Shown here in pieces: positions 1 through 64,000 of a stretch of 64,000 bases of DNA; position 1 is the first letter of the stretch; each line of letters opens with the position of its first letter. Source of the stretch: a candidate division NC10 bacterium CSP1-5 (lineage in GTDB: Bacteria > Methylomirabilota > Methylomirabilia > Methylomirabilales > CSP1-5); contig LDXR01000004.1 of the NCBI GenBank assembly GCA_001443495.1, positions 62,001 to 126,000 of the forward strand. The letters run 5' to 3'. The position numbers and the translations under genes are program-made. A model generated the notes under the pieces. The model was not told the origin of the DNA and ran no database searches. It saw nothing but the letters and a program-made list of their open reading frames with translations.

Positions 1-202
1 CGGCCAGACAGGCCGCGCCGTAGCCCCGGATCGGCTCGCGAATCACCCTGGCGCCGCCGGCTCGGGCCACCTCCGCCGTCCGATCGGTGCTGCCGTTATC
101 CACGACGATGATCTCCCCCACGAGGTCCCGCGACACCTCCCTCACCACCACCCCGATGGCCGCCTCTTCGTCGAGCGCCGGAATCACCACGGCGATGCGC
201 AC
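1..202 (-). CDS. Glycosyltransferase family 2, N-terminal part (runs off the left edge)
   Basis: The first 67 residues are visible; the 3' end lies outside the window. The N-terminus has the GT2 nucleotide-sugar fold: a beta strand VVIPALDEE, then IIVVDNGSTDRT, the typical acidic motif of polyprenol-phosphate or DPM1-like transferases, then GYGAA. GTG at 200-202 is preceded by AGGAG at a normal distance. It follows the methyltransferase gene by 16 bp on the same strand, so the two are probably cotranscribed. The acceptor cannot be inferred. Confidence 0.85.
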   Translation of the reverse strand, partial: MRIAVVIPALDEEAAIGVVVREVSRDLVGEIIVVDNGSTDRTAEVARAGGARVIREPIRGYGAACLA

Positions 203-218
203 GGGTTGCTTCTCCTGG

Positions 219-1010
219 CTATCCTGTCCGCCTCCCCCACAGATGGAGGTAGCGGGCAATGTCCGTGAAGGGGGCGCGTGCACCTGCCTCCACCTCCAGC
301 CGGAGGAGCGCGTTGAAATGCGAGGGCTCCTCCAGATCGCGGGACTCGAGATAGTCGGCAGCGACGAAGATACCCGCGTGCCCGACGGCCTGGATTCCCG
401 CGGCCTCCAGCTCGCTCCGGAGTGCTTCGAAGGTCATCGCCGTCCGCGGGAGACCAAAGAGGGAATCCGCGGTCCCCGGGTTCGCGAGGGCCGTGCGCGC
501 CTCATCGAATGTGCCGTCCCGGATGGCGAGGCGCAGCGGTTCCTGCCACCGGTTCAGCGCGACCAGGGAAAGACATCCCCCTGATCTCAGGAAGGCGCTG
601 AGGAGCGGCAGCGCACTGAACGGGGCCGGGAGATACTCGAGCAGCGTATGGCACAGGACGAGGTCGAAAGTCTCATGTGGCAGACGTGCGGCCGCCTCCT
701 CGAGCGTCCCGGCGATGAAGCGGGGTGGAAACGCAGGCGCGGGGGTGAGGGCCTGTGCATTCTCCCGGGCGAGCTGCAGCATCTCCTCGACCGGATCGAG
801 GAGCGTGACCGCGTGCCCGGATGCGGCAAGGCGGAGGGCCACTTCTCCGGTCCCGCAGCCGACGTCGAGAACATCGAGTCGGAGGGGCTCGGCCCCCCAC
901 GCCTTGACCATAAAGATCCCGAGTTGATGCCAGAGGATGTCGAGGCGGAGTCGTCCATGGGGACTGTCCAGGTACGCCTTGTAGGCGGAGGTACCTTTTC
1001 CGAAAGTCAT
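219..1010 (-). CDS. SAM-dependent methyltransferase, CmoM/SmtA-like
   Basis: A class I Rossmann methyltransferase of about 263 residues. The SAM motif is VLDVGCGTGEVALRLA, followed by an acidic strand end (TLLDP) and the LVLCHTLLEYL segment. The overall layout (an ILW segment near the N-terminus, a GGCLSL strand, and a C-terminal LLRLE...ARYLHLWGRR) resembles E. coli CmoM, which methylates carboxymethoxyuridine at tRNA position 34. The tRNA role is inference from that resemblance. ATG at 1010 is chosen because homology begins there; an upstream in-frame ATG at 1028 is possible and neither has a clear Shine-Dalgarno. A strong promoter lies just upstream. Confidence 0.75.
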   Translation of the reverse strand: MTFGKGTSAYKAYLDSPHGRLRLDILWHQLGIFMVKAWGAEPLRLDVLDVGCGTGEVALRLAASGHAVTLLDPVEEMLQLARENAQALTPAPAFPPRFIAGTLEEAAARLPHETFDLVLCHTLLEYLPAPFSALPLLSAFLRSGGCLSLVALNRWQEPLRLAIRDGTFDEARTALANPGTADSLFGLPRTAMTFEALRSELEAAGIQAVGHAGIFVAADYLESRDLEEPSHFNALLRLEVEAGARAPFTDIARYLHLWGRRTG

Positions 1011-1083
1011 GACTGATGGCGTGAGCATTATTGAGTGTAATGCACAGGTCATCCGCTGGGAGCAAAGACGAATGGGTATCCCG

Positions 1084-1112
1084 TCTATAGTAACCCACAA
1101 CAGTGTTGTCAA
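1084..1112 (-). promoter_or_regulatory. Sigma70-type promoter for the methyltransferase gene
   Basis: On the minus strand TTGACA and TATAGA are separated by 17 nt. The start would fall near 1077, giving a leader of about 67 nt before ATG 1010. Confidence 0.7.
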
Positions 1113-1209
1113 GCGCTATTTCCGCAAGAGGGATCCGGAACGGCCGCCTATCGGTTAGACGCCGCCAGGGACGGAGGGATGCGGAGAATTTCCCGTGCGG
1201 CGACCGGGG

Positions 1210-1238
1210 TTGCCAAAGCCTGCGCGGACCGTTAGTAT
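1210..1238 (+). promoter_or_regulatory. Probable promoter for ccdA
   Basis: TTGCCA, 17 nt, TAGTAT, about 70 nt upstream of the ccdA start and divergent from the methyltransferase promoter. Confidence 0.45.
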
Positions 1239-1309
1239 AGAAGATGATGATCGGGGAGAGGAAGAGGCCAGAGGGACAGGGCCGGGACAGCACGGGGCGA
1301 GGATAGACG

Positions 1310-2056
1310 TTGACGGAAGCGGCGCAGGTATCGATCCTGGTGGCCATGGGGGCGGGTCTCCTCTCGTTTCTTTCGCCCTGTGTCCTTCCTCTCATTCCCT
1401 CCTACCTCGCCTTCGTCGGGGGCCTGTCGCTGGACGAGATCCATGGGCCGGCGTTGCACGCACGGCATCGACGCCACCTCCTCTTGCGTTCCCTGGCGTT
1501 CATCGCCGGCTTCTCGGCCATCTTTATTGCGTTCGGGGCCTCGGCGACCGCGCTGGGGCAGCTTCTCTTTGATTATCAGCTCGTGATTCGCCGGGTGGGC
1601 GGGGTGTTGGTCATCCTCTTTGGACTCCACATCGCCGGCTGGCTCGCCCTCCCGTTCCTCATGCGGGAGAGGCACCTGGAGCTGAAAGGGCGCCCCGGCG
1701 GCTTCCTGGGTGCCTTCCTGGTGGGGGTCACCTTTGCCGCCGGCTGGATCCCCTGTGTCGGTCCGATCCTGGGATCGATCCTGCTCATGGCGAGCACTGC
1801 GCAGACGGCGGGCCAGGGAATCTTTCTCCTCGCCGCCTACTCGGCCGGACTTGCGGTCCCCTTCTTGCTGAGTGCGCTCCTCTTCAGTCGCTTCCTGCGA
1901 TTCTTCAACCGGTTCAGGCGCCTCCTCCCGTGGGTGAGTCGCGTGAGCGGCGTCTTCCTTGTGCTGGTGGGACTCCTGCTCCTCACGGACTATTTCACCC
2001 TCCTCTCCGCCTTCGCCCTCCGGTTCACGCCCGAGTGGCTCTTCCGCCGCCTGTGA
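1310..2056 (+). CDS. ccdA: Cytochrome c biogenesis/thiol-disulfide transporter CcdA
   Basis: A 248-residue polytopic membrane protein of the CcdA/DsbD-beta family, which moves reducing equivalents from cytoplasmic thioredoxin across the inner membrane. About six hydrophobic segments are visible. The two redox cysteines are in their conserved Pro contexts: SPCVLPLIPSY (C24) and WIPCVGP (C149). The start is TTG with a GAGG-like site upstream. The next gene encodes a membrane-anchored thioredoxin-fold protein with an in-frame TGA at the active site, the natural redox partner for CcdA, so the two probably form one envelope thiol system. Confidence 0.92.
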   Translation: MTEAAQVSILVAMGAGLLSFLSPCVLPLIPSYLAFVGGLSLDEIHGPALHARHRRHLLLRSLAFIAGFSAIFIAFGASATALGQLLFDYQLVIRRVGGVLVILFGLHIAGWLALPFLMRERHLELKGRPGGFLGAFLVGVTFAAGWIPCVGPILGSILLMASTAQTAGQGIFLLAAYSAGLAVPFLLSALLFSRFLRFFNRFRRLLPWVSRVSGVFLVLVGLLLLTDYFTLLSAFALRFTPEWLFRRL

Positions 2057-2213
2057 TCTTGGAGGACGGGGGAACATTTTGCCCCCGGGCATCGTCTATC
2101 CCGGTAGGACGCATCCTTTCCGGCCTCTCCTGCATCTAAGAGACCGGGTGTGCTACAGGCCGGAATCGGCCCAGGGGAGAGACGGCAGAGCCGCTGGGTT
2201 GATGGAGGGAGAC

Positions 2214-2744
2214 ATGGGAAAGCAGGCGAGCTTCTCTCGCTGGATATTCCTCAGCCTCTTGGGAGTGGTCGCCCTGGCCCTGTCGGCCTGGGCAGGGGCC
2301 TCCATGATCGGCACGCCGGCCCCGGAGCTTACCAACGAGGTGTGGATCAATTCCCGGCCGCTCCGCCTCGCCGATCTGCGGGGAAAGGTGATCCTCCTGG
2401 AGTTCTGGACGCACGGCTGAATCAACAGCCGGAACACCATCCCCCAGTTGGTGGATTGGCATCAGCGGTTCGGGGGCCAGGGTCTCGTCATCATCGGAAT
2501 CCACACACCGGAGTTCGATTGGGAAAAGCCTGTGGCCGGGGTGAAAGCGGCCTGTAACGTGCTCGGGATTCCCTATCCGGTCGCTTTGGATAACGACTTT
2601 GCCACCTGGAACCGTTACGGCACCGAGTACTGGCCGACGCTGCACCTGATCGACAAGCGAGGAATCATTCGGCGGACCCAAATCGGCGAGGGGGGGTATC
2701 CCGAGATGGAGGCGATGATCCGCCGCCTCCTGAGCGAGTCGTGA
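2214..2744 (+). CDS. Thioredoxin-like redoxin with in-frame TGA at the active site (putative selenoprotein)
   Basis: Read through the TGA at 2418-2420, this is one frame of 176 codons. An N-terminal signal anchor (about residues 10-30) precedes a DipZ/TlpA-type thioredoxin fold. The active site reads LLEFWTHG-UGA-INSRNTIPQL, where relatives of DipZ have FWTY..CINC; the TGA therefore replaces the first redox Cys (residue 69) and the second is Ser, giving a U-x-x-S site. Homology continues on the far side (VIGIHTPEFDWEK, WPTLHLIDKRG). ATG 2214 is chosen for GGAGGGA at 2204-2210. Lying beside ccdA, it is probably reduced by it. A sequencing error or a decaying pseudogene is the alternative. Confidence 0.75.
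2437..2459 (+). promoter_or_regulatory. Candidate bacterial SECIS element in the redoxin gene
   Basis: Stem CCATCC-C-CC against GG-U-GGAUUGG (one bulge and one mismatch) closes the loop AGUU at 2446-2449. The loop has G at its second position and begins 26 nt after the TGA, within the range described for bacterial SECIS. An alternative 5-bp stem CACCA/TGGTG (2435-2439/2449-2453) competes with it. Confidence 0.5.
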
Positions 2745-2762
2745 ACCTCCGGTATTAAGCAC

Positions 2763-2791
2763 TTGACAAAAAGGGGGGGGCCGAATATAGT
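2763..2791 (+). promoter_or_regulatory. Strong promoter of the small secreted protein gene
   Basis: TTGACA, a 17-nt spacer containing a G8 run, then TATAGT. The start would fall about 50 nt before the GTG at 2851. Confidence 0.7.
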
Positions 2792-2850
2792 CCGCGTCGC
2801 GCTGTATACCCCGCCGATGCTCACAATCCCACGCGAAAGGGGGTGATCCT

Positions 2851-3087
2851 GTGAAGAAGGTGCTTGGAATGATGGCCCTGGTCGTCGCCCTTCTCGTGCC
2901 CGCACAGGGCGTCATGGCCGGCGATTCAATGAAGATGATGCAGGAGACCCAACAGAAGCTCGATAAGGCCATGAAGATGATGAAAGACAAGAAGATGAAG
3001 ATGAGCCCGGACCAAGAGAAGAAACTGATGAAGATGCTCGACGATCTCAGCAAGGAACTCGATGTACTCCTGAAGGCGACCTTCTAG
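2851..3087 (+). CDS. Small secreted Met/Lys-rich protein
   Basis: 78 residues. A signal peptide (KK then a hydrophobic stretch ending QGVMAG) is followed by a mature part of about 55 residues extremely rich in Met and Lys (repeats of MKMM and KMKM), predicted helical. Methionine-rich periplasmic helices can bind copper or silver, but no fold is recognised and metal binding is inference. GTG 2851 is preceded by GGGGGTGAT. It has its own near-consensus promoter and a 15-bp hairpin downstream, so it is probably a monocistronic, well-expressed gene. Confidence 0.7.
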   Translation: MKKVLGMMALVVALLVPAQGVMAGDSMKMMQETQQKLDKAMKMMKDKKMKMSPDQEKKLMKMLDDLSKELDVLLKATF

Positions 3088-3110
3088 GCCTGGTCGGCAC
3101 GCAGTGTCCG

Positions 3111-3144
3111 GAAGGGGAGGGGTGGTTCACCACCCCTCCCCTTC
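3111..3144 (+). terminator. Strong GC-rich hairpin after the small secreted protein gene
   Basis: A perfect 15-bp inverted repeat (GAAGGGGAGGGGTGG and its complement) around the loop TTCA. No clear T tract follows, so it may act as an mRNA-stabilising stem or a Rho-assisted end. Confidence 0.55.
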
Positions 3145-3178
3145 TGCGTTATGGCGCTATGTCTCGCGACTTCATCCA

Positions 3179-3207
3179 TTGATTTTGCCCGCCGAGTCTG
3201 CTAGAAG
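3179..3207 (+). promoter_or_regulatory. Probable promoter for thrB
   Basis: TTGATT, 17 nt, TAGAAG, directly upstream of the homoserine kinase ATG; it would give a very short leader. Confidence 0.35.
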
Positions 3208-3214
3208 AAGCGTC

Positions 3215-4126
3215 ATGAGCGCCGGAGGACGCATACGGATTCGGGTGCCCGGCTCGACCGCCAATTTGGGCTCTGGCTTCGACGTGTTAGGCTTGGCCCT
3301 GGGCCTGTATAACACCATCGAGATGGAGGAGATCGCCCGGGGGGTCGAGCTGACCGTCGAAGGGGAGGGGGCGGACCGTCTGCAGCGGGACGTGGAGAGA
3401 TCCCTGGTGGTGCGGGCGGCCCGGGCCGCCTTCGCGCATCTCGGGGTTACCGCACCCGGTCTCCGGATCCATCTCAAGAACGCCATCCCCTTGAGGCGCG
3501 GGTTGGGCTCGAGCGGGACCGCATGCCTCGGCGGCGTTGTCGGCGCGGCGGAGCTCGTCGGCCGGCCCCTCGCTGTTGCCGACGTCTTGAAGCTCGCGCT
3601 CCCCTTCGAGGGACACCCGGACAACATCACCCCGTCCCTGGTGGGGGGTCTCACCGCCACCTGTGTGTCAGAGGGTGCGGTCCGATACGTGAAGATCCCG
3701 GTCCCCGATACCATTCGGATCGTCGCGGTGGTTCCGGACAGGGAATTGAGCACGGCGGAGGCCCGGCGGGCGCTCCCCCAACAGGTTCCGCTCACCGATG
3801 CGGTCTATAACGTGGGGCGGGCGGCCATGTTGGTCGGGGCGCTGGTCGCGGGCGATCTCGGTCTCCTCGATGAGGCGACCCGGGATCGGCTGCACCAGCC
3901 CTACCGGGCCAAGCTCTTGCCGGGAATGGAAGAGGTCTTCGAGGCGGGCCGTCGCGCCGGCGCCTTGGCGACCTTTCTGAGTGGGGCCGGCTCGACCGTG
4001 GTCGCCCTCGTCGAACGCGAGGCCGAGACGGTTGGTCGGGAAATGGTGGAGGCCTGGACAGCAAGAGGCATCCGCGCGCAGGCGAAGGTCCTCACGATCG
4101 ACCTCGAGGGGGTGCGACTTTCATGA
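3215..4126 (+). CDS. thrB: Homoserine kinase
   Basis: 303 residues of the GHMP kinase family, phosphorylating homoserine on the way to threonine. The motifs are in order: PGSTANLGSGFDVLGLAL near the N-terminus (substrate site), RRGLGSSGTACLGGVVGA (phosphate-binding loop), GHPDN, and the C-terminal FLSGAGSTVVAL. ATG 3215 is chosen because the family starts there; an upstream extension of 37 codons crosses the preceding hairpin and is unlikely. The stop overlaps the next start in ATGA. Confidence 0.93.
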   Translation: MSAGGRIRIRVPGSTANLGSGFDVLGLALGLYNTIEMEEIARGVELTVEGEGADRLQRDVERSLVVRAARAAFAHLGVTAPGLRIHLKNAIPLRRGLGSSGTACLGGVVGAAELVGRPLAVADVLKLALPFEGHPDNITPSLVGGLTATCVSEGAVRYVKIPVPDTIRIVAVVPDRELSTAEARRALPQQVPLTDAVYNVGRAAMLVGALVAGDLGLLDEATRDRLHQPYRAKLLPGMEEVFEAGRRAGALATFLSGAGSTVVALVEREAETVGREMVEAWTARGIRAQAKVLTIDLEGVRLS

Positions 4127-4704
4127 CAGAAGGCGAGCAGGCCAGGTCCCTCTACTGTATGAGCTGTGGGGAGGAGGTCCCCACGTACGCGGTGGAGGTG
4201 GCGGGAGGGGCAGAGACCCGGTGTGCCCCCTGCGGCTTCACCCTGGAGACGGTCCAGACCCCCCTCGGTTCGGTCCTCGAGTGCATCGTGCTGGCAGACG
4301 ACGAACTCCTCTTTCGCCAGCTCTTGAGCGACCTGTTGGTCGAGGAGAGGGTCGCCAGGGAGGTGGTCGGCTGTGAGACCGGTTCAGCGCTCCTCACCGA
4401 GTGCGTCCGGCGTTTCCAAGCCGAGCGCCCAATTTCGCTCGTCATCCTGGATATTGTGATGGCCCCCATGGATGGCGCCGTCGCCGCCCTGGCGCTCCGG
4501 GCTCTGGAAAAGGGGCTCGATCGGCCCGCTCCGGTGCCGATTCTCTTCGTCTCCGGGATGCGGGCGGACGACGCCATTCGCCGGATCGTCGAGCACTGTG
4601 GACCCGCGCTCTATCTGAATAAGGGCCAGGACGCCAGTCCACCCCGGCTGGCCCGCCGCCTCAAAGAGCTCATTCCACACCTGCTGACCGTGAGGTCCAG
4701 ATGA
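4123..4704 (+). CDS. Response regulator receiver protein with N-terminal zinc ribbon
   Basis: 193 residues. Residues about 10-40 form a CxxC...CxxC zinc-ribbon-like module (YCMSCGEE and RCAPCGF). A CheY-like receiver follows: the acidic pair ADDE, the phosphoacceptor Asp in LVILDIVMAPMDG, Ser in LFVSGM and Lys in LYLNKG. There is no output domain, so it probably signals by protein contact. It overlaps thrB by 4 nt, implying translational coupling with an unrelated metabolic gene. No partner kinase is in the window. Confidence 0.8.
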   Translation: MTEGEQARSLYCMSCGEEVPTYAVEVAGGAETRCAPCGFTLETVQTPLGSVLECIVLADDELLFRQLLSDLLVEERVAREVVGCETGSALLTECVRRFQAERPISLVILDIVMAPMDGAVAALALRALEKGLDRPAPVPILFVSGMRADDAIRRIVEHCGPALYLNKGQDASPPRLARRLKELIPHLLTVRSR

Positions 4705-4723
4705 CCCCCGTCGAGAGCGGCCG

Positions 4724-5884
4724 GTGACCCTCCTGTCTCCCGGCATATCTCGCCGGGACTTCTGGCAGGCGGTGGCGGCCAATTTTCTCTTCTTCTGCAA
4801 TATCAACGCCTTCAACCTCCTCCCCCTCTACATTGCGGATCTCGGCGGCTCAGAGGCCCGGATCGGCTGGATCATGGGGGTCTACAGTCTCGCCGCCATC
4901 GTCTGTCAGCCGCTCGTGGGGCGATGGGTCGAACGGTTCGGGATCAAACCCTTTCTCTTTCTCGGGGCGGTCGCGGGATTCCTCGCGTCGGTCGCCTTCA
5001 GCTTCCTCACAGAGCTCAGCCCGCTCTTTTCCCTCCTGCGCCTTCTGCAAGGGTTCGGCTACTCCGCCTTTTTCATCGCCAACCTGACCCTCATCACCGG
5101 GATCGCGCCCCCGGACCATCGGGCCGAGGCGGTCGGCATCTTCGGGATCTCAGGCCTGGTCAGCATCGGCTTGGCGCCCGCCCTCGGAGAGCTGGTGATT
5201 CACGCCTACGGGTATCCGCGGTTTTTCCTCTCCGCCTCTCTCTTCTCCCTCGGGTGCCTGATCGTGATCGGGGCCATCAAGCCACCCCCGATCCTCCTTG
5301 TCGCTTCCCACCCGGGCGACGGGATCAGCGGGAAAAGCGTCCTCTTGCCCCTGGGCATCTCGGGAATCTTCGGCGTGGGGGTGGGGACTCTTTTTGCCTT
5401 CTTTCCCCCCTTCGCCAGGGGCGTCGGCGTCGAGCGGGTGGGGGACCTCTACGTGGCGTACGCGGTGGCCGCCGTCGGGGTTCGGCTCCTGGGACGCCGC
5501 TGGTCGGACCTCTGGGGGCGGTGGCAGGTGGTCATGCCGGCCCTCCTCGTCAACGCGGCGGGGATCTTTCTTCTCGTCTGGCCGGGCCCGGCGAGCGCGC
5601 TCGTCTGGATCGGGATTCTCTTCGGCGGCTCGCACGGGCTGCTCTATCCGACGCTCATCGCACTGATCGTGGATCAGGTCCCCTCCGGTGGACGCGGGCG
5701 CGTGCTGGGCCTTTTCAGTGGCGCGATTGTTCTCGGCACCAGCTTCGGACCGATCGTCATGGGCGTCGTGGCGGAGCGGATCGGCTATCAGGCCATGTTC
5801 GGGATCACGGGACTGTTGCCGGTGCTCGGGGTCGTCGTGATCGCGTGGTCTTTTCGGCCGGGGCCGGTCGGCGCAGGCCCTTGA
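4724..5884 (+). CDS. MFS transporter
   Basis: 386 residues with about 12 hydrophobic segments and the MFS loop signature GRWVERFGIKPFL between helices 2 and 3 (a variant of GxxxDRxGRR). Typical of sugar/drug efflux-type MFS proteins; no substrate can be assigned. GTG start 19 bp after the response regulator gene, so probably in the thrB operon. A promoter for the next gene overlaps its stop codon. Confidence 0.85.
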   Translation: MTLLSPGISRRDFWQAVAANFLFFCNINAFNLLPLYIADLGGSEARIGWIMGVYSLAAIVCQPLVGRWVERFGIKPFLFLGAVAGFLASVAFSFLTELSPLFSLLRLLQGFGYSAFFIANLTLITGIAPPDHRAEAVGIFGISGLVSIGLAPALGELVIHAYGYPRFFLSASLFSLGCLIVIGAIKPPPILLVASHPGDGISGKSVLLPLGISGIFGVGVGTLFAFFPPFARGVGVERVGDLYVAYAVAAVGVRLLGRRWSDLWGRWQVVMPALLVNAAGIFLLVWPGPASALVWIGILFGGSHGLLYPTLIALIVDQVPSGGRGRVLGLFSGAIVLGTSFGPIVMGVVAERIGYQAMFGITGLLPVLGVVVIAWSFRPGPVGAGP

Positions 5885-5909
5885 CCCCCCCCACCTCCTG
5901 TGATACAAA
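5881..5909 (+). promoter_or_regulatory. Probable promoter for the GNAT gene
   Basis: TTGACC, 17 nt, TACAAA, overlapping the end of the MFS gene. Confidence 0.5.
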
Positions 5910-5971
5910 AAGGCCGATAGGGCTCTCGGCGGGGTGCGAGGCGCCGGGACAGGAGGGAGTACAGCGGTCCG

Positions 5972-6940
5972 TTGGCTTCTGACATCGTCATCCGGGATGC
6001 CCGACCCCAGGATAACGAGGCCCTCATCGAGCTCGATCGGCAGTGCGTCATGGGGGGAACGATCCAGCTTGTCTTCGATCGGTCCCCCGATTTTTTTGCC
6101 CGCTCCCGAGCCTACGAGTCCTTCCGCATGTGCGTGGCCGAGCAGGAGGGGACCCTCATCGGGGTCGGGGGCGTCACCGTGAAGAGCCTGCGCGTCAACG
6201 GGATCAGACACCGGTGGGCCTACTTCTATGATCTGCGCGTGCATCCGTCCCACCGTCGCCGAGGGATCGCGGGTCTGATCGCGAATGCCCTGGTGGATGG
6301 GATCCGGGACGCGGGCATCACAAGCGCCTATTCGTTGGTCATCGAGGGGAATGCGCCATCGGAATCCTTTGTCGAGATGCGGGGCAGTATCCCCTTCAAG
6401 CGGTGCGCCCTCGCGCTCCTCTCGGGTGAGGCGGGGGCCTCCCGGTTGGAGCGGATCCCGGACGTCAGCAGCGAGGTGGCCTCCCTCTTGGAAGCGACCT
6501 ACCGCTCGTACCATTTCACGCCACCCTGGGATCCTGAGACCCTCCATGGTACGCTGGATCGCCTGACCCCTCTTGGATGGGAAGGGATGTATGGGAGGCG
6601 GGCGGAGAAAGGCTGGGGCTGTTGCTTCGGCCTCTGGGACTACTCGTCGGTGATGCAGATGACGTTTCGCGGGCGCGGGGCGGAGATGCACACCCGGCCA
6701 TTCTTTCTGTACCCCTTCGGGTGGCAGGATCCGCAGTGGCTTCTCGACGGGCTGCGGGCAGCCCAGGCCGTGATCGCGAGTGGCGGGACCCTGCTCCTTC
6801 CCTACGTTCCGGGGGATCCGGTGAGCGCCGTGATCCCCCAGGACGCCTTTCGCGTAGGGATGACGCTGTATGTGCGGGGGCCCGCGCCAAAGGAGGTGCA
6901 GACAGACGAGTTCGTCTTCATCGATCCTGCGGATCTCTGA
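5972..6940 (+). CDS. GNAT-family N-acetyltransferase
   Basis: 322 residues, TTG start. The N-terminal half is a GNAT domain: IVIRDARPQDNEALIELD at the start, and the acetyl-CoA loop LRVHPSHRRRGIAGLIANALV at about residues 89-109. The C-terminal half (about 170-322) is a second, degenerate GNAT-like segment without a clear CoA loop. The substrate is unknown. A promoter of its own lies upstream; the phosphoribosyltransferase gene follows 55 bp later. Confidence 0.8.
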   Translation: MASDIVIRDARPQDNEALIELDRQCVMGGTIQLVFDRSPDFFARSRAYESFRMCVAEQEGTLIGVGGVTVKSLRVNGIRHRWAYFYDLRVHPSHRRRGIAGLIANALVDGIRDAGITSAYSLVIEGNAPSESFVEMRGSIPFKRCALALLSGEAGASRLERIPDVSSEVASLLEATYRSYHFTPPWDPETLHGTLDRLTPLGWEGMYGRRAEKGWGCCFGLWDYSSVMQMTFRGRGAEMHTRPFFLYPFGWQDPQWLLDGLRAAQAVIASGGTLLLPYVPGDPVSAVIPQDAFRVGMTLYVRGPAPKEVQTDEFVFIDPADL

Positions 6941-6995
6941 CTGTGGGGTGTGAGGAGAGTGAGGCTTCACGGGACGGCGGACGGAGGATAGGCTC

Positions 6996-7658
6996 ATGGA
7001 CACGGAGGTTCTCGAGCGGATTAACCGCGGGATCATCCTGCGGACCGGAGCATACCTGACCAACGATCATTTCATCATCTCCTCGGGTCGGCACGCGCGG
7101 GAGTACGTGGAGAAGCGGCTGGTCACCACCGAGCCGGGCTTCACCGAGGGATTGGGAGACATCATCGCCACGCACTATGGCGCCTCCCCGGTGGATGTGG
7201 TCCTCACGTCAGGCATCGGCGCCACCGTTCTGGGGCACTGTGTGGCCAGGGCGCACCCCTCGCGGCCCAAGCTCCTGTACGCGGTCAAGGAAAAGGGTAG
7301 GGAGGGGAAGACGGAGGTGGTGCTTCCCCCGGAATTCTTCCCCTTCCTCTTTTCCGGATCCTCGACGTTGATCGTGGAAGACATCCTGACCACCGGATCG
7401 ACCATCCGATCCCTGATCCGGCTCGTGGAAGAGCGGGGTGGCCGCGTGGTGGGGATCGGCACCCTGTGGAACCGGAACACGGGCATCAAGTTCGACTGCC
7501 CCTTCTTCGCCCTGGTGAACAAGAACTTCCCCACGTATCTCCGCGAGGAGTGTCCCCTGTGTCGAAAAAGGGTCCCCCTCAACCCCCAGTACGGTTCGCT
7601 GGCGGGTGCAGCGCCCAAGCGGAGTCGGGGGGCGCGCCGGGCGCGCGGGGCGGGTTAG
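6996..7658 (+). CDS. Phosphoribosyltransferase, orotate phosphoribosyltransferase-like
   Basis: 220 residues. The PRPP-binding motif is LIVEDILTTGSTIRSL; the N-terminus (GAYLTNDHFIISSGRHAREYVEKRL) matches PyrE-like proteins that read the substrate in that loop. Relative to classical PyrE it carries an insertion (EKGREGKTEVVLPPEFFPF) and a C-terminal cysteine pair (ECPLCRK), so it may be a divergent pyrE-like paralogue rather than the biosynthetic enzyme. ATG 6996 with GGAGG upstream. It lies 6 bp before the next gene. Confidence 0.75.
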   Translation: MDTEVLERINRGIILRTGAYLTNDHFIISSGRHAREYVEKRLVTTEPGFTEGLGDIIATHYGASPVDVVLTSGIGATVLGHCVARAHPSRPKLLYAVKEKGREGKTEVVLPPEFFPFLFSGSSTLIVEDILTTGSTIRSLIRLVEERGGRVVGIGTLWNRNTGIKFDCPFFALVNKNFPTYLREECPLCRKRVPLNPQYGSLAGAAPKRSRGARRARGAG

Positions 7659-7664
7659 TAGGAT

Positions 7665-8228
7665 ATGCACATCGAGGATGGCAGGGAGCTGATCGAACGG
7701 CTGGAGCGGGGGCCCGGCGAGGAGTTTCGGATCTTTGCCACCGAGGGGGGGATCGCCATTCAGCTCTTCCGGCGAACGCCCGGGGGGGAGTGGGTCCCCG
7801 GGGAGGAGCGGCTCGAGATTCCGGCGTCCCTCCTCGATCGCTTGCGCGAGATCCTGCACGAGGCCGAAGAGCGGCCCGCCCTGGACCCGCGAGCCGCCGC
7901 ACCGCGCGCGCCCTTTGTCAACGCGAGTGAAGAGGAGTTCGGCCGGATCCTCGACTTTTACCAGATCGAGTGGCAGTACGAGCCCCGGAGCTTTCCGCTG
8001 GAGCAGAACGGCCAGGGAGAGGTGACCGAAAGCTTCACCCCGGATTTCTACCTCCCCCAATTCGATGTCTATATCGAGCTGACCACCCTGAAGCAGGACC
8101 TGGTGACCAGAAAGAATCGAAAGATCCGCAGGCTCCGGGAGCTGTATCCGGCGGTGAACCTGAAGGTCTTTTACGGGCGGGATTATCGAAAGCTGCTCGA
8201 ACGGTTCGGGATCGTCCAAAAACAGTGA
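7665..8228 (+). CDS. PD-(D/E)XK nuclease-like protein upstream of hpt
   Basis: 187 residues. The C-terminal half contains a restriction-endonuclease-like core: FTPDFYLPQFDVYIELTTLKQ, in which D, E and the following K could form a PD-(D/E)xK site. The N-terminal half (about 1-85) is unassigned. To my knowledge homologues of this domain often precede hpt, as here, which hints at a nucleotide-linked role, but none is established. The stop codon lies inside the 3' end of the leftward RNA at 8218-8382, so the two transcripts overlap antisense. Confidence 0.65.
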   Translation: MHIEDGRELIERLERGPGEEFRIFATEGGIAIQLFRRTPGGEWVPGEERLEIPASLLDRLREILHEAEERPALDPRAAAPRAPFVNASEEEFGRILDFYQIEWQYEPRSFPLEQNGQGEVTESFTPDFYLPQFDVYIELTTLKQDLVTRKNRKIRRLRELYPAVNLKVFYGRDYRKLLERFGIVQKQ

Positions 8229-8382
8229 GCCCCGAGTGACCCTTCCGATCTTTCGACGTCGGCGGCCGGTTCCCCCGGGCTCTTCCCCTCTTTCTTTCTC
8301 TTGCTTCCTTTGGGCTTGGAGGGGATGTCTTGCTCCCGGGATCCCGTCCCGCCGGGTCGATCGGACTGACCTCTCGGGACTC
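8218..8382 (-). ncRNA. Structured RNA A, 6S-like (leftward)
   Basis: About 165 nt. Closing stem: minus-strand GAGTCCCGAG pairs with CTCGGGGCTC (8373-8382 with 8227-8236); the single non-canonical position is a G-U pair only on the minus strand. A second stem CCGATC/GATCGG follows, then a large internal loop on both sides, then a long terminal hairpin (CCCGGG and TCCCCTC with their complements). A consensus promoter places +1 exactly at the first G of the closing stem, and T5 follows the 3' arm. The layout (closing stem, central bubble, terminal hairpin) is that of 6S RNA; a paralogue lies at 9098-9278. Confidence 0.6.
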
Positions 8383-8389
8383 AATGGGA

Positions 8390-8418
8390 AGTATACACCA
8401 TGACCGCTCACATGTCAA
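8390..8418 (-). promoter_or_regulatory. Consensus promoter of RNA A
   Basis: Minus strand TTGACA, 17 nt, TATACT. The start falls 7-8 nt downstream, at 8382-8383. Confidence 0.75.
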
Positions 8419-8447
8419 GGGGGCCGTTGCCCGACGCCTGGGGCTTC

Positions 8448-8999
8448 ATGGCCGATGAGATCGCCGAGGTCCTGGTCTCGGAGGCCGACCTGCAGGCGAA
8501 GGTCCGCGAGTTGGGGGCACGAATTGCGAGCGACTATGCCGGCAAGGACCTGCTGCTGATCACCGTGCTCAAGGGGGGGTTCATCTTTCTCGCCGACTTG
8601 TGCCGGGCCATCACCTTGCCGCTGACCATTGATGTCATGGCGGTGTCGAGCTACGGCCCCGGGGCGAGGCCGCTCGGCGTCGTCAAGATTCTCAAGGATC
8701 TCGACGAAAGCATCACGGGTCGCGAGGTCCTCGTCGTCGAGGATGTCATCGATACGGGGCTCACCCTGAGCTACCTCTTGCGCAACCTCCAGCCCCGGGC
8801 CCCCGCGAGTCTCAATGTCTGCGTCCTGCTCGACAAGCGGGCCCGCCGCATCGCGGACCTCCCCATCGCCTATCGGGGGTTTGAGATCCCGGACAAGTTC
8901 GTGGTGGGCTACGGTCTCGACTTTGCCCAGCGATACCGGAACCTCCCCTTTGTCGCCACGCTGACCAAGGAGGCCATGGACCACCTCAACCGTGCGTAA
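8448..8999 (+). CDS. hpt: Hypoxanthine phosphoribosyltransferase
   Basis: 183 residues, purine salvage in the cytoplasm (hypoxanthine or guanine plus PRPP). The N-terminus EVLVSEADLQAKVRELGARIASDY, the segment LLITVLKGGFIFLADL, the PRPP motif VLVVEDVIDTGLTLSYLL (about 95-112) and the C-terminal KFVVGYGLDFAQRYRNLPFV are all diagnostic. ATG 8448 is chosen because homology begins there; in-frame ATGs at 8400 and 8412 would overlap the promoter of the antisense RNA A. RNA B ends about 100 bp downstream. Confidence 0.9.
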   Translation: MADEIAEVLVSEADLQAKVRELGARIASDYAGKDLLLITVLKGGFIFLADLCRAITLPLTIDVMAVSSYGPGARPLGVVKILKDLDESITGREVLVVEDVIDTGLTLSYLLRNLQPRAPASLNVCVLLDKRARRIADLPIAYRGFEIPDKFVVGYGLDFAQRYRNLPFVATLTKEAMDHLNRA

Positions 9000-9097
9000 G
9001 GGGGTGGGCCGTGACCGCGTGCGCACAGAAGGGATCGTTTCCGGGAGTGAGGAGAGCGAGAAGAGCGCGGCGCGAGAAGGGGGAAGGCGTCGGGGCA

Positions 9098-9278
9098 AGC
9101 AAAGAGCCCCAAGTGACCCGTTCTGATCTTTGCTCCCAGGCGGCCGGTCCCTGTTTTCCTCCCCTCCGCTCTTCCCAGAGCAGGGGAGAGTATCTCGGTC
9201 ACCCGAGCATCAGGGTCCGCCGGTCCCTCCGGATCACGAGACCCGGTTATGGAGATCGAATCGAACCTCTTGGGGCTC
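9098..9278 (-). ncRNA. Structured RNA B, 6S-like paralogue of RNA A (leftward)
   Basis: About 180 nt. Closing stem GAGCCCCAAG/CTTGGGGCTC is perfect (9269-9278 with 9104-9113) and differs from RNA A by a compensatory change. A GATC-containing second stem, a two-sided internal loop and a terminal hairpin (CTCCCCT..GCTCT with complements) follow. The internal-loop 3' strand shares ACCGGCCGCC with RNA A. A promoter again puts +1 at the first G of the closing stem. The end is TTTGCTT. The region 9000-9475 otherwise contains no gene, only this RNA, its promoter and a short CTCAGC-rich repeat at 9389-9424. Confidence 0.6.
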
Positions 9279-9285
9279 TACTGTG

Positions 9286-9313
9286 AATATAGTCGTCATC
9301 GTTTCCGCGTCAA
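9286..9313 (-). promoter_or_regulatory. Promoter of RNA B
   Basis: Minus strand TTGACG, 16 nt, TATATT, with +1 at 9278. Confidence 0.7.
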
Positions 9314-9475
9314 GAAAAAAAATCGCACGTCGCAACGCGGCGCATCATCCAACACGATGAAAACCGCCCTCAAGAAGACCTGCTAACCCCTCAGTCCTCA
9401 GCACTCAGCCCTCAATGCTCAGTTGGCCCGAGACGTGCAAGGGGCTATGAGCGAAGCTGATCCGGCGAGGAAACA

Positions 9476-10294
9476 ATGCTGCCGTTTCTGCTGTATGCGA
9501 TCACGGGGTTGGCCACCGGGGTCCAGGTCTTTCGGCTCGTCATGTGGGCTGTCTGGGGGAAGGCCGTTCATCCCCTCGAGCACGTGTCCCTGCTTGGCTC
9601 GGTGGTGCTCATCACCGTGGCATTTGTCAGCCTGTGGCGGCCGCGCCCCGCGGCCTGGGCCGCCCTCATCGCGACGCTCTGCATGTGGAGCTTTTACGGG
9701 CCGGCCCTATACAAGAGCGTGGGGATCGCCGTCGCGTCGCGGGGATTCCCCCTATTCATCTTCCTCCCTCCGGCCCTGCTGCTGGTCACGACCTGTTACG
9801 CCATTGGTGCCGGTCCCCTGCGAGAGAAACTGGATCGGGTGCCGGGCTGGCTCTTTCCCGAAGCGGCAGGCCGGGGCGTCAAGGTGGCGGTCGAGATTCT
9901 GCTGTTCATCGCGTCCCTCGCCGTCGTGGCCTCGTGGTTCTTTGTCGGCGTCGAAAGCACGGTGACGCATGACATGCGGTGGACCTATGGCAGGGAAAAA
10001 AATGCGCGGGGCCAGCGCGAGATCTTCCTGGTCTACACCGATTTCCCGTACTATTACGAGCGGTTCTATTCAGAGGAGCTGGCGCGCTACCTCGAATCGC
10101 TCGGCCGCGACACCGTGCCCGTCACCTTCAAGGTGACCAGGGACTTTGGCAAGGTGCGCGGGTACAGCGTCCGCGAGGTGGGGCAGTGGACCGGCCGCAG
10201 CAAAGGCTGGACCAGCGGCGGCTCCGCCTGCGGCGGCATCCTTCCGCCGTGTCCTCCTGCTGGTCAACCTCGCCCCCCATCCCCCTGGTCCTAA
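9476..10294 (+). CDS. Membrane protein of unknown function
   Basis: 272 residues. Five or six hydrophobic segments occupy residues about 1-165; the remainder (DMRWTYGREKNARGQREIF onward) is soluble and rich in Tyr and charged residues. ATG 9476 is preceded by GAGGAAACA. The last 35 residues are Gly/Pro/Ser-rich and look unlike the rest, so a late frameshift or read-through into non-homologous DNA is possible. No family recognised. Confidence 0.65.
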   Translation: MLPFLLYAITGLATGVQVFRLVMWAVWGKAVHPLEHVSLLGSVVLITVAFVSLWRPRPAAWAALIATLCMWSFYGPALYKSVGIAVASRGFPLFIFLPPALLLVTTCYAIGAGPLREKLDRVPGWLFPEAAGRGVKVAVEILLFIASLAVVASWFFVGVESTVTHDMRWTYGREKNARGQREIFLVYTDFPYYYERFYSEELARYLESLGRDTVPVTFKVTRDFGKVRGYSVREVGQWTGRSKGWTSGGSACGGILPPCPPAGQPRPPSPWS

Positions 10295-10322
10295 CCTCTT
10301 CCTTCTCACTTCTCACCAGGTA

Positions 10323-11210
10323 CTAGCCCTTGAGTGCGGGCGCGAGCACGTCCTTCACGAAAGTCTCGAACGTGGTCGGCGTCGTCGTCTCCGCCGACCG
10401 CTTGGCCTCGTCCTTGAGCGTGCCGGCCTGGAAGGCCGCGTACATCTCGAGCATTGTGTCGGCCACGTTCTCGGTGGCACCCATGCCGATCATGGCCTCC
10501 TTCGCCTTGGCGGGCGGCACCTGGACGTGCCGGACCTCCTTGCCGATGGCTCGGCCGATGATCCTGGCGCACTCGTCCAGGCTGTAGTCCTTGGGGCCGT
10601 GCAGGGAAAGGATTTTGGGTCGGGAGGGCGCCGGGCCGGTGATGACGCGGGCGGCGCGCTCGGCGATGTCAACGGTGGCGATCATGGGCGCCGTGAGATT
10701 CCCCGAAAGGGGCATGAAGATGCTGCTCGTGTTCTTGATCTCGTCGAGATGCCAGAGGTGGTTCTCCATGAACCAGGTGGGGCGCAGGATGGTCAGTCCC
10801 TGCGTGGCCTCGGAAAAAATCTTTTCGGCGTCGTGGAGGCCCAGGATGGGTCCCGTCCCTTTGCTCAGGTGCGCGCCGACGCTGGAGAGAAGCACGGTGT
10901 GCTTGATCTTATTGGCCTTCACCGCGGCGGCGCCCTTCTTGGCGATCTCGACGTAGTAGGCGCGGTAGTTGGGGACGGCAAAGTTGGGGGGGCAAAGGAA
11001 GAAAAGCGCGTCGGCGCCCTGGATCGCCTTCTTGACCGAGGCAGCGTCGCCCAGATCCCCCTGGGCGACCTTCGCCCCCCTGGCCTGTTCTTGCTTGAGC
11101 TTGTCGGGGGTGCGGGCGAGGAGGATCAGCTCGTGGCGCTTCTGGTCGAGTAACCGTTTCGTCAGTTCCCGTCCAATGTTTCCCGTCGGCGTGGTAATCG
11201 CGATTCTCAT
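10323..11210 (-). CDS. NmrA-family NAD(P)-binding protein
   Basis: 295 residues. The Rossmann motif is TTPTGNIGRELTKRLL; ADALFFLCPP, LLSSVGAH and the segment LTILRPTWFMEN are typical of NmrA/quinone-oxidoreductase-like atypical SDRs, which often act as redox sensors or NAD(P)H-dependent reductases. A Shine-Dalgarno AAGGAGG sits 6 nt before ATG 11210. It converges on the preceding membrane protein gene with about 30 bp between them. Confidence 0.85.
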   Translation of the reverse strand: MRIAITTPTGNIGRELTKRLLDQKRHELILLARTPDKLKQEQARGAKVAQGDLGDAASVKKAIQGADALFFLCPPNFAVPNYRAYYVEIAKKGAAAVKANKIKHTVLLSSVGAHLSKGTGPILGLHDAEKIFSEATQGLTILRPTWFMENHLWHLDEIKNTSSIFMPLSGNLTAPMIATVDIAERAARVITGPAPSRPKILSLHGPKDYSLDECARIIGRAIGKEVRHVQVPPAKAKEAMIGMGATENVADTMLEMYAAFQAGTLKDEAKRSAETTTPTTFETFVKDVLAPALKG

Positions 11211-11356
11211 GGCGACCTCCTTGTGTGGTGTTCATAGGGCAGGCTTTAAGCATCGCTCAGCCGCGCCAGCGGTGTCAAGCGACTTAGCCCGTCTGAGCCC
11301 CTCCTAAGTACGCCGTCTGGCCTATGGCGACGCTTACCACACAGCAAGAAATATAC

Positions 11357-11384
11357 TTGATGAACATACGACGATGAGTATATT
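11357..11384 (+). promoter_or_regulatory. Promoter for the ORF6N gene
   Basis: TTGATG, 16 nt, TATATT, in an AT-rich patch about 70 bp before ATG 11454. Confidence 0.5.
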
Positions 11385-11453
11385 AAGTGTGGCTCGTTAA
11401 CAATCTTCTGACCCGTTCCTTCGGATCCGCGGGACACCGGGGACGATGGAAAC

Positions 11454-11978
11454 ATGGCAGTGAAGCAATCCCTTGTTCCTCTTGAGCGCATTGAACGCGC
11501 CATCCTGCTCATCCGGGGTCAAAAGGTGATGCTGAGCACGGATCTCGCTGAGCTTTATGGTGTCGAACCCCGCGTGCTGGTGCAGGCCGTGAAGCGGAAT
11601 ATCGAACGCTTCCCCAGAGACTTCTTGTTCCAGCTGACCAAGGCCGAGTCTTCAAACTTGAAATCACAAATTGTGATTTCAAGTTGGGGTGGCGTCCGTC
11701 GAGCGGCCCCGTATGCCTTTACCGAGCAGGGTGTGGCCATGCTCTCCAGCGTCCTGCGGAGCAAGCGCGCCGTCCAGGTGAACATCGAGATCATGCGGGC
11801 TTTCGTCCGGCTGCGCCGGATGCTTGCCTCGCACAAGGACCTGGCTCGGAAGCTCGAAGAGCTGGAAGGGAAATACGACGCCCAGTTCAAGGTCGTCTTC
11901 GACGCTATCCGCGAGCTGATGGCTCCGCCCGAGCCGAAACGGCGCCGCATCGGATTCTTGGCGAAGCAATCGGAATAG
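11454..11978 (+). CDS. ORF6N-domain DNA-binding protein
   Basis: 174 residues. Residues about 10-95 form the ORF6N (KilA-N-related) domain: [35 protein letters not shown], and [16 protein letters not shown]. The C-terminal part is a charged helix. Such proteins are common in phages and mobile islands, and this one opens the accessory region. A 31-nt palindrome lies inside the coding sequence (11655-11685), where it encodes the LKSQIV stretch. Confidence 0.85.
11655..11685. repeat. 31-nt perfect palindrome within the ORF6N coding region
   Basis: Two 15-nt arms (AACTTGAAATCACAA and complement) around one central A. Because it encodes conserved residues it may be fortuitous, or it could be an autoregulatory operator. 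Confidence 0.6.
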
Positions 11979-11996
11979 CTGGCGGAGGTGAGATAC

Positions 11997-12383
11997 ATGG
12001 CCGCGCTCGATATTATCGCGACGATCTTCGCGCTCTTGATTGTGGTGAAGATCGTGGTTCTGCTTGTGAACCCACAATTGTGGATGAAGAAGGTCGCCGA
12101 ACCGCTGTTGGGCAATCCTCTGTTGGCGACCGCCGTGTATGGGATCTTGGCGATCGTGGTCGGGTACTATGTGTTTACCAACCTGGATATCATCGACATC
12201 GCTGCGGTGATGGCGTTCACGGCCCTCGTGACGGGATTGGGCATGCTGCCGTATGCACAAACGCTGCTGAAAACCGCCGAGGAGATGTCGGCGACTCGGT
12301 CGAAGCTGCTGCGGAACGCGTGGCTCCCCATCGTGATCTGGGTCGTGATCGCCCTCTGGGTCCTCACCTCCGTTCTTGCGTAG
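11997..12383 (+). CDS. Small polytopic membrane protein
   Basis: 128 residues with four hydrophobic segments (about 3-25, 45-65, 70-85, 105-125) and few charges. ATG 11997 follows GGAGGTGA at a 6-nt distance and lies 18 bp after the ORF6N gene, so the two are probably cotranscribed. No family recognised. Confidence 0.7.
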   Translation: MAALDIIATIFALLIVVKIVVLLVNPQLWMKKVAEPLLGNPLLATAVYGILAIVVGYYVFTNLDIIDIAAVMAFTALVTGLGMLPYAQTLLKTAEEMSATRSKLLRNAWLPIVIWVVIALWVLTSVLA

Positions 12384-12453
12384 AACAAGACCACAAGTGC
12401 ACCATGACCACCACCCCAAGTGTGTCAAGCACCACCCCCACCGTCTTTATCAA

Positions 12454-12482
12454 TTGACACCTCAGGCCAAATGCCTTAAGTT
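12454..12482 (+). promoter_or_regulatory. Probable promoter in the 12.4-12.7 kb gap
   Basis: TTGACA, 17 nt, TAAGTT. It would give a transcript ending at the terminator 12616-12656 unless read-through reaches the gene at 12741. Confidence 0.4.
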
Positions 12483-12615
12483 AGCGCCAGCATTGCGCCT
12501 ATGGCTTAGAGATTTGTAGGAACACGGCGATGGCAATTGTAGTCCCCCGACGCACTTGAGCAACCGAAGGGCGCCCTGAGCTTTACCCTGAGGACTATCG
12601 AAGGGTTGTCGAATG

Positions 12616-12656
12616 AGCACCGGGCGGGTCGTGCACCCCCGGTGCTTTGTTGTTTG
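12616..12656 (+). terminator. Rho-independent terminator or attenuator
   Basis: AGCACCGGG pairs with CCCGGTGCT around a 13-nt loop; TTGTTGTTT follows. The surrounding gap 12384-12740 otherwise holds only the promoter above. Confidence 0.5.
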
Positions 12657-12740
12657 GAAGAGCGGTGTTCGGTGGGCCAGGGGGGATGAGTCAAGCGCTG
12701 GATTGACCCCTTCGATTTGATTTCAGTTGAAGGAGAAAAA

Positions 12741-13127
12741 ATGTCCATTCTAAGTGGAGTTTCCGCCTACTACTATATTATCGCGATCGGGCTCAGTTGT
12801 TACTACGCTTACCGGGGGTACGTGGGTAATTGGATTGCCATGGTCCGCGAAAACGAAAAGATACCTGTAGGACGTCGAACGTTCGCGAGATGGGAAATAA
12901 TATCTGTGTATTGCGTCCATGATTTGCTTTTCCATTTCATTTGTTCCATTGCAGGGTTTCTCACAATGCTCGTGGTCAATAACCTCTACGAATCACTCGT
13001 TTCAGCACCGAGCTTTGATACAGGCAAGTCTGTCCTATTGGCATTCTCATTTTTATTTGGGATCATCGGTGTAACTGGCCAGCTACCAGCCCTGATCCAA
13101 CAGGGGAAACTTCCCTACATGAGATAG
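12741..13127 (+). CDS. Small membrane protein, orphan
   Basis: 128 residues with about three hydrophobic segments (SAYYYIIAIGLSCYYAY at the N-terminus, a central one near LLFHFICSIAGFLTMLVV, and LLAFSFLFGIIGV near the end). ATG 12741 has AAGGAGAA immediately upstream. Its base composition is clearly AT-richer than the housekeeping genes, consistent with acquisition. No family recognised. Confidence 0.65.
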   Translation: MSILSGVSAYYYIIAIGLSCYYAYRGYVGNWIAMVRENEKIPVGRRTFARWEIISVYCVHDLLFHFICSIAGFLTMLVVNNLYESLVSAPSFDTGKSVLLAFSFLFGIIGVTGQLPALIQQGKLPYMR

Positions 13128-13146
13128 CGCTAGTGGGGAACGGGCG

Positions 13147-13245
13147 GGGTCAGGCTGAGCTAGCCCCGATTTGACGGACACCTCAAAAGGGGACACAATC
13201 TCCGAGGAAGTGGCTCATGCGCCACCGGAAACGCTTTGCTCAAAT
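13147..13245 (+). repeat. IS-end remnant S1
   Basis: Contains the shared core TTTGACGGACACCTCAAAAG followed by GGGACACAAT and then ATGCGCCACCGGAAACGC, which would encode MRHRKRF, the usual start of an IS3-type OrfA. It is cut after about ten codons. Confidence 0.6.
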
Positions 13246-13397
13246 AGAAAATGGGCTCTGACGCCATTTACCTACCTTAAGTAAGGGATTCGACCCACTT
13301 GCGCCTTTTGAGCTTTCGGATTCCTCTGACGTCCAGATATAGAGCTAGAGGTACCGGACACCTTTGGACTCGGCGCGCGCAGGGGGGGGATGAGCAC

Positions 13398-13934
13398 ATG
13401 AGCGAAGACAGGGTCGAGAAGTTCCTGACGACGGCTGAGGCCTATTCGAGGGCCCTCCGCGAAGGTTGGGAACATATAGGGTCGCTGCAGCAACACGAAG
13501 ATAAGATGGTCGTATGGATAATTGGCCTTGCGGCCGGGGCCGTCATCGCGCTGCTAGCATATATCATCGACGTCAATAGGACCCCGCAATGGGCCTTGCT
13601 CCTCTCGCTTGGTCCGTTTGTTCTTGCTGTCGTCGCTGGAGTCGCTTACCGGCTAGTTCTAGCGGAAGTCATGGAGAGAGACATGTTGTTTGCGGCCAAG
13701 AAGGTCCACGCGCTGGAGGCGCTAAAGTTCAGGACATTTGAGGGCGCGGAGGGGTCGGACCAGCTCGCACGGGAGGTTCTCGCGATAATGGATGACAAGC
13801 CCGACACTCTTGCCAAGCTGAAATACCGGCTAGATCGGATTCAGCGAGTTGCAAACCGGCTTAGATTTATGCCTTATACCCTATTCGCCCTCGGCGTGGT
13901 TATCGCCCCTGTAATCTCGGTCTGCCTACGGTGA
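13398..13934 (+). CDS. Membrane protein with two N-terminal helices, orphan
   Basis: 178 residues: a soluble amphipathic N-terminus, two membrane segments (about 42-60 and 70-90), a cytoplasmic helical stretch, and a third membrane segment at the C-terminus (MPYTLFALGVVIAPVI). ATG 13398. It is bracketed by IS-end remnants S1 and S2. No family recognised. Confidence 0.6.
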   Translation: MSEDRVEKFLTTAEAYSRALREGWEHIGSLQQHEDKMVVWIIGLAAGAVIALLAYIIDVNRTPQWALLLSLGPFVLAVVAGVAYRLVLAEVMERDMLFAAKKVHALEALKFRTFEGAEGSDQLAREVLAIMDDKPDTLAKLKYRLDRIQRVANRLRFMPYTLFALGVVIAPVISVCLR

Positions 13935-13955
13935 AGGGCGAGCAGAGAAAGGAAG

Positions 13956-14056
13956 AGGTCAGGCGACGCTACCCCCGATTTGACGGACACCTCAAAAGGG
14001 GACACAATACTCACGAGTTCAAGCAGGAGGCGGTCCGGCGCCTGAAAGAGCCGTAG
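13956..14056 (+). repeat. IS-end remnant S2 with transposase fragment
   Basis: Same core as S1. After it the frame reads THEFKQEAVRRLKE then stop, matching the start of IS3-family OrfA transposases, so this is the left end of a deleted insertion sequence. Confidence 0.65.
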
Positions 14057-14108
14057 TAACGAAATTCGACTCCAACTCCAGTTTCGTTTTCATGGACCTC
14101 CAACCATC

Positions 14109-14591
14109 ATGAGAGCACTGTTAGCTTCAATCGCCTTGGCTTGTGCACTCTTTGCCGCCGTGCTAGCCACATTCATGTCTGCGCGTATATTTGTCGCTTC
14201 GTTTTTGTTGGGTCTTTTGAGTCTTTTCCTCCAGAAAAATGCGATTCTTCGTGTCGGAGAGCGTCGCGCGTTGATTCAATTCATGGTGTACTTTGAAGTC
14301 CTGTTCGCGGTGCTGCCGAATGCCTTCACTGCGTTAGTAATTAGCGGCTTTGGACCGGGGGGGTTGGGAATGATGGTTTTGCTCTCATTGTACTACGTGT
14401 TCCCGGCATCAATCTTCGGTAAGGAGCTGTTTCTTACAGAAATGGTCATCGCGCCGCATGGGGTTGGGGGTATCTTGGTGAGTGCCGCTTTCTTTGCCGT
14501 AGTGGGCTCCCTCATCGTGTTTGGGCTGCATCTTGTTGCGCGAAAGGTAGCTGCCCGGGCGCGAAAGGCTGGGGGTCACGTCTCTTCATGA
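14109..14591 (+). CDS. Small polytopic membrane protein, orphan
   Basis: 160 residues with four or five hydrophobic segments and a basic C-terminal tail (ARKVAARARKAGG). ATG 14109. Followed by repeat R1. No family recognised. Confidence 0.65.
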   Translation: MRALLASIALACALFAAVLATFMSARIFVASFLLGLLSLFLQKNAILRVGERRALIQFMVYFEVLFAVLPNAFTALVISGFGPGGLGMMVLLSLYYVFPASIFGKELFLTEMVIAPHGVGGILVSAAFFAVVGSLIVFGLHLVARKVAARARKAGGHVSS

Positions 14592-14630
14592 GACATTTTC
14601 CCGCTGCTGACCTCTGCTAGGACAAGGATC

Positions 14631-14713
14631 TAGGTGGGCGATGGCTGGGAGCGAGGTTGTTCCGTTCAGGTGTGAAGAGTGGGGCGGGGAATTCCCCGCG
14701 ACCGCGGGCAGGC
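14631..14713 (+). repeat. Zinc-ribbon-coding repeat R1
   Basis: The ATG at 14641 opens a 36-residue ORF with EVVPFRCEEWGGEFPATAG. One of the cysteines of the ribbon is Trp here. The gap 14592-14919 between convergent genes holds only this repeat. Confidence 0.7.
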
Positions 14714-14919
14714 CCGCCCCTGCGCCCGCCTCCTGTGCAGGCAGCACCTGATCATCCCGCCGCCCAAAGCCACGCGTCTTCATGATACGCCGCTCCCTCT
14801 CTGCACCATGTGCCATGTGGCGACCGTCAACACGGGGAAGGATAAGTAGTGAACGGAAAATGGGGTCTGGCCGCATTTTCCGACTCTGAGTGGCATCAAG
14901 GTCCTGGAGGAGCAACCGC

Positions 14920-15852
14920 TTACGGGCTCACGCCGGAGATATCTTGCAGGGTGTCGCGATAGATGTGCGTGCTCTCTGGAGCGAGCCGCACGGCCTCTTC
15001 GGCCGCTCGCTGGGCTTCGTCGTGTTGGCCCTCTGCAGCCAAGGCGTAGGCGAGGTTGTTCCAAGCCGCTGGCGCCTTCGGCTGACGCCGTGTCGCCTCT
15101 CGGAAGGCTCGCGCGGCTCCAGAGAAGTCCTTTTGTGCATAGAGCGTGTTCCCCAGGCCCATCCACGCGGGGAAGCTGTCGCGCCAGCGAGAGAGGATCG
15201 CCAGGTAGGCGTTGGCGGCCTCTCGGTGATGTGCGGTACGCTCCAGACCGGCGGCGGCGTCAAGCACCGACCGTTCGTCCGCCGTTGCTGGGAGACGCTC
15301 CGGCGGGAGGACCACGAGGCCCCAATAGTCGCCGCGCTCCCAGGTGCGCTCGAATGCGTACAAATCGGTGACGCGCCGGGCGTCCGTCCCGGAGTGCAAA
15401 ACGATTTCCCGCTTGTGAAGGTCGTAGCCGTACGCGACGGCGTAATGCCACTGGGGGAACCAATCCAGGGCCAGATTTTGGAAGACGACCACCGGGTTGC
15501 CTGCGGTGATCTCGGCCAAGAGCGACCGCACGTCGCTTACCTGGACCGCCAGCCGTCCGCGGCGCCGTGCCGCGGCCACCATGTCGTTCCGAAGGGTGCC
15601 CTGACGCGACGGCGTATAGACCTCCGGGACTAACGCATCCGGGGTGACAGGGTCACCCGACCAGGTCATCACCATCGCGAGCGCCGCCGGCCCACAATAG
15701 TATCTCTGCTGCGGGTAGAACGGGACGCCCGCGACCTCGGCCTGTTGTGGGAGGTGCCCGCCGTCCGCCAAGAGCCTCGACGTCTGCGGCGTCGCGCACG
15801 CTCCCAACACACTCACGAGCAGAAGGCCACACAGCGGACCACGCAGTCGCAT
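14920..15852 (-). CDS. PA2778-family lipoprotein: C39-like cysteine peptidase with TPR repeats
   Basis: 310 residues. A lipoprotein signal ends in the lipobox LGAC (Cys 19). A papain-like C39 peptidase domain follows, with Cys in RYYCGPAALAMVM and His in WHYAVAYGYD. The C-terminal third has TPR-like repeats (AWMGLGNTLYAQKDFSGAARAFREA and AWNNLAYALAAEGQHDEAQRAAEEA). It is followed upstream by a PA2779-type gene, the usual partner. The pair is thought to act in envelope protein processing; substrate unknown. Confidence 0.88.
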   Translation of the reverse strand: MRLRGPLCGLLLVSVLGACATPQTSRLLADGGHLPQQAEVAGVPFYPQQRYYCGPAALAMVMTWSGDPVTPDALVPEVYTPSRQGTLRNDMVAAARRRGRLAVQVSDVRSLLAEITAGNPVVVFQNLALDWFPQWHYAVAYGYDLHKREIVLHSGTDARRVTDLYAFERTWERGDYWGLVVLPPERLPATADERSVLDAAAGLERTAHHREAANAYLAILSRWRDSFPAWMGLGNTLYAQKDFSGAARAFREATRRQPKAPAAWNNLAYALAAEGQHDEAQRAAEEAVRLAPESTHIYRDTLQDISGVSP

Positions 15853-15859
15853 GGCGGCA

Positions 15860-16276
15860 CTACTTCTTGGCGGCGCAGAGGGTAAAGGGATAGACTTTGG
15901 TCAGGCAGAGGAGGTCCGTGATCAGCAGGACGACGAAGACGAAGAGTATGGCTCCGACGATGACCGCGACGGCGTCTTGACCGGCGGCCGTCTCGTCCAG
16001 CTTGGTGGCGATCCGGGCGATCTCCTCGTCAGACAGTGCCTTCGTACGTGCGGCTGCTTCCTCCGGGTCGATACCCAATGCCTCCATCTCGCGCCGCACG
16101 TCCTCGCGCGCGAGGAAGCTCATGACCCGCGCGCGGTCTTCGGTGGCCGCGTCTTCGCGTATCACCTGTTCAGTGGAGACCATTGTGGCATGCGCCACAG
16201 GCAGAGGACCGACTTCAACGAACATCACCAGAGCCATTGGCAGGGCGAGCGCCCGACAGATCCTTTGAAAAGTCAT
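15860..16276 (-). CDS. PA2779-family protein
   Basis: 138 residues: signal peptide (RALALPMALVMFVEV...VAHA), then a conserved acidic stretch (VMSFLAREDVRREMEALGIDPEEAAART) and a C-terminal membrane helix. It is the usual partner of PA2778-type peptidases, lies 7 bp upstream, and is cotranscribed. ATG 16276 has GGGGAGG upstream; an in-frame start 21 codons earlier lacks one. Confidence 0.85.
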   Translation of the reverse strand: MTFQRICRALALPMALVMFVEVGPLPVAHATMVSTEQVIREDAATEDRARVMSFLAREDVRREMEALGIDPEEAAARTKALSDEEIARIATKLDETAAGQDAVAVIVGAILFVFVVLLITDLLCLTKVYPFTLCAAKK

Positions 16277-16318
16277 GATCCCTCCCCTCAACCCCGTTTT
16301 GTCGACCTTACAAAAGCC

Positions 16319-16346
16319 ATCATACAGGGCAAAGTGCAAGATTCAA
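16319..16346 (-). promoter_or_regulatory. Promoter of the PA2779-PA2778 operon
   Basis: Minus strand TTGAAT, 16 nt, TATGAT. Confidence 0.55.
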
Positions 16347-16594
16347 GCCGAACCCTGGGGCAAGGACGAACGAGCGCCTATTCTTGTGGCAGTTGAGTCC
16401 CGCGAAGGTTGTTGGGTATTGTGTTTACCGGAACTCGGCCTTATCCTTCCTAGGGAAGACCCGTAGCGACGGAGGATCAAGCCCAGGCAAGAGAGAGAAG
16501 GCGGTGTCAGACTTGCCTAACTTGCCTAGGGGGGCGAGGAGGCGGAAAAGGGGTCGGGAGTCTTTTCTAGGCCTTTGACGGCGCAACCGGTGCG

Positions 16595-16713
16595 GGTTGA
16601 ATAGGTGAATGAAGGGGATGGCGGGGCGCGAGGTTGTTCCGTTCAAGTGCGAGGAGTGTGGCGGAGAATTCGCCGCGCCCGCGGGCGGGCCCTGCCGGTT
16701 CAGAAATACCTAA
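16595..16713 (+). repeat. Zinc-ribbon-coding repeat R2
   Basis: The ATG at 16618 opens a complete 31-codon ORF with VVPFKCEECGGEFAAPAGG then CRFRNT and stop. It ends 27 bp before the next membrane protein gene. The gap 16347-16740 otherwise shows nothing. Confidence 0.75.
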
Positions 16714-16740
16714 GACGGTTCGACGTTGAGGAGTACCAGA

Positions 16741-17181
16741 ATGGAAAATTGGGCATATATGGTGGGGATGATTATTGGAGCCGTGGCGATAGCAGCTGTG
16801 TGTTGGGTTTGGGTACGAAAACAAACGTTTGGCACCGGGGGAATCGGTCTGAGCATCGTTGGGGTCATCTTAGTTGGTCTATCCGTGTGGAAATCTGTTG
16901 AAGTGAGCTACACGAACGGAAATTTGGTCGTGAGGCTACAGAAGCTCGAGCAGCGATTGGGGCAAGTAGCGGAAGCCAGTTCCGCAGTCACTCAGGAAGT
17001 CCAGAAGCTAACGGATAGTGCCAACACAACAAGGGAGGAGTTCCTCAAGCTCACGCGCACTCTCGAGGCGCGTGGGACGTTGCCCCCCGCAACGATTCGC
17101 GACATTCGCGAAGCAATTGCACGAGCACCGACGGTGGACAGAGCGAAGCTGGATTCGGCGAGACGGCTCCTCAATCCATGA
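16741..17181 (+). CDS. Small membrane protein with coiled coil
   Basis: 146 residues: two N-terminal membrane segments (about 5-25 and 33-52), then a coiled coil (LVVRLQKLEQRLGQVAE to about residue 105) and a C-terminal Pro/Arg-rich tail. ATG 16741 preceded by GAGGAGT. No family recognised. Confidence 0.65.
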   Translation: MENWAYMVGMIIGAVAIAAVCWVWVRKQTFGTGGIGLSIVGVILVGLSVWKSVEVSYTNGNLVVRLQKLEQRLGQVAEASSAVTQEVQKLTDSANTTREEFLKLTRTLEARGTLPPATIRDIREAIARAPTVDRAKLDSARRLLNP

Positions 17182-17219
17182 GGGAAGATGGGACGGCGAA
17201 AAGAGGTCATGGCGGGCGA

Positions 17220-17316
17220 GGGTCAGGTTAAGCCACCCACGATTTGACGGACACCTCAAAAGGGGACCCAATCCCCGAGGAGGTGCGTCATGCGACACCA
17301 GCAGTGGTTTTGAGGG
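17220..17316 (+). repeat. IS-end remnant S3
   Basis: Core TTTGACGGACACCTCAAAAG, then GGGACCCAAT and an ATGCGACACCAG start that stops after seven codons (MRHQQWF). Same orientation as S1 and S2. Confidence 0.6.
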
Positions 17317-17401
17317 GAAAAAGGTGTCAGGAACCTTTTCCTTCCCTTCCAGTATACGTAATAGTTAGGTGCACTTCATAGAAAAGGGTTTCCACGGCGG
17401 A

Positions 17402-17719
17402 ATGAAAAGCGGAGGATTTGATGGGAGAGATTGGAGAGTGTTTGTCGTCGTTGCTCTCGTTTTAAATTCTCCCCCTTTACTCGTTCGAGTCCCGGTTATC
17501 GGAATGCTTGCTTTCATCCCCAGTCTATTCTGGATCAGCATCCCGGGAATACCGCTTGCCTTAATCGGCCTTCCTTTTTTCGCAGTCGCAGAATTTGGGG
17601 CCGTTCCGAAGGGTGCTATCGGCTGGAGCCTGATAGTGACATTCTGGATTGGCGTAGCCTTTCTTGTGGTGTTGATGCTCAAAAAGATGAAAGAGCGGAT
17701 GAGGGTCAGGCGTGAATAG
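17402..17719 (+). CDS. Small membrane protein, orphan
   Basis: About 105 residues, three hydrophobic segments and a very basic C-terminus (KKMKERMRVRRE). ATG 17402 chosen over the in-frame GTG at 17369; neither has a strong ribosome site. Repeat R3 follows at once. Confidence 0.5.
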   Translation: MKSGGFDGRDWRVFVVVALVLNSPPLLVRVPVIGMLAFIPSLFWISIPGIPLALIGLPFFAVAEFGAVPKGAIGWSLIVTFWIGVAFLVVLMLKKMKERMRVRRE

Positions 17720-17799
17720 GTGAATGAGGGGATGGCGAGAGTGAGGATTGTTCCGTTTAAGTGCGAGGAGTGTGGCGGGGAATTCGCCGCAACCGCGGC
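17711..17799 (+). repeat. Zinc-ribbon-coding repeat R3
   Basis: The ATG at 17732 reads VRIVPFKCEECGGEFAATA, then a Cys-rich CLSCSC. It runs into the 3' end of the convergent toxin gene. Confidence 0.75.
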
Positions 17800-17839
17800 T
17801 TGCCTCTCCTGCTCCTGCCAAGGGGGAAGCTTGGGGATA

Positions 17840-18139
17840 TCAGGTTTGAGAGGATGGGCGCCAGGTGCGCCGAGGATGCGCCAATTCGTACACGCGCTTT
17901 CGGTGGAGGATGGCGAGGACCCACACCTCCTGCTTCACGATCCGGTACACCACCCGATAGTCCCCCACGCGAAGCTTCCGGTACCCCTGGAACGGTCCGC
18001 GCAGCGGTTCGCCGTAGCGCTCGGGGGCGGTGGCGAGGCGGGTCTCGATCGCGCGGGCCAGGCGGCCCTGCAGGTTGCGGGGGATGGCCGGGATATCGTC
18101 GGTGAGGACCATCGGATGATAGAGAAGGGCATAGGCCAT
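17840..18139 (-). CDS. RelE/ParE-type toxin
   Basis: 99 residues with the family architecture: LYHPMVLTDDIPAIPRN at the start, an arginine-rich middle, and GYRKLRVGDYRVVYRIV...VWVLAILHRKRVYE, the beta-sheet of RelE mRNA interferases. The start directly abuts the antitoxin stop (TAA-ATG), so the pair is translationally coupled. Gene order antitoxin-toxin is standard. Confidence 0.88.
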   Translation of the reverse strand: MAYALLYHPMVLTDDIPAIPRNLQGRLARAIETRLATAPERYGEPLRGPFQGYRKLRVGDYRVVYRIVKQEVWVLAILHRKRVYELAHPRRTWRPSSQT

Positions 18140-18394
18140 TTACCGGCTACCGCGCCGCTTCTTGGAGCGGGCCCAAGCCTCCTTATGGCTGACGGCTTTC
18201 GTCCGGTCAAAGGACCGCTCTCGCTCCGCGGCCAGCTCGCCCAGGGCGACGTCCTCAGTCGCCTCAAGGGCCTCCCGGACGAGGTCGCGGACCTTCAGCG
18301 AGAGCGACACGCCGTCCCGCCGCGCCACGCGTCGCACCGTCTCGTACAGCGGCCGTTCGAAGACCACGTTCACCCTTGGATTGCTCGTCGGCAT
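18140..18394 (-). CDS. Ribbon-helix-helix antitoxin
   Basis: 84 residues; N-terminal RVNVVFERPLYETVRRVARRDGVSLSLKVRDLVREAL is an RHH DNA-binding fold, and the charged C-terminus would wrap the toxin. ATG 18394 is preceded by GGAGGTGA at 5 nt; a GTG three codons earlier overlaps this site. A near-consensus promoter lies just upstream and is the probable autoregulation target. Confidence 0.85.
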   Translation of the reverse strand: MPTSNPRVNVVFERPLYETVRRVARRDGVSLSLKVRDLVREALEATEDVALGELAAERERSFDRTKAVSHKEAWARSKKRRGSR

Positions 18395-18413
18395 CTCAGT
18401 CACCTCCGATCAC

Positions 18414-18442
18414 AGTGTAACAGAAGTGATGGACCCTGTCAA
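18414..18442 (-). promoter_or_regulatory. Promoter of the toxin-antitoxin operon
   Basis: Minus strand TTGACA, 17 nt, TACACT. Confidence 0.6.
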
Positions 18443-18473
18443 TAGGCGCTCTCAGGGCATGGTGCCAGGATTG

Positions 18474-18530
18474 GGGTAGAGCAGGGGTCAGGGGGTAGAG
18501 CAGGAGGGTAGAGCAGGAGGGTAGAGCAGG
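18474..18530 (+). repeat. Short tandem repeat
   Basis: Four copies of a unit close to GGGTAGAGCAGGA, the last three adjacent. Confidence 0.8.
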
Positions 18531-18540
18531 CATCAAGCCT

Positions 18541-18654
18541 GAGTAGGTGAAGGAGGGGATGGCGAGAGTCAGGATTGTTCCGTTCAGGTGCGAGGAGTGG
18601 GGCGGGGAATGCGCCGTGACCACGGGCAGGCTCTGCCGCTCCCGCGCCCGGTGA
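18541..18654 (+). repeat. Zinc-ribbon-coding repeat R4
   Basis: The ATG at 18559 opens 31 codons beginning MARVRIVPFRCEEWGGECAV, with Trp in place of one ribbon Cys. Confidence 0.7.
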
Positions 18655-18699
18655 GTGTCACGTATGCGTTGATCACGCCTCATCCGGGGAGCCATCGGA

Positions 18700-18891
18700 G
18701 TGACCTGCTTTCTCGTGGGGGTCGCCCGGTCTGCTCTGGGCTTCTGGCTCGGCTACTATTCCTTGTGGGCCATAGGCTCTCCACGTCGGTCACCACGGGG
18801 GATCATCGTAGCCAGTGCGCTGGTGCTTACGGGGCCGGCCCTTGTGGGCCTCGGCGTTAGGCTCATGCACCAAGCGTGGACGGGCAGCTAG
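18700..18891 (+). CDS. Small hydrophobic protein, doubtful
   Basis: 63 residues with two hydrophobic segments, GTG start without a clear ribosome site. Kept because it sits after repeat R4 in the same position as the other orphan membrane genes; it may be spurious. Confidence 0.35.
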   Translation: MTCFLVGVARSALGFWLGYYSLWAIGSPRRSPRGIIVASALVLTGPALVGLGVRLMHQAWTGS

Positions 18892-18934
18892 AGGCGGGGT
18901 GACCCGCTGCCGACAATCGTGGACGGGGGGGTCG

Positions 18935-20278
18935 ATGATCAAGAGAGAGCTGTCGGTCGTAGCCAAGAAGTTCGTGGTCCAGCCAAAGAAACGCCTCCAA
19001 TACATGCCCGGAACTATGCTCGTCCGGATTCAGGAGCAGGCCGTCCGTCCGCACCTGGGCTCCACCCCGGTGGCCCTGAGCGCGGCCGGGGCGAGACGCC
19101 TGCCGGCGGCCGTCTCGGAACCCCTCGACTACCTCCGCAGAAATGCGGGACTGAAGGCGGTGCGCCCCCTTTTTTCGATGCGGCGGGCGCGGATCGAGCG
19201 GGCCGCAATGTCATCGGCCGACCGGCAGAGGCTGGCCATGCTCTCGAGTGTTGCGGATTCGGAAAGCGAGGAACTGGCCGGTATCACCCTCCTTTCCCTC
19301 GATCCGAAGAAGATCACGCCCAAGTTGATCGCGCATCTCAGGGCCTCCAGAGCCGTGCAGGTCGCCGAGCCGGTGCCGGCGCGCTGGCTTGCGAATGCCT
19401 CCGCGGATCCGATGCAAAACCTCCAGTGGGGGTTGCGGGCCATCAAGTGGTTCGAGGCGCGTATTCCCGACGCGCGGAAGATTCGCGTCGGCGTGCTCGA
19501 CACGGGTATCGACGCGAAGCATCCGGACCTCAGGAATGTCGAGATCGCATACCACCACGAGGGCCTCAAGGCGGAGGACATCGTCGGCCACGGGACGCAC
19601 GTGGCCGGGATCATCGCCGCGACCACGAACAACGGCGTCGGGATTACGGGCATCACGAGCTGCCGGCTCGCGGTGTGGAAGATCTTTCCGGACGAACCCG
19701 TTTTCGGCGACTTCTACGTGGACAGCGAACGGTACCTGCGGGCGCTCAATGCGGTGATCGGGGCGGGGTTGCAGGTGGTGAATCTGAGCATCGGCGGGAC
19801 GGCATCATCGCAGACCGAGGCGCTTCTCTTCCGGCGGCTCGAGCGGCATGGCGTCGCGGTCGTCGCGGCCATGGGGAACGAGTACGAGGAGGGAAATCCC
19901 ACCGAGTATCCTGCGGCCTATCAGGGCGTGTTGGCCGTAGGTTCTGTGGCCGAGAGCAGACGGCGCTCGCGGTTCTCGAACACCGGCAGGCACATCGCCC
20001 TGGTCGCGCCGGGGTCTAACATCCTCTCGACGTTGCCGACGACGCGCTCCCCCTATCGGGACGAGACGGACTACGCGTCGTGGAGCGGAACCTCGATGGC
20101 GACACCGCACGTCGCGGCTGCGGCCGCTCTCGTGGCGGCCTGGTCCCCGGACAAGGATGCTCGCCAAATCAGAGACCACCTGCTTCGGACGACCACGCGG
20201 GTGGCGGCCATGAAGAGGCGGGCATGGACGCCGGTCTACGGGAGGGGTTTGCTAAATCTGAAAAAGGCGCTATCTTAG
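18935..20278 (+). CDS. S8 family serine peptidase (subtilase)
   Basis: 447 residues. The catalytic triad is complete: Asp189 in VGVLDTGID, His219 in GHGTHVAGI, Ser387 in SGTSMATPH, with the oxyanion-region AAMGNE. Residues about 1-165 form a prodomain-like N-terminus containing VRPLF...LL.LDP....LRASRAVQVAEP. No signal peptide is visible, so it acts inside the cell or leaves by another route. ATG 18935. The gene 10 bp downstream encodes an 83-residue protein that resembles this same N-terminal segment. Confidence 0.9.
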   Translation: MIKRELSVVAKKFVVQPKKRLQYMPGTMLVRIQEQAVRPHLGSTPVALSAAGARRLPAAVSEPLDYLRRNAGLKAVRPLFSMRRARIERAAMSSADRQRLAMLSSVADSESEELAGITLLSLDPKKITPKLIAHLRASRAVQVAEPVPARWLANASADPMQNLQWGLRAIKWFEARIPDARKIRVGVLDTGIDAKHPDLRNVEIAYHHEGLKAEDIVGHGTHVAGIIAATTNNGVGITGITSCRLAVWKIFPDEPVFGDFYVDSERYLRALNAVIGAGLQVVNLSIGGTASSQTEALLFRRLERHGVAVVAAMGNEYEEGNPTEYPAAYQGVLAVGSVAESRRRSRFSNTGRHIALVAPGSNILSTLPTTRSPYRDETDYASWSGTSMATPHVAAAAALVAAWSPDKDARQIRDHLLRTTTRVAAMKRRAWTPVYGRGLLNLKKALS

Positions 20279-20288
20279 TGGGAGGGTG

Positions 20289-20540
20289 ATGAAGCTCCAG
20301 TTCAAATTTCGGGAAGGTACCGTGGAAGCGGCCCGGAGAAAGGTCATCAGCGCTCTCGCGGCGCGCGGGGCCAGGGGCGTCAGGCCCCTCTTTCCCGGCG
20401 AGCGCGACAAGGAGCTCGCCACGCTCTACGTGGTCGAATGTAAGGACCCGGCCAGCGGTCAACGGCTCCTGAAGTTGCTCAACGCCTCCAGGGCGGTGGA
20501 GTTCGCCGAGGTGGAGCTTCGGCGCAAGCTGATCAGATAG
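20289..20540 (+). CDS. Stand-alone prodomain/inhibitor-like protein paired with the subtilase
   Basis: 83 residues. The pattern VRPLFPGE...LATLYVVECKDP...LLKLLNASRAVEFAEVE parallels VRPLFSMR...LAGITLLSLDP...LIAHLRASRAVQVAEPV in the N-terminus of the adjacent S8 peptidase, the type of beta-alpha-beta fold used by I9 propeptides. It may therefore act as an in-trans chaperone or inhibitor of the protease (inference). ATG 20289 preferred to GTG 20286 for spacing from GGAGG. Confidence 0.65.
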   Translation: MKLQFKFREGTVEAARRKVISALAARGARGVRPLFPGERDKELATLYVVECKDPASGQRLLKLLNASRAVEFAEVELRRKLIR

Positions 20541-20589
20541 GCGCGGGATTGCAGCCGCACGGGTTCAGTCCCCGGGTTCACCGGTTTTG

Positions 20590-20765
20590 GCGCTTGGCTC
20601 CCCGTGAGCGGGTGATGTCTTCTGCGCTCGGCACTGCGTTGGCAACCAGGCAAACTGGGGCCTTGTAGCAGACAGGCGGGGATGAGCCGGCCGTGAGCGG
20701 AGGCGACGGTGGAGCAACCCTTTGGACGCCCTCTCGGGTGGGGTGAGGCCCGGGAGGGCGTGGCG
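20590..20765 (+). ncRNA. HEARO/IscB-omegaRNA-like structured RNA candidate
   Basis: A dense set of pairings: GGCTCCCCG (20596) with CGGGG..AGCC (20677-20688), TCTGC (20621) with GCAGA (20668), hairpin CCAG/CTGG near 20647, and a 13-bp hairpin 20726-20761 (ACGCCCTCTCGGG and complement with one G-U). Motifs GCGTTGGCAACC and GGTGGAGCAACC recall the HEARO RNA class, from memory and not verified. No IscB or TnpB gene is adjacent; the gap 20541-21103 otherwise has repeat R5 and a promoter. Confidence 0.4.
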
Positions 20766-20829
20766 CTTCAAACGGGGAAAGGGGGACATTGTCCTCTTCT
20801 CGCGACGGTCCCAGGAGCGGACGGGGTCG

Positions 20830-20957
20830 GGGTTGAATAGGTGAATCAGGGGATGGCGGGGCGCGAGGGTGTTCCGTTCAGGTGTGAAGAGTGCGGCGGG
20901 GAATTCGCCGCGACCGCGGGCGGGATCTGCCACTCGGGGCGAGGAAATGGGGTTTGA
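20830..20957 (+). repeat. Zinc-ribbon-coding repeat R5
   Basis: The ATG at 20853 opens 34 codons with GVPFRCEECGGEFAATAGG, then CHSGRGNGV and stop. Confidence 0.75.
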
Positions 20958-20999
20958 GCCCGAGTCCTATAGTGGTCGATCCTTGGGCAAAGTTTGGGC

Positions 21000-21030
21000 T
21001 TGACAAGGGGTAAGTCCTTCGCGGTACAAA
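21000..21030 (+). promoter_or_regulatory. Possible promoter for the SHOCT-like lipoprotein
   Basis: TTGACA, 19 nt, TACAAA; the spacer is long. Confidence 0.35.
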
Positions 21031-21103
21031 GAACCCCACCTCTCGAGTTCCCTTCGAGGCAGCGAGAAACTCAACCAGGTGATTCATAGAGAGGAGGGTA
21101 CGC

Positions 21104-21337
21104 ATGAGGAATCTATCCATAGCGATAATGTGTCTGCTTATCGCGGGTTGCTCAAGCACAGCGGGGACGGCCGTCCTCGGCGGCACCGTGGGCGCCGTGG
21201 GGGCGGGCGGCGGCTACGAGCTGCATCTGAAGAGCCAGAAGAATCGCGTGGAGGAGGACTTTAAGGCTGGGCGGATCGACAAAAGGGAATACGAGATTCG
21301 CAAGGACCAGATCGCGCGCGACTCGCTCTTGCAATAA
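21104..21337 (+). CDS. Small lipoprotein with SHOCT-like C-terminus
   Basis: 77 residues: lipobox LIAGC (Cys 16), a Gly-rich stretch, and a C-terminal EEDFKAGRIDKREYEIRKDQ helix pair typical of SHOCT-type oligomerisation motifs. ATG 21104 follows GAGGAGGGT. A strong terminator downstream makes it monocistronic. Confidence 0.75.
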   Translation: MRNLSIAIMCLLIAGCSSTAGTAVLGGTVGAVGAGGGYELHLKSQKNRVEEDFKAGRIDKREYEIRKDQIARDSLLQ

Positions 21338-21416
21338 TGAAGTAGGACGGGGGTGGCTGGATTCATCGCCTTCGTCACCTGTCCGGAACCACCGACGGCG
21401 CAATATAACCCTGAAA

Positions 21417-21455
21417 GCCCTCCCGGACACATGGCCGTTCGGGAGGGCGTTTTTC
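21417..21455 (+). terminator. Rho-independent terminator
   Basis: GCCCTCCCG pairs with CGGGAGGGC, followed by GTTTTTCTC. Confidence 0.8.
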
Positions 21456-21530
21456 TCTGGGAAGGTCATTTTTTCAGCAGGGGCGGTCGGATGCCGTCAG
21501 GCTTGTGAGCGGCCGGGGTCAGGCCGGACC

Positions 21531-21630
21531 AGGTGAATGGAGGGATGGCGAGAAGCAGAAATTCAGGTTCTGCCCGTTCTGCGGCGTTGACCTCGATTCC
21601 GAAGTTGGGGGAGGGCTTACGAGAGGTTAG
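21531..21630 (+). repeat. Degenerate repeat R6 joined to a different zinc-ribbon fragment
   Basis: The left part (AGGTGAATGGAGGGATGGCG) matches R2-R5. The rest differs and in another frame reads KFRFCPFCGVDLDSE, a CPFCG zinc ribbon, then stop. It ends right before the next membrane gene. Confidence 0.55.
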
Positions 21631-21633
21631 GGT

Positions 21634-21885
21634 ATGGCCAGGAAGGGCTGGCAGGATCGGTTTATCCCGAAAAGCATCATTGTGCTGATCATCTTTCCGG
21701 TCGCATTCCTGGTCTTCCCTGTGTTCATTTTCCCTTTGATACTCCTCCTGGGCGTCATCCTGCCAAGGGGGATCTTAAAATGGGTGCTCCCTATTATCAC
21801 CTATGGATTCGGGCTTGGCGGTGCGGTGTCGCTTTGCTGGTTGATCTGGCCGAAGTCTATGGACGACGCCGGTGCTCAGCGTTAG
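21634..21885 (+). CDS. Small membrane protein, orphan
   Basis: 83 residues, two or three hydrophobic segments (IIVLIIFPVAFLVFPVFIF; LILLLGVIL; GFGLGGAVSLCWLIW). ATG 21634. Overlaps the next gene by 14 nt. No family recognised. Confidence 0.55.
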   Translation: MARKGWQDRFIPKSIIVLIIFPVAFLVFPVFIFPLILLLGVILPRGILKWVLPIITYGFGLGGAVSLCWLIWPKSMDDAGAQR

Positions 21886-22219
21886 GCGGTGCCGGGTGAG
21901 GGGGGCGGGGTCGCTCGTGTCTGCCCTCTGGCTGGTTTCCGCGGTCGCGTTGGGAGATAGCGGCGAGTGGTTTCTCATGAGCAGGCATGGCGAGTGCGCT
22001 CCGTTGTCGGTGTTGAGTCGGAAAAATCCCGAGTGGGGTCAGGTAAGGGATCCGTATCAGTTTATCGAAAAAATGCGCATGGCCGGCCATCGCACGGACG
22101 TCCGCGAATACAGCATAGGGGAGGGGACGGCCGTTCAGGTTGACGTCCCCGCGGTCGAACTCTCCTTGATCTTTGTCGGGCGTAGTGCCTGTCGCGGATT
22201 CATTGATCATGAGCGGTAA
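21872..22219 (+). CDS. Secreted protein of unknown function
   Basis: 115 residues. An N-terminal signal peptide (GSLVSALWLVSAVALG) precedes a compact domain with SGEWFLMSRHGECAPLSVL and two later cysteine/aromatic patches. GTG start overlapping the previous gene. No family recognised; may be periplasmic. Confidence 0.6.
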   Translation: MLSVRRCRVRGAGSLVSALWLVSAVALGDSGEWFLMSRHGECAPLSVLSRKNPEWGQVRDPYQFIEKMRMAGHRTDVREYSIGEGTAVQVDVPAVELSLIFVGRSACRGFIDHER

Positions 22220-22290
22220 GCCGGGGTTCAGGGGGAGGACCCCCGCAGCGGCCCCGGCGGGACTAAGCGGACGCGCCGAGAGAGGACCCT

Positions 22291-22575
22291 ATGCGAGCGA
22301 GAAATCCAGGTGTGGCCCTCGTGCTGTCGGCTATCTTTCCAGGACTGGGACAATTCTATAACCGGCAGTTCGGGAAGGGGGTGGCCTTTTTCGTCGCGGG
22401 CCTGGTCGCTAGCTGGGTAACCTCGGCGTTGCTCCCTTCTATGGATGCCCTCCTGAGAGGGGAACTCCCGAAGCAGATAGGGCTATTGACCGTGACCCTG
22501 TTCCTCCTTCTTATCTGCTACGTCTGGAGTATGGTGGACGCCTACCGTTTGGCGAAAAGAATGGACAAGGCCTAG
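22291..22575 (+). CDS. TM2-like small membrane protein
   Basis: 94 residues. NPGVALVLSAIFPGLGQFYNRQFGKGVAFF is the TM2/DUF5683-type signature (glycine-rich turn GLGQFYN between two helices), followed by a second hydrophobic region and VDAYRLAKR. ATG 22291. Function of the family is not established. Confidence 0.75.
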   Translation: MRARNPGVALVLSAIFPGLGQFYNRQFGKGVAFFVAGLVASWVTSALLPSMDALLRGELPKQIGLLTVTLFLLLICYVWSMVDAYRLAKRMDKA

Positions 22576-22623
22576 AAGGAAATGGGGATAAGGAAGAAAC
22601 CACACGACACGGGGAGGTCAGTC

Positions 22624-22929
22624 ATGCGCATGCTTATGCACGTTCAGCTCCCGCTCGAACCGTTCAACACCGCCGTTCGGGATGGCACCGCAGGGAAGAA
22701 AATCCAACGAATTCTCGAGGCCATCAAGCCCGAAGCTGTCTATTTCTCCGAGCAGAACGGCCGGCGTGGTGGCACCTTGGTCGTCAACGTCAAGGATCCG
22801 TCCGATGTCCCGATGTTGGCCGAGCCGTGGTTTCTCACATTCAATGCCGAAGTGGAGTTTCGGATTGCCATGACGCCCGAAGATCTCGCGCGGGCGAATC
22901 TGGGGGCGTTGGGAAAGAAGTGGGCGTAG
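22624..22929 (+). CDS. Small cytosolic protein, YCII/DUF3303-like
   Basis: 101 residues: MHVQLPLEPFNTAVRDGTAGKKIQRILEAIKPEAVYF, GRRGGTLVVNVKD and a final AMTPEDLARANL suggest a ferredoxin-like dimeric alpha-beta barrel. ATG 22624 follows GGGAGG. No reaction can be assigned. Confidence 0.6.
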   Translation: MRMLMHVQLPLEPFNTAVRDGTAGKKIQRILEAIKPEAVYFSEQNGRRGGTLVVNVKDPSDVPMLAEPWFLTFNAEVEFRIAMTPEDLARANLGALGKKWA

Positions 22930-22975
22930 TCCGAGCCGTCGGGGAAGGGTGATAGGGATGGGCGTTAGGTGTTGT

Positions 22976-23374
22976 TTATATGTGCTGGCGAGCCAAGTCT
23001 TTGTTGCGGAGTAGAATATACACCAGCGTCATCACTGCCATGATAGAACCGAGTATCGTGGCAACGGTGACGATGATTTCCGGCATATTGATGCCGAACA
23101 GATACTGGACCAACGGAACAAGGAATGATTTATAATGCCATTCTCCGGTGATTCCCGGGTACGCTAATTCTGCAAGGCGACCATTGAGCACCACAAGGGG
23201 GCAGTGGAAATCAAAGAGAAGCTGGATGGGGAGGAGTGCTGAGAAACTAATACTGTGAAGGAACCGAAAGGTGCAATGTCTGTTTATGGAGACGAAAAAT
23301 CCAGCAACAAAAAAAATGACAAGAAGGAGATGAATGAACTCAACAAGCCATACCAGGACGACATACGTGTTCAT
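22976..23374 (-). CDS. DUF2784-like membrane protein
   Basis: 132 residues with four hydrophobic segments; the N-terminal EFIHLLLVIFFVAGFF and the middle FHCPLVVLNGRLAELAYPG fit DUF2784. ATG 23374. Opposite in strand to its neighbours. Confidence 0.65.
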   Translation of the reverse strand: MNTYVVLVWLVEFIHLLLVIFFVAGFFVSINRHCTFRFLHSISFSALLPIQLLFDFHCPLVVLNGRLAELAYPGITGEWHYKSFLVPLVQYLFGINMPEIIVTVATILGSIMAVMTLVYILLRNKDLARQHI

Positions 23375-23534
23375 ATCCCGCCTCAGTCACGAATCGCCTA
23401 TTATACCCTCCTCAGTTGCGGGTCTATCGTATTCAGCGGCCCGCAGCGGTGTCAAGCCTTTTCAAGTCCTGCATAGAAACTCCCTGCGGAGGGTGTTCGT
23501 GCGCAACGACTTGTCGGCCGCGTTGTCAGGGTGG

Positions 23535-23605
23535 GGTTGAATAGGTGACGGAAGGGATGGCGGGGGGCGGGGTTGTTCCGTTTAGGTGCGAGGAGTGGGT
23601 GGCGG
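23535..23605 (+). repeat. Zinc-ribbon-coding repeat R7 (truncated)
   Basis: Shares the left half of R2-R5 (GTTGAATAGGTGA, ATGGCGGGG, GTTGTTCCGTTTAGGTGCGAGGAGTG) and ends just before the ATG at 23619. Confidence 0.65.
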
Positions 23606-23618
23606 GTGAGGGGGGCGG

Positions 23619-24014
23619 ATGGTGCGGTTCGCTTTGCGAATCATCGCTGGACTCACGGCATTTGCCGTTGTGATGACGGTGCCTGTTGTCCTTCGGTTCA
23701 CGACAAATGGTGGAATCGCTGCCTTACTCGGAACAGGGGTATTCGGCCTTCTGACGGTCCTCGGTTGGCTTTTGACCCTTCTGGTCGGTCCTTTCGCCGC
23801 GGTTCAGCTGTGGCGGCTGCGTCCGAGCGGCCGTCGTGTCACAGCTTTCCTTGCGGCGTATACCACGATCTACTATGCTGCGGGTCTCGTTTTCTTTCCC
23901 GGACCTGGCGCTAAAGTGGCGGTAGTCGTGTTCATGCTAGCGATCAGTGCTGCTGCGTCGGTCTTTCTCCTGTCCGGCCGTGCCCGGGTGCAGTGTGGGG
24001 AGGCCGCACGGTGA
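23619..24014 (+). CDS. Small polytopic membrane protein, orphan
   Basis: 131 residues with four hydrophobic segments. ATG 23619 directly after repeat R7. No family recognised; followed by terC after 34 bp. Confidence 0.6.
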   Translation: MVRFALRIIAGLTAFAVVMTVPVVLRFTTNGGIAALLGTGVFGLLTVLGWLLTLLVGPFAAVQLWRLRPSGRRVTAFLAAYTTIYYAAGLVFFPGPGAKVAVVVFMLAISAAASVFLLSGRARVQCGEAAR

Positions 24015-24048
24015 ACGGTGTCCGGTACCTTTTGGGATGGGACGAGAC

Positions 24049-24801
24049 ATGGTTGAGCTGATATTCAATCCACAGACTTGGGTTGCTTTCCTTACGCTGA
24101 CTGCGCTTGAGCTGGTGCTCGGAATCGACAATGTGGTTTTTATTTCGATTCTCGTGGACAGGGTGCCGAAGAGAAAGCGTGAGCTCGCCCGAGTCGTCGG
24201 CCTTTCGCTGGCGATGCTGATGCGTATCGGCCTGCTGTTTCTTATTTCCTGGATCGTGGGGTTGACCGAGCCGCTGTTCCGCGTGTTCCGACAAGAGATG
24301 TCTGGTCGTGACCTTATTTTGATCGCCGGTGGCCTCTTCCTGCTGTGGAAAAGCACGAAGGAGATTCACCACATGCTTGAAAGTGAAAAAGGGAAGGCTT
24401 CAGTGCGTATGCGTGCCACCTTCGCCGGGATCATTGTTCAGATCATAATCATCGATGCCGTATTTTCGCTCGACTCGATTATCACTGCGGTCGGTATGGT
24501 CGATGAGCTGGAGGTGATCATTGCCGCGGTGATTGTGTCGGTTGCGCTGATGATCGCGTTCGCCCGTCCTATTGGGAACTTTGTGTCTGCGCATCCGACA
24601 GTCAAAGCGCTTGCGCTGTCCTTCCTGGTTGTCATCGGCGTCGTGCTCATCGCGGATGGCTTTGACCATCATGTGCCCAAAGGATATGTCTACTTTTCGC
24701 TGGCGTTCGCCGTATGCGTCGAGATGCTCAACATCCGTATCCGTAAGCGTGGTGGGCGCTCGGTAGCGCGACACGCGCGCGGAGCACGCGTCGACCAATG
24801 A
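24049..24801 (+). CDS. TerC-family membrane protein
   Basis: 250 residues with about seven hydrophobic segments. Signature TALELVLGIDNVVFISI and the paired internal repeat VQIIIIDAVFSLDSIITAVGM carry the acidic residues (IDN, DAVFSLDS) proposed to bind metal. Relatives include manganese exporters of the yybP-ykoY-controlled type and metallation helpers. ATG 24049 chosen by homology. A candidate yybP-ykoY riboswitch is present 5 kb away, but not in front of this gene. Confidence 0.9.
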   Translation: MVELIFNPQTWVAFLTLTALELVLGIDNVVFISILVDRVPKRKRELARVVGLSLAMLMRIGLLFLISWIVGLTEPLFRVFRQEMSGRDLILIAGGLFLLWKSTKEIHHMLESEKGKASVRMRATFAGIIVQIIIIDAVFSLDSIITAVGMVDELEVIIAAVIVSVALMIAFARPIGNFVSAHPTVKALALSFLVVIGVVLIADGFDHHVPKGYVYFSLAFAVCVEMLNIRIRKRGGRSVARHARGARVDQ

Positions 24802-24867
24802 ATGGTCTTGTGCGTACTGGTGTGGGAAACTGACTCCTAGGCCGTATTCTGGCCGCTATGTTGTTCT

Positions 24868-25776
24868 ATGAATATCGTCACGGGCGCCTTCGGCTATATC
24901 GGACGATACATCGCCCGCCACCTTCTGGATGTGGGGGAGGCGGTTCGAACAATTACAACCCATCCCAACAAGCCCAACCCCTTTGGGGACGCCGTAGAGG
25001 CGTTTCCGTACAGCTTCGATGATCCTGAGAAATTGGTAGCGACTCTGCGCGGCGGCTCGACGCTGTACAACACGTATTGGATCCGATTTGAATACGGTGG
25101 GGCAACATTTCAGCAAGCCGTCCGGAATACTGTCACGCTGTTTGAATGCGCGAAGAAAGCCGGTGTGAGCACAATTGTTCACATGAGCGTTACGAATGCC
25201 TCCGTGGAATCTCGGCTCCCGTACTATCGCGGCAAGGCACTTCAGGAACACGCGCTCATCGACTCGGGGGTGTCGTACGTCATAGTCAGGCCGACGCTCG
25301 TTTTCGGGAAAGAGGACATCCTGGTGAACAACATTGCCTGGCTGATCCGCACATTTCCGGTGTTCCCGATCTTCGGTGACGGCAGGTACACGTTGCAGCC
25401 CGTCTACGTGGGGGATGTGGCGGCGATTGCTGTGTCGTGCGCCCGCAACGGGAAGGGAGTCATTCTCGATGCCATCGGCCCAGAAACTTTTACATTCGAA
25501 GAGTTTGTCCGGCTGGTTTCTGCACAGATAAAACCGGGCGTGAAGCTGGTGCACATCCCACCCGCTATCGGGATCGGTCTTGGTCGAGTCATAGGCCTTG
25601 CCGTGCGTGACGTTATTCTTACGAGCGACGAGTTGCAGGGCCTTATGCAGGGCATGCTTACCTCGAGGCAGGCCCCCAATGGGGCAACCCGCTTCAGCGA
25701 ATGGCTTGCACGGCACAAAGATGAGATCGGTCTCACCTACTCGTCGGAGCTCCGGAGGCACTTCCGCGGACGGTGA
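24868..25776 (+). CDS. NAD(P)-binding protein, NDUFA9-like atypical SDR
   Basis: 302 residues. Rossmann motif VTGAFGYIGRYIARHLL; STIVHMSVTNAS, PYYRGKALQEHAL (the YxxxK pair) and YVIVRPTLVFG are typical of complex I NDUFA9-like or nucleoside-diphosphate-sugar epimerase-like proteins. ATG 24868, 66 bp after terC. Substrate unknown. Confidence 0.85.
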   Translation: MNIVTGAFGYIGRYIARHLLDVGEAVRTITTHPNKPNPFGDAVEAFPYSFDDPEKLVATLRGGSTLYNTYWIRFEYGGATFQQAVRNTVTLFECAKKAGVSTIVHMSVTNASVESRLPYYRGKALQEHALIDSGVSYVIVRPTLVFGKEDILVNNIAWLIRTFPVFPIFGDGRYTLQPVYVGDVAAIAVSCARNGKGVILDAIGPETFTFEEFVRLVSAQIKPGVKLVHIPPAIGIGLGRVIGLAVRDVILTSDELQGLMQGMLTSRQAPNGATRFSEWLARHKDEIGLTYSSELRRHFRGR

Positions 25777-25918
25777 GCGGTGTCCGGCACCCTTTCGGCT
25801 CGTGTCGCAGTCGGACCGCGACCAAGACCGCGAGCGCGGTATCGGGGGCAGCTTTCGGGGCGCATGGGTGAGGATGGGCAGGAACTCGCAACCACTCAGT
25901 GAGAAAGGAGGAAGGGCT

Positions 25919-26464
25919 ATGACGCGCGCAACGCGTGCCGCAACGGTGATCGCACTCGCTACGGGATTGCTGGTCAGCTGCAGTACGGCGCCGGCTACCA
26001 AAGAGGGGAGAGACAAACTCTCCACGGAGGCCGTGTCTTCACGGCAAGAGTGGCACAAGCTGGACCCCGGCGTGGAGGCGTTCGCCAAGAAGGGGTACGG
26101 CAACGCCTTTTTCCCGGAGGTCGCCAAGGGGGGGGTAGGCATCGGCGGGGCCTATGGCCGCGGGGTCGTCTACGAGCAAGGTCAACACATCGGGTATGCT
26201 GACCTGACCGAGGGATCGATCGGGCTGCAGCTCGGGGGCCAGACCTACAGTGAGCTGATCGTGTTCGAGAACAAGGCGGCGATGGATCGCTTCAAGGCGA
26301 ATCAGTTCAACTTCGGGGCCAACGCGTCCGCGGTCATCGCGAAGGAGGGTACCGCCACGAGCATCCAGTTTGTCGACGGCGTGGCGGTCTTCGTGAAGCC
26401 GATCGGCGGCGCGATGGCCGCGGCGGCACTCAGCGGCCAGAAAATCACGTACGTGCCGAAGTGA
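25919..26464 (+). CDS. Lipoprotein with SYLF (Ysc84-type) domain
   Basis: 181 residues. Lipobox LVSC (Cys about 21), then a lipid-binding SYLF-like domain: GNAFFPEVAKGGVGIGGAYGRG, GSIGLQLGGQTYSELIVFEN and a C-terminal Gly-rich repeat. ATG 25919 follows AAAGGAGG. Likely in the periplasm or outer membrane. The next 280 bp (26465-26743) contain no supportable gene. Confidence 0.85.
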   Translation: MTRATRAATVIALATGLLVSCSTAPATKEGRDKLSTEAVSSRQEWHKLDPGVEAFAKKGYGNAFFPEVAKGGVGIGGAYGRGVVYEQGQHIGYADLTEGSIGLQLGGQTYSELIVFENKAAMDRFKANQFNFGANASAVIAKEGTATSIQFVDGVAVFVKPIGGAMAAAALSGQKITYVPK

Positions 26465-26743
26465 TCGAGAGATCGTCGCCGCATGCCACGGTCGGCTCCC
26501 TTGGCCGGGGCACGGCGGCGGCCTGGGAGGTCATGCTGATGCGCTCTTCATGGACCGCTAAGCGGTGGATTCATGAGGTTTCACGATGAGAGGGCACCGA
26601 TCCGCAAGGGCTGTGGAACAGCAAGGAGGGAGGCATGGCTGGCCCGGTTCCTGGAAGTGCTGGGCACCAAGATCAAGCCGTAGGCTGTCAGCGGCTTCCT
26701 CGCAAGCATCTTTGTGCCACTTGCACGTGGGAAGGCGATAGGG

Positions 26744-27052
26744 TTAGTCGCCGGTCGATTTCTTCTCGGGCAGGACCAGGCTGACCGCCTGTTCGACCGT
26801 GCCCACCGCCTTGCCGAGCGTTGCCCCCAGCGTCTCGCCGGTTTTGAGTGCCATTTCCCGGGTGGTTTTCCTGGGTATGCCCCCGGGCCGCTTCAGGGCC
26901 TTGACGGTCCGGGCGACTTTCTTGGCCACTGTCCGCGTCTTTTGGCCCGCCCGTTTGGCCGCCCTCACGGTTTTTCGGGCCCGCAACTTGGCCTTTTTGG
27001 CCATCCGGGATGCCTTCTTTGTCGCTCTGGACATTTTCCGTCCCATCGCCAT
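26744..27052 (-). CDS. Histone H1-like Lys-rich protein
   Basis: 102 residues; the first 70 are about one-third Lys/Arg with Ala (KKASRMAKKAKLRARKTVRAAKR), as in bacterial H1-like nucleoid proteins; the C-terminus is more neutral (GETLGATLGKAVGTVEQAVSLVL). ATG 27052 follows AGGAGG. DNA binding is inference from composition. Confidence 0.7.
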   Translation of the reverse strand: MAMGRKMSRATKKASRMAKKAKLRARKTVRAAKRAGQKTRTVAKKVARTVKALKRPGGIPRKTTREMALKTGETLGATLGKAVGTVEQAVSLVLPEKKSTGD

Positions 27053-27200
27053 GGGTGGCCTCCTTTCGATGGAAAAGGGGGGTTCTCGCCGCCGACCGCA
27101 GGGCAAGAATACTTCGGGTCTGACGAGGGGTCAAGCCTGCTCTATTCATCCGACCCCTCCCTCGCACAGCGGTCGCATGCCCGCAGATGGTTGTTCGGGG

Positions 27201-27326
27201 CAGCGACGAACCCTCTGCACCGGGTCGGCAGGGACATCTTGGATCTGTCCCACGTTCGCACCCGGGCATTTGACGTCTTTCACGGCCTCATCGACGACCC
27301 GCGAGCACGCGGCTTTGAAGGACTCG
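27201..27326 (-). pseudogene. Truncated copy of the single-pass membrane protein gene at 29145-29495
   Basis: 126 bp identical to 29146-29271. Only the C-terminal part (ESFKAACSRVVDEAVKDVKC) remains; the membrane segment and start are missing. It forms the left direct repeat around the radical SAM gene. Confidence 0.85.
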
Positions 27327-27335
27327 CCGTCCGGC

Positions 27336-27430
27336 CTTGACAAGGGCTCATGGATAGGGTAAAAATCTTACCCTCCAGGCAACCCATGGTGTTGTTGCGC
27401 AGATGACCCATAGAAGAGGGGAGTGGCAAG
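27336..27430 (+). repeat. Partial duplicate of the promoter and riboswitch head
   Basis: About 88 percent identical, by eye, to 29723-29817, including GGGGAGTGGC where the other copy has GGGGAGTAGC; the match then stops just before the radical SAM Shine-Dalgarno. The aptamer is incomplete here. Confidence 0.75.
27337..27365 (+). promoter_or_regulatory. Promoter of the radical SAM gene (duplicated)
   Basis: TTGACA, 17 nt, TAAAAA; the -10 lies within the near-palindrome GGGTAAAAATCTTACCC. Nearly identical to 29724-29752. Confidence 0.65.
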
Positions 27431-27446
27431 CAAAGAGGAGGCACCT

Positions 27447-29003
27447 ATGCTCGTGGTTCTAATTCACATCCGTGACCCCCAGTTCTACGCCCTTCCAGCG
27501 AAGACTCGCAGCAAGAACGGACGTATTCGGGTGATGGGATTTCCCCCCATCGGCATCATGTCGCTCTCGGCTGTACTCAAGCGCGCCGGCCACGAGTGCC
27601 TCATCTTCGACCAGGCGCATCCCGAGACGCCCAATGACGTTATCATGGAGGAAATCAAGCGGCGTCAGCCGGCTCTTGTGGGCTTGAGTTTTCTCAGTAC
27701 CACCAGCTACCCCTACGCAAAGATTCTTGCCCGCCAGATACGTGCCGCCAATTCGCGCGTAAAGTTAGCGTTTGGAGGGGTCTTTGCCAGTCTCAACGCC
27801 CAGTTGGTCAAGCTCCAGTGTCCCGAGGTGGATTTTGTCTGCCGTGGTGATGGTGAACAGCTGATTCTCGACCTGGTTGAGCGCCTGGACGATCCGACAG
27901 GAGTTGAGAGCCTCACCTGGGCAAGGGATGGTCGTGTGATTCAGAATCCCAGCCGGACGATGGAGCGTCACCTCGATCAGTGGCCGTTCCCCGACCGCGA
28001 AGGCCTGCCGTTGGACTTTGTCGAATCCATGCCGCTTGACGTGCCGGCCGTGCTGTCTCTGGAACGGTTCACGACCATGCAGACGTCGCGTGGGTGTCCG
28101 TGGCCCTGCGTGTTCTGTGACATTCCGATCTTCAACGAAGGCAAGTGGCGGTCCCGGAGTCCAGAGCACGTCGTCAACGAGTTCAAATATCTCCAGGAGC
28201 TCGGGTACGGTTCTGTCTACTTCGTCGATGATCACTTCCTGCTGCAGCCCAAGCGCATCGAGGCTATCTGCAAGGGCATCAATGACGCTGGCATTACGAT
28301 CCAATGGGGATGTGAGGGTCGGGTGGACTCGACTGTCCAGCATTTATTCCCAGCGATGGCCAAGGCCCACTGTCGTACCGTCATGTTTGGTATCGAGAGC
28401 GGAAGTCAGAAGGTGCTCGATCGGCTGAAGAAGGAGCAGACCTTGGCGGAAGCGGCGACGGCGGTGAGGAACGCCAAACACGCGGGCATCGAGATCGTGC
28501 ACGGATTCTTTGTCGTCGGCAACCCTGACGAGACGGCTGAGGATATGAAGGCTACCTTTGATTTCGCGGCAAAGCTGCCGCTCGATACGTTCGGGTTCAA
28601 TCGCCTCTGCGTCTATCGCGGGACACCCCTATGGCAGGAATACGTGAAACGTGGGTTGGTCAGTGACCTGACCGATTGGTACAAATACTTCAAATGTTCG
28701 GAGATCGACCCGACCTGTCTCCCTGGCGCGGTGATTAACGAGATACGCCGGGCCGGGTTTCGGCGGCTGTTTCTCTACAAGCTGCTGCATTATCCGGTGC
28801 AAACGTTTCGATTGCTCCGTCGTTTCCTCCGCTATATGCCAGTGCGGGACGTGGTGTACCTCATCATCAAGCCGCTCCTTGGGAAGAAGAAAGGGGCGAC
28901 GAAGGCCGAAGTGTTGTCGCGCGCCGTCGAGCATGGAGCGATGAAGGACGCCGCGGCAAGCCTGACTCAGCTGACTGATGAATCGCTCGAACATGCGCGG
29001 TAA
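27447..29003 (+). CDS. B12-binding-domain radical SAM protein
   Basis: 518 residues. An N-terminal cobalamin-binding-like Rossmann domain (IGIMSLSAVLKRAGHECLIFD...LVGLSFLSTTS) precedes a radical SAM core with CPWPCVFC and the later GIESGSQKVLDRLKK. The C-terminus (about 390-518) is helical and basic. Related proteins include methyltransferases and cyclases of unknown specificity, so no reaction is named. ATG 27447 follows GAGGAGG. Flanked by direct repeats and driven by a copied promoter. Confidence 0.88.
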   Translation: MLVVLIHIRDPQFYALPAKTRSKNGRIRVMGFPPIGIMSLSAVLKRAGHECLIFDQAHPETPNDVIMEEIKRRQPALVGLSFLSTTSYPYAKILARQIRAANSRVKLAFGGVFASLNAQLVKLQCPEVDFVCRGDGEQLILDLVERLDDPTGVESLTWARDGRVIQNPSRTMERHLDQWPFPDREGLPLDFVESMPLDVPAVLSLERFTTMQTSRGCPWPCVFCDIPIFNEGKWRSRSPEHVVNEFKYLQELGYGSVYFVDDHFLLQPKRIEAICKGINDAGITIQWGCEGRVDSTVQHLFPAMAKAHCRTVMFGIESGSQKVLDRLKKEQTLAEAATAVRNAKHAGIEIVHGFFVVGNPDETAEDMKATFDFAAKLPLDTFGFNRLCVYRGTPLWQEYVKRGLVSDLTDWYKYFKCSEIDPTCLPGAVINEIRRAGFRRLFLYKLLHYPVQTFRLLRRFLRYMPVRDVVYLIIKPLLGKKKGATKAEVLSRAVEHGAMKDAAASLTQLTDESLEHAR

Positions 29004-29144
29004 GAATCGAGGGCGGAACGCCTCCGCATTCAACGTCTTCGTCCTGCCTTCACGGAGCCTTGCGTCGGGGCGTCGGGTGGCAGGACCTGACCCTGTATCC
29101 GGAGGACGGTGTCCCTCTGCAGATCGGGTGTCACGCAGGGGAAG

Positions 29145-29495
29145 TCAGCGACGAACCCTCTGCACCGGGTCGGCAGGGACATCTTGGATCTGTCCCACGT
29201 TCGCACCCGGGCATTTGACGTCTTTCACGGCCTCATCGACGACCCGCGAGCACGCGGCTTTGAAGGACTCGTTATTGGCATGCTGTCCGACCCAAAAGCC
29301 TCCGACAAATCCCAGAAGCGCTGCGGTCATGGCGATGGTGAAGACCCCAAGGATCATCCGGACTCTCTGCCGAACAGAAGCCGTCGAGTGGAAGTCTCGC
29401 TCCGCGATCACCGCCTCGTATCCCTCACGATCAACGACCACCACAGGTTTCGTCAGGAGGGCGGCTCGCCCAGAACCCTGCTCTCCGCTTATCAT
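29145..29495 (-). CDS. Single-pass membrane protein, paralogue 1
   Basis: 116 residues: an N-terminal cytoplasmic stretch (VVVVDREGYEAVIAERD), one membrane helix (ILGVFTIAMTAALLGFVGGFWVG) and a C-terminal segment with a Cys and ESFKAACSRVVDEAV. ATG 29495 follows GGGAGAG. Paralogue of the gene at 30311 and source of the fragment at 27201. Function unknown. Confidence 0.7.
   Translation of the reverse strand: MISGEQGSGRAALLTKPVVVVDREGYEAVIAERDFHSTASVRQRVRMILGVFTIAMTAALLGFVGGFWVGQHANNESFKAACSRVVDEAVKDVKCPGANVGQIQDVPADPVQRVRR
29146..29271. repeat. Right copy of a 126-bp direct repeat
   Basis: Identical to 27201-27326; with the promoter duplicates it brackets the radical SAM gene. Confidence 0.9.
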
Positions 29496-29723
29496 TCTCG
29501 CTCTCCCTTGATGCGTCACTTTGGGGGTTTTGGTCCCCCCTCCGGTTCGTCATGATTGGGGGGCAATCCGTGTGCCAAGAGCTGCCCGTCGGAAGTTGTG
29601 GAAATCCAAGCGGTTGCGGCGACGGGCCTCGTCTCATGGGGCCGGTTTTTGAACGGCTGCCCGGAAAGGGGTCAGGGCTCGGGCTTGCCTCTGGATCGGC
29701 CGTGGGAGGGGTAGAATTTTGGC

Positions 29724-29752
29724 TTGACAAGGGCTCATGGATAGGGTAAGAA
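29724..29752 (+). promoter_or_regulatory. Promoter with palindromic -10 region
   Basis: TTGACA, 17 nt, TAAGAA. The -10 is embedded in GGGTAAGAATCTTACCC (29744-29760), a likely operator. Confidence 0.65.
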
Positions 29753-29786
29753 TCTTACCCCCCAGACAACCCTTCGGGTTGTTGCG

Positions 29787-29904
29787 CAGATCACCCGTAG
29801 AAAAGGGGAGTAGCAAGCTCCCCCTGAGGTAGTCGTCAGATGACACCGGGGGTTCGTAACCACGGCCCGCCTCCGGCGTTTCCGACGGCGTATCAGACAC
29901 TTCT
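29787..29904 (+). promoter_or_regulatory. Candidate yybP-ykoY (manganese) riboswitch
   Basis: Contains GAAAAGGGGAGTAGC, the hallmark of this aptamer, a stem CCCCC/GGGGG around AGTCGTCAGATGACA, and AGACACTTCTGACG downstream. An intrinsic terminator follows at once, as expected for an expression platform. The L3 sequence departs from the commonest consensus, so the class is probable but not certain. Confidence 0.5.
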
Positions 29905-29950
29905 GACGCCTTCGCAGACGGAGTACCGCCCGCGAAGGCGTCTTTGTTTT
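29905..29950 (+). terminator. Intrinsic terminator of the riboswitch
   Basis: Perfect 11-bp inverted repeat GACGCCTTCGC/GCGAAGGCGTC followed by TTTGTTTT. Confidence 0.8.
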
Positions 29951-30017
29951 AGGAAGACGGCAGCAGCCCTGGTCAACATGGGGTGAAAGCGCGAGGGGAG
30001 ATAAGGGAGGCCCGGCA

Positions 30018-30107
30018 ATGAATGGGGCAGAGCTCACATCCATTGCGCTTACCGTCGTCCTCCTCGGAGTCCTCATCGGCCTGTTCGCCGGCGGCTGGTC
30101 TCGATAA
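30018..30107 (+). CDS. 29-residue membrane peptide under the riboswitch
   Basis: ATG 30018 has GGGAGG seven nt upstream. The peptide is one hydrophobic helix (ALTVVLLGVLIGLFAGG) between short polar ends (MNGAELTS and WSR). It is the only ORF between the riboswitch terminator and the next terminator, so it is the probable regulated product. Small membrane peptides often bind transporters, but no partner is known. Confidence 0.55.
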   Translation: MNGAELTSIALTVVLLGVLIGLFAGGWSR

Positions 30108-30174
30108 TCGCAAGGGAAGTCACACACGGCCAGGGTCAAGGCCCCCGGCCACCTCCACGCCGCACCGCTCACTG

Positions 30175-30217
30175 AAAAGCCCTCCCGGGTAGAGCACGGC
30201 CCGAGGGGGCTTTTCCC
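30175..30217 (+). terminator. Rho-independent terminator after the small peptide gene
   Basis: AAAAGCCCTC pairs with GAGGGGGCTTTT (one bulge), loop about 18 nt. Confidence 0.75.
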
Positions 30218-30310
30218 TTGCATCCCCTGCCCCCAGCGACCCGCCGGCAGGCATGCCCGCGAAGGCGTTCTTGTCTTTCGGGCGGGTGCCGTCGTAAGGG
30301 AGATGGGCGC

Positions 30311-30661
30311 TCACTGGCTCACCCCGTGCACCGGGCCGGCCGCGACATCTTCGACATGCACCACCCTGCTCCGCTGCGGTTTGGCGCTTCTGAGGGCCTC
30401 ATCGACGACCCGTGAGCATGCGGCCTTGAACGACTCGTCATTGGTGTGCTGCCCGACCCAAAAGCCTCCGACGAACGCCAGAAGCGCCGCGGTCATGACG
30501 AGGGTGAAAACCCCGAGGATTGTCTGGATTCTCTGCCGGACAAAGGCCGTCGACAGGAGTTCTCTGTCTGCAATCAGGACATCATATTCCTGACGATCAA
30601 CAACCGCCACGGGTGTGGTGAGGAGGGCCGGCCACCCAGAACGCTGTGGTCTGTTCATCAT
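30311..30661 (-). CDS. Single-pass membrane protein, paralogue 2
   Basis: 116 residues with the same architecture as the gene at 29145: VAVVDRQEYDVLIADRE, the helix ILGVFTLVMTAALLAFVGGFWVG and ESFKAACSRVVDEAL; the C-terminal tail differs. ATG 30661 follows GGGGGAGG. The 380 bp to the next gene hold a degenerate 24-codon ORF (ATG 30916) and no clear signal. Confidence 0.7.
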   Translation of the reverse strand: MMNRPQRSGWPALLTTPVAVVDRQEYDVLIADRELLSTAFVRQRIQTILGVFTLVMTAALLAFVGGFWVGQHTNDESFKAACSRVVDEALRSAKPQRSRVVHVEDVAAGPVHGVSQ

Positions 30662-31040
30662 TTTCGCCTCCCCCTTGATGTGTTGGTTTAACGGCGCGAT
30701 CTGCTTCGATCGATGGCGTGATGATCAGGAGTGGGTCTCTGCGAGAGTACAGTTCGCAATCCGCGTGCCAAGAGGGGGCGCGGCAGAAGTTACGAAAATT
30801 CAAGCGAGGGTGACGGCGGCGCTCTGTCTATTGGGGACGGATTCCGGACGGGTTGACCGGAAACCGACAGACGCCAGGACTTCGAGAGAGGGCTTGACAC
30901 AGGAGAGATGTCTCAATGTACAAGAAAGACCTGAGCGGCAAAGAGGCCCAACTCCAGGACCCCACGGTGGCGGTCAAGGGACTCCTCTAGCACACGTATC
31001 CTTGCTCTTCCGCCGGCTCCGCGTCGGGGCCGCGCTGTGT

Positions 31041-31631
31041 TTAAATCTTGAAGTTCGCCAGGATGTTCTCGATCTCTTTGTGGGTACGTCCTATCCGCTC
31101 CAGGCCGCGCAGGATGTCGCCGTTAGACTCCGCTTTGATCCTACCCTGGAGGGCAGCGAGTTCCTGAGCGGCGAGGGCCTGTTGCTCCTTGATCGCCGTC
31201 AGGGCCAAGGTGATCGGCTTGAAGGCGCTTTCGACAACGTCCGCGAACTCCTGAATGTCATCACCACGCCGAATCCGAACCGCCGCCGGCAGATCTCCCT
31301 GCTCGACCTTCCGGAGGATCTGCTCGATCCGGTAGAGGGGGCCGGCAAACTTGTGGGTGACGAAAAAGCTCATCAGGGCGGAGACGGCCATGCTGAGGAA
31401 GATGGCGAGCCAGATGCGGACACCGCCCGCGCCCTGGAGCTGCCCCAAGGCGGCCACCTTCTCGAAATCAGGGCTTGGTCCCTGGAGGGCCAGGTTCAGG
31501 GGAACAAAGACCAGCAGGGCCATAGCGGAGGCAAAGACCAGCAGCGGAACCAGCGAGAGAAAGAAATACTTCCGCTGGATCGGGTGCACGTAGAATTTTC
31601 GACGCCAAAAAGCGGGAGCATCCTGTGCCAT
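31041..31631 (-). CDS. HAMP-type membrane protein
   Basis: 196 residues. Two membrane helices (about 20-40 and 65-85) flank a short periplasmic loop, followed by a HAMP linker (THKFAGPLYRIEQILRKVEQGDLPAAVRIRRGDDIQEFADVVE) and a C-terminal coiled coil. There is no methyl-accepting or kinase domain, so it is a truncated or adaptor-like sensor. ATG 31631 follows GGGAGGG. Confidence 0.8.
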   Translation of the reverse strand: MAQDAPAFWRRKFYVHPIQRKYFFLSLVPLLVFASAMALLVFVPLNLALQGPSPDFEKVAALGQLQGAGGVRIWLAIFLSMAVSALMSFFVTHKFAGPLYRIEQILRKVEQGDLPAAVRIRRGDDIQEFADVVESAFKPITLALTAIKEQQALAAQELAALQGRIKAESNGDILRGLERIGRTHKEIENILANFKI

Positions 31632-31773
31632 GTCTACTTCCCTCCCTGTGCGTGGCCGCATCGGCCTCCCTCGCTTGCTCGAGGCAGAAGCCGCTGCGCC
31701 GACTGGCGCCGTTGCGTGATTCCAGTGTCTTACGTGTGCAACGGTCGTGCCAAAATGGCATATCTGGGGCCCC

Positions 31774-31803
31774 TTGACACCCCTGCCCGCCGCCGGAGAT
31801 ACT
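31774..31803 (+). promoter_or_regulatory. Promoter for the YciI gene
   Basis: TTGACA, 18 nt, GATACT. A TGCCA-AAA-TGGCA palindrome lies just upstream at 31749-31761. Confidence 0.5.
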
Positions 31804-31850
31804 CAGGCCCGCGATCACGGTGACCGCGTGGAAGGGACGGAGAACCGGCC

Positions 31851-32144
31851 ATGTACTTCATCATCCTGGCGACCGACAAGCCGAATGCGACCCAGATCAG
31901 GCAGCAGGCCCGCCCGGTGCATCTCGACTACATCGGCGGCTTCGGCACACAGATCGTGGCCGCCGGTGCGACCCTCTCCGACGACGGGACGGCCATGACC
32001 GGCAGCTTTATCCTGGTGGACATGCCGGACCGGGGGGCGGTGGAGGAGTACGTGCGGAACGATCCCTACGTGAAGGCGGGGCTCTTCGAGAGGGTCGAAA
32101 TCCGGCGGTGGCGCAAGGTGATCTTCCATCCGCCGGCGGAGTGA
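31851..32144 (+). CDS. YciI-family protein
   Basis: 97 residues: MYFIILATDKPNA, RPVHLDYIGGF, a Gly-rich LSDDGTAMTGSFILVD and DPYVKAGLFERVEIRRW are the family landmarks, including the His (HLDYI) and Asp proposed for catalysis. A ferredoxin-like dimer of unknown reaction. ATG 31851. Confidence 0.9.
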   Translation: MYFIILATDKPNATQIRQQARPVHLDYIGGFGTQIVAAGATLSDDGTAMTGSFILVDMPDRGAVEEYVRNDPYVKAGLFERVEIRRWRKVIFHPPAE

Positions 32145-32204
32145 AGGCGGCGCCGTCCGTCTCCCGCGCCCTGAAGCGGTTCAGAGGGAATCGGAGTAGC
32201 GCTA

Positions 32205-32362
32205 GCGAGGCTGTCAGCTGTCGGCAAATCAGCAGTCAGCGATGGCCAAAAAGGTTAATAGCCATTAGCGGTTAGCAGCCATTTGTCGCTTTGGTTAACA
32301 GCTTGTCTCCCGCTGGTGTGCTGATAGCTGACGGCTGACCGCTGACAGCTGATGTCTGGGAG
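32205..32362. repeat. CTGTCAGC/CTGATAGC-rich repeat cluster
   Basis: Many imperfect copies of an octamer such as GCTGTCAG, in both orientations (GCTGACAG at the right end), with a GTTAGC-like variant in the middle. The gap 32145-32623 has no gene. Confidence 0.65.
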
Positions 32363-32623
32363 GGACCCCGGCTCGACGCAAACCGGACGCGAGACGCCAT
32401 GGGCTTCCGGGCTTTGGATAACCTCGACGCCATCTTCGCCGGCCGCGGTCCGCGCGACCGGGTCGCCTGATCCCTGGCTGAGACGAACGTGGCGGATCTG
32501 GAGTAGCCGCATGACGATCTGGGTCGGCACCTCCGCAAGGCCCGGGCGCTCTACGGCCGGTCCGGCTCCGCTCGGTAGGCGTCTCTTTTTCCGATGGCCG
32601 ACCCTCAAGAGCCTCGACGCGGG

Positions 32624-33955
32624 CTATCGTTGGCGGATTGGATCTCCGTTATGCACATCTGGAATGGGAGCAAAGGCGAACGGCAGAAGTTTCTTGGCCT
32701 CGGTGAAGTTCTCTCGCAGTTCGTTCCGGTCTTTCGCGGATAGATTTACCAGGGCGTAGCGGAAACTATAGTCGTCCTGGAGTTCATCCGAGAGTTTCTC
32801 CCCTTCCTTGACCAGGATCTCGACGAACGCCTCCGGGAACCGCCGGGCGAAGCGCTCGAAATCCTCCGGCCCGGGCATGTGCGTGACGACCCCATTCTCG
32901 CATCGCCGCAGGACGAAACTCGCCGCAACCACGTCGCGGCCCCTACCCGGGGCCCAGGTCTGCCGTCCGTCCGGATTCCTTCCCAAGGCCAGATCCAACT
33001 GCATCGCATACAGGTCTATGCCGTCCACCATCCGATAGAGCGGCGCGAACTGCGACGCCATACGCCCATTGATCTCGACGAGGCGGATCGCATCGTCCTC
33101 CGGTCTATAGAAGAACTCCACATTGAAGAAGGTCCAGTCGAGGCCGATGCGCCGGATGCACCGCTCGGCGATCCGCGCCATCCGCTCCTGGACGCCGGCT
33201 GGGATCCGTGACGGGTATTCAAACCGGTGAAAGCTTAGGCCGTTCGTGGTGAAAAAGGAATCCACGACGCCCAGCGGCACCACCTGCCCCTCATACACAT
33301 AGCCGTCAAGAGTCACCTGATGGCCCGAGAGGAGCTCTTCGACGAGAAGGGCGGAGCCGGGAATTTCACGGAACCGCTCGTCGAGGCGGGATGCCCCGAC
33401 GAACCCGTTGAACATCTCGGCGATTCCCGGAAGCCGAAGACGGGCCTCTTCAACCGTGCGGGAGAGGTCGGCAAACGTGTCGATGCGGCGCGCCAGGATG
33501 GACAAGTAGGACTTGACCGGCTTGACAAAAACGGGCAGGGCGATCGGGATGTCCGAGGGGTGGGGATCCCGCGCCGGGTCGAGGAGATGGAATTGCGGGA
33601 TCGCGTCGGGGGCCGCCTCTCGCTGGTGCAGGCGCGAGTAGTACTTGTGCTGGCAGAAGAAGAGGGACTCGAACGACGGTGAGGGCAGTCCGATGGCCTC
33701 GGCGAGGAGCGCCGCCATGAGGCAGGCGGGGAAGTCATCGATGCCCACGACCGCGCGGTAGGTACTCCGCCGACCCTCGATGGCGCGGATGGTCTCGTGC
33801 AGGAACTGCAACCCGTCGAAGCCCGGCTCGTGGGTCTCTTCGTCGGTGCCCCAGAACTCCAGGTCATGAGCCTTTCGGATCTCGGGGCGTGAGAAGTGCG
33901 CCCGGTCCCGGGGTGTGGGGCAGACGACGAGGATGCGCTCTCTCGCTTCGGTCAT
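32624..33955 (-). CDS. ATP-grasp domain protein
   Basis: 443 residues. ATP-grasp core: PVFVKPVKSYLSILARRI, LVEELLSGHQVTLDGYVYEG, FFNVEFFYRPEDDAIRLVEINGRMA, the last holding the metal-binding Glu and Asn. The N-terminal part resembles a pre-ATP-grasp Rossmann region. It probably ligates a carboxylate to an amine or thiol; the substrate is unknown. ATG 33955; the next gene upstream ends 28 bp away. Confidence 0.85.
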   Translation of the reverse strand: MTEARERILVVCPTPRDRAHFSRPEIRKAHDLEFWGTDEETHEPGFDGLQFLHETIRAIEGRRSTYRAVVGIDDFPACLMAALLAEAIGLPSPSFESLFFCQHKYYSRLHQREAAPDAIPQFHLLDPARDPHPSDIPIALPVFVKPVKSYLSILARRIDTFADLSRTVEEARLRLPGIAEMFNGFVGASRLDERFREIPGSALLVEELLSGHQVTLDGYVYEGQVVPLGVVDSFFTTNGLSFHRFEYPSRIPAGVQERMARIAERCIRRIGLDWTFFNVEFFYRPEDDAIRLVEINGRMASQFAPLYRMVDGIDLYAMQLDLALGRNPDGRQTWAPGRGRDVVAASFVLRRCENGVVTHMPGPEDFERFARRFPEAFVEILVKEGEKLSDELQDDYSFRYALVNLSAKDRNELRENFTEAKKLLPFAFAPIPDVHNGDPIRQR

Positions 33956-33983
33956 GCGGAGACCTGGGATGCCTCGTCCACGA

Positions 33984-34652
33984 TCACTGAGGGCCGTCGA
34001 CCAGCTTTGACAAGGCCGCCTCCGCTTGGTGGCCCAGGGACAGCCAGTGGAGGTTGTGGCGGTAGTATCCGTCCTTTGGATAGGGCGCCACCCCCACGAC
34101 CTCTGCCTGTCCTCGAAAGGTCATCTCCCCGATCTTCATGAGGATGGCGAGGTGGCTGGAGATGGGGAACTGTTCGGGGAGCCAGACCTGCGCGCCCCCG
34201 CCGCTTACATCCCTGATCTCGCCGGTCACGTGCCCAGGCAGCGGTTTGGAGGGCCAGGTGTCCGGGGTTCTCAGGAGATAACACTCAACCGGTAGCCTGA
34301 TGGACATGCGGGGCTCGCCGCGGGTATTGGGCGAGGGGGTGGCTTCTGGATCCCCGAGGCAGACGGTGACCGGCTCACCCGCCTGCATGGTGATCACCTT
34401 GGTGGGGGACGGTGCCTCCATCAGCCCCTCTTTGATAAGGCGGTCCTGGGTCTGTTCGAGGAGACGGCACAGGTGTACGAGGACGCGAACGGGCACCACG
34501 ATCGCCTCCGGGTCCGGGACGGGAACTCCGCCGTGGTGCGTGGAGCGACTGTAGACCCGCAGCTCGAGACAGAGCTCACCCCGAACCTCCCGGAGCGTGA
34601 GGCGGATCTCCTCGGAGTCATTCCGGCTCACCCGGCCGAGATCCTTCTTCAT
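33984..34652 (-). CDS. PC4/p15-like domain fused to PilZ
   Basis: 222 residues. Residues about 6-70 (DSEEIRLTLREVRGELCLELRVYSRS...PVRVLVHLCRLLEQ) match the PC4/p15 single-strand-binding beta-sheet family. Residues about 115-215 form a PilZ domain (RMSIRLPVECYLL, DVSGGGAQVWLPE, GQAEVVG), the c-di-GMP-binding type, although the classical RxxxR is not clear. ATG 34652 preceded by AGGAG. Shared promoter region unclear; the 408-bp gap to 35060 carries a promoter for the aminotransferase. Confidence 0.75.
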   Translation of the reverse strand: MKKDLGRVSRNDSEEIRLTLREVRGELCLELRVYSRSTHHGGVPVPDPEAIVVPVRVLVHLCRLLEQTQDRLIKEGLMEAPSPTKVITMQAGEPVTVCLGDPEATPSPNTRGEPRMSIRLPVECYLLRTPDTWPSKPLPGHVTGEIRDVSGGGAQVWLPEQFPISSHLAILMKIGEMTFRGQAEVVGVAPYPKDGYYRHNLHWLSLGHQAEAALSKLVDGPQ

Positions 34653-34950
34653 AGCCCGCACTCCTGATGGAACGAACGGGCGGGCGCTTGAGGGAAGACG
34701 CGGGAGAGGTTTTCCGGGATGGGCGAGCGGGGGCATTTGTCTACTTTTCCTCACGCATCAGACCGTGGATGCCAGGACGCCGTGCCGCTGGAATCTGGAC
34801 CCGCGCTGCTTCCCCCGCGGTTCCGCCTGGTGATTTATTTTGCAACGGATGTGCCAATAGGCGCGACAGCCCTGTTTACGCAATGTTAAGCCTCGGAGAA
34901 AGCGCCCGTTCTTGCTACGATAGAGACGGAAAGGAGCCGGCCGGGCTTCA

Positions 34951-34979
34951 TTGACACGCTCCGGTCCGTGTGTTAAGGT
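34951..34979 (+). promoter_or_regulatory. Promoter for the aminotransferase gene
   Basis: TTGACA, 17 nt, TAAGGT, 80 bp before the GTG at 35061. Confidence 0.6.
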
Positions 34980-35060
34980 CGGCCAGCACTCGGCCCTTCA
35001 ACACGGTCTCATCAACGTCGCGGCCGGCAGAGGGGCCCGGGATCCTTGTGAGGAAATCCA

Positions 35061-36419
35061 GTGGAGCGTAAGTCCTCCCGAATCGAGGCCCTGTACCTCG
35101 ATGCCCATCCCACCTCCCATAAGCTCTTCGAGCGGGCGCGCCAGATCATCCCCGGCGGCATCACCCACGACATCCGATACCTCGCCCCCTTCCCCCTGTA
35201 CATCGAGCGGGCCAAAGGGACGCGGAAGTGGGCGGTGGATGGTCAGGAGCTGGTCGACTACTGGATGGGACATGGTTCCCTCTTCCTCGGGCATCTGCAC
35301 CCTGAAGTCACGCGGGCCGTGAGGGGGCAGCTCGAAAAAGGAACGCATCCCGGGGCGTGCCATCCCTTAGAGGTCCGCTGGGCCGAACTGGTGCAGCAGA
35401 TGGTCCCGTCGGCAGAGCGGGTCCGGTTTACCGGCTCGGGGACCGAATCGACGCAGCTCGCGCTTCGTCTCGCCCGGGCGTCTTCGGGAAAGGACAAGAT
35501 CTTAAAATTCGAAGGCCACTTCCACGGCTGGCACGACTATGCCACGGTCGGGGTCAGGCCTCCGTACCAGGCTCTCGTGTCTCGGGGGGTTCCGGTAGAG
35601 GCCGCGGGGCAGGTCCTCCTCTGCCCTCCCAATGACATTGGTGCCTTCGAGAAGCTTTTGGATGACGAGATCGGGGGGGTGATTCTCGAGCCGGCGGGGG
35701 GAACCTCCGGGACCATTCCAACGGATCCGGTATTCCTGCAGCGGCTCAGGGAGATGACCCGGACAAAAGGCGTGCCCCTGATCTTTGACGAGGTCATCTC
35801 GGGCTTCCGTCATGCGCCGGGGGGTGCCCAGGAGTATTACGGGGTGACGCCGGATCTCACGGCGCTGGCAAAGATCGTCGCGGGCGGCATGCCGGGAGGG
35901 GCGGTCGTCGGCCGGGCCGAGATCATGGACCTGATCGCCTTTCGGGGGGACCGCGAGTGGGACCGCCACGAACGGGTTGCCCATGCCGGGACCTTCAACG
36001 CGAATCCCCTGGCGGCCGCCGCAGGTATCGCTACCTTGGAGCGGATCGGTGATGGAGAGGCGCAGCGACGGGCCAACCGGGTGGGGGAGCAGTTGCGGGA
36101 GGGGATGAACGAGGCGATCGCCAGGACCGGCGCCGATCTCCTCGTCTACGGCGAGGGTTCGGTGTGTAACTATTTCGTCGGTCCCTCGCGGGTCGGCCTC
36201 AGGGCAGGCGAGGTCTCCTCACGGACGGACCATCGGGCTCTCCAAGCGATGAACGTGCAGTCCCACCATAGGCTGCGCCTGGCTATGATCCTCAATGGGG
36301 TGGACATCCCTCCGTTTCACGGGTGGATCTCGTCCGTTCACACCGAAGAAGATATCGCGTTCTCGGTTCAGGCCTTTGAAAAGGCCCTGCGGATGCTTCA
36401 GGCGGAAGGCCTCGCGTAG
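35061..36419 (+). CDS. Class III aminotransferase, glutamate-1-semialdehyde aminomutase-like
   Basis: 452 residues, PLP-dependent. RFTGSGTESTQLALRLAR, FEGHFHGWHD, LIFDEVISGFR (Asp binding the PLP nitrogen) and TALAKIVAGGMPGGAVVG (Schiff-base Lys) are all present, close to HemL. The N-terminus (ARQIIPGGITHDIRYLAPFPLYIERAKG) resembles HemL too, but paralogues act on other substrates, so a heme role is not assured. GTG 35061 preceded by GAGG. Confidence 0.88.
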   Translation: MERKSSRIEALYLDAHPTSHKLFERARQIIPGGITHDIRYLAPFPLYIERAKGTRKWAVDGQELVDYWMGHGSLFLGHLHPEVTRAVRGQLEKGTHPGACHPLEVRWAELVQQMVPSAERVRFTGSGTESTQLALRLARASSGKDKILKFEGHFHGWHDYATVGVRPPYQALVSRGVPVEAAGQVLLCPPNDIGAFEKLLDDEIGGVILEPAGGTSGTIPTDPVFLQRLREMTRTKGVPLIFDEVISGFRHAPGGAQEYYGVTPDLTALAKIVAGGMPGGAVVGRAEIMDLIAFRGDREWDRHERVAHAGTFNANPLAAAAGIATLERIGDGEAQRRANRVGEQLREGMNEAIARTGADLLVYGEGSVCNYFVGPSRVGLRAGEVSSRTDHRALQAMNVQSHHRLRLAMILNGVDIPPFHGWISSVHTEEDIAFSVQAFEKALRMLQAEGLA

Positions 36420-36550
36420 ATCCTCCTCGACTCCGCTTCACCTCGCTCCCTGCACAGAGCTGCCCCGACACCCGGATGCGTGCTGTCGCACCGGGGGTTT
36501 TCGCGTTGCCTCGGACCCCACTGCTCTGATAGCATGCCTCAAAGCGGGGA

Positions 36551-37564
36551 ATGCCGATGGTCACGTTTCTCACAGGCGCCACGGGCTTTATCGGTGGCGC
36601 CATCCTCAATCGTCTCCTGCGGGAAGGGAAACGGGTCCTGACGCTGGTGCGCCGGGAGGAGGCGGCCTGTCAGCTCGCGGCCAAGGGGGCACACCCGGTC
36701 CTTGGAGATCTGCGCAGCCCTGTCACCTATCAGGAGGCGTTACGGCAGTCCGATCTCGTGATCCACGCCGCTGGGCTGAACGTCTTCTGTCTCGCAGACC
36801 CCCGGCCCCTCTATGAGGTGAACGTGGATGGAACCCGCGCCCTCCTGCAGGCGGCGGGGGAGGCGGGAGTCAAGCGCATCGTGTACACGAGCTCTGCCGC
36901 GACGATCGGCGAACCATACGGCCAGGTGGCGCACGAAGCGACACCGCATCGGGGCACGTTTCTGTCCCATTACGAGCGGTCGAAGTACGAGGCCGAGCAG
37001 GTCGCCCTGGCCCTCGCGCGCCAGGGACTCCCGGTCGTGGTCCTGAACCCCTCCTCCGTCCAGGGACCGGGTCGGCTCCACGGAACCGCGCGGATCTTTC
37101 TCGATTATCTTAACGGGCGGTTGCCTGTCGTCTGCGGCGACTGGTTCAGCTTCGTCTATGTCGATGACTGTGTCGAGGCACATCTCAACGCGGCACAGAT
37201 GGGGCGGGTCGGGGAGCGGTATCTGCTGAGCGGCGCATCGGTGACGAGGCGTGAACTGCTCGAGACCCTGGAAGAGGTGACCGGCGTCCACCGGCAACTC
37301 TGGCAGGTGGGCCCCAGGCTTGCCCTGATCCTCGGGACAGGGATGGAGTGGGGTGGCCGCTTCAGCGGACGCCGGCCGAGGTTCTGCGCCGAACTCATCC
37401 GCACCATTCTGCACAGCAGCAGGTACGACAGCGGCAAGGCGGAACGGGAGCTCAAGCTCTCCTTTACCCCGTTGCGAGCGATGGTGTTCCAGACCGTCGT
37501 GTGGTATGCGCAGGCCGGCCATGTGAAGCACTCGCTCCCGCGTCTCGCCTCAGAGGGAAGGTAG
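36551..37564 (+). CDS. NAD-dependent epimerase/dehydratase (DFR/HpnA-like SDR)
   Basis: 337 residues of the extended SDR type. Cofactor motif TFLTGATGFIGGAILNRLL, active site YTSSAATIG and YERSKYEAE (YxxxK), and a proximal LNPSSVQGPG. The profile is that of dihydroflavonol reductase-like or hopanoid-associated sugar epimerases. ATG 36551 or 36557. Two bp separate it from plsY, so the pair is probably coupled and possibly linked to lipid metabolism. Confidence 0.85.
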   Translation: MPMVTFLTGATGFIGGAILNRLLREGKRVLTLVRREEAACQLAAKGAHPVLGDLRSPVTYQEALRQSDLVIHAAGLNVFCLADPRPLYEVNVDGTRALLQAAGEAGVKRIVYTSSAATIGEPYGQVAHEATPHRGTFLSHYERSKYEAEQVALALARQGLPVVVLNPSSVQGPGRLHGTARIFLDYLNGRLPVVCGDWFSFVYVDDCVEAHLNAAQMGRVGERYLLSGASVTRRELLETLEEVTGVHRQLWQVGPRLALILGTGMEWGGRFSGRRPRFCAELIRTILHSSRYDSGKAERELKLSFTPLRAMVFQTVVWYAQAGHVKHSLPRLASEGR

Positions 37565-37566
37565 GC

Positions 37567-38175
37567 ATGCCCGATCTTCAGGCTCTCGCTCTCGTCTGTA
37601 TCGCGTACCTCGTCGGCTCCATCCCGTTCGGGCTCTTGGTCTCGCGGGCGTTGGCGCGGGTGGATATCCGAAGGCACGGAAGCGGGACTATCGGAACGGC
37701 CAACGTCCTCCGGATCGTGGGCAAGCAGGCGGCGGCCCTCACCCTGCTCGGGGATCTGCTGAAGGGGTTTCTCCCCGTTGTGGCCGCCCGCTCTCTGGGA
37801 GCATCAGAGCTCTGGGTGGCGGGCGTCGGGCTCGCGGCGGTGCTGGGCCACAACTGGCCGATCTATCTCCGGTTCGCTGGCGGTAAGGGCGTGGCCACCA
37901 GCTTTGGCGCCCTCCTCGCCATGACGCCGCTTCCCGCTCTCTTGGGACTCCTCACCTGGACGGCGGTCGTCCTCGTCTTCCGCTACACCTCTTTAGCGGC
38001 GTTGATCGCCAGCGTCTGCGTCCCGCCCGTCATCCTGTTCTTCACCGGCGCCGGTCCGTATCTTGTCTTCTCCCTCCTGGCCGCCCTCCTCATCTTTGTC
38101 CGCCACCGGGACAACATCAAGCGGCTCTGGGCGGGGACGGAGCATCGGGTGGGCCAGCGGGTGCGTGTAAGCTGA
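37567..38175 (+). CDS. plsY: Glycerol-3-phosphate acyltransferase PlsY
   Basis: 202 residues, five or six membrane helices. YLVGSIPFGLLVSR, DIRRHGSGTIGTANVLR, GHNWPIYLRFAGGKGVATSFG and VRHRDNIKRL are the four conserved PlsY motifs, including the acyl-phosphate-binding GGKG region. It acylates glycerol-3-phosphate with acyl-phosphate at the membrane. ATG 37567. Confidence 0.95.
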   Translation: MPDLQALALVCIAYLVGSIPFGLLVSRALARVDIRRHGSGTIGTANVLRIVGKQAAALTLLGDLLKGFLPVVAARSLGASELWVAGVGLAAVLGHNWPIYLRFAGGKGVATSFGALLAMTPLPALLGLLTWTAVVLVFRYTSLAALIASVCVPPVILFFTGAGPYLVFSLLAALLIFVRHRDNIKRLWAGTEHRVGQRVRVS

Positions 38176-38200
38176 CCGCGGCCCGTGCGCACGTCGGGAC

Positions 38201-38749
38201 TTAGGGGGCGCCGTGATCGAGGAGGCGCTCTGCCCAGAAGAGGCCGATGAGGCTCTGCGCATCCACGATCCGATTCGCGAGGGCCATGCGGACCGCCCGG
38301 CGGAAGGGAAGACGGATCGGCTCGACGAATTCACCGGCCGTGGGGCGCGGACGCTTCACCGCCGTGAGCCCCCTGGCGAGGAAGATGTGGATGCATCCGG
38401 TGGAAAAGCCGGCGGCGTGGTAGACGACGCAGAGCTTCCGGAGGCGCTTGGGGCGCATCCCGGTCTCCTCGGCGCATTCCCGCCGCGCCGTCCGCGCGGG
38501 GGATTCCCCCGGGTCGATGACGCCGGCCGGCAGCTCGCAGAGGACCCGGCCGAGCGCGGGGCGGTACTGGCGCACGAGATAGATATTTCCGGCGTCGTCG
38601 AGGGGGACCACGGCCACCGCATCGGGCGGCCGGACGATGTCGCGGGTGGCGGTCGTCCCGTCAGGCAGACGGACGACGTACAGGTGCGTCGTGAGGTAGT
38701 TGCCCGCATAGACCACCCGTCGCTTGAGAACCTTTTCTTGAAGTCGCAT
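38201..38749 (-). CDS. NUDIX hydrolase, ADP-ribose pyrophosphatase-like
   Basis: 182 residues. The Nudix box is ELPAGVIDPGESPARTARRECAEETGM, with the NudF-like downstream feature and N-terminal TRDIVRPPDAVAVVPLD. It probably cleaves ADP-ribose or a related nucleotide sugar. Convergent with plsY, 25 bp between stops. ATG 38749. Confidence 0.88.
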   Translation of the reverse strand: MRLQEKVLKRRVVYAGNYLTTHLYVVRLPDGTTATRDIVRPPDAVAVVPLDDAGNIYLVRQYRPALGRVLCELPAGVIDPGESPARTARRECAEETGMRPKRLRKLCVVYHAAGFSTGCIHIFLARGLTAVKRPRPTAGEFVEPIRLPFRRAVRMALANRIVDAQSLIGLFWAERLLDHGAP

Positions 38750-38861
38750 TGTGGCCTCCCGTGGTTGTGAGGATCGTCCGATTGTACCCGAGCAGTGCCA
38801 CTCACGCTATCCAGATCGTGGTTGCACCGAGGATGACGTTGAAGGGCAAGGAGGTTCATGC

Positions 38862-39359
38862 ATGCGACACCCGTACTGGAAGGTCTTGGGGCTGACCGTG
38901 TTCGTCGCGCTGTTGAGCCTGCGGTGCGCGGCGCCGGCGAGGCTCCCTACCCTTGAGAGGCTCCGCGAGGTCGAAGTGGAAGGGGCGAGTCCGCTGATCG
39001 TGAAAGTGACAAACATGGAGAGGCGTCCATTGCGCGCCGATGAACTGCCACCCCCGAGCACGGCAGGCTTCTTTTGGGAGTACCGGGTCAGGATTGCCAA
39101 TCCGATCGATATCGGGTTTCGTCTGGACCGCCTGCATCTCACGGTCCAGAACCTGTGGGGAAAGAGCTGGCCCGGAGATCAACCCTTGAATTTCAGGGTG
39201 AAGGAGGGGGGCCAGGAGGAGGTGATGGTTCAGGCGCGGTTGGCCTCTTCCAGTCCGGAGGACACGCCCAGCCTGACGGGGATCGAGACCTTGACGTTCC
39301 TCGGTCAGCGTGACGATGGGCAACCGATCAGCTTCACCGTCCGCGTCCCGTTGGATTAG
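38862..39359 (+). CDS. Lipoprotein of unknown function
   Basis: 165 residues. A lipobox-like LRCAAP at about Cys 22 ends the signal sequence; the rest is beta-rich (WEYRVRIANPIDIGFRLDRLHLTVQNL), perhaps an LEA-type or immunoglobulin-like fold, but not assigned. ATG 38862 has AAGGAGG at 7 nt. Confidence 0.7.
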   Translation: MRHPYWKVLGLTVFVALLSLRCAAPARLPTLERLREVEVEGASPLIVKVTNMERRPLRADELPPPSTAGFFWEYRVRIANPIDIGFRLDRLHLTVQNLWGKSWPGDQPLNFRVKEGGQEEVMVQARLASSSPEDTPSLTGIETLTFLGQRDDGQPISFTVRVPLD

Positions 39360-39366
39360 ACAGCAG

Positions 39367-39543
39367 TCAGCTTTGGGGTCTATTACCAAACCGGTCGGCT
39401 TCGTAGAACCTCTCTCTTTTCGCCAGGCGGATGAGAAAAATGGCGATGATGACGAGGAGGATCCCGAAGAAAACGGCAGCCCACGTCTCTATTGCTGTGT
39501 CCTGACCGGTGATCGTTATGGCAAGTGGACCGAGAAGAGTCAT
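39367..39543 (-). CDS. Small single-pass membrane protein
   Basis: 58 residues: LLGPLAITITGQDT, one helix (WAAVFFGILLVIIAIFLIRL) and a basic C-terminus. ATG 39543 follows AAGGGAG. An extended -10 promoter with a palindrome lies upstream. Unknown function. Confidence 0.6.
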   Translation of the reverse strand: MTLLGPLAITITGQDTAIETWAAVFFGILLVIIAIFLIRLAKRERFYEADRFGNRPQS

Positions 39544-39573
39544 CGAGGCTCCCTTCGAGCGATTCCACACATT

Positions 39574-39592
39574 ATTATACCAAATTTTTGGT
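39574..39592 (-). promoter_or_regulatory. Extended -10 promoter with palindrome
   Basis: Minus strand TGGTATAAT (39574-39582); the neighbouring ACCAAATTTTTGGT (39579-39592, plus strand) is a near palindrome that may bind a repressor. Confidence 0.5.
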
Positions 39593-39640
39593 TGACCAGC
39601 TCCCCAGAGGCCAAAGGAGCTGGGCCCTCAAAGGAGCCCT

Positions 39641-40537
39641 CTAGGTCGTCTTGCGAACCTGGACGTTGGCCAAATCCTCGATGAGGGTGATGACGGCCGA
39701 GTGGTCGAGGCCTCCCCGACCCTTGGACCTCAGGGCTGCGAAGAGCTCCTGGACGATGGCGGTGGTGGGGAGAGGAACCTGCAGCGACCGGGCCGCCTCC
39801 ATGATGAGGCCGAGATCCTTGTAGTGGAGATCGACCTTGAATCCCGGCTGAAAGTTCCCCTTGATGATCTGGGGGCCCTTCATCTCGAGGCATCGGCTGC
39901 CCGCCATGCCGCCCCCGAGTGCCTGGATGAGACGTTCGGGGTCGAGCCCGGCCTTCGCCGCAAGCGTCAGGGCCTCACCGATGGCCGTAAGGTTGATCGC
40001 GACGATCACCTGATTGGCCAGCTTCGTGAATCCCCCGGCTCCAGCAGATCCCATGTACGTGATCGTCTTGCCCATGGCCTGCAAGACGGGACGGACCGCC
40101 TCGAAGACCTCCTGATCCCCACCGACCATGATCGAGAGGATTCCCTCGATGGCCCCCTTCTCCCCCCCGCTGACCGGAGCATCCAGGGCCTTGACCCCCC
40201 CTTTTTTCGCCTCCTGGTAGATCTTCTGCGAGACCAGGGGGGAGATCGTGCTCATATCGATCAGGATCGTGCCCGACGTGGTACCCTCGAGAACGCCATT
40301 CGGCCCGAGAACAACCGCCTCGACATCGGGCGAGTTCGGCAGCATCGTGATAACCACCTGGGAAGCGGCCGCCACGTCCTTGGGCGAGGAACCCAGGGAC
40401 GCTCCCGCGCGTTTCATCTCCTCCATCGCAGGGCGCGAGCGGTTGTAGACGGTGAGACCGTACCCCGCCTTCAGGAGATTCCGCACCATGGGCTTTCCCA
40501 TGATGCCGAGTCCGATAAAACCGATCTTCTGTGCCAT
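39641..40537 (-). CDS. 3-hydroxyisobutyrate dehydrogenase/tartronate semialdehyde reductase family
   Basis: 298 residues. NAD(P) motif IGFIGLGIMGKPMVRNLLKAG, GTSGTILIDMSTISP, the catalytic helix DAPVSGGEKGA and Lys in GAGGFTKLANQVIVAIN. Close to 2-hydroxy-3-oxopropionate reductase (GarR/GlxR). The adjacent D-isomer dehydrogenase on the same strand suggests joint glyoxylate or glycerate metabolism. ATG 40537. Confidence 0.9.
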   Translation of the reverse strand: MAQKIGFIGLGIMGKPMVRNLLKAGYGLTVYNRSRPAMEEMKRAGASLGSSPKDVAAASQVVITMLPNSPDVEAVVLGPNGVLEGTTSGTILIDMSTISPLVSQKIYQEAKKGGVKALDAPVSGGEKGAIEGILSIMVGGDQEVFEAVRPVLQAMGKTITYMGSAGAGGFTKLANQVIVAINLTAIGEALTLAAKAGLDPERLIQALGGGMAGSRCLEMKGPQIIKGNFQPGFKVDLHYKDLGLIMEAARSLQVPLPTTAIVQELFAALRSKGRGGLDHSAVITLIEDLANVQVRKTT

Positions 40538-40582
40538 TGTTGTTACTCCCGGTTCATGGAACCCCGACCCCTGAACCGTGAA

Positions 40583-41560
40583 CTATGCTCTGACGAGGAC
40601 CTCGGGATTGACCAGATTGGGCGGCCGATGGCCGGTGACGGCGGCCACACAGTTCTCCGCGGCCATACAGGCCATTCTTGTCCGGGTCTCCATAGAGGCG
40701 CTGGCGATGTGAGGGGCCAGGATCAGGTTCTGCAGCCGGAGGAGTCCCCGCAGGACCTTGGGTTCCCGCTCGAAAACATCGAGGCCCGCGGCGGCAATGG
40801 TCTTCTTTTTCAGGGCGTGGAGCAGGGCCTTTTCGTCCACGATCGGGCCCCGGGCCACGTTGACAAGAATCGCCGTATCCTTCATCGCCTTTAACTCTTT
40901 CGGGCCGATGTAGTGTCGCGTCTCGGAGGTCAGGGGGAGCACCAGCACGAGGAAGTCCGATTCCTTGAGGAGGGTCATCTTGTCCATGTAGGTTGCGTTC
41001 AGCTCCCGTTCCTTGGCCTCGTTCCGGTACCGTTGGGTGTACCGGATCCGCATGTTGAACCCCCGGGCCCGCCGCGCCACCGCCGACCCGATCCGCCCGA
41101 GGCCGCAGATGCCCAACGTCTTGCCGTACAGGTCCCGCCCGAGAAACCCCATGAGCATCCATTCTTTCCACTTCCCGGCCCGGACGAACCGGTCGGCTTC
41201 CACCACCCGCCGGGCCGTGGCCAAGAGGAGGGCCCAGGCAAACTCGGCAGTGGTCTCGGTGAGGACACCCGGGGTGTTGGTGACCATGATGCCGTGTCGC
41301 GTCGCCGCCTGTACGTCGATGTTGTCGAGCCCGGCGGCCACGTTGCTGACGACCTTCAGACGGGGGCTTTTGCGGAGTACCTCGGCGTCGACGGTGTCGG
41401 TCAGAAGGCAGATCATCCCCGCCTTCCCCTTCAGGCGCCAGATGAGCTGTTTTTTCGCATATCGGACGTCGCGCCGGTTCAAGTCCACGTTGCACTGTTT
41501 GAGGGCGATATCGAGGGCGGGCTGGGGCAGCATCCGGGTGATCAGCACCTTCGGCTTCAC
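40583..41560 (-). CDS. D-isomer 2-hydroxyacid dehydrogenase, glyoxylate/hydroxypyruvate reductase-like
   Basis: 325 residues. The NAD-binding domain has LGICGLGRIGSAVARRA; substrate and catalytic residues are in NVAAGLDNIDVQAA, NVARGPIVDEKALLHALK (Arg), and LDVFEREP...LILAPHIASAS (Glu, His). GTG 41560 is chosen for AAGGAGAGG upstream and because the family starts at KPKVLITR. A consensus promoter lies upstream, divergent from the thioesterase. Confidence 0.92.
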   Translation of the reverse strand: MKPKVLITRMLPQPALDIALKQCNVDLNRRDVRYAKKQLIWRLKGKAGMICLLTDTVDAEVLRKSPRLKVVSNVAAGLDNIDVQAATRHGIMVTNTPGVLTETTAEFAWALLLATARRVVEADRFVRAGKWKEWMLMGFLGRDLYGKTLGICGLGRIGSAVARRARGFNMRIRYTQRYRNEAKERELNATYMDKMTLLKESDFLVLVLPLTSETRHYIGPKELKAMKDTAILVNVARGPIVDEKALLHALKKKTIAAAGLDVFEREPKVLRGLLRLQNLILAPHIASASMETRTRMACMAAENCVAAVTGHRPPNLVNPEVLVRA

Positions 41561-41614
41561 GGGGAGCCTCTCCTTTTCGGATGGTGAAAACGGGGCGTGA
41601 TTCCGGGCGCCCAC

Positions 41615-41643
41615 ACTGTAAAAGCTGGTCCTGCCCTTGTCAA
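41615..41643 (-). promoter_or_regulatory. Promoter of the hydroxyacid dehydrogenase genes
   Basis: Minus strand TTGACA, 17 nt, TACAGT. Confidence 0.7.
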
Positions 41644-41675
41644 GGCATTTGGCGTGCGCGCGGGCCCCTTCGCCG

Positions 41676-41704
41676 TTGACAGGCCTCACGCCGGATGATA
41701 GAAA
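41676..41704 (+). promoter_or_regulatory. Promoter of the thioesterase-rtcA genes
   Basis: TTGACA, 17 nt, TAGAAA; divergent from the promoter above. Confidence 0.65.
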
Positions 41705-41750
41705 CGGGCGCGTGGCGCGGAGCTCTCATCGGGTCAACAGGAGGAGCAGC

Positions 41751-42143
41751 ATGGCACCGAAGGTCGGGTCAAGCTACACCATCAAGCGGCGGGTTGAGCC
41801 GGAACACTCGGCGGACAGGCATGGGAATCCCGGGATCGATGTCTTTACCACCCCCCTTCTCTGCGAATGGAGCGAGGAGGCGGCGGTTCTCGCGGTCCAG
41901 GATCAACTGGATCCAGGAATGATCACCCTCGGGACACGCATCGACCTGAAACATCTCGTGGCGACTCCGATCGGGATGATGGTCCGGGTGACGGCCACCT
42001 TGAAGGAGATTGATGGGCGGAAGCTGAGCTTCGCCGTCGAGGCCTACGACGAAAGGGAAAAGATCAGCGAGTGCACCCACGAGCGCTTCATCGTCACGAA
42101 GAGCCGCTTCCTGGAGAAGGTCGCCGAAAAGGCAAAGGGGTAG
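41751..42143 (+). CDS. Hotdog-fold thioesterase, fluoroacetyl-CoA thioesterase-like
   Basis: 130 residues. VGSSYTIKRRVEPEH at the start and LGTRIDLKHLVATPIGMMVRVTATLKEIDGRKLSFAVEAYDE in the middle are the FlK-like hotdog signature; the catalytic Thr/Glu/His set is plausible (VFTTPLLCEWSEEAA, KHLVATPIG). ATG 41751 follows AGGAGGAG. Substrate unknown. Confidence 0.82.
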   Translation: MAPKVGSSYTIKRRVEPEHSADRHGNPGIDVFTTPLLCEWSEEAAVLAVQDQLDPGMITLGTRIDLKHLVATPIGMMVRVTATLKEIDGRKLSFAVEAYDEREKISECTHERFIVTKSRFLEKVAEKAKG

Positions 42144-42217
42144 GGCAGGGTGGCGCGGCCCCTGCGGATGCCGCGCCGCAGGCCAGGGTGTGGGGGCGGC
42201 TTCTCGATCGCGCGACG

Positions 42218-43249
42218 ATGCTGACGATCGACGGATCCTACGGGGAAGGGGGAGGGCAGATCCTCCGAACTGCCCTGGCCCTGAGTGCCGTGCTGGACCG
42301 GCCGGTGCTGATCGAAAAGATCCGCGCTGGACGGAGGAACCCGGGACTTCAGGCCCAGCACCTGGCCGGCGTCAAGGCATTGGCCGAGATCACCAGGGCT
42401 GAGGTCGAGGGGGCCACCGTCGGGTCGACTTCGCTCCGGTTCGTTCCGGCCCGCATTGCTCACGGAGCCTATCGGTGGGATGTGGGTACCGCCGGCGCCA
42501 TCTCGCTCGTGCTGCAGGCGATCCTGGTCCCGCTCGCGTTCGCACCCGCTGCTTCGCATATTGCCATCACCGGCGGGACACACGTCCCGTGGAGCCCTCC
42601 ATTTCCTTACGTCGAACAGGTCCTCCTCCCCACGCTGCAAGGCATGGGCCTTCGGGTGTCGCTCAGACTCGGGCGGTGGGGGTTCTACCCGAAGGGGGGA
42701 GGGATGGTCGAGGGGACGATCGAGGCCTCGACGCTTCGGCCGGTGACTCTCACCCGTCGAGGATCGCTCACGGAAATTGTGGGCCTCTCGGCGGTGGCCG
42801 GGGTCCCGACAGACATTGCGGAGCGGCAGCGGCAGCGCGCCCTCGCGCGTCTCAGCTCACTCGGGGTCCCTTGTCGGATTGAAACCAGCGCGGTGCAGGC
42901 GTCAAGTCCGGGGACGGTCCTCTTTCTTTTGATCAGGTGTGAGGGGGGACGGGCCGGATTCAGCAGTCTGGGCGCAAGGGGAAAACCGGCGGAACGCGTG
43001 TCGGATGAGGCCTGCGATGAGGTTTTTGTGTATCTCGAGCAGGAGGGGGTCGCCGATCCTTACCTGGCCGATCAGCTCCTGCTGCCGATGGCCCTCGCCT
43101 CCGGCTCGTCCTCGATGACGACGACGCGAGTGACCGAACACCTGTTGACGAACCGGTGGGTGGTAGAGCAGTTTCTTCCGGGACGCGTGAGGGTCGAGGG
43201 AGGCGTGGGGCAGCCGGGTCGCGTAACGGTCGAGGGCGCCGGCCGATGA
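42218..43249 (+). CDS. rtcA: RNA 3'-terminal phosphate cyclase
   Basis: 343 residues. IDGSYGEGGGQILRTALALS, RRNPGLQAQHLAGVKAL, VGTAGAISLVLQ, GFYPKGGGMVEGTIE, and the catalytic-His region TEHLLTNRWVVEQFLPG are all diagnostic. RtcA converts RNA 3'-phosphates into 2',3'-cyclic phosphates with ATP. No rtcB is in the window. ATG 42218; the spacing to the upstream thioesterase gene (75 bp) permits cotranscription. Confidence 0.93.
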   Translation: MLTIDGSYGEGGGQILRTALALSAVLDRPVLIEKIRAGRRNPGLQAQHLAGVKALAEITRAEVEGATVGSTSLRFVPARIAHGAYRWDVGTAGAISLVLQAILVPLAFAPAASHIAITGGTHVPWSPPFPYVEQVLLPTLQGMGLRVSLRLGRWGFYPKGGGMVEGTIEASTLRPVTLTRRGSLTEIVGLSAVAGVPTDIAERQRQRALARLSSLGVPCRIETSAVQASSPGTVLFLLIRCEGGRAGFSSLGARGKPAERVSDEACDEVFVYLEQEGVADPYLADQLLLPMALASGSSSMTTTRVTEHLLTNRWVVEQFLPGRVRVEGGVGQPGRVTVEGAGR

Positions 43250-43392
43250 CGGCTCGACTGGGCTCGCCGAAGTCCGATGACAAAGGGATCGACGGAAAAT
43301 TCCGCAACTTGCTGGTTCTGGTGCAGCAGCGCCCTCGGACCCTGAACTGTGAACCGTTAACTGTGAACTCGCTGTGCGGGAGGAGGTAAAGG

Positions 43393-43722
43393 ATGGTGGA
43401 GCCCACAAGCATCAGTCCGGCCGACGTCCGGGCACGTCTGCAGTCCGGGAGAGGGACGATACTCGTCTGCGCCTACGAGGACGAGGCCAAGTTCACACGG
43501 GCCCGGCTCGAAGGGGCGATATCGCTCCAGTCGCTTCAATCGAGGCTTCCGTCTCTTCCGAAGGAAACAGAGATCGTCTTTTATTGAGGCTGACCTGAGG
43601 ACGCAAGCGCTGTCGGTCGGGCAGCCGAGTACAGGGAAAAGGGATACGCGAACGCCAAGGTCCTTGCTGGAGGGATTGCCGCCTGGAAGGCGGCAGGCTA
43701 TCCGGTCTACCGTGATGGCTAA
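43393..43722 (+). CDS. Rhodanese-like protein with two in-frame TGA codons (putative selenoprotein)
   Basis: 109 codons, read through TGA at 43585-43587 (codon 65) and 43591-43593 (codon 67). The N-terminal half (ISPADVRARLQSG, ILVCAYEDEAKF, LEGAISLQSLQSRLP, ETEIVFY) and the C-terminal half (PEDASAVGRAAEYREKGY, KVLAGGIAAWKAAGYPV) are continuous rhodanese homology. The joint reads IVFY-U-G-U-PEDAS, where single-domain rhodaneses have FYCxCPxxAS, so both Cys positions are TGA. ATG 43393 follows GGAGGTAA. The alternative is a pseudogene, but no frameshift is needed. Confidence 0.8.
43609..43625 (+). promoter_or_regulatory. Candidate bacterial SECIS element of the rhodanese gene
   Basis: GCUGUC pairs with GGCAGC (one U-G) around the loop GGUCG (43615-43619). 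The loop begins 22 nt after the second TGA and 28 nt after the first, so it can serve both. Confidence 0.6.
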
Positions 43723-43934
43723 GTCTTGCGCTGGGGTTCACACACGGACGCTGGCGAAGACACCGGTAAACGCCCTCCTGGTATAGCGAAAGCTTGACTG
43801 CTCGGCACTGCGCTTGCTACACCCGCCCCAGGTAGTTCACAGTTCATGGTTCGCGGTTCACAAACAGCCGCCAGTAAGGATGCAACGCTTCGAGCTCGAC
43901 CGTGATCCAGAGCGACCCATACCCCTCCCGCTTT

Positions 43935-44016
43935 CGACTGTGAACAGTGAACGGTGAACCGTGAACGCTACTGCCGGTTTTGACTTTCAATCTGTGAACG
44001 GTGAACCGTGAACGCT
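43935..44016. repeat. GTGAACGGTGAACC-type tandem repeat
   Basis: Two blocks of three or four GTGAAC/GTGAACC units (near 43939-43967 and 43993-44015). Related single runs occur at 43338-43372, 43830-43862 and 40550-40590. The gap 43723-44019 is filled by these and holds no gene. Confidence 0.75.
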
Positions 44017-44019
44017 CCT

Positions 44020-44868
44020 ATGACACGGGTGGGCATTTTCTATCATGAAAGCTTCAGCCGGCGGAGCTATCTGACCGTCGGCCGGCGATTGGCCGATTTC
44101 CCTGCCGCCCTCGACGAGCTCTTGCAGGACGAGCGGTTCCGCCTCTACCGATGCTCCGAGGCTGACGATCGGCTCATCCTCCAGGTCCATCGTCCCGCGC
44201 TCATTCCGGAGGTAGAGGCGGACCCGCTGTGAAGCACCGCCAGGGCCTCGGTCGGAGGCGTCGTAGCGGCGGCAGAAAAGATCTGCGTCGGCGAGTTGGA
44301 TCGGGCGTTTGCCTTTATCGGTGCGGGCGGGCACCACGCGGGGGTGGATTTCTTCGGCGGCTACTGCTGTTTCAACGACGTCGCCATCGCCATCGCCCAC
44401 CTCCGGAACACCTACGGCGTCCGCCGGTTCGCCATCCTCGACACCGATGCCCACCATGGCGATGGGACGCGGGACATTGTCCAGGAGGACCCCGATGTCC
44501 TCCACGTCTGCATCTGCGGCATGAACTATGTCTCTCCGGACGGGACCAAGGTCGATGTCCCCGCCCCCTGGGGAGGCCGTGACCCGGACGAGGCGTATCT
44601 GAAGACGGCGGAGTCTGCCTTTGCCTCGAGGGTCCGGGACTTTCGGCCGGATCTCACCGTCTGGTACTTCGGCTTTGACGGGCACCGGGGAGACTACGGA
44701 GATATGGGACTTTCCCTTCGCTGCTTTGTGGGACTCGCCGATTTCATGGTTGGAGCAGCCCGGGATGCCTCAAGCGGCAAGCTCCTCACGGTTTTGGGAG
44801 GAGGCTCCCGCACCGACCTCGCCACAATGATCATCCCCCAGGTCATCCACCGCCTCGGCGCGGAATAA
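44020..44868 (+). CDS. Class II histone deacetylase-like protein with in-frame TGA (putative selenoprotein)
   Basis: 282 residues read through TGA at 44230-44232 (codon 71). Part one (VGIFYHESFSRRSYLTVGRRLADFP...LILQVHRPALIPEVEADPL) and part two (STARASVGGVVAAAEK...FAFIGAGGHHAGVDFFGGYCCFNDVAIAIAHL, LDTDAHHGDGTRDI, VCICGMNYVSPDG, DGHRGDYGDMG) are one arginase/deacetylase fold with the zinc ligands and the GHHA catalytic pair present. The TGA sits between them in the same frame, probably at a conserved Cys. ATG 44020; GTG 44008 is possible. Confidence 0.78.
44245..44259 (+). promoter_or_regulatory. Candidate bacterial SECIS element of the deacetylase gene
   Basis: GCCUC/GAGGC stem closing the loop GGUCG (44250-44254), 17 nt after the TGA. 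The loop is identical to that of the rhodanese gene. Confidence 0.65.
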
Positions 44869-44909
44869 TCGAGCCACTCTTCTTCGTGCGCCCGTGAGAA
44901 GCGATACCT

Positions 44910-45752
44910 TCACCGAGGGAGGTGGAGAGCGAGGCATTTGGCGGAGCCTCCGGCCTTGAGGAACTCGGAGAGGTCCAGCTCGACCACCTCAAAGCCTCGC
45001 CGCTCCAGCTCCTTGCTGAGCGGCCTGGACATCCCGCGGTGCAGGATCACACGCCGGTCGATCACGACGGCGTTGCAGCAGAATCGGAGCGCATCGGCCG
45101 TGGAGACGGGCACCGGGTCGGGGACGTTGGTCTCTATGACCTTCCACCCGTAGCGATCAAAGGCTCCGGGATACCAGAGGGCCGATGTGGCATCAAGGGG
45201 ACAAAAGCACGTATCGAGGTGGTAGAAGCGCTTGTCAACGAGCTCCAGGGGCAGGACCCGACGCCTCAGAATCTGTGCGAGCCGCTCATGCACTATGGCA
45301 TCCGAGCGGAATCGAAAGCCGAGGAACACAGTCTCGCCCACCGATAGCGCATCCCCTTCGCCTTCGAAGTTGAACTGTCTGGGCAGCGTCACCACGCGAT
45401 AGCCGCGCTGTCGGAAGTACCGCTCGAAGATCGCCTCTTCTCCACGGCGCTCGGGATGGCGGAAGTTCGTGCGGACGAACGTGTCGCCCGCCACCAGCCC
45501 CGCATTCGCCGTAAAGACCAGGTCGGGCAATCGCTTTACTGGCCGGACGAGCTTGATGGGCACCCGGAGCCTGCGCGTCAACAGGTCGTATAGGGCCTGC
45601 CACTGGCGGGCGGCCACGGGTTGAGTCACCTGCCTCGTGACCCTCATCCAGGGGTTGATCTCGTACGCGATGGTGTAGTGACGCGGGCGGCACATCAGGA
45701 GCGCCAGGGATGGGAGCGTGCCGTCTCTAGCGGGGCGATAACTTGAGCGCAT
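44910..45752 (-). CDS. Arginine dihydrolase/DDAH-like amidinohydrolase
   Basis: 280 residues of the guanidino-modifying superfamily. DLVFTANAGLVAG, FNFEGEGDALSVG, FYHLDTCFCPL (active-site His) and the C-terminal GGSAKCLALHL (nucleophilic Cys) are present, as in the N-terminal domain of cyanobacterial AgrE/ArgZ, which removes both guanidino nitrogens from arginine to give ornithine. ATG 45752 overlaps the next gene by 26 nt; ATG 45695 is also possible. Probably works with the downstream-named gene as a split AgrE. Confidence 0.75.
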   Translation of the reverse strand: MRSSYRPARDGTLPSLALLMCRPRHYTIAYEINPWMRVTRQVTQPVAARQWQALYDLLTRRLRVPIKLVRPVKRLPDLVFTANAGLVAGDTFVRTNFRHPERRGEEAIFERYFRQRGYRVVTLPRQFNFEGEGDALSVGETVFLGFRFRSDAIVHERLAQILRRRVLPLELVDKRFYHLDTCFCPLDATSALWYPGAFDRYGWKVIETNVPDPVPVSTADALRFCCNAVVIDRRVILHRGMSRPLSKELERRGFEVVELDLSEFLKAGGSAKCLALHLPR

Positions 45753-46950
45753 GGCAGAGTTCCCGCAGGAACGAGGCCGCGTCCGAGACGATGCCAATCC
45801 CCTGGAAGGTCCCGCGATCGGCGAGCTTTGTCACGACGGCCGGGTTGATGTCGACGCAGATGGTCTTGACCGTGGCCTGAAGCAGGTTCCCGGTGGCAAT
45901 CGCATGGAGCGTGGAGCCGATCATGAGGGCCAACCCCACCCCTTTGAGATGGCGGCGCATCTCATCCTGGGCTTTGAGCACATCGGTGATCACGTCCGGC
46001 AGGGGGCCATCGTCTCTGATGGAGCCGGCCAGGACGAACGGGATCCGGTGCCTGACGCAGGCGTGCATGATGCCCTTGGTCAAGACGCCCTGGCGGACTG
46101 CCTGGCGGATGCCTCCACAGGCGCGGATCGTGTTGATGGCGCGCATGTGATGGTCGTGGGTGTCCCGGACCGGACCCCTGCGATCGAGCGAGACGCCGAG
46201 GGAGGTCCCAAAGAGGGCTGACTCGATGTCATGGACTGCCAGCCCGTTGCCGCCAAAGAGCACATCGACATATTTCACCTCGATGAGCCGCTCCAGGTAC
46301 CGACCGCCTCCGGTATGGACGATGGCCGGGCCTCCAACGACGAGGATCTTTCGCCCGGCCTGCTTCGCGGACCGCATCGCCCCGGCGACGCCGTCGATGA
46401 GGAGGCCCTTAGGCTTCTCGGACGAGACCGCGCTTCCCATGAACTGAAAAACATCCTTGTGCCTCGACCGCTCGAGGGGGGTCACGCGGACGCCGGTCGT
46501 GCCGCAGGCGACGAGATTCCCTTTTCTGACGTGGGTCACCGGGACACACCAGGCCCGTGCGGTCCGGGGATCGATCACGATCCCACAGTCCATCTCGATG
46601 TTCTCCACCGACCGCCAACGCCCCTGATACCGCACGGCGGTGGGTAGATTCGTCGTGGAGTAGAAATCGGTGGGGAAGACGCCGTCCTGTCGCGCGCGGA
46701 CGAGCTGAACCTCGTGCAGGGTGAGGGGCGTGGCCCCCAACCGGGCCAGCCGTTTGAGGATGGCCTGGAGCTTTTGCTCGGACGTCGCACTGACCTTCAG
46801 GCGGGCGGTCGAGGGATCGGTCTTGCGTTTGCCGACGGCGATCTCGAGAATCTCGAAGGTCCCGTCGAGATCGATGATCTCATCCAGAATCTTCGGGAGG
46901 ATCAACGAATCGAGAATATGCCCACTGACCTGGACGGTTTCAGAGACCAT
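45727..46950 (-). CDS. TIGR00300/LOR-SDH-domain protein, ornithine cyclodeaminase-like
   Basis: 407 residues. N-terminal VSGHILDSLILPKILDEIIDLDGTFEILEIAVG, then ATPLTLHEVQLVRA, VACGTTGVRVTPLERSRH, ILVVGGPAIVHTGGGRYLERLI and LLQATVKTICVDINPAVVTKLADRG are family landmarks. This domain is the C-terminal half of AgrE/ArgZ and, in archaea, an ornithine cyclodeaminase producing proline. The ATG 46950 lies after a long structured leader; the gene precedes and overlaps the amidinohydrolase. Confidence 0.85.
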   Translation of the reverse strand: MVSETVQVSGHILDSLILPKILDEIIDLDGTFEILEIAVGKRKTDPSTARLKVSATSEQKLQAILKRLARLGATPLTLHEVQLVRARQDGVFPTDFYSTTNLPTAVRYQGRWRSVENIEMDCGIVIDPRTARAWCVPVTHVRKGNLVACGTTGVRVTPLERSRHKDVFQFMGSAVSSEKPKGLLIDGVAGAMRSAKQAGRKILVVGGPAIVHTGGGRYLERLIEVKYVDVLFGGNGLAVHDIESALFGTSLGVSLDRRGPVRDTHDHHMRAINTIRACGGIRQAVRQGVLTKGIMHACVRHRIPFVLAGSIRDDGPLPDVITDVLKAQDEMRRHLKGVGLALMIGSTLHAIATGNLLQATVKTICVDINPAVVTKLADRGTFQGIGIVSDAASFLRELCHALKLSPR

Positions 46951-46983
46951 CGTACCCCTGCTCGGGAATTCTGCTCTCTTGAG

Positions 46984-47173
46984 CAGCGCCTGCAGGTCCC
47001 TCGCTCCGGGGCTCTCGCGGCGACCCTGTGTGGCGGCTTACGGCCCGGGTCCCTCCGTGTTCACGATCCGTGCAAGGAAGGCGGGCACGGATCGCGCCTC
47101 GGTTTCCCAGGCCGTCGCCGGCCGAGGGGCCCCCCGCCGCTTCCGCCAATGTCGCTCGGGGCCTGCAGGCGCT
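46984..47173 (-). promoter_or_regulatory. Structured 5' leader of the arginine-catabolic operon
   Basis: AGCGCCTGCAGG at 46984-46995 is the perfect complement of CCTGCAGGCGCT at 47162-47173, closing about 165 nt. Inside is a 10-bp hairpin (CGATCCGTGC/GCACGGATCG, 47060-47095). It matches no riboswitch class I know. The gap 46951-47430 otherwise contains only an extended -10 promoter. Confidence 0.35.
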
Positions 47174-47251
47174 GTTGCCGTGCCGCACCCTCCCTCCGCT
47201 CCCGATGCTGCGAGGCCGCCGGTGCGCAATGGGCGCCGCGCGCTGGCCTCA

Positions 47252-47260
47252 ATTGTAGCA
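47252..47260 (-). promoter_or_regulatory. Extended -10 promoter of the leader
   Basis: Minus strand TGCTACAAT; no good -35. It would give a leader of about 295 nt. Confidence 0.4.
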
Positions 47261-47430
47261 TCAAAGGGGCGCGGCCGGGATGGGACACCGAAAAGGGGGG
47301 CAGGCGGCCACGGCCTGGTGCCGGTGGAGAGACCGAGGATACCCGCAGATTCGTTGGACGGAGAAGAGGGGCGGGGAGCGCCCTATCGGCGGCGAAAGAT
47401 CAGGGCCGTCGCCAGAGGAGGTTTCGGCAA

Positions 47431-47991
47431 TTATCGACTGCGGGGCGCTCGCGGCCTCGGGACCGGTCGCGGGGGCATGTCGTGCGGTCGGTCACGCTCC
47501 GCCCCCTCGAGCCGCCGTCGCTCCTGCCACTCGCGGCGCAGACGCTCGCGCTCCTCGGGCGGGAGGTTCCGGAACTCCTGGAGGCGTTCCCGGAGTGCCT
47601 CGCGCCGTTCGGGTGGCAGCTCGCGCCAGCGCCGGAAGCGTCCCCGGAGGCGTTCTTGTTCCTCCGGCGCCAGCTGCTGCCACCGGCGGTAGTTCTCGCG
47701 GATCCGCTCCTGCTCATTGGACGGCAGCCGTCGAAAGGCGTCGAGCCGATCCCGCACGGCCTGTTGCTGCTCCGGCGGCATGGCCTGCCATCGCTCGCGG
47801 AGCGCTCTCAGGCGCTGCCGCTCTTCGGGAGACAGGTTCTGCCACCACCGGCGGAGGTCCTGTTCCCGGGACGACGCCTGGGCGGTCAGCGGCGTTCCGG
47901 ACCCGCGCAGGTCGGATCGCTCCGCCCGGGTCAGGCTCGGCACCGGGAGCAGGAGCATCCCGGTCATGAGGATGGTCACAATCGGTCTCAT
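47431..47991 (-). CDS. DUF3106-like secreted Arg/Glu-rich protein
   Basis: 186 residues: signal peptide (RPIVTILMTGMLLLPVPSLTRA) then repeated WQNLSPEERQRLRALRERWQ-like units (about five, period about 22, each with a W/F, a PEE and an ERLR), as in DUF3106/LTXXQ proteins. Overlaps the next upstream gene by 4 nt. Likely a periplasmic member of the sigma-factor operon, perhaps CpxP-like (inference). Confidence 0.78.
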   Translation of the reverse strand: MRPIVTILMTGMLLLPVPSLTRAERSDLRGSGTPLTAQASSREQDLRRWWQNLSPEERQRLRALRERWQAMPPEQQQAVRDRLDAFRRLPSNEQERIRENYRRWQQLAPEEQERLRGRFRRWRELPPERREALRERLQEFRNLPPEERERLRREWQERRRLEGAERDRPHDMPPRPVPRPRAPRSR

Positions 47992-48248
47992 CGGATGGTC
48001 CCCTCTCGCTCGGAGCCCGGGAAGAGCCCTGGATCGATCTCGTTCAGAATTTCCATTTCTTGCAGGATCTCCAGCATCTGTAGCATCTCCAACTCGCTCA
48101 ACACGTCCAGGTCCTGAATGATCGCCTCGCCGTCCGCCTGCTCTTGGCGGGGGGCCGTTCTCGACCGTTGGCCCGATTGCGCCTCGGCGGGAGCCGCGGC
48201 GACGACGAACAAGGGCAACAGGAGCATCCACACCCACGTCCGTGGCAT
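47988..48248 (-). CDS. Small secreted protein with acidic Leu-rich repeats
   Basis: 86 residues. Signal peptide (WVWMLLLPLFVVAAAPAEA), then IIQDLDVLSELEMLQMLEILQEMEILNEIDPG, an amphipathic acidic helix also found at the C-terminus of the adjacent anti-sigma protein. ATG 48248. Unknown function, perhaps a competing ligand. Confidence 0.6.
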   Translation of the reverse strand: MPRTWVWMLLLPLFVVAAAPAEAQSGQRSRTAPRQEQADGEAIIQDLDVLSELEMLQMLEILQEMEILNEIDPGLFPGSEREGTIR

Positions 48249-48249
48249 C

Positions 48250-48771
48250 TCACGCCGCCCTTCGAGACCCCTCGATGGCCCGAGAGCGGATCAGCTCCCA
48301 CTCCTCGAGCAGTTCCCACTCCTCGAGCAGCTCCATCTCCTGCAGCACCTCGAGATCCTGGGTGATCAGGAGTTGATGGGTCAGGTCGAGTGACCCCAAC
48401 TCTGGCATCGTCGGTCGCTCGGTGAGGGTACGCCACGTGACGACGGCGCCCAGGACCAGCACCGCCGCCACCACGACGGCCGGAATCGGGCGAAGCACGA
48501 GGGTAGCGAACCAGCGCCGCAGGGCGGACGTCCACCACGGAACGCGCTCGGCCTTCTGTCGGATCTCCCGGAGATACTGCTGCCAGAAGGCCTCCGATGG
48601 CTCGGGCGCCGGGATCTGCGCGATCAGGGAAAGCGTCTCCCGGAGATCCCGAAGCTCCGCTCGACACCCCGCACACTGATCGAGATGGGCCTCCAGATCC
48701 GCCCGCATCGCAACTATCAGTTCTCCGTCCAGGTATTCGACCAGCTTGTCTCGGTACACGTCACATGCCAT
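48250..48771 (-). CDS. Anti-sigma factor with zf-HC2-like domain
   Basis: 173 residues. N-terminal LVEYLDGELIVAMRADLEAHLDQCAGCRAEL is the zinc-binding anti-sigma domain (HxxxCxxC); one membrane helix (ALRRWFATLVLRPIPAVVVAAVLVLGAVV) follows, and the extracytoplasmic C-terminus has the repeated motif LEVLQEMELLEEWELLEEWE. ATG 48771 is chosen for GAGGG spacing; ATG 48786 is alternative. Overlaps or abuts the sigma gene, as in standard ECF operons. Confidence 0.85.
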   Translation of the reverse strand: MACDVYRDKLVEYLDGELIVAMRADLEAHLDQCAGCRAELRDLRETLSLIAQIPAPEPSEAFWQQYLREIRQKAERVPWWTSALRRWFATLVLRPIPAVVVAAVLVLGAVVTWRTLTERPTMPELGSLDLTHQLLITQDLEVLQEMELLEEWELLEEWELIRSRAIEGSRRAA

Positions 48772-48778
48772 GGGGCCC

Positions 48779-49324
48779 TCATCCATCGTCGCGGAGGCCT
48801 TTCAGCTGCGATCGGAGTTTTGCCACCGCGTGAAAGTAGTTCACCCGCACCGTCCCTTCGGAGCTCTCCAGGATCTCGGCGATCTCCCGGTAGGGGAGGC
48901 CTTGATGGACCCGCAGCAGGAGCGTGGCTCGCTGCTGGGGTGGCAGCGCTTGGACGGCCTCGCTCACAGCTCGGAGCCGCTCTTGCACTTCCAGCTCCTC
49001 AAGGGGTTTGGGGGAGGGGTCCGCGGTGCTCTCGGGCATCTCCCCCTCGCTCCCGGACCGCTGGTGTCTCAGATGCGTGAGGCAGAGATTCACCGTGATC
49101 CGATAGAGCCACGTACTCAGGCTCGAGCGGCCATCGAAGCTCGCGAGGGCCCGGTAGGCGCGGAGAAAGGCCTCCTGGGAGATATCCTTGGCATCTTCAG
49201 CATTCCGCGTCATGCGATAGGCCAACCGGTACAACTCGTTCTGGTGCTGGCGGACCAGGGTATCGAGGGCGGAGTGGTCACCCTGCCGAAGTCGCGCAAT
49301 CAGGGCACGATCCGCCTCGTTCAC
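48779..49324 (-). CDS. ECF RNA polymerase sigma factor
   Basis: 181 residues. Region 2: LVRQHQNELYRLAYRMTRNAEDAKDISQEAFLRAYRALASFDGRSSLSTWLYRITVN; region 4: LPPQQRATLLLRVHQGLPYREIAEILESSEGTVRVNYFHAVAKLR. RpoE-like. GTG 49324 follows GGAGGGAGG. It probably senses envelope conditions through the anti-sigma gene. Confidence 0.92.
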   Translation of the reverse strand: MNEADRALIARLRQGDHSALDTLVRQHQNELYRLAYRMTRNAEDAKDISQEAFLRAYRALASFDGRSSLSTWLYRITVNLCLTHLRHQRSGSEGEMPESTADPSPKPLEELEVQERLRAVSEAVQALPPQQRATLLLRVHQGLPYREIAEILESSEGTVRVNYFHAVAKLRSQLKGLRDDG

Positions 49325-49455
49325 CCCGCCTCCCTCCGATGGGCCGTCTCACCTCCCCCCTGTTCCGTTAGACGCGGCAGGGGCGAGGATGTTAAATGCC
49401 ACGACGTGCTCGGGGTGCGTGAATGCAAAAGCCAATCCAAGACCCCCTTCGCGCC

Positions 49456-49485
49456 TTGACATGGAGTGGCGGGGGTCGGTACAGT
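49456..49485 (+). promoter_or_regulatory. Promoter for rlpA
   Basis: TTGACA, 18 nt, TACAGT, about 30 bp before the GTG at 49519. Confidence 0.6.
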
Positions 49486-49518
49486 AGGAGGATTTCGAAA
49501 TCCCGGGAGGATGGCACG

Positions 49519-50190
49519 GTGCAGGAATCGGGGGGTGACCCCCGTCAGAGACTGCGTCTGCTCGGCCTGAAATGGGGCCTCTGTCTGTTATTCTTGGTGG
49601 CGGCCTGTGCCGCGCCCCGCTCCCGACCGTCGATACCGCCCGGAGGACAAACGGGCATTGCCTCCTGGTATGGGCCGAAGTTTCATGGGCGCCGGACCGC
49701 AAGCGGGGAGGTCTTTGATATGCATCAGCTCAGCGCCGCCCACCGGACGCTTCCCCTCGGCTCGTGGGTGCAGGTCACGAACCTGGACAACGGCCGGTCG
49801 ATCCCCGTCCGGATCAATGACCGTGGGCCTTTCGTGGGGGCCCGCATCATCGATCTCTCCTACGCGTCGGCTCGGGTCCTGGACATGGTGGACGACGGAC
49901 TCGCCCCTGTCCACATCGTCCTGCTTCGGATTCCCCCTTCGCGCCTCGTCGCCAGTCCACGGGCGTATACGCTGCAGGTCGGCTCCTTTGCCGACGAACG
50001 AAACGCGCGTGCCCTCAAGGCCCGGCTGGATGCCGTAACCGCGGGGGGCTACGTCAGTACCGTCGCGGCCGAGGGACAGACCTTCTACCGGGTCAGGGTG
50101 GGAAGGTACAGCAGCCGCGAGGCGGCGATGCAGGCTGCGACGCGGGTCGCGTCCCACGGCTTGACGGTTGTCTTGATGGAGTCGGACTAA
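49519..50190 (+). CDS. rlpA: Septal ring lytic transglycosylase RlpA-like lipoprotein with SPOR domain
   Basis: 223 residues. Lipobox VAAC in the N-terminal hydrophobic stretch. The double-psi beta-barrel has GIASWYGPKFHGRRTASGEVFDM, LPLGSWVQVTNLDNGRSIPVRINDRGPF and IDLSYASARVL. The C-terminus (about 150-222) is a SPOR domain (YTLQVGSFADERNARALKARL). GTG 49519 follows GGGAGGAT. Envelope, division-site peptidoglycan. Confidence 0.92.
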   Translation: MQESGGDPRQRLRLLGLKWGLCLLFLVAACAAPRSRPSIPPGGQTGIASWYGPKFHGRRTASGEVFDMHQLSAAHRTLPLGSWVQVTNLDNGRSIPVRINDRGPFVGARIIDLSYASARVLDMVDDGLAPVHIVLLRIPPSRLVASPRAYTLQVGSFADERNARALKARLDAVTAGGYVSTVAAEGQTFYRVRVGRYSSREAAMQAATRVASHGLTVVLMESD

Positions 50191-50360
50191 AGTAAACGCA
50201 CACAGTGCGGAAGAAATGACCCATTACGGTCTCATGTTCTATTGCTCACTGCAACTATCCGTGTCAACCGCTCTGCCTCACACGCCTGCGAGCGTTCCAG
50301 CAACGGCACGCTGATCGCGTTAGGCTCCGCAAGTTGGGACGGCACTGGGGCAAAAAAACC

Positions 50361-50390
50361 TTGACACCTCTGCCGACCGTGTGTTAGCGT
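50361..50390 (+). promoter_or_regulatory. Promoter in front of the M23 peptidase gene
   Basis: TTGACA, 18 nt, TAGCGT, giving a leader of about 150 nt. The 350-bp gap also holds GGTAGTCAGACTACC, a short hairpin near 50495. Confidence 0.5.
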
Positions 50391-50544
50391 GCAAAAACCT
50401 TTCGTACTCCGGCCCCAAAACATCGTTCGATTCCTTGAACGTTCCAGTTGCAGGCCTTGTGTGTGACTGATCGCACAGCTGAGGAGGTAGTCAGACTACC
50501 AACCGATTGCAGCCGGACCCCCCATCTCTAGCTTAGGGGAGCCT

Positions 50545-51480
50545 ATGGCGCCGAGGTTCTTGACCATCTTGTTCCTGACCGACGCCACCACTTCCCCTCG
50601 CCAGGTGCGGCTCAGCCAGCGGGCGCTGGGAGGCGTTCTTGTCGGGGGGGTGCTCACGCTGCTCGTGCTTGGCTACATCGGCATTCACTTCCTGACCGTC
50701 GAAGTGGACTACCTCGAACTGATCCGTCTCCGCCACGCGGTCCAGGCCCAGCAGGAGATGGCCCAACAGCTCGAGACCCTGTCCCAGGAGATGACCCGCC
50801 TGCGGACCTTCGACACTCAGATCCGCCGCCTCGCCGGGATGCAGGCGGGCCCGGCGGCCGGGGCGCCCACCCTCGCGGTGGGGGGCGGGACCCTCGAGCT
50901 CGCCAAGGCCCTTAAAGAGGGGGAGCAAGCGGAGCAGGTGCTGCTCCTCGCCCGGCTCTACCAGGATCTCGAGCGGCTTGAGCGGGAGATTGCGCTCAGG
51001 GCCGAGAGCCTGCAGGCGGTGACCGAGTACCTCATGAAACAGAAAGACCGTCTCACCGCGACGCCGGCGCTGTGGCCGACCGAGGGCCATGTCACCTCCC
51101 CCTTCGGCCCCCGGACGTCGCCCTTCACCGGCCAGCCCCAGCAGCACACCGGCGTCGACATCGCCGCCCCCCCCGGCACCCCCATCCGCGCCCCGGCCGA
51201 TGGGATCGTCACCTTCGCCGGCACCCTCCCGGGCTACGGCCACGCCCTGGTCCTCACCCACGGCTTCGGCTTCAAGACCTTCTATGGCCACAACCAGCGG
51301 AACCAGGTCAGCAAGGGCCAGACGGTCAAGCGCGGCCAGGTCATCGCCCTCGTCGGCAACACCGGCTACAGCACCGGCGCCCACCTCCACTATGAAGTCC
51401 TCCTCAACGACCAGCCCCACAACCCCCTGAAGTACATCGTCGATGAGGGGCAGCGCGCGAATGTGATTCGGGGCCAATAG
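50545..51480 (+). CDS. M23-family metallopeptidase
   Basis: 311 residues. An N-terminal membrane anchor (GVLVGGVLTLLVLGYIGIHFL), coiled coil (about 60-165), and a C-terminal LytM/M23 domain: SPFGPRTSPFTGQPQQHTGVDIAAPPGTPIRAPADG, GHALVLTHGFGFKTFYGHN and GAHLHYEVLLN. The H...D and HxH zinc ligands are intact, so a peptidoglycan endopeptidase activity is possible; EnvC/NlpD-like activator roles are the alternative. Terminator downstream. Confidence 0.9.
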   Translation: MAPRFLTILFLTDATTSPRQVRLSQRALGGVLVGGVLTLLVLGYIGIHFLTVEVDYLELIRLRHAVQAQQEMAQQLETLSQEMTRLRTFDTQIRRLAGMQAGPAAGAPTLAVGGGTLELAKALKEGEQAEQVLLLARLYQDLERLEREIALRAESLQAVTEYLMKQKDRLTATPALWPTEGHVTSPFGPRTSPFTGQPQQHTGVDIAAPPGTPIRAPADGIVTFAGTLPGYGHALVLTHGFGFKTFYGHNQRNQVSKGQTVKRGQVIALVGNTGYSTGAHLHYEVLLNDQPHNPLKYIVDEGQRANVIRGQ

Positions 51481-51507
51481 GCGCAGCGACCGCTCGCGAT
51501 AGCTGAG

Positions 51508-51542
51508 AAAATCCCCCCCGAGACAGTCGGGGGATTTTTTTT
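51508..51542 (+). terminator. Rho-independent terminator
   Basis: ATCCCCC pairs with GGGGGAT, followed by eight T. Confidence 0.85.
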
Positions 51543-51558
51543 GGCCGGTCCTTTGCAG

Positions 51559-51587
51559 TTGATGGATGTGGAGGACTGTGTTAGCGT
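51559..51587 (+). promoter_or_regulatory. Promoter for secA
   Basis: TTGATG, 17 nt, TAGCGT; the -10 and its GTGT upstream flank match the M23 gene promoter. Confidence 0.5.
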
Positions 51588-51621
51588 TACAAGACTATTG
51601 CCGCTTGAAAATGGAGAGAGC

Positions 51622-54441
<2,820 letters not shown>

Positions 54442-54454
54442 CCCGCTGGCGGAC

Positions 54455-55861
54455 TCAGTCCTTAAGCTCGTCAAACAGATTGTTGAACGACTCGGCGAGC
54501 GTCGGGTGGGCGAAGATGGCGTCGCGCAGCGTCGTGTAGGGGACCCGCCCCATCATCGCAATCGAGAGCATCGACATCAACTCGCCCCCTTCGACCCCCA
54601 GAACGGCACAGCCGAGGATTTCCCCGGTCTCGGCATCCACCACCGCCTTCATGAAGCCCCGCGGCTCATCCATTTCGAGGGCGCGGGCCACATAGCTCAT
54701 GGGCATCTTGGCGATGCGGATTCGCCGTCCCTGGGTGCGGGCCTCGGCCTCTGTCATCCCGACGCGGCCGAGTTGCGGGTCGATATATACCGTGTAAGGG
54801 ACCAGTCGGCCGGCGGCGGTGGCTTTCCCCCCGTCGAGCAGGTTGGTCTTGATTATGCGAAAATCGTCGTATGAGATGTGGGTGAAGGCGGGGCCGCCCT
54901 TGACGTCTCCCAGCGCGTAGATCCCCGGCGCGTTGGTTTCGAGTCGCTCGTTCACCGGAATATTGCCGCGCTTGTCCGTTGTGATGCCCGCCGCGGTCAG
55001 GTTGAGTGCCTCTGTGTTGGGGGCCCGGCCGGCTGCCACCAGGAGATGGGAACCGCTCAACGTGCGCTCGCCCGCCGGACCGCTGACCGTAAGTCGGACA
55101 GTCCCGCCACCGTCCTTCGCGACGCGAACGGCCTGCGTCTCCAACAACACCTCGATGCCGTCTTCGCGGAGGATCTTGGCGACTTCCTCGGCTACATCCG
55201 CGTCCTCGCGGGCGAGCAACTGTTTGCCGCGCTGGACGACCGTGACCGCACTCCCGAATCGCCGGAACATCTGGCCGAACTCTAACCCGATGTAGCCTCC
55301 CCCCAGCACGAGTAGATGTTCCGGCAAGACGTCCAGTTCCATAATCGACGTGGAGTCGAGGACCGGGACGCTGTCGAGGCCGGGGAGGGGAGGGCCTTCC
55401 GGTCGGCCACCCGTGTTGATGAAGATGGTGTCGGCGGTGAGGTGGCGGGGTTCGCCGCCCTGCAGGCGCACCGCCACGGATTTCGGGCCGCTGAAGCTCG
55501 CCTCGCCGAAGATGAGCTCTAGGTTCTTCGTGTTCTGGAGGTGTCGCTGGCTGCCGTTGCGGAAGCTCTCGACGATGCCCTGCTTGCGCCGCCGCACCTC
55601 GGCCATACTCACCCGCACCCCGTTCAGGTGGACCCCGTAATCCGCCGCCCGTTGAGCGAGATAGGCCACGCGCGCGCTGGCTACCATCGTCTTCGTGGGG
55701 GTGCACCCCACATTGATGCAGGTGCCGCCGACGTGCTTTCGCTCGATGATGACTGTCTTCCACCCCGCGTCGGCTAACGCCACAGAGAGTGGCTTGCCCG
55801 CCTGGCCGGTACCGATGATAATAGCGTCGTATCGTTCCGGTCCCCCTGTCGTCGGCGCCAT
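54455..55861 (-). CDS. FAD-dependent pyridine nucleotide-disulfide oxidoreductase, mercuric reductase-like
   Basis: 468 residues, class I. FAD motif [22 protein letters not shown], redox disulfide [17 protein letters not shown] motif [37 protein letters not shown], and a C-terminal [12 protein letters not shown] with the catalytic His. There is no N-terminal HMA domain and no C-terminal cysteine pair, so mercury reduction is unlikely; the substrate may be a disulfide or quinone. ATG 55861. Confidence 0.88.
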
Positions 55862-55881
55862 GGCTCGAAACCTCCCCGTCT

Positions 55882-56232
55882 TTACGATGCCTTTTTGAGT
55901 TTCATCTCCAAGTACCCTTTGAGCGCCACACCGTTGTTGCGCCTGGAGTCTCGGGCACTATACACAAGCGTGACGGTCCCCGTGTGCGTCGCCTCGAGGA
56001 TCGGACCCCACGCCTCGGGACGCCGGTCGAGTTCCGCCGCGTATCGACGACGGAATTCATCCCATCGATAGGGATCGTGGGCGAACCAGCGCCGCAGGGT
56101 ATCGCTGGGGGCGACCTCCTTTGCCCAGGCATCCAGGGAGAGCCTCTCCCGCTTGATGCCTCTGGGCCAGAGCCGGTCTACCAGGAAACGGCGGCCATCC
56201 TCCCGGCGCGCCGGCTCGTAGACTCGTTTCAC
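55882..56232 (-). CDS. DUF488-family protein
   Basis: 116 residues. [53 protein letters not shown], and [23 protein letters not shown] are the family landmarks. GTG 56232 follows AGAAGGA; an alternative GTG at 56259 would overlap the upstream gene stop. Function unknown. Confidence 0.85.
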
Positions 56233-56255
56233 CCGAATCCTTCTACTATGCCTTA

Positions 56256-58907
<2,652 letters not shown>

Positions 58908-58958
58908 GGATCTTTCTCCCACGAACGTTTCCCTGGCCGGGTCGAGTATCCGTTCGAT

Positions 58959-60908
58959 CTATCGAGTCTTGTCTCTGTTCTCTGCCAGGACGACCTCCAC
59001 GAGACGCAGGGCCTCTCCGACGGACCAGGCTTGGAAGGGGCACCCTCGCGGGGTGTGCGGGGGATCCCCGTCCGCGATCTCTGAGATGTGGCCGAGGCCG
59101 GCCTCGTCCAGATGCCGGAGAATGGGATCGAGAAACTTCGCGCGGGCCTCTCGCTTGGCCTGGCGCGTTCCCCCCCGCACTCGCGCCCAGGCCTCGACAA
59201 AGGGCCCGATGAGCCACGGCCAGACGGTTCCCTGGTGATAGGAGCCGTCTCGCTCGCGAACGCCCCCCTCATAGTGGGGAGTATACCCCGGCTCCCCGGG
59301 CGCCAGCGAGCGCAGGCCGAGCGGTGTCCAGAGGCGCGCCTCGACGGCCTCGACGACGCGGCGGGCCCGATCGTCCTCGAGCAGCGAGATGGGAAGACCG
59401 CCCACGGCGAAGATCTGGTTCGGGCGGAAGGCGGGATCGGCCGTCCCGGAGTTATGATCGGGGTCCACCACATCGTAGAGATACCCGCCGGCCTCGTTCC
59501 AGAACCGGGCGCGGAAGGCCCGGGAGCCGCGTGCGAAGAGCCTCTTCCACGGCTCCGAGAATTGGCTCCCGACCCAGAGGGCGTTGAGCCAGAGGGCCTC
59601 GACCTCGACCGGCTTGCCGGTCCGCGGAGTGACGACCCAGTCGCCCACCTTAGCATCCATCCAGGTGAGTTGCACACCGGGCTCGCCGGCGGCCAGTAGA
59701 CCGTCATCGTCGAGACGGATGCCGTAACGCGTCCCTTGGCTGTAGCTGGTCAGAATCGCTGCGGTAGCCTCCTGGAGGGTCTTCCGGTCGCGGGCCGAGA
59801 CCTTGTGCTCCTCTGCCTCCATCGTTCGGAGGAAATCGTGAACCGCAATGACATACCAGAGCGAGGCATCGACCGAGTTGAACTCCGGGGCGTCCCCTCG
59901 ATCGGGGAACAGATTGGGAAGCATCCCTTCGGAGACCGCCCCCGCCCATTCGAGAAGGATCTGCTGGGCCTCTGCGAGCCTTCCGGTGGCGAGGCAGAGG
60001 CCGCGCAGCGCGATGAAGGTGTCGCGGCCCCAATCGGTGAACCACGGATACCCCGCCACGATCGTCTTCCCCGTACCCCGGCGGACGAGATAGGCGTCCG
60101 CCGCTCGGTGAAGGCGGGACGCGAAGCCTCGCCGCTGCCGTTCGGCATCACGGAGGCTTTTCACACACGCCTCCGCTGAAGCACCCTGCGGAAGGGTCGC
60201 GGATTCCTGCCCCTCTGTGGCCAGGATCAGGACGGCCTCGCCCGCGGCGAGGTCGCAATGAAAGATCCCGGGCGAGGCGAGGTCTTCGGTGAAATCGAGG
60301 CCCCGGGCGCGTTCCTCTTCGTAGAGAAAGTTGCGGTACCAATCGGGTTGATGAGCATATTCTCCGTTCGAGAGGACGACGATCCCCGGAAGGTCGGGAT
60401 AGGGGCGCCAGACGAGCCGGCCGTCACGCGCCTCTGGCTCGAACCGGAAATGGGGATTCTGATGGTGGAGGGCGTGGTAGTCACGCCCGGAGAGAAAGGG
60501 CCGGACCGAGAGCCTGACACCTCTCCGGGGCGACCGGAGACGCCAGGAGAGGACGGTCACGGAAGCGCCATTTCGGACGAAGAGGTCGTGTTCGATCTCT
60601 GTGCCGTCCTCGAGCCGAAAGCGCCAGCGCGGCCACGGTTCTGCCTCGAAGGCCTCGATCCGTCGGGCGCCGTCAGGGTGAATCACATCAGGCGGGTATG
60701 CCTGGGAGGAGAGGGCGAAGCTTCCCACCGGCGTCTCGACCCAGGCGTCAAAACCATTGACGAGAAGGACGCGGCCGGTGGGCGGGGTCGTCGCGGTCAG
60801 GAGGAGGCCGTGGTACCGCCGCGTCCGGATGCCGGCAACGGTCCCCGAGGCGAAGCCGCCCAGGCCATCCGCTTCGAGCCATTCGTTCTTGTTCATCGCT
60901 GCGCTCAT
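58959..60908 (-). CDS. Amylo-alpha-1,6-glucosidase (glycogen debranching)
   Basis: 649 residues, bacterial/archaeal GDE type. N-terminal WLEADGLGGFASGTVAGIRTRRYHGLLL and a C-terminal (alpha/alpha)6 domain with AGYPWFTDWGRDTFIALRGLCLATG (catalytic Asp), NSVDASLWYVIAV, TWMDAKVGDWVVTPRTGKPVEVEALWLNAL, and YHQGTVWPWLIGPFVEAW. Hydrolyses alpha-1,6 branch points in cytoplasmic glycogen. ATG 60908 overlaps the stop of the VOC gene (ATGA). Confidence 0.93.
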   Translation of the reverse strand: MSAAMNKNEWLEADGLGGFASGTVAGIRTRRYHGLLLTATTPPTGRVLLVNGFDAWVETPVGSFALSSQAYPPDVIHPDGARRIEAFEAEPWPRWRFRLEDGTEIEHDLFVRNGASVTVLSWRLRSPRRGVRLSVRPFLSGRDYHALHHQNPHFRFEPEARDGRLVWRPYPDLPGIVVLSNGEYAHQPDWYRNFLYEEERARGLDFTEDLASPGIFHCDLAAGEAVLILATEGQESATLPQGASAEACVKSLRDAERQRRGFASRLHRAADAYLVRRGTGKTIVAGYPWFTDWGRDTFIALRGLCLATGRLAEAQQILLEWAGAVSEGMLPNLFPDRGDAPEFNSVDASLWYVIAVHDFLRTMEAEEHKVSARDRKTLQEATAAILTSYSQGTRYGIRLDDDGLLAAGEPGVQLTWMDAKVGDWVVTPRTGKPVEVEALWLNALWVGSQFSEPWKRLFARGSRAFRARFWNEAGGYLYDVVDPDHNSGTADPAFRPNQIFAVGGLPISLLEDDRARRVVEAVEARLWTPLGLRSLAPGEPGYTPHYEGGVRERDGSYHQGTVWPWLIGPFVEAWARVRGGTRQAKREARAKFLDPILRHLDEAGLGHISEIADGDPPHTPRGCPFQAWSVGEALRLVEVVLAENRDKTR

Positions 60909-61951
60909 TTATCCGTGAGCTGGATCACGTGGCCATCCGGGTCTCGCACCAGGAGGCCCTTGGTGAATCCGAGTCCACCCTCCGGAATCGTGACGGCGCC
61001 CGGGGAGACAAAGGCAGATCTGCCGCCGCGCAACCGCGCTGCGGCCGCCTCCGCGTCGCGGACGATCAATCGTGTTTGCCAGTGGATGAGATCGTTGGCC
61101 CGCGCGTCGGCCGGCATGGGGCGGCCATCGCGCGGCGCCAGGTATTCGAGCAACTCGATGCCCGGCCCGGCGGCCGCCCGCAGCGTGGTGATGCGCAGCC
61201 GCGCGGCGAAGACGTTGTTGAGATGCTCCTGTTCGGTGCCGTAGTTTTCGCTCTCCCCGACGACTTTCAGCCCCAGGAGGTCCCGATAGAATTTCAGGCT
61301 GGCGTCGGTGTCGGCAGCGACGATGGCGGTGTGATCGATGCCGAGAAAGAGCTTGTCCGTCGGGCGATGCCATTTGGAATCGCCTTTGTCCGGGGGGAAC
61401 TGGAGGATCTCGAGGGCGTGGCCGTCCGGGTCCTTGAAATAGAAGGCGCGAATGCCGGCCGCGTTCTTGTTCCAATCGGGCAGGCGCTGAGGCCCGGAGG
61501 AGGCGTGCTGGACCTTGTGCTGGCGTAGCACCCGGTAGGCGCGGTCCATGTCGGCGACGATAATGGCGATGTGTTGAAACCAGCGATCATTGCTCCGCGA
61601 GTCCAGCGGAATGGGGCGCCCCTTGGGGGCCAGGTACTCCGTGAGCTCGATGGACTCGTCGCCGAGCTTCATCCGCACGACTCGCATGCGGAGCCCGAAG
61701 ACCCCCTGGAGGTGTTCGTAATCGCTCCCAGCCACCTCGACATCGGAGACCTTCTCAAAGGTGAGGATCCTCGCGTAAAACTCGACGGCACGATCTATGT
61801 CTGACACGGTCATGCCCACCGCGTCAACGGCGGCGACCAGGGGCTGGTGCAGAGGCGGCTGCCCCCAGGCCACCTCCAGCGCGAGGGCGAGCAGGGCCCA
61901 CAGGATCAGAACTGCGGTTGCAATCCTGCGATGCGGAGGTGCGGGTGCCAT
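60905..61951 (-). CDS. Secreted double VOC-domain protein
   Basis: 348 residues: signal peptide, then two VOC (glyoxalase-like) modules: VDAVGMTVSDIDRAVEFYARILTFEKV...HIAIIVADMDRAYRVL and IDHTAIVAADTDASLKFYRDLLGLKVVGESE...DPDGHVIQL. Metal ligands (His/Glu) are plausible in each. Reaction unknown. The ATGA overlap links it to the debranching enzyme gene. ATG 61951, 10 bp after the GMC gene. Confidence 0.82.
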   Translation of the reverse strand: MAPAPPHRRIATAVLILWALLALALEVAWGQPPLHQPLVAAVDAVGMTVSDIDRAVEFYARILTFEKVSDVEVAGSDYEHLQGVFGLRMRVVRMKLGDESIELTEYLAPKGRPIPLDSRSNDRWFQHIAIIVADMDRAYRVLRQHKVQHASSGPQRLPDWNKNAAGIRAFYFKDPDGHALEILQFPPDKGDSKWHRPTDKLFLGIDHTAIVAADTDASLKFYRDLLGLKVVGESENYGTEQEHLNNVFAARLRITTLRAAAGPGIELLEYLAPRDGRPMPADARANDLIHWQTRLIVRDAEAAAARLRGGRSAFVSPGAVTIPEGGLGFTKGLLVRDPDGHVIQLTDK

Positions 61952-61961
61952 GGGTGCTCCT

Positions 61962-63533
61962 TCAGCGCAGGCGCCGGAGCAGGTGATCGCCGACGCGCAG
62001 GGCGTTGGCCATGATGGTGAGCGCGGGATTCACCGCCCCGCTCGAGGGGAAGAAGCTCGCGTCCACCACGTAGAGGTTATCCACCTCGTGGGCCTTGCAG
62101 TTCACATCGAGGGCCGAGGTCTTTGGGTCGCGCCCAAAGCGAATGGTGCCGTTCTGGTGGGCGACGCCCGCCAACGGGATGCGCTGGCCGATGAACAGGC
62201 TCCGCGCGAACAACCCCACGTGGCATTCGTGGGCATGCTCCTGACACTTCGTCTGCTGCTGCATGAGCTCCTTGAGCTTCGCAATGAGCCGCTGGTGCCC
62301 CTCCTCATTGTTCGGCGTGTACACGAGCACAATGTTGCCTTTGTGGTCGAGCATGACGCGGTTGTCTGGATCGGGCAGGTCCTCCGACGTGAGCCAGAAG
62401 TCCAGCGAGTGCTTTGCCATCAGGTCGAGGGTGAAGCCCGGTGCGATCGCCGGCGCGCCCGCCCTCAACGTGTCCCTGTCCAGCTTTCCGACAAACGAGA
62501 TATGGCCCATGGGATAGTTCCACTCCTTGGAGCCAAAGTAGAAGTCGTTGACCGACAGGCTCTTCTGGAAGACCGTGGGGTTCGGACACTTGGAGATCGC
62601 CATCAGGACCGAGTTGACATGGCCCATGTAGTGGCGCCCGACGACGTCAGAGCCGTTGGCCAATCCCCGCGGGTGCGTATCGTTGGCCGAGCGGAGCAAC
62701 AGCGCCGCGGAGTTAATTGCGCCACAGGAGACCACCACGATGTTCGCCGAGTACGCCTCGGTCGCTCCGTTGCGCTGCACCATGACCTTCGTTACCTCGC
62801 GGCCAGACGGGCTCGTCTCCAAACGCGACACGTAGGCGTTGGTCAGGAGCGCCACGTTGGGGTGTTCGAGCGCCGGGTCCACGCACAACACCTGCGCATC
62901 CGACTTGGCGTAGACAAGGCAGGGGTGCCCATCACAGGTGTCGCAACGGATGCACCGGCTCTTGTGCGGGTTCTGTTCATCCAGCATGACGCCGAGGGGC
63001 GTATGGAACGGTCGCAGGCCGAGGCGTGCGAAGTCGTCGCTCAGTTGCTGGATCCGCGGCTCGTGGCTCACCGGAGGGTAGGGATAAGGTCCAGAGGCCA
63101 GGGGGTCGGTGGGGTCTTCGCCACGCTGCCCATGCACATGGTAGAGCCGCTCGGCCTGGGTGTAGTAGGGCTCCATATCCTGGTAGGCAATGGGCCATGC
63201 CGGCGAGATGCCGCCTGAGTGCTTGATCTCGCCGAAATCCTCCTTTCGCAGTCGGAAGAGCGCGGCGCCGTAGAACTTGGTGTTGCCGCCAACGTAGTAG
63301 TTCGTGTGGGGGTGCAGGGGGTCGCCGTTGCTGTCCAGCCAGACTTCCTTGGTCTGGTACTTCCCTTCGAGGTTGACGGCCCTCGTGCTCCAGTTGTCCT
63401 TCTCGCGTGGCACGTAGCCGCCCCGCTCGAGTAGGAGGATGCGCTTACCCGAGGGCGCCAGCCTGTATGCCAGCGTCCCGCCGCCCGCCCCCGTCCCGAT
63501 GATGATCACGTCAAAATGATCTGCCCGAGCCAT
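61962..63533 (-). CDS. GMC family oxidoreductase
   Basis: 523 residues. FAD motif DVIIIGTGAGGGTLAYRLAPSGKRILLLERG, the GMC loop TNYYVGGNTKFYGAALFRLR, SCGAINSAALLLRS, and the C-terminal YVVDASFFPSSGAVNPALTIMANALRVGDHL. A cluster CIRCDTCDGHPC is unusual and may bind iron-sulfur or metal, or form a disulfide. ATG 63533 follows GGAGGAAT. Substrate probably an alcohol or sugar; not assigned. Confidence 0.9.
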   Translation of the reverse strand: MARADHFDVIIIGTGAGGGTLAYRLAPSGKRILLLERGGYVPREKDNWSTRAVNLEGKYQTKEVWLDSNGDPLHPHTNYYVGGNTKFYGAALFRLRKEDFGEIKHSGGISPAWPIAYQDMEPYYTQAERLYHVHGQRGEDPTDPLASGPYPYPPVSHEPRIQQLSDDFARLGLRPFHTPLGVMLDEQNPHKSRCIRCDTCDGHPCLVYAKSDAQVLCVDPALEHPNVALLTNAYVSRLETSPSGREVTKVMVQRNGATEAYSANIVVVSCGAINSAALLLRSANDTHPRGLANGSDVVGRHYMGHVNSVLMAISKCPNPTVFQKSLSVNDFYFGSKEWNYPMGHISFVGKLDRDTLRAGAPAIAPGFTLDLMAKHSLDFWLTSEDLPDPDNRVMLDHKGNIVLVYTPNNEEGHQRLIAKLKELMQQQTKCQEHAHECHVGLFARSLFIGQRIPLAGVAHQNGTIRFGRDPKTSALDVNCKAHEVDNLYVVDASFFPSSGAVNPALTIMANALRVGDHLLRRLR

Positions 63534-63684
63534 GATTCCTCCTTCGTTGTCCGCGGGCGCCAAGGGCGCTGTGCCAACCCTGAGGCCGAAGGGGTGGCGT
63601 TCCGGTAGGGTAAGATGAGGAGCACGTGATCGACTCTTGCATTATCCACCGCCCGACTGTCGAAGATCAACGAACAAAAAGGTC

Positions 63685-64000
63685 CTACGCAGAAATCAAC
63701 GTCGGCGCCATAGCCCGATGTACCCCGCTCTGAGCCAGGACGCTCAGGACCCGGCCAGGTTCCCCCAGGTCGCTCCACTGCACGCCGCCCACGGGAAGGA
63801 CCGCGAGGTCTTCAGGACGGCTGACGAGAACCTGTTCGGAGAAGTTCGTCGATGGGAGTCCGGCGTAGAGCGCTTCGATGGCCACTTCCTCGTCGTGCGT
63901 GTTGAGCACCGGCCACAGGCCGAGGAAGGAGTGGTAGAGATCGGGAGCTGCACCCTCGATCAGCGCAAGGAGGGTGGCACCCCGGGCGACCATCACGAAG
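63685..64000 (-). CDS. Nucleotidyltransferase, C-terminal part (runs off the right edge)
   Basis: The frame is open to the window end; the N-terminus lies outside. FLGLWPVLNTHDEEVAIEALYAGLPSTNFSEQVLVSRPEDLAVLPVGGVQWSDLGEPGRVLSVL resembles the C-terminal beta-helix region of mannose-1-phosphate guanylyltransferases. The stop is at 63685. The gap of about 150 bp to the GMC gene has no clear signal. Confidence 0.65.
   Translation of the reverse strand, partial: FVMVARGATLLALIEGAAPDLYHSFLGLWPVLNTHDEEVAIEALYAGLPSTNFSEQVLVSRPEDLAVLPVGGVQWSDLGEPGRVLSVLAQSGVHRAMAPTLISA

Follow-up and report, generated by a model that had tools for sequence, protein, structure and literature searches.

The yybP-ykoY riboswitch (RF00080) has a conserved GGGGAGUAG loop as one of its features. 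Leader-peptide attenuators of the trp/his type are laid out as a promoter, an SD motif with a short ORF, competing hairpins, a terminator and the gene, and Cyclic di-GMP-I riboswitches (RF01051) occur in many copies per genome before unrelated genes in Geobacter-like genomes; the regulons of c-di-GMP riboswitches comprise many genes, with a make-up comparable to that described here.

We compared these systems with the leader in region 29724-30217 of a 64-kb window (the whole stretch of DNA analysed). In common with yybP-ykoY it is a 5' leader with a terminator and contains the string GGGGAGTAGC, which is probably shared by chance; it differs in that the model is unmatched, the string lies in a drifting hairpin and the targets are not manganese genes. 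The trp/his layout recurs in the promoter, SD-like motif with a putative short ORF, competing hairpin option, terminator and gene, although here the ORF has four codons, includes no amino-acid run and is absent in about half of the copies, and the targets are many. As for Cyclic di-GMP-I, there are multiple genomic copies before many unrelated genes, but the RF01051 model fails on the leader RNA and is absent from 7/7 genomes of the window's genus. We put at about 0.7 the probability that the leader belongs to a Candidatus Methylomirabilota family of cis-acting, riboswitch-like 5' transcription-attenuator RNAs. Transcription attenuators as a kind are already known; this class of leader is most likely new and lineage-restricted, the window leader being a single representative of what appears to be an undescribed RNA control element positioned before dozens of genes.

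Organisation of the leader and its surroundings

The original prediction comprised a promoter, an 11-bp terminator with a T run, a short ORF with GGGAGG at the right distance, and another terminator, and all of these are present (Table 1). The promoter is also kept in the orthologous loci of the related genomes G005 and G002, the terminator stem is followed by TTTGTTTT, the RBS lies 7 nt before the ATG, and a second terminator-like hairpin is found near 30178-30214. The leader RNA folds better than 200/200 shuffled sequences (z -5.2). Two additional 5' hairpins mark the window copy as a long form, and GGGGAGTAGC (29805-29814) is located in the second, where GGGGAG pairs with CTCCCC (29818-29823). 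Its candidate antiterminator uses the 5' arm of the terminator and is lengthened by CAGA/TCTG.

Table 1. Features of the leader and related elements in the window. R1 and R2 are models of the leader family (see below).
Feature	Position	Strand	Basis
Sigma-70-type promoter, TTGACA-N18-AAGAAT	29724..29753	+	1 found, against a shuffle mean of 0.1
5' domain hairpin 1, ACAACCC-TTC-GGGTTGT	29766..29782	+	Sequence; analogous hairpins in long-form copies
5' domain hairpin 2, GGGGAG-TAGCAAG-CTCCCC	29805..29823	+	Contains GGGGAGTAGC; drifting stem in 22 long-form copies
Conserved leader core, family consensus GATGGAACCGGGGTAGGCATAGCCCCTAGCCCACCTCCGGCACAATCGACGGCGCACCAAACATTCA	29839..29904	+	R1 97.1 bits, E 1.8e-22; R2 75.5 bits (this copy is in the training sets of both models)
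Candidate antiterminator, GGCGT (29887-29891) / ACGCC (29906-29910)	29887..29910	+	Predicted from sequence
Intrinsic terminator, 11-bp stem 29905-29915/29932-29942 and T-rich run	29905..29950	+	Covariation, 73 copies
RBS GGGAGG (30005-30010) and 29-aa membrane peptide ORF (30018-30107)	30005..30107	+	Sequence, conservation
Weak, degenerate core copy with terminator, 3' of peptide gene	30116..30220	+	R1 36.8 bits, R2 46.1 bits
Weak core and terminator copy	21341..21458	+	R1/R2 matches
Weak core and terminator copy	20647..20769	+	R1/R2 matches
Core-less duplicate of promoter and 5' domain, immediately 5' of the RBS of a radical-SAM/B12-binding gene (27447-29003)	27337..27431	+	Alignment, Pfam

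At 29744-29760, overlapping the -10 region of the leader promoter, is a perfect inverted repeat, GGGTAAG-AAT-CTTACCC. It is kept in G005 and G002, an altered version is located at 27337, and it is a possible operator besides the leader.

The core-less duplicate is 89% identical to the window leader over 95 nt. It is part of a larger duplication in which 27200-27431 recurs as 29143-29275 together with 29724-29818, on either side of the radical-SAM/B12-binding gene; the duplicated stretch consists of the tail of a minus-strand gene for a small membrane protein, the promoter and the 5' leader. The arrangement looks as if the radical-SAM/B12-binding gene had been inserted there, or its surroundings copied. 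Two paralogous small membrane proteins encoded on the minus strand (29145-29519 and 30311-30661) flank the leader and peptide gene; Pfam gave no family for either, and relatives also flank the orthologous locus in G005.

The gene following the window copy encodes the 29-residue peptide MNGAELTSIALTVVLLGVLIGLFAGGWSR, relatives of which are found in G005, G002 and G003 with the frame and RBS kept and a similar length. Second codon positions account for 1/12, 2/20 and 1/13 of the differences in three comparisons, and this scarcity fits a translated membrane peptide; the evidence for translation is moderate, because synonymous changes are not in excess. The peptide has no match in Pfam. One relative in G003, with no core directly before it, is closely followed by a His-rich membrane protein that matches NicO below threshold. 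Our guess is that the peptide could serve a membrane complex, as a small subunit or as its regulator.

Lack of support for a manganese riboswitch

The leader had been proposed to be a yybP-ykoY switch sensing Mn2+, with GGGGAGTAGC as its aptamer core. The string is indeed there, but it forms part of a simple hairpin that varies in sequence between copies, and the conserved part of the leader (29839-29949) is downstream of it. The position of the GGGGAGUAG loop reads GGGGGTAGCAAGC in G005 and GGGGAGGAGGACG in G002, so that it is not kept in the orthologues. RF00080 has no match at the gathering threshold in the whole 64-kb window and none in any of 60 related genomes, whereas it matches 4/14 control genomes, E. 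coli and B. subtilis among them. An Rfam search of 29600-30300 extended up to E = 10 gave 7 matches, none of them to yybP-ykoY. The manganese reading is unsupported because the family is absent both at the locus and from 60/60 related genomes while the controls are detected, and the genes after other leader copies show no manganese theme. The GGGGAGTAGC string and the terminator speak for this identification; with the model unmatched and the string unconserved among orthologues we rejected it and regard it as extremely improbable. The remaining part of the claim, a terminator-ended leader preceding a conserved membrane-peptide gene, holds without the manganese role.

A connection of the peptide with TerC had also been suggested, and appears weak. 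TerC (PF03741) ends 4.9 kb upstream of the leader in the window, and no recognisable TerC gene appeared among the listed ORFs up to ~1.5 kb from the orthologous leader in G005. In G002, the orthologous leader lies ~0.5 kb downstream of another TerC-family gene (L003:229-990).

Other described RNA families were likewise rejected as the identity of the leader. Rfam 15 gave no family match in the 64-kb window at gathering thresholds; no family was found for the element in 29600-30300, and on 12 sibling loci only tRNAs reached the gathering score, with no match on the element. No description of the leader family was met in those parts of the open-access literature that a search brought up.

A lineage-restricted family of leaders

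BLAST searches with 29724-29960 identified relatives in 7/60 genomes, all of the window's genus and often matching only the second half of the query, and a side-by-side comparison of the loci revealed one recurring element. A covariance model (R1) was generated from 13 of the 17 BLAST matches, leaving out the core-less radical-SAM copy, L011, L012 and L015. With a criterion of E <= 0.01, R1 matches all seven genomes of the genus, with 19, 16, 8, 70, 5, 19 and 71 matches in G000 to G006 respectively, the window's genome being one of those with 19; some of these matches are weak or antisense to the palindromic terminator. A hand count at 60 bits or more gave 8 in G000, 31 in G003 and 42 in G006. 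Matches to R1 are present in 16/35 genomes of the order, including other families. The proposal that the element controls only the membrane peptide is consistent with the window copy but misleading, as the element itself is a genome-wide family. In G006, a single contig of 6.7 kb (L086, contig C108) carries six core copies in the same orientation.

A search of 87 loci gave 142 matches. We kept 90 of these for analysis of their context, discarding duplicates, antisense hits to the terminator and anything that scored below ~49 bits. A second model (R2) was made from 73 of 78 sequences, without L005, L086:4289, L097:3675, L108:1374 and L111:1841. With 40 candidates scored per genome, which caps the counts, R2 matches 18/95 genomes of the class, these 95 being all of the phylum genomes examined; on the same basis, one weak match came from the 60 genomes of families f7-f10, which lie outside the order and are a natural negative control. 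A collection-wide pattern scan returned 13 loci, nine of which are named Candidatus Methylomirabilota, Methylomirabilis sp. or NC10. The other four look like chance occurrences and were set aside, R2 scoring 22.6 bits for one and nothing for three.

Position and target genes

Coding strands were assigned by a codon-usage test for 71 copies. The downstream gene is on the same strand as the element in 57, on the opposite strand in 4 and unclear in 10, and upstream the corresponding numbers are 40, 22 and 9. The window copy is scored as opposite downstream, its short peptide gene being followed by a minus-strand gene. Start codons with an RBS are located 14-28 nt past the end of the element in L004, L078, L040, L091 and L088, and the RBS of the gene begins a few nucleotides from the T run in L004, L078 and L042; some copies are far from a start codon or have no clear neighbouring gene. 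A 5' leader on the strand of its gene is a general feature of attenuators, and the 57/71 copies conform to it.

Of 82 predicted downstream ORFs, 40, chosen by hand and not at random, were compared with Pfam, and 26 of these 40 have matches at E <= 1e-4. Regulators among them are sigma-54 activators with PAS, a histidine kinase, a response regulator with PilZ, PilZ, cNMP-binding and ArsR proteins, and redox proteins are AhpC/TSA, cytochrome c peroxidase, cytochrome c, molybdopterin oxidoreductase and aldehyde dehydrogenase; CMD, GYD, cupin and trypsin-like proteins occur among others, and lipoproteins are also found after leader copies. Several targets recur. A PAS/sigma-54 activator follows the element in G000, G002 and G027, the last belonging to another family, and a small Cys-rich protein does so in G005, G003 and G027; a response regulator with PilZ follows it in G005, with a near-identical protein in G000. 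The target range points to a broad regulon that is not metal-specific.

These positions bear on the idea of a mobile or selfish repeat (MITE/REP-like) in which the promoter and terminator are incidental. The copy numbers of 70-71 in G003 and G006, together with the duplicated surroundings and degenerate copies in the window, are as such a repeat would give. The orientation bias relative to genes and the recurrence of targets across families are not, and phage and plasmid records gave no match to the leader, so that we consider a mobile repeat very doubtful.

Anatomy of the leader copies

There are 82 unique copies at 60 bits or more, 78 of which have 150 nt of upstream sequence. A TTGACA-type promoter is present in 43/78 copies, compared with 5/75 in downstream controls and 3 in reverse complements, and 35/78 have no promoter by this simple rule. 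In the short form, the -10 end is mostly 17-34 nt before the core, with a majority at 21-25 nt; a smaller group constitutes the long form, in which this distance is 77-115 nt. A signature like 5' hairpin 2 is found just before the core in 22/82 copies, and in these 22 long-form copies its sequence drifts while remaining mostly complementary, as read by eye and not by a counted test. The core, of about 66 nt, approximates to GATGGAACCGGGGTAGGCATAGCCCCTAGCCCACCTCCGGCACAATCGACGGCGCACCAAACATTCA and is followed by a terminator of the form GACGCC...GGCGTT.

The terminator is a conserved structure. Among 73 copies there are 26 double-change cells compared with 7.4 in shuffles (0/500 as high), and the arms pair more than in any slid control; a covarying intrinsic terminator thus precedes the gene, as is general for attenuators. 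GGCG of the core can pair with the 5' arm of the terminator, and 4/5 of these pairs are formed in 67-73 of the 73 copies, although they are nearly invariant and covariation is not above shuffles. Similarly, pairing of a GGGG/CCCC core hairpin is common, with covariation not above that in shuffles. Since neither GGCG/CGCC nor GGGG/CCCC covaries beyond shuffles, we infer the antiterminator switch from complementarity and regard it as plausible. Mutual information within the core falls mostly on non-Watson-Crick pairs (5-15, 16-28), partly reflecting two sequence subfamilies and a stop codon described below, and RNAalifold applied to a larger alignment recovers only part of the terminator.

As each typical copy constitutes a complete transcription unit of promoter, RNA and terminator, the family could also consist of stand-alone small RNAs. 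Against this, the T run of several copies leads straight into an RBS, a further promoter-like site is present downstream in just 5/75, and the strand of the following gene is strongly biased (57 same, 4 opposite); we judge this reading quite unlikely.

A short ORF within the core

Many cores contain AGGAG 6-8 nt before a conserved ATG. An SD-like 4-mer is located just 5' of the ATG in 45/79 copies, compared with 18 and 3 in control windows, and GGAG is at a spacer of 8 in 16 copies. A four-codon ORF with a stop at codon 5 is present in 42/90 unique copies, and nearly all of these read M-x-P-G-stop; codons 3-4 are CCG GGG in most copies, and starts include TTG and GTG variants. In 69 ungapped copies, codon 5 is a stop in 46 (TAG 21, TGA 19, TAA 6), CGA in 8 and TGG in 4. 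When codon 5 begins with T it is a stop in 46/53, compared with a mean of 38.3 in shuffled sequences (0/5000 as high), although this statistic is partly inflated because the copies split into two sequence subfamilies. The window copy has no stop at codon 5; it is frame-shifted, giving a 49-codon frame that is not kept in G005.

One refinement of the attenuator reading is that a ribosome initiates at the core ATG and that its pausing or termination at M-x-P-G-stop decides which downstream hairpin forms, Pro-Gly before a stop being a poor termination context. The SD-like motif, the use of all three stop codons at one position, the TTG/GTG start variants and the constancy of codons 3-4 are what ribosome sensing would predict. 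The ORF is nevertheless found in fewer than half of the copies, the others having CGA at codon 5 or a frame shift; requirements of the RNA itself may be what keeps CCGGGG constant, and the stop signal derives in part from the two subfamilies. Ribosome sensing is put forward tentatively, as a reading to be taken seriously although somewhat unlikely. That dozens of genes form an NC10 regulon sharing an attenuator that reads the ribosome at Met-x-Pro-Gly-stop is unlikely.

Discussion

We favour a transcription attenuator that would act as follows. A typical copy would be transcribed from its own sigma-70 promoter through the ~66-nt core, which is followed by an intrinsic terminator ahead of the gene's own RBS. 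The core would determine terminator formation, probably because its conserved GGCG can pair with CGCC at the start of the terminator. The downstream gene, here that for the 29-aa membrane peptide, would be made on read-through only, and the signal read by the core may be a small molecule, a ribosome or a protein. Read-through would be conditional, with one signal acting on many genes at once.

A second refinement of the attenuator reading is a riboswitch whose conserved core binds a metabolite or second messenger. The very conserved core with its expression platform is consistent with this, as is a many-gene regulon that includes PilZ, PAS and cNMP-binding proteins, sigma-54 regulators and redox proteins. 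A further pointer is that c-di-GMP-I riboswitches are present in 12/35 genomes of the order and in 0/7 of the window's genus; RF01051 does not match the leader RNA. However, no aptamer fold emerges for the core, whose covariation is weak and in part not of Watson-Crick type, and no known Rfam class matches. A ligand-binding core is accordingly a possibility of somewhat less than even odds. The genus lacking c-di-GMP-I riboswitches is also the one in which the leader is densest.

Rfam 15 holds no family matching the leader. If ribosome sensing is correct, many genes would be coupled to translation termination or to a factor aiding it; this would amount to a novel principle of attenuation, and the core would represent a novel class of RNA. 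The phylum, which consists of uncultured bacteria, includes nitrite-dependent methane oxidisers, and little is known of its gene control. A structured leader occurring at 60 bits or more at ~31 sites in one genome and ~42 in another would rank among the denser cis-regulatory RNA regulons. With the model, the copies and the targets that recur, its signal can be put directly to the test.

Follow-up and report, generated by a model that had tools for sequence, protein, structure and literature searches.

The window analyzed here is a 64,000-nucleotide stretch of a contig of the candidate division NC10 bacterium CSP1-5. It contains a short rhodanese-domain gene with two in-frame TGA codons, followed on the same strand by a histone-deacetylase-superfamily gene with a single in-frame TGA. 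The features of the locus, in window coordinates, are as follows.

43378–43386, + strand: Shine-Dalgarno-like G/A-rich stretch GGGAGGAGG, 5' of the ATG at 43393, as read from the sequence
43393–43722, + strand: rhodanese-domain gene, predicted to encode a double selenoprotein of 109 aa with 2 Sec; stop TAA at 43720–43722
43468–43470, + strand: codon of Cys26 in the LLVC[AG]Y signature, a third chalcogen residue, near-invariant in the family
43585–43587, + strand: TGA 1, predicted Sec65, at the classical rhodanese nucleophile position; Cys (TGC/TGT) in most orthologues
43591–43593, + strand: TGA 2, predicted Sec67; TGA in every orthologue found
43609–43625, + strand: putative bacterial SECIS (bSECIS) hairpin GCUGUC-GGUCG-GGCAGC for both UGAs, based on conservation, covariation and the published model
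44020 (ATG)–44868, + strand: histone-deacetylase-superfamily gene, next after the rhodanese gene (Pfam E 3e-35)
44230–44232, + strand: the one in-frame TGA of the deacetylase homologue, conserved in two other species of the genus (L051 and L052)
44245–44259, + strand: hairpin GCCUC-GGUCG-GAGGC of the deacetylase homologue; the loop starts 17 nt after the TGA

As a preliminary description of this DNA had stated, the two TGAs of the rhodanese gene share one frame, that of the ATG at 43393, which under the standard code would end after residue 64. When they are read through, the active-site stretch becomes EIVFY-U-G-U-PEDASA (the two U being residues 65 and 67), and the protein matches the Pfam Rhodanese family (PF00581) over residues 9–101 (E 5e-10; 40.1 bits against a gathering cut-off of 22.2), in agreement with the earlier claim that rhodanese homology runs on either side of the TGAs. 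An AF2 model built from 41 sequences has a rhodanese fold (mean pLDDT 86) in which residues 65–67 lie between the strand 60–64 and the helix 68–82. In the PDB it is matched best by rhodanese domains, with sulfurtransferases among the nearest solved folds. Aligned with solved rhodaneses such as BH2092, residue 65 falls on their YC position; we infer that it occupies the position of the classical nucleophile, the active-site Cys. Because standard gene calling would truncate such frames at residue 64, UxU genes have probably been overlooked or mis-annotated in public genomes. On either side of the rhodanese gene, the spacers also contain GTGAAC[C/G/A]-type heptamer repeats, which occur on both strands (43342–43368, 43835–43861, 43940–43966 and 43994–44013), with 7 matches of this type in the window against 0.02 expected by chance.

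Orthologues were collected in several searches, in none of which a TGA was a selection criterion. Among 95 genomes of the phylum, the UxU form was found in three genomes of the same genus (L026, L027 and L028), and the CxU form in a fourth genome of that genus (L029) and in ten genomes from other families of the class. Named genomes were scanned with residues 65 and 67 hidden in the query alignment, which returned 41 loci in Methylomirabilota/NC10 and Rokubacteria, Acidobacteriota, Nitrospirota, deltaproteobacterial lineages, Candidatus Brocadia and Planctomycetota; the closest named matches were from Candidatus Methylomirabilota/NC10 bacteria. The phyla to which an acidobacterium, a nitrospirotan and a Desulfomonilaceae bacterium belong were searched at about 400 genomes each, with matches in 3, 12 and 25 genomes, respectively; no relatives were found on viral contigs. 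Altogether, 73 distinct orthologues bear the signature of the family (54 CxU, 19 UxU and no CxC); they come from Methylomirabilota (NC10), Acidobacteriota, Nitrospirota, Desulfobacterota and Planctomycetota. Two members from Nitrospirota have the UxU selenorhodanese fused to a YHS domain (L066:1945–2628 and L068:3520–4200) of the family NF041384, which is itself known from selenoproteins.

The codons used at the two sites are highly restricted. In the 72 orthologues compared codon by codon, residue 67 is always TGA, and residue 65 is TGC (37), TGT (16) or TGA (19); neither TGG, TAA nor TAG occurs there, and no Cys was seen at residue 67 within the family. The first in-frame TGA is aligned with a Cys in 54 of the 73 orthologues. 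The lack of TAA, TAG and TGG at residue 65 excludes random nonsense and indicates Sec at both sites, as had been proposed, and the combined pattern suggests that residue 67 is an obligate Sec and that residue 65 toggles between Cys and Sec. Two observations that would have spoken against this had been named in advance: homologues that end before the FY or carry other residues at the two sites, and TGAs that are assembly errors. The homologues instead run through, with Cys or Sec (TGY or TGA) at the first site and Sec at the second, and assembly error is excluded because both TGAs recur in independent genomes (L051–L053, L056, L059, L062, L065, L066, L068, L078 and others).

We favor a mechanism that uses both residues as a pair because the invariant Sec is residue 67, rather than the residue at the nucleophile position. 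Residue 67 would be situated at the N-terminus of the following helix and, with residue 65 as the nucleophile, could form a two-chalcogen redox center, in which the pair would exist as a selenenylsulfide in CxU members and as a diselenide in UxU members. The near-invariant Cys26 is perhaps a further partner of the pair. Whether the i, i+2 chalcogen pair has a redox role, acting on peroxide, disulfide or sulfane substrates, is a question on which the sequences leave us evenly divided. It is also conceivable, although we are inclined to doubt it, that the Sec residues serve to carry persulfide or perselenide, which would make the protein a sulfur or selenium transferase that could, for example, deliver Se to SelD. 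Rhodaneses are under discussion as selenium carriers, and the alignment of residue 65 with the nucleophile position and the sulfurtransferases among the nearest solved folds fit such a role. However, classical rhodanese loops are not known to have a second chalcogen at the place of residue 67, the fixed Sec is not at the nucleophile position, an indication that the pair is important, and no sel genes are linked to the gene in its neighborhood. Across 47 loci, the gene neighborhood contained no conserved functional cluster common to the family and none indicating a substrate. The larger neighbor clusters were mostly frames overlapping the rhodanese gene, or general dehydrogenases and ABC proteins, the exceptions being a local synteny group (L057, L063, L064 and L072) and neighbors kept within the genus of the window.

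If both UGAs encode Sec, as we propose, SelB and Sec-tRNA-Sec would decode the two codons after recruitment by the single hairpin downstream. This hairpin, which the preliminary description had placed at 43609–43625, is present as claimed (GCTGTC-GGTCG-GGCAGC in the DNA). Its loop starts 27 intervening nucleotides from the first UGA and 21 from the second, and both spacings fall within the distance of 16–37 nt given by the published bSECIS model (PMC13188914). With 6 bp, the loop GGUCG and −10.3 kcal/mol, it also has the other properties used to recognize a bSECIS (a loop of 3–9 nt with G in the first two loop positions, a stem of 4–16 bp and an MFE <= −7.5). A counterpart of 6 bp, usually with the loop GGUC, is found at the same offset in all family members, and the hairpin does not differ in kind between UxU and CxU members. 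In 46 aligned sequences, 96% of the cells are paired, against at most 54% when the hairpin is slid along the alignment, and there are 14 double-sided changes against 4.0 in shuffled data (none of 500 shuffles reached as many); RNAalifold returned exactly these six pairs. Among the fourfold-degenerate columns examined, third-base variation is lowest at codons 74 (H 0.18) and 75 (H 0.38), which extend into the closing pair and the loop. Next come codon 66 and the mutually pairing codons 73 and 77 (H 1.13–1.21), and the remaining columns lie at 1.45–2.0. The covariation and the suppressed synonymous variation together support the assignment as a SECIS.

The hairpin is also rare in its surroundings. 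When all 1767 TGA triplets on both strands of the window were scanned for a hairpin of at least 5 bp with a 5-nt GGTC-N loop 16–37 nt downstream, four qualified: the two of the rhodanese gene, an adjacent out-of-frame TGA that shares their hairpin, and the one in the next gene. The 64-kb window contains only two hairpins with a GGTC-N loop at a proper distance from a TGA. An Rfam scan of the region gave no match. A longer fold that would pair across the second UGA (43582–43642, −21.7 kcal/mol) was rejected, as it is not the consensus of the relatives. The E. coli fdhF element has the same loop GGUC, which there starts after 18 intervening nucleotides. Sec insertion in E. coli is sensitive to the distance between UGA and SECIS, which could make the UGA at 27 nt a poorer site for decoding than the one at 21 nt. 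Both spacings lie inside the published range, and one hairpin may decode both UGAs efficiently.

The host has the machinery that this requires. Its genome (2.77 Mb, 99.7% complete) encodes SelA (600 bits), SelB (379 bits), SelD (404 bits) and a tRNA-Sec (74 bits; called by ARAGORN as tRNA-SeC with the anticodon TCA), and SelD has an in-frame TGA of its own, in the context GAG-U-ACK. TGA is a normal stop in this organism too, since the RtcA gene just upstream of the rhodanese gene ends in TGA (43247–43249). Among the other genomes that bear the gene, SelA was undetected in G008, G011, G102 and G846 and found only as a fragment in G100, and tRNA-Sec was undetected at E 1e-8 in G100, G810 and G846; most of these are probably incomplete drafts, but in G846 both were undetected.

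The history of residue 65 was traced on a maximum-likelihood tree computed with residues 65 and 67 masked. The tree has poorly resolved deep branches, and a count of changes on it is blind to gain versus loss. There are 8 state changes within the family (9 with outgroups), of which well-supported branches force at least 5, against about 15.5 when the labels are shuffled, which indicates that the state is inherited and yet has been flipped repeatedly. One such switch separates L028 (UGU) and L029 (CGU), sister species in the genus of the window whose hairpins are identical, and the UxU group in the Acidobacteria is nested among the CxU relatives L060 and L081. On either side of the TGAs, dN/dS is below 1 in most pairs, and below 0.5 except for one saturated value and the upstream part of L028/L029, where very few changes (10 nonsynonymous, 2 synonymous) underlie the ratio. 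In UxU species, the part downstream of the TGAs is under purifying selection.

On these comparisons, it is very probable that Sec is inserted at both residues 65 and 67 under the direction of one SECIS. An improbable alternative is that UGA 67 alone encodes Sec, with UGA 65 mostly causing termination or being read by another tRNA, so that the UxU form would be a regulated or leaky variant of CxU. The invariance of residue 67, with its fixed spacing of 21 nt to the loop, would suit this explanation, as would the 6 nt by which residue 65 is farther from the hairpin. However, TGA is found at residue 65 in several separate lineages, and species of the same lineage have retained it, the restriction to TGC, TGT and TGA is that of a Cys/Sec exchange and not of random nonsense, the downstream part remains under purifying selection in UxU species, and neither spacing lies outside 16–37 nt. 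A pseudogene, a sequencing error or genome-wide reassignment of UGA could be suspected from two in-frame stops under the standard code, but is so improbable as to be negligible, being already refuted by the conservation of both sites in independent genomes from several phyla, by purifying selection, by the TGA stop of RtcA and by the dedicated Sec machinery.

The adjoining gene, too, is likely to encode a selenoprotein. The 211 codons behind the TGA of the deacetylase homologue are under strong purifying selection (dN/dS 0.08–0.13), and the sequence examined, which includes stretches covering much of the same-genus genome G010, yielded no orthologue lacking the TGA. By eye, the TGA aligns with an aromatic residue of some other HDACs, and Sec is likely, though less than certain, at this site. 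An exact-phrase literature search returned nothing on selenoprotein deacetylases, and we regard the homologue as a candidate for a new selenoprotein family beside the rhodanese.

Taken together, the locus may represent a distinct, apparently uncatalogued subfamily of selenorhodaneses, in which the catalytic Cys and Sec are repeatedly exchanged beside an obligate Sec, and in which a U-x-U diselenide would be produced through one SECIS from UGAs 6 nt apart, with a further, apparently undescribed selenoprotein gene of the HDAC superfamily adjoining it in this genus; for this reading as a whole, the case for and the case against seem to us about equally strong. The occurrence of Cys and Sec at the same position in sister species offers a natural test of what the second selenium contributes (diselenide versus selenenylsulfide), and the family allows one to ask how SelB copes with two UGAs that lie at different distances from a single SECIS.

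Two groups of paralogues share the motif position and the hairpin offset of the family, but lie outside its well-supported clade and lack the VC[AG]Y signature. In the first, a rhodanese domain with LYC-T-U-P and one Sec is part of a longer frame (~320–380 aa); the host genome encodes one such copy (L002, G000:C7:107308–107619), with a hairpin at the same offset as in the rhodanese of the window, and its relatives are L041–L044, L047, L048 and L050. The second, with FYUTUP, is another group of UxU double selenoproteins (L040, L045, L046 and L049, in the same-genus genomes G013, G012, G011 and G009, respectively); it was not found in the genome of the window at the threshold used. As this group lies outside the clade and is nonetheless UxU, rhodaneses have probably acquired the motif more than once.

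Among the 119 prokaryotic selenoprotein families in a 2026 inventory are a CxU rhodanese that has one Sec and TsoB, of the type UxxxxU (PMC13188914); the UxU motif is absent from the inventory, although our comparison covered open-access literature and the motif could be described elsewhere. Two Sec residues in one redox motif also occur in SelL, for which a diselenide has been reported (PMC2398784), and in the Prx-like 2 proteins of the GOS survey (PMC2397514), but these are not rhodaneses and their spacing is UxxU. TsoB (NF045694), a rhodanese/DsbD fusion, resembles the protein of the window in having a rhodanese-type domain and two Sec, but is a fusion of 572 positions with another Sec spacing, and the window protein scores 13.2 bits against its cut-off of 805. 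The closest catalogued selenoprotein family is NF041203 (rhodanese_LYCAU), listed as 'rhodanese-like form 3' with CxU and 1 Sec (PMC13188914, Table 1). It likewise has a single rhodanese domain with C-x-U, the Sec being two residues past the nucleophile position. The window protein (53.4 bits) and the four other members tested (50–65 bits) fall below its cut-off of 115 bits and, unlike NF041203, the family described here has the LLVC[AG]Y signature with the near-invariant Cys26 and a first position that switches to Sec.

Follow-up and report, generated by a model that had tools for sequence, protein, structure and literature searches.

Hairpins with a common loop in a Methylomirabilota (NC10) genome: probably ordinary bacterial SECIS elements of a UxU rhodanese and of a new histone deacetylase-fold selenoprotein

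Two neighbouring genes of an uncultured Methylomirabilota (NC10) bacterium probably encode selenoproteins, one a rhodanese with two selenocysteines (UxU) and the other a protein of the histone deacetylase (HDAC) fold. Each carries a hairpin just downstream of an in-frame TGA, and the two hairpins have the same five-base loop. We put the probability at roughly 0.87 that both are ordinary bacterial SECIS (bSECIS) elements whose loops match by coincidence. An HDAC-like fold has not been known for selenium, and the deacetylase-like selenoprotein is the main finding; taken alone, the loop match is nothing unusual. The features lie within a 64-kb stretch of DNA, which we call the window.

43393-43722, plus strand: predicted rhodanese-domain (PF00581) selenoprotein gene with two in-frame TGA codons, motif FYUGUP, Sec65 and Sec67
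43585-43587, plus strand: first putative Sec TGA of the rhodanese gene (Cys in the congener G003), from codon reading in homologues
43591-43593, plus strand: second putative Sec TGA of the rhodanese gene, from codon reading in homologues
43609-43625, plus strand: candidate bSECIS hairpin of the rhodanese gene, GCTGTC-GGTCG-GGCAGC, 6 bp, loop GGUCG at 43615-43619
44020-44868, plus strand: predicted HDAC-fold selenoprotein gene (PF00850; HDAC fold, Z 31.1; Cys/TGA pairing), motif DPLUSTARASVGG, Sec71
44230-44232, plus strand: putative Sec TGA of the HDAC-like gene, codon 71, from codon comparison with homologues
44245-44259, plus strand: candidate bSECIS hairpin of the HDAC-like gene, GCCTC-GGTCG-GAGGC, 5 bp, loop GGUCG at 44250-44254

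By computational standards, a selenoprotein family is recognised by a TGA that lines up with a conserved Cys of homologous proteins and is found again in further genomes. Of 95 Methylomirabilota genomes, 17 carry a close homologue of the HDAC-like gene; codon 71 is TGA in 16 of these and Cys in one (G007). Outside the phylum, all ten homologues that were read (from Desulfoferrobacter, Syntrophobacteraceae, other deltaproteobacterial MAGs, an Archaeoglobales MAG and G115) have Cys at this codon. The tally of 16 TGA and 11 Cys includes no other residue, TAA and TAG were never seen at codon 71 among these homologues, and the TGA is retained at protein identities as low as 64%. In all 16 Sec members the Ser is followed by Val and STA by Arg; the 11 Cys members have mostly Ala (8/11) and Trp or Leu (11/11) at those positions, these being raw counts with no correction for phylogeny. 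The GTN codon of the Val supplies the GU of the loop in Sec members. This pattern suggests that the SECIS requirement has altered the protein next to Sec, from Trp to Arg and from Ala to Val.

The rhodanese gene encodes FYUGUP because an additional TGA sits six bases before the one at 43591-43593. Codon reading in 30 homologues found the second TGA in every one; the first position is U or C, with TGA alternating with Cys inside the genus. Across 15 homologues 98.9% of stem cells are paired, and a synonymous third-position pair in the stem reads UA in nine, CG in four and UG in two with no mismatch (Fisher p = 0.011). In the HDAC-like stem, covariation is weak and less clear. The short tail of the rhodanese gene has a dN/dS of 0.24–0.36, less low than that of the HDAC-like gene. 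The protein scores 53.4 bits against NF041203, below the curated cut-off of 115. It shares with that model (rhodanese_LYCAU, Sec rhodanese form 3, CxU) the rhodanese domain and a Sec at the second position of C-x-C, but the genus of the window has mostly UxU, with Sec at both positions. Read from sequence, the window protein belongs to a known group of Sec rhodaneses as a UxU variant, a form that the 2026 selenoprotein inventory does not give for rhodaneses. The closest relatives that carry a name are Methylomirabilota (NC10) MAGs. Double-Sec motifs of the forms UGU and UTU occur in two separate rhodanese groups of Methylomirabilota (L056, L062, L067). Dispersed GTGAAC-rich direct and inverted repeats, with copies of about 26 nt, lie at 43342-44019 of the window, where they flank the rhodanese gene and occupy the gap up to the HDAC-like gene.

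The genome holds the machinery for Sec decoding. A tRNA-Sec was found at 74 bits, with anticodon TCA according to ARAGORN, and about 5 kb away lies a full-length SelB (379 bits) with a complete SECIS-binding domain. The SelB C-terminus matches the winged-helix domains of the solved SelB structures 2ply, 1wsu and 2pjp, and retains the RK...TRR motif common to E. coli SelB and 2ply. A Sec-type SelD is also present, and its own gene carries a TGA. SelB or tRNA-Sec was detected in 15 of the 16 genomes with the HDAC-like TGA; the exception (G023, 76% complete) has the TGA with neither of the two detected.

Re-reading of the sequence confirmed what the first-pass annotation had described, namely two hairpins with GGUCG loops starting 22 and 18 nt past the TGA codons of the rhodanese gene (43591-43593) and the HDAC-like gene. 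Measured from the first rhodanese TGA, the loop starts 28 nt away. These spacings, the 5-nt loops and the 6- and 5-bp stems fall within the bSECIS geometry (apical loop 16–37 nt past the UGA and 3–9 nt long, stem of 4–16 bp). The loop GGUCG and the energies of these simple hairpins (-8.3 and -7.9 kcal/mol) agree with the rule of a G in loop positions 1–2, mostly followed by G or U, and an MFE of -7.5 kcal/mol or below. RNA folding of short segments reproduced both GGUCG loops; the stand-alone MFE z-scores are unremarkable and uninformative, and Rfam at gathering thresholds gave no match within the 64-kb window. As in published bSECIS elements and the SECIS of E. coli fdhF, each hairpin comes right after the UGA, with the loop 16–37 nt off and a G followed by G or U early in the loop (PMC13188914; PMC8659212). 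They differ from these in that an equivalent of the bulged U17 of E. coli is not evident, and in that loop positions N1 and N2 are both G and therefore unpaired. The published rule for the loop core is G[G/U], usually GU (PMC13188914), equivalent to G23-U24 in the SECIS of E. coli (PMC8659212). Both hairpins appear to be true bSECIS elements.

A hairpin by itself says little, because 436 of the 13,332 TGA triplets in six frames (3.3%) precede a hairpin that meets the bSECIS rules in our sample of 460 kb (17% of the genome: the 64-kb window plus 396 kb). The same abundance would suit a reading in which translation truly stops at the TGAs, with the genes being pseudogenes or ending there and the hairpins products of chance. 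We consider this extremely improbable, since the HDAC-like TGA stands at one codon in 16 genomes and is always paired with Cys, never replaced by another stop, and the 211 codons past it are under purifying selection (dN/dS of 0.08–0.13). Coding potential on both sides was found for 58 TGA triplets, five of them with a rule-meeting hairpin and four of these with a GU loop. Besides the reported pair, the coding-context matches comprise one GrdB-like selenoprotein (PF07355) and two apparent false positives in a non-coding frame; the FdhA hairpin narrowly fails the energy cut-off. The GrdB-like gene (G000:C4:43485, minus strand, in L092) has the motif LTPAUGLCNQ and an 8-bp SECIS-like hairpin. 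In the window, a Redoxin/TlpA-like frame at 1947-2744 on the plus strand has an in-frame TGA at 2418-2420 (WTHGUINSRNTIPQLV, a UxxS motif), with strong coding potential on both sides and a candidate SECIS whose loop is AGUU and whose stem has a mismatch.

Cys/TGA pairing, machinery and conservation, and not loop identity, strongly support Sec decoding in both genes. The machinery, the pairing, conservation and covariation are read directly from sequence; Sec insertion, the SelB contacts and the chemistry of Sec71 go beyond it and are inferred. A ribosome would reach the in-frame UGA of either gene, and SelB with Sec-tRNA would bind the hairpin just 3' of it at the apical loop, presumably reading chiefly the G-U core. 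Insertion of Sec at the UGA would then yield the UxU rhodanese and a histone deacetylase-fold selenoprotein with Sec71, predicted to keep the zinc ligands and to lack the catalytic Tyr. The single rhodanese hairpin probably serves both UGAs, since the distances from each to the loop are within the 16–37 nt range.

The first-pass annotation went further and took GGUCG to be a lineage-specific recognition loop for SelB, which would support Sec decoding independently and could be used to search the genome. The two genes do share the loop exactly. A strict scan of the 460-kb sample (stem of at least 5 bp, -7.5 kcal/mol or better) gave five TGA triplets with a GGUCG hairpin, two of them also in a coding context, against 0.02 expected (binomial p = 2e-4). 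This test was not blind, because both matches are the pair already described. A looser scan (at least 5 bp, without the energy cut-off) gave eight TGA-hairpin pairs with six distinct hairpins, and only the reported two are in a coding frame. GGUCG also occurs in the HDAC-like genes of G027, G029 and G032, from another family, so the loop is permitted but not required.

Comparison within the genus makes a dedicated GGUCG signal improbable. Five congeners, the window's species included, have both genes; the rhodanese loop is GGUCG in all five, but the HDAC-like loop is GGUCG in the window, CGUCG in G005 and G002, and CGUGG in G003 and G004. Identity over all five bases is thus limited to one of the five, the window's species, and is lost in the other four. 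Apart from GGUCG, the HDAC-like gene mostly has CGUCG or CGUGG, and the orthologous rhodanese loops beyond the genus comprise eight GGUCA, two GGGCA and one CGGCG. The constant part is G[G/U], usually GU, with the variation falling outside this core. One loop base per gene is a lineage-specific codon variant. Loop identity as independent support for decoding was overstated, because the first G of the HDAC-like loop comes from a TCG Ser codon in place of TCC, a change that no other species of the genus shares. As a genome-specific search pattern, GGUCG recovers two of the seven Sec sites examined. It misses FdhA (GGUCU, starting 19 nt past its TGA), the GrdB-like gene (CGUGG), SelD (CCGUG), a second rhodanese (CGGGU) and the redoxin candidate. 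A shared SelB preference remains plausible for the G[G/U] core, mostly GU, which was already published. We conclude that the five-base match is mostly coincidence within the allowed bSECIS consensus.

The HDAC-like protein matches the PF00850 histone deacetylase domain at 143 bits (cut-off 27.9). Its AlphaFold model (pLDDT 86, pTM 0.90; weak at residues 106–114) superposes on P. aeruginosa HDAH (5g0x) with Z 31.1 and an rmsd of 2.4 over 274 residues. The zinc-ligand positions D143, H145 and D220 and the His pair H105 and H106 are invariant in 24 sequences, as in the catalytic HDAC classes compared (I, IIb, IV and HDAH), but Ser263 (Ala in one sequence) aligns with the catalytic Tyr of HDAC6 after GGG. 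The family and HDAH have in common the fold, the His-His pair and the Asp-x-His and Asp zinc ligands. They differ in that GGGS replaces GGGY, in the invariant Cys/Sec at position 71 and the further invariant Cys of the HDAC-like family (C116, C117, C164 and C166), and in its distinct N-terminal motif YHxSFSRRSYLT. By sequence, Sec71 directly precedes the helix 74–89, which comes before the His pair.

Next to the HDAC pocket, Sec71 would most likely act as a version of the invariant family Cys with higher reactivity, and its chemistry may be either catalytic or that of a redox switch. A non-catalytic switch, in which Sec71 forms a selenenylsulfide with the neighbouring invariant C116, is possible but on balance doubtful. 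It draws on the four invariant Cys residues and on the GYCCFND stretch of the family, which aligns with the C153 region of HDAC8. Sec71 itself does not align by sequence with C102, and the structure model is weak close to the C116 stretch of interest. The precedent is HDAC8, in which a redox switch between C102 and C153 is reported to tune activity (PMC6174833). More speculative, and in our estimation unlikely, is that an HDAC-fold metallohydrolase swapped its catalytic Tyr for chemistry built on Sec (Cys elsewhere) beside the metal site. It would then be the first selenoenzyme of the HDAC/arginase fold and might work by redox or metal-selenolate chemistry instead of deacetylation.

Genes for a dimethylarginine-dimethylaminohydrolase-like (DDAH-like) protein and an ArgZ-like protein (arginine dihydrolase domain) adjoin the HDAC-like gene at 44910-46950 of the window, on the minus strand, and an RTC cyclase gene is a further neighbour. 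In the few other lineages checked, the neighbours include DHH, ABC transporter, U32 peptidase, radical SAM, AMP-ligase and creatininase genes, with no consistent genomic partner for the family among the lineages checked.

An HDAC-type selenoprotein is absent from the 119-family table of the 2026 inventory (PMC13188914), no NCBIfam model matches the HDAC-like protein, and our literature search found no published example, though an earlier mention is possible. According to its citation in that inventory, Deng et al. 2026 counted 63 selenoproteins in a Methylomirabilota MAG. The HDAC-like gene probably represents a new selenoprotein family. With 16 Sec and 11 Cys members read alongside each other, the contribution of Sec can be tested directly in this family, as can the function of these HDAC-like proteins that lack the catalytic Tyr.

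Follow-up and report, generated by a model that had tools for sequence, protein, structure and literature searches.

Within the window, the stretch of 64,000 nucleotides that was analyzed here, a gene on the forward strand at positions 44020-44868 very probably is intact and encodes a histone deacetylase superfamily member that is a selenoprotein, with selenocysteine (Sec) predicted to be inserted at an in-frame UGA at positions 44230-44232. The initial annotation had described both parts of a deacetylase lying in one frame and separated by this TGA, and had called the N-terminal part family-like as well. Both descriptions hold: the TGA is the sole stop within the frame that runs from the ATG to a TAA stop codon, and the N-terminal part, like the C-terminal part, aligns with uninterrupted full-length homologues. 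The read-through product has 282 amino acids, with the predicted Sec as residue 71 (DPL-U-STAR), and matches the Pfam family Hist_deacetyl (PF00850) with an E-value of 1.7e-41. Among 14 Sec genes, the median dN/dS is 0.24 on the 5' side of the TGA and 0.18 on the 3' side, and both halves of the gene are under purifying selection. Directly 5' of the start codon, at 43940-44013, lie five overlapping copies of the repeat GTGAAC(R/C)GTGAAC, for which 0.08 copies are expected per whole window.

To assess the in-frame TGA across relatives, we searched the same phylum and found the gene family in 17 of 95 genomes. Sixteen of these carry a single in-frame stop, in every case a TGA at the same codon; one of them (G032) has two copies of the gene, and the TGA is present in each. 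The seventeenth genome (G007) has TGC at the Sec71 codon. Going by the names of matching public contigs, these genomes fall into Candidatus Methylomirabilota (NC10), one MAG among them bearing the label Rokuibacteriota, and the TGA is shared among 16 species from several families. Cys forms outside Methylomirabilota were drawn from 80 loci kept after a scan of public genomes. They place Cys, encoded by TGC or TGT, at residue 71 in Thermodesulfobacteriota, Archaeoglobus, Geoglobus, Aquificota, Desulfovirgula, Ammonifex, and other groups. When the TGA is read as Cys, the residue 71 column is invariant in the 47 aligned family members, so that homologues carry Cys exactly where the initial annotation had looked for it (DPL-C-ST). 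Homologues that start after the TGA, which had been named as evidence against Sec, do not occur among the family members. No in-frame stop was found in any of the 57 family matches from 395 genomes of the phylum of Desulfoferrobacter. As far as sampled, the Sec form thus appears confined to one lineage, and the Sec genes fall into three supported groups on an unresolved backbone of the family tree, which is compatible with a single origin of Sec as well as with several.

The comparison with the Cys forms also bears on whether the locus represents one gene or two. Open reading frames are present at 44008-44232 and 44296-44868, as would be expected of a short N-terminal peptide followed by a downstream domain that restarts at TTG 44296 or nearby. 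However, the Cys forms are single uninterrupted open reading frames of the same length, and a restart would lose the conserved helix that directly follows the TGA. On these two grounds the split-gene reading was rejected, and we consider it very improbable.

The host genome contains the components needed for the Sec reading of the UGA. A tRNA-Sec (UCA) was confirmed by ARAGORN, SelB is encoded about 5 kb from it, SelA is also encoded, and SelD is itself a predicted selenoprotein with its own Sec codon TGA (GAG-U-ACK). The genome-wide search for Sec genes that the initial annotation had proposed as a check recovered tRNA-Sec, SelB, SelA, and a Sec-type SelD. Together with an in-frame UGA aligned with the Cys of homologues and a bSECIS-like hairpin, the presence of SelABD and tRNA-Sec is shared with the known prokaryotic selenoprotein families (PMC13188914). 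Among the Cys-form genomes, SelB scored above the cut-off in 10 of the 12 that were tested and below it in two Archaeoglobus genomes, indicating that Cys is retained even where the capacity for Sec use exists. In the host phylum, G007 (loci L011 and L128) is the single genome with a Cys form, and it likewise contains SelB; its best tRNA-Sec candidate fell below threshold and was called tRNA-Leu.

Low-level near-cognate readthrough would be compatible with the sequence, and in this lineage the TGA might in principle stand for a standard amino acid (Trp, Gly, Arg, or Cys) through reassignment or readthrough. Such a reading has no specific support, and it is opposed by an exchanged residue that is always Cys, by several orthologues of the HDAC-like gene that terminate in TGA, which is therefore also a normal stop in this Methylomirabilota group, and by the full Sec machinery of the genome. 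It was rejected on this evidence, and its probability appears to be very small. A pseudogene, a recent nonsense mutation, or an assembly error could explain a stop that breaks the frame, but this reading has a next to negligible probability and was rejected, as it is contradicted by a TGA conserved across species and families, always at the Cys position, and by low dN/dS on both of its sides.

Downstream of the UGA, a hairpin at 44245-44259 (GCCUC-GGUCG-GAGGC, loop at 44250-44254) represents a candidate bSECIS element, which we compared with the bSECIS model of PMC13188914. It consists of a 5-bp stem and the 5-nt loop GGUCG at a spacing of 17 nt, with a stem energy of -7.9 kcal/mol. The stem starts at nucleotide 13 after the TGA and the loop follows after 17 nt, in agreement with the initial annotation. 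As evidence for Sec, the hairpin of this single sequence proved weak, given that in GC-rich coding sequence of this kind synonymous recoding yields at least equal stability in 32% of trials, which is not beyond chance. What stood was that the Sec genes as a group preserve the stem. In raw counts that ignore kinship, 4-5 of the 5 central stem pairs are formed in all 16 distinct Sec-gene sequences, compared to 1-4 (mostly 2 or 3) in 62 Cys genes and 1-3 in 25 high-GC Cys genes. In three sequences, C-G replaces G-C at one stem pair (alignment columns 19-33), and there an Ala-to-His change goes along with a silent change of a Gly codon. Residue 75 is Arg in every Sec gene and nearly always Trp or Tyr in the Cys genes; the uniform Arg75 would fit a coding sequence under constraint from the RNA. 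One of the sequences, L014, departs from the strict hairpin rule. Across the Sec genes, the conservation of the TGA and of the stem is beyond chance.

The predicted structure of the protein (pLDDT 89.3, pTM 0.91) is confident except for residues 110-114. Comparison with the PDB identified HDAC6, HDAC4, the Bordetella/Alcaligenes HDAH, Acinetobacter Kdac1, and related proteins as structural neighbours, with TM-scores of about 0.8. The protein thus shares the fold of class II HDACs and bacterial HDAC-like amidohydrolases at about 24% identity, and the catalytic histidines, the zinc ligands, and the Cys of the GFC/GYC motif are common to both. The zinc and catalytic motifs lie 3' of the TGA, as had been claimed: the histidine pair His105-His106 (GHHA) at 44332-44337, the zinc ligands Asp143-x-His145 at 44446-44454, and the third zinc ligand Asp220 at 44677-44679 are all invariant in the 47 members. 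Profile match, fold, and these residues place the protein in PF00850.

In contrast to class II HDACs and HDAH, the protein has a shortened loop L2, and Ser263 (44806-44808) aligns with their catalytic Tyr. The Tyr near the C-terminus that characterizes active class I/IIb lysine deacetylases is absent from this protein, and the word deacetylase is therefore a fold-level name only. Of the earlier designation as a selenoprotein deacetylase, the predicted Sec is supported, whereas the enzymatic part does not extend beyond the fold. Due to the replacement of Tyr by Ser, zinc-dependent hydrolysis itself is unsure.

The protein is further set apart by its cysteines. In the 47-member alignment, Cys (or Sec at 71) is invariant at residues 71, 116, 117, 164, and 166. 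Cys116 and Cys117 (GGYCCFND) are encoded at 44365-44370, and Cys116 aligns with the Cys found in all HDACs (HDAC8 C153). The Cys164-x-Cys166 motif (44509-44517) is conserved in the wider clade and replaced by Ser and His in ordinary PF00850 proteins. Sec/Cys71, Cys117, Cys164, and Cys166 are missing from these ordinary relatives, which a long branch of the tree separates from the clade of the Sec protein. No NCBIfam model matches the Sec protein or its clade, including any curated model for AcuC; PHROGs returned no match to the protein, and plasmid and phage records contained distant PF00850 proteins only. Judged from its sequence and modelled structure, the protein has retained the zinc site and fold of HDACs, but its clade is a separate one, rich in cysteines and devoid of the catalytic Tyr.

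A canonical AcuC-like PF00850 paralogue is encoded on host contig C7 (L125:4777-6012, minus strand), directly upstream of selA (2715-4151 in the coordinates of L125) and on the same strand. The two proteins belong to one superfamily, but the AcuC-like paralogue retains the catalytic Tyr (LALGGGGY), whereas the Sec protein is without an NCBIfam match.

Gene neighbourhoods, compared in Methylomirabilota and at other loci, gave no function for the HDAC-like protein. Upstream genes for an FlK-type thioesterase and RtcA are syntenic within Methylomirabilota and not elsewhere. In the window, a protein resembling the C-terminal part of ArgZ and LOR/SDH (45727-46950, minus strand) adjoins a DDAH/arginine deiminase-like protein (44910-45797, minus strand), and these separate neighbours resemble a split ArgZ-type arginine dihydrolase. 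In Archaeoglobus, the Cys form adjoins a gene resembling AMP-forming acyl-CoA synthetases (L118, L108, and L115), and at L108, L115, and L106 it adjoins two CoA-transferase-like genes, all names being read from sequence. As a weak hint, these neighbours recall AcuC-like deacylation, and the acyl-CoA synthetase and CoA-transferase proteins are perhaps targets of the Cys form.

The shortened L2 loop precedes residue 71, and L3 contains Cys116 and Cys117. In the family and its deeper relatives, Cys117 co-occurs with Cys/Sec71 in 51 sequences and is found in none of the 19 sequences without Cys71 (raw counts ignoring kinship, with L148 included and L150 left out). L138 is the single case of Cys71 without Cys117, and Cys116 is independent of residue 71. 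The deep relative L134 (G339:C141:4420-5235), whose genome encodes another family member next to it, carries Leu in place of His145 and Asn in place of Asp220, yet keeps Cys71 and Cys117. Due to this co-occurrence and the retention of both residues in L134, we propose that Sec71 and Cys117 form a redox pair at the active-site rim, a proposal that we hold to be evenly balanced between right and wrong. Cys116, considered as the partner of Sec71 by analogy with HDAC8 C153, was dropped for Cys117 on the evidence of the deep relatives. Where zinc ligands have been lost, relatives may work with the Cys pair alone.

A precedent exists in HDAC8, where C102 in L2 and C153 in L3, at a C-alpha distance of 6.7 Å, are linked by a reversible disulfide that inactivates the enzyme (PMC6174833). 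The Sec protein would likewise combine a reactive L2 residue with an L3 Cys by the active site, here as predicted from sequence. The two arrangements differ in that Sec/Cys71 is not aligned with C102 and the covarying Cys117 lies one residue past the C153 equivalent.

Sec71 could also be catalytic, serving as a nucleophile, acid, or zinc ligand that offsets the missing Tyr instead of forming half of a redox switch. The Ser at the Tyr position, the invariant Cys/Sec at residue 71 in the clade, and the location of this residue on the loop along the active-site rim of HDACs (loop L2 of HDAC8) would fit such a role. However, L134 retains Cys71 and Cys117 without the zinc ligands H145 and D220, and residue 71 is tied to residue 117. 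Furthermore, the deeper relatives without Cys71 mostly lack the Tyr as well, which indicates that Cys71 is not needed as its substitute. A catalytic Sec71 seems rather unlikely, though the least so among the alternatives.

SelB and tRNA-Sec very probably decode the UGA as Sec, presumably aided by the short downstream bSECIS hairpin. In the proposed redox mechanism, Sec71, situated where the helix following L2 begins, would form a reversible selenenylsulfide with Cys117 of L3 beside the zinc pocket. Depending on the redox state, this bond could inactivate and reactivate a zinc-dependent deacylase, similar to the C102-C153 switch, or the Sec71-Cys117 pair could act as a redox centre in its own right. 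The use of Sec in place of Cys would allow a faster switch and offer protection from irreversible oxidation. We give roughly an even chance to the wider proposal that the Sec71-Cys117 centre gates or even replaces hydrolysis in a new selenoprotein family, which would provide the first zinc-dependent deacetylase selenoenzyme.

Among the prokaryotic selenoproteins catalogued so far, thiol oxidoreductases, hydrogenases, dehydrogenases, and metal-handling proteins predominate. The initial annotation had not regarded deacetylases as an established selenoprotein class, and the fullest catalogue found, of May 2026, bears this out, as none of its 119 prokaryotic selenoprotein families is a PF00850 or deacetylase entry (PMC13188914). 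A Sec-containing deacetylase was also not found in the literature searched. According to PMC13188914, Deng et al. 2026 (Cell Rep 45:116760) reportedly identified 63 predicted selenoprotein genes in a single MAG of Methylomirabilota, and these candidates may include the HDAC-like gene without naming it. Annotation that treats UGA as a stop cuts the gene, which in Methylomirabilota genomes has therefore probably escaped notice or been entered as a fragment. If confirmed, the protein would be the first selenoprotein in the histone deacetylase superfamily. Sec in an HDAC fold would extend the use of selenium to a hydrolase superfamily with major drug targets and would point to selenium-based redox control of the active site, so that redox control of HDACs could be tested in a natural high-reactivity variant.
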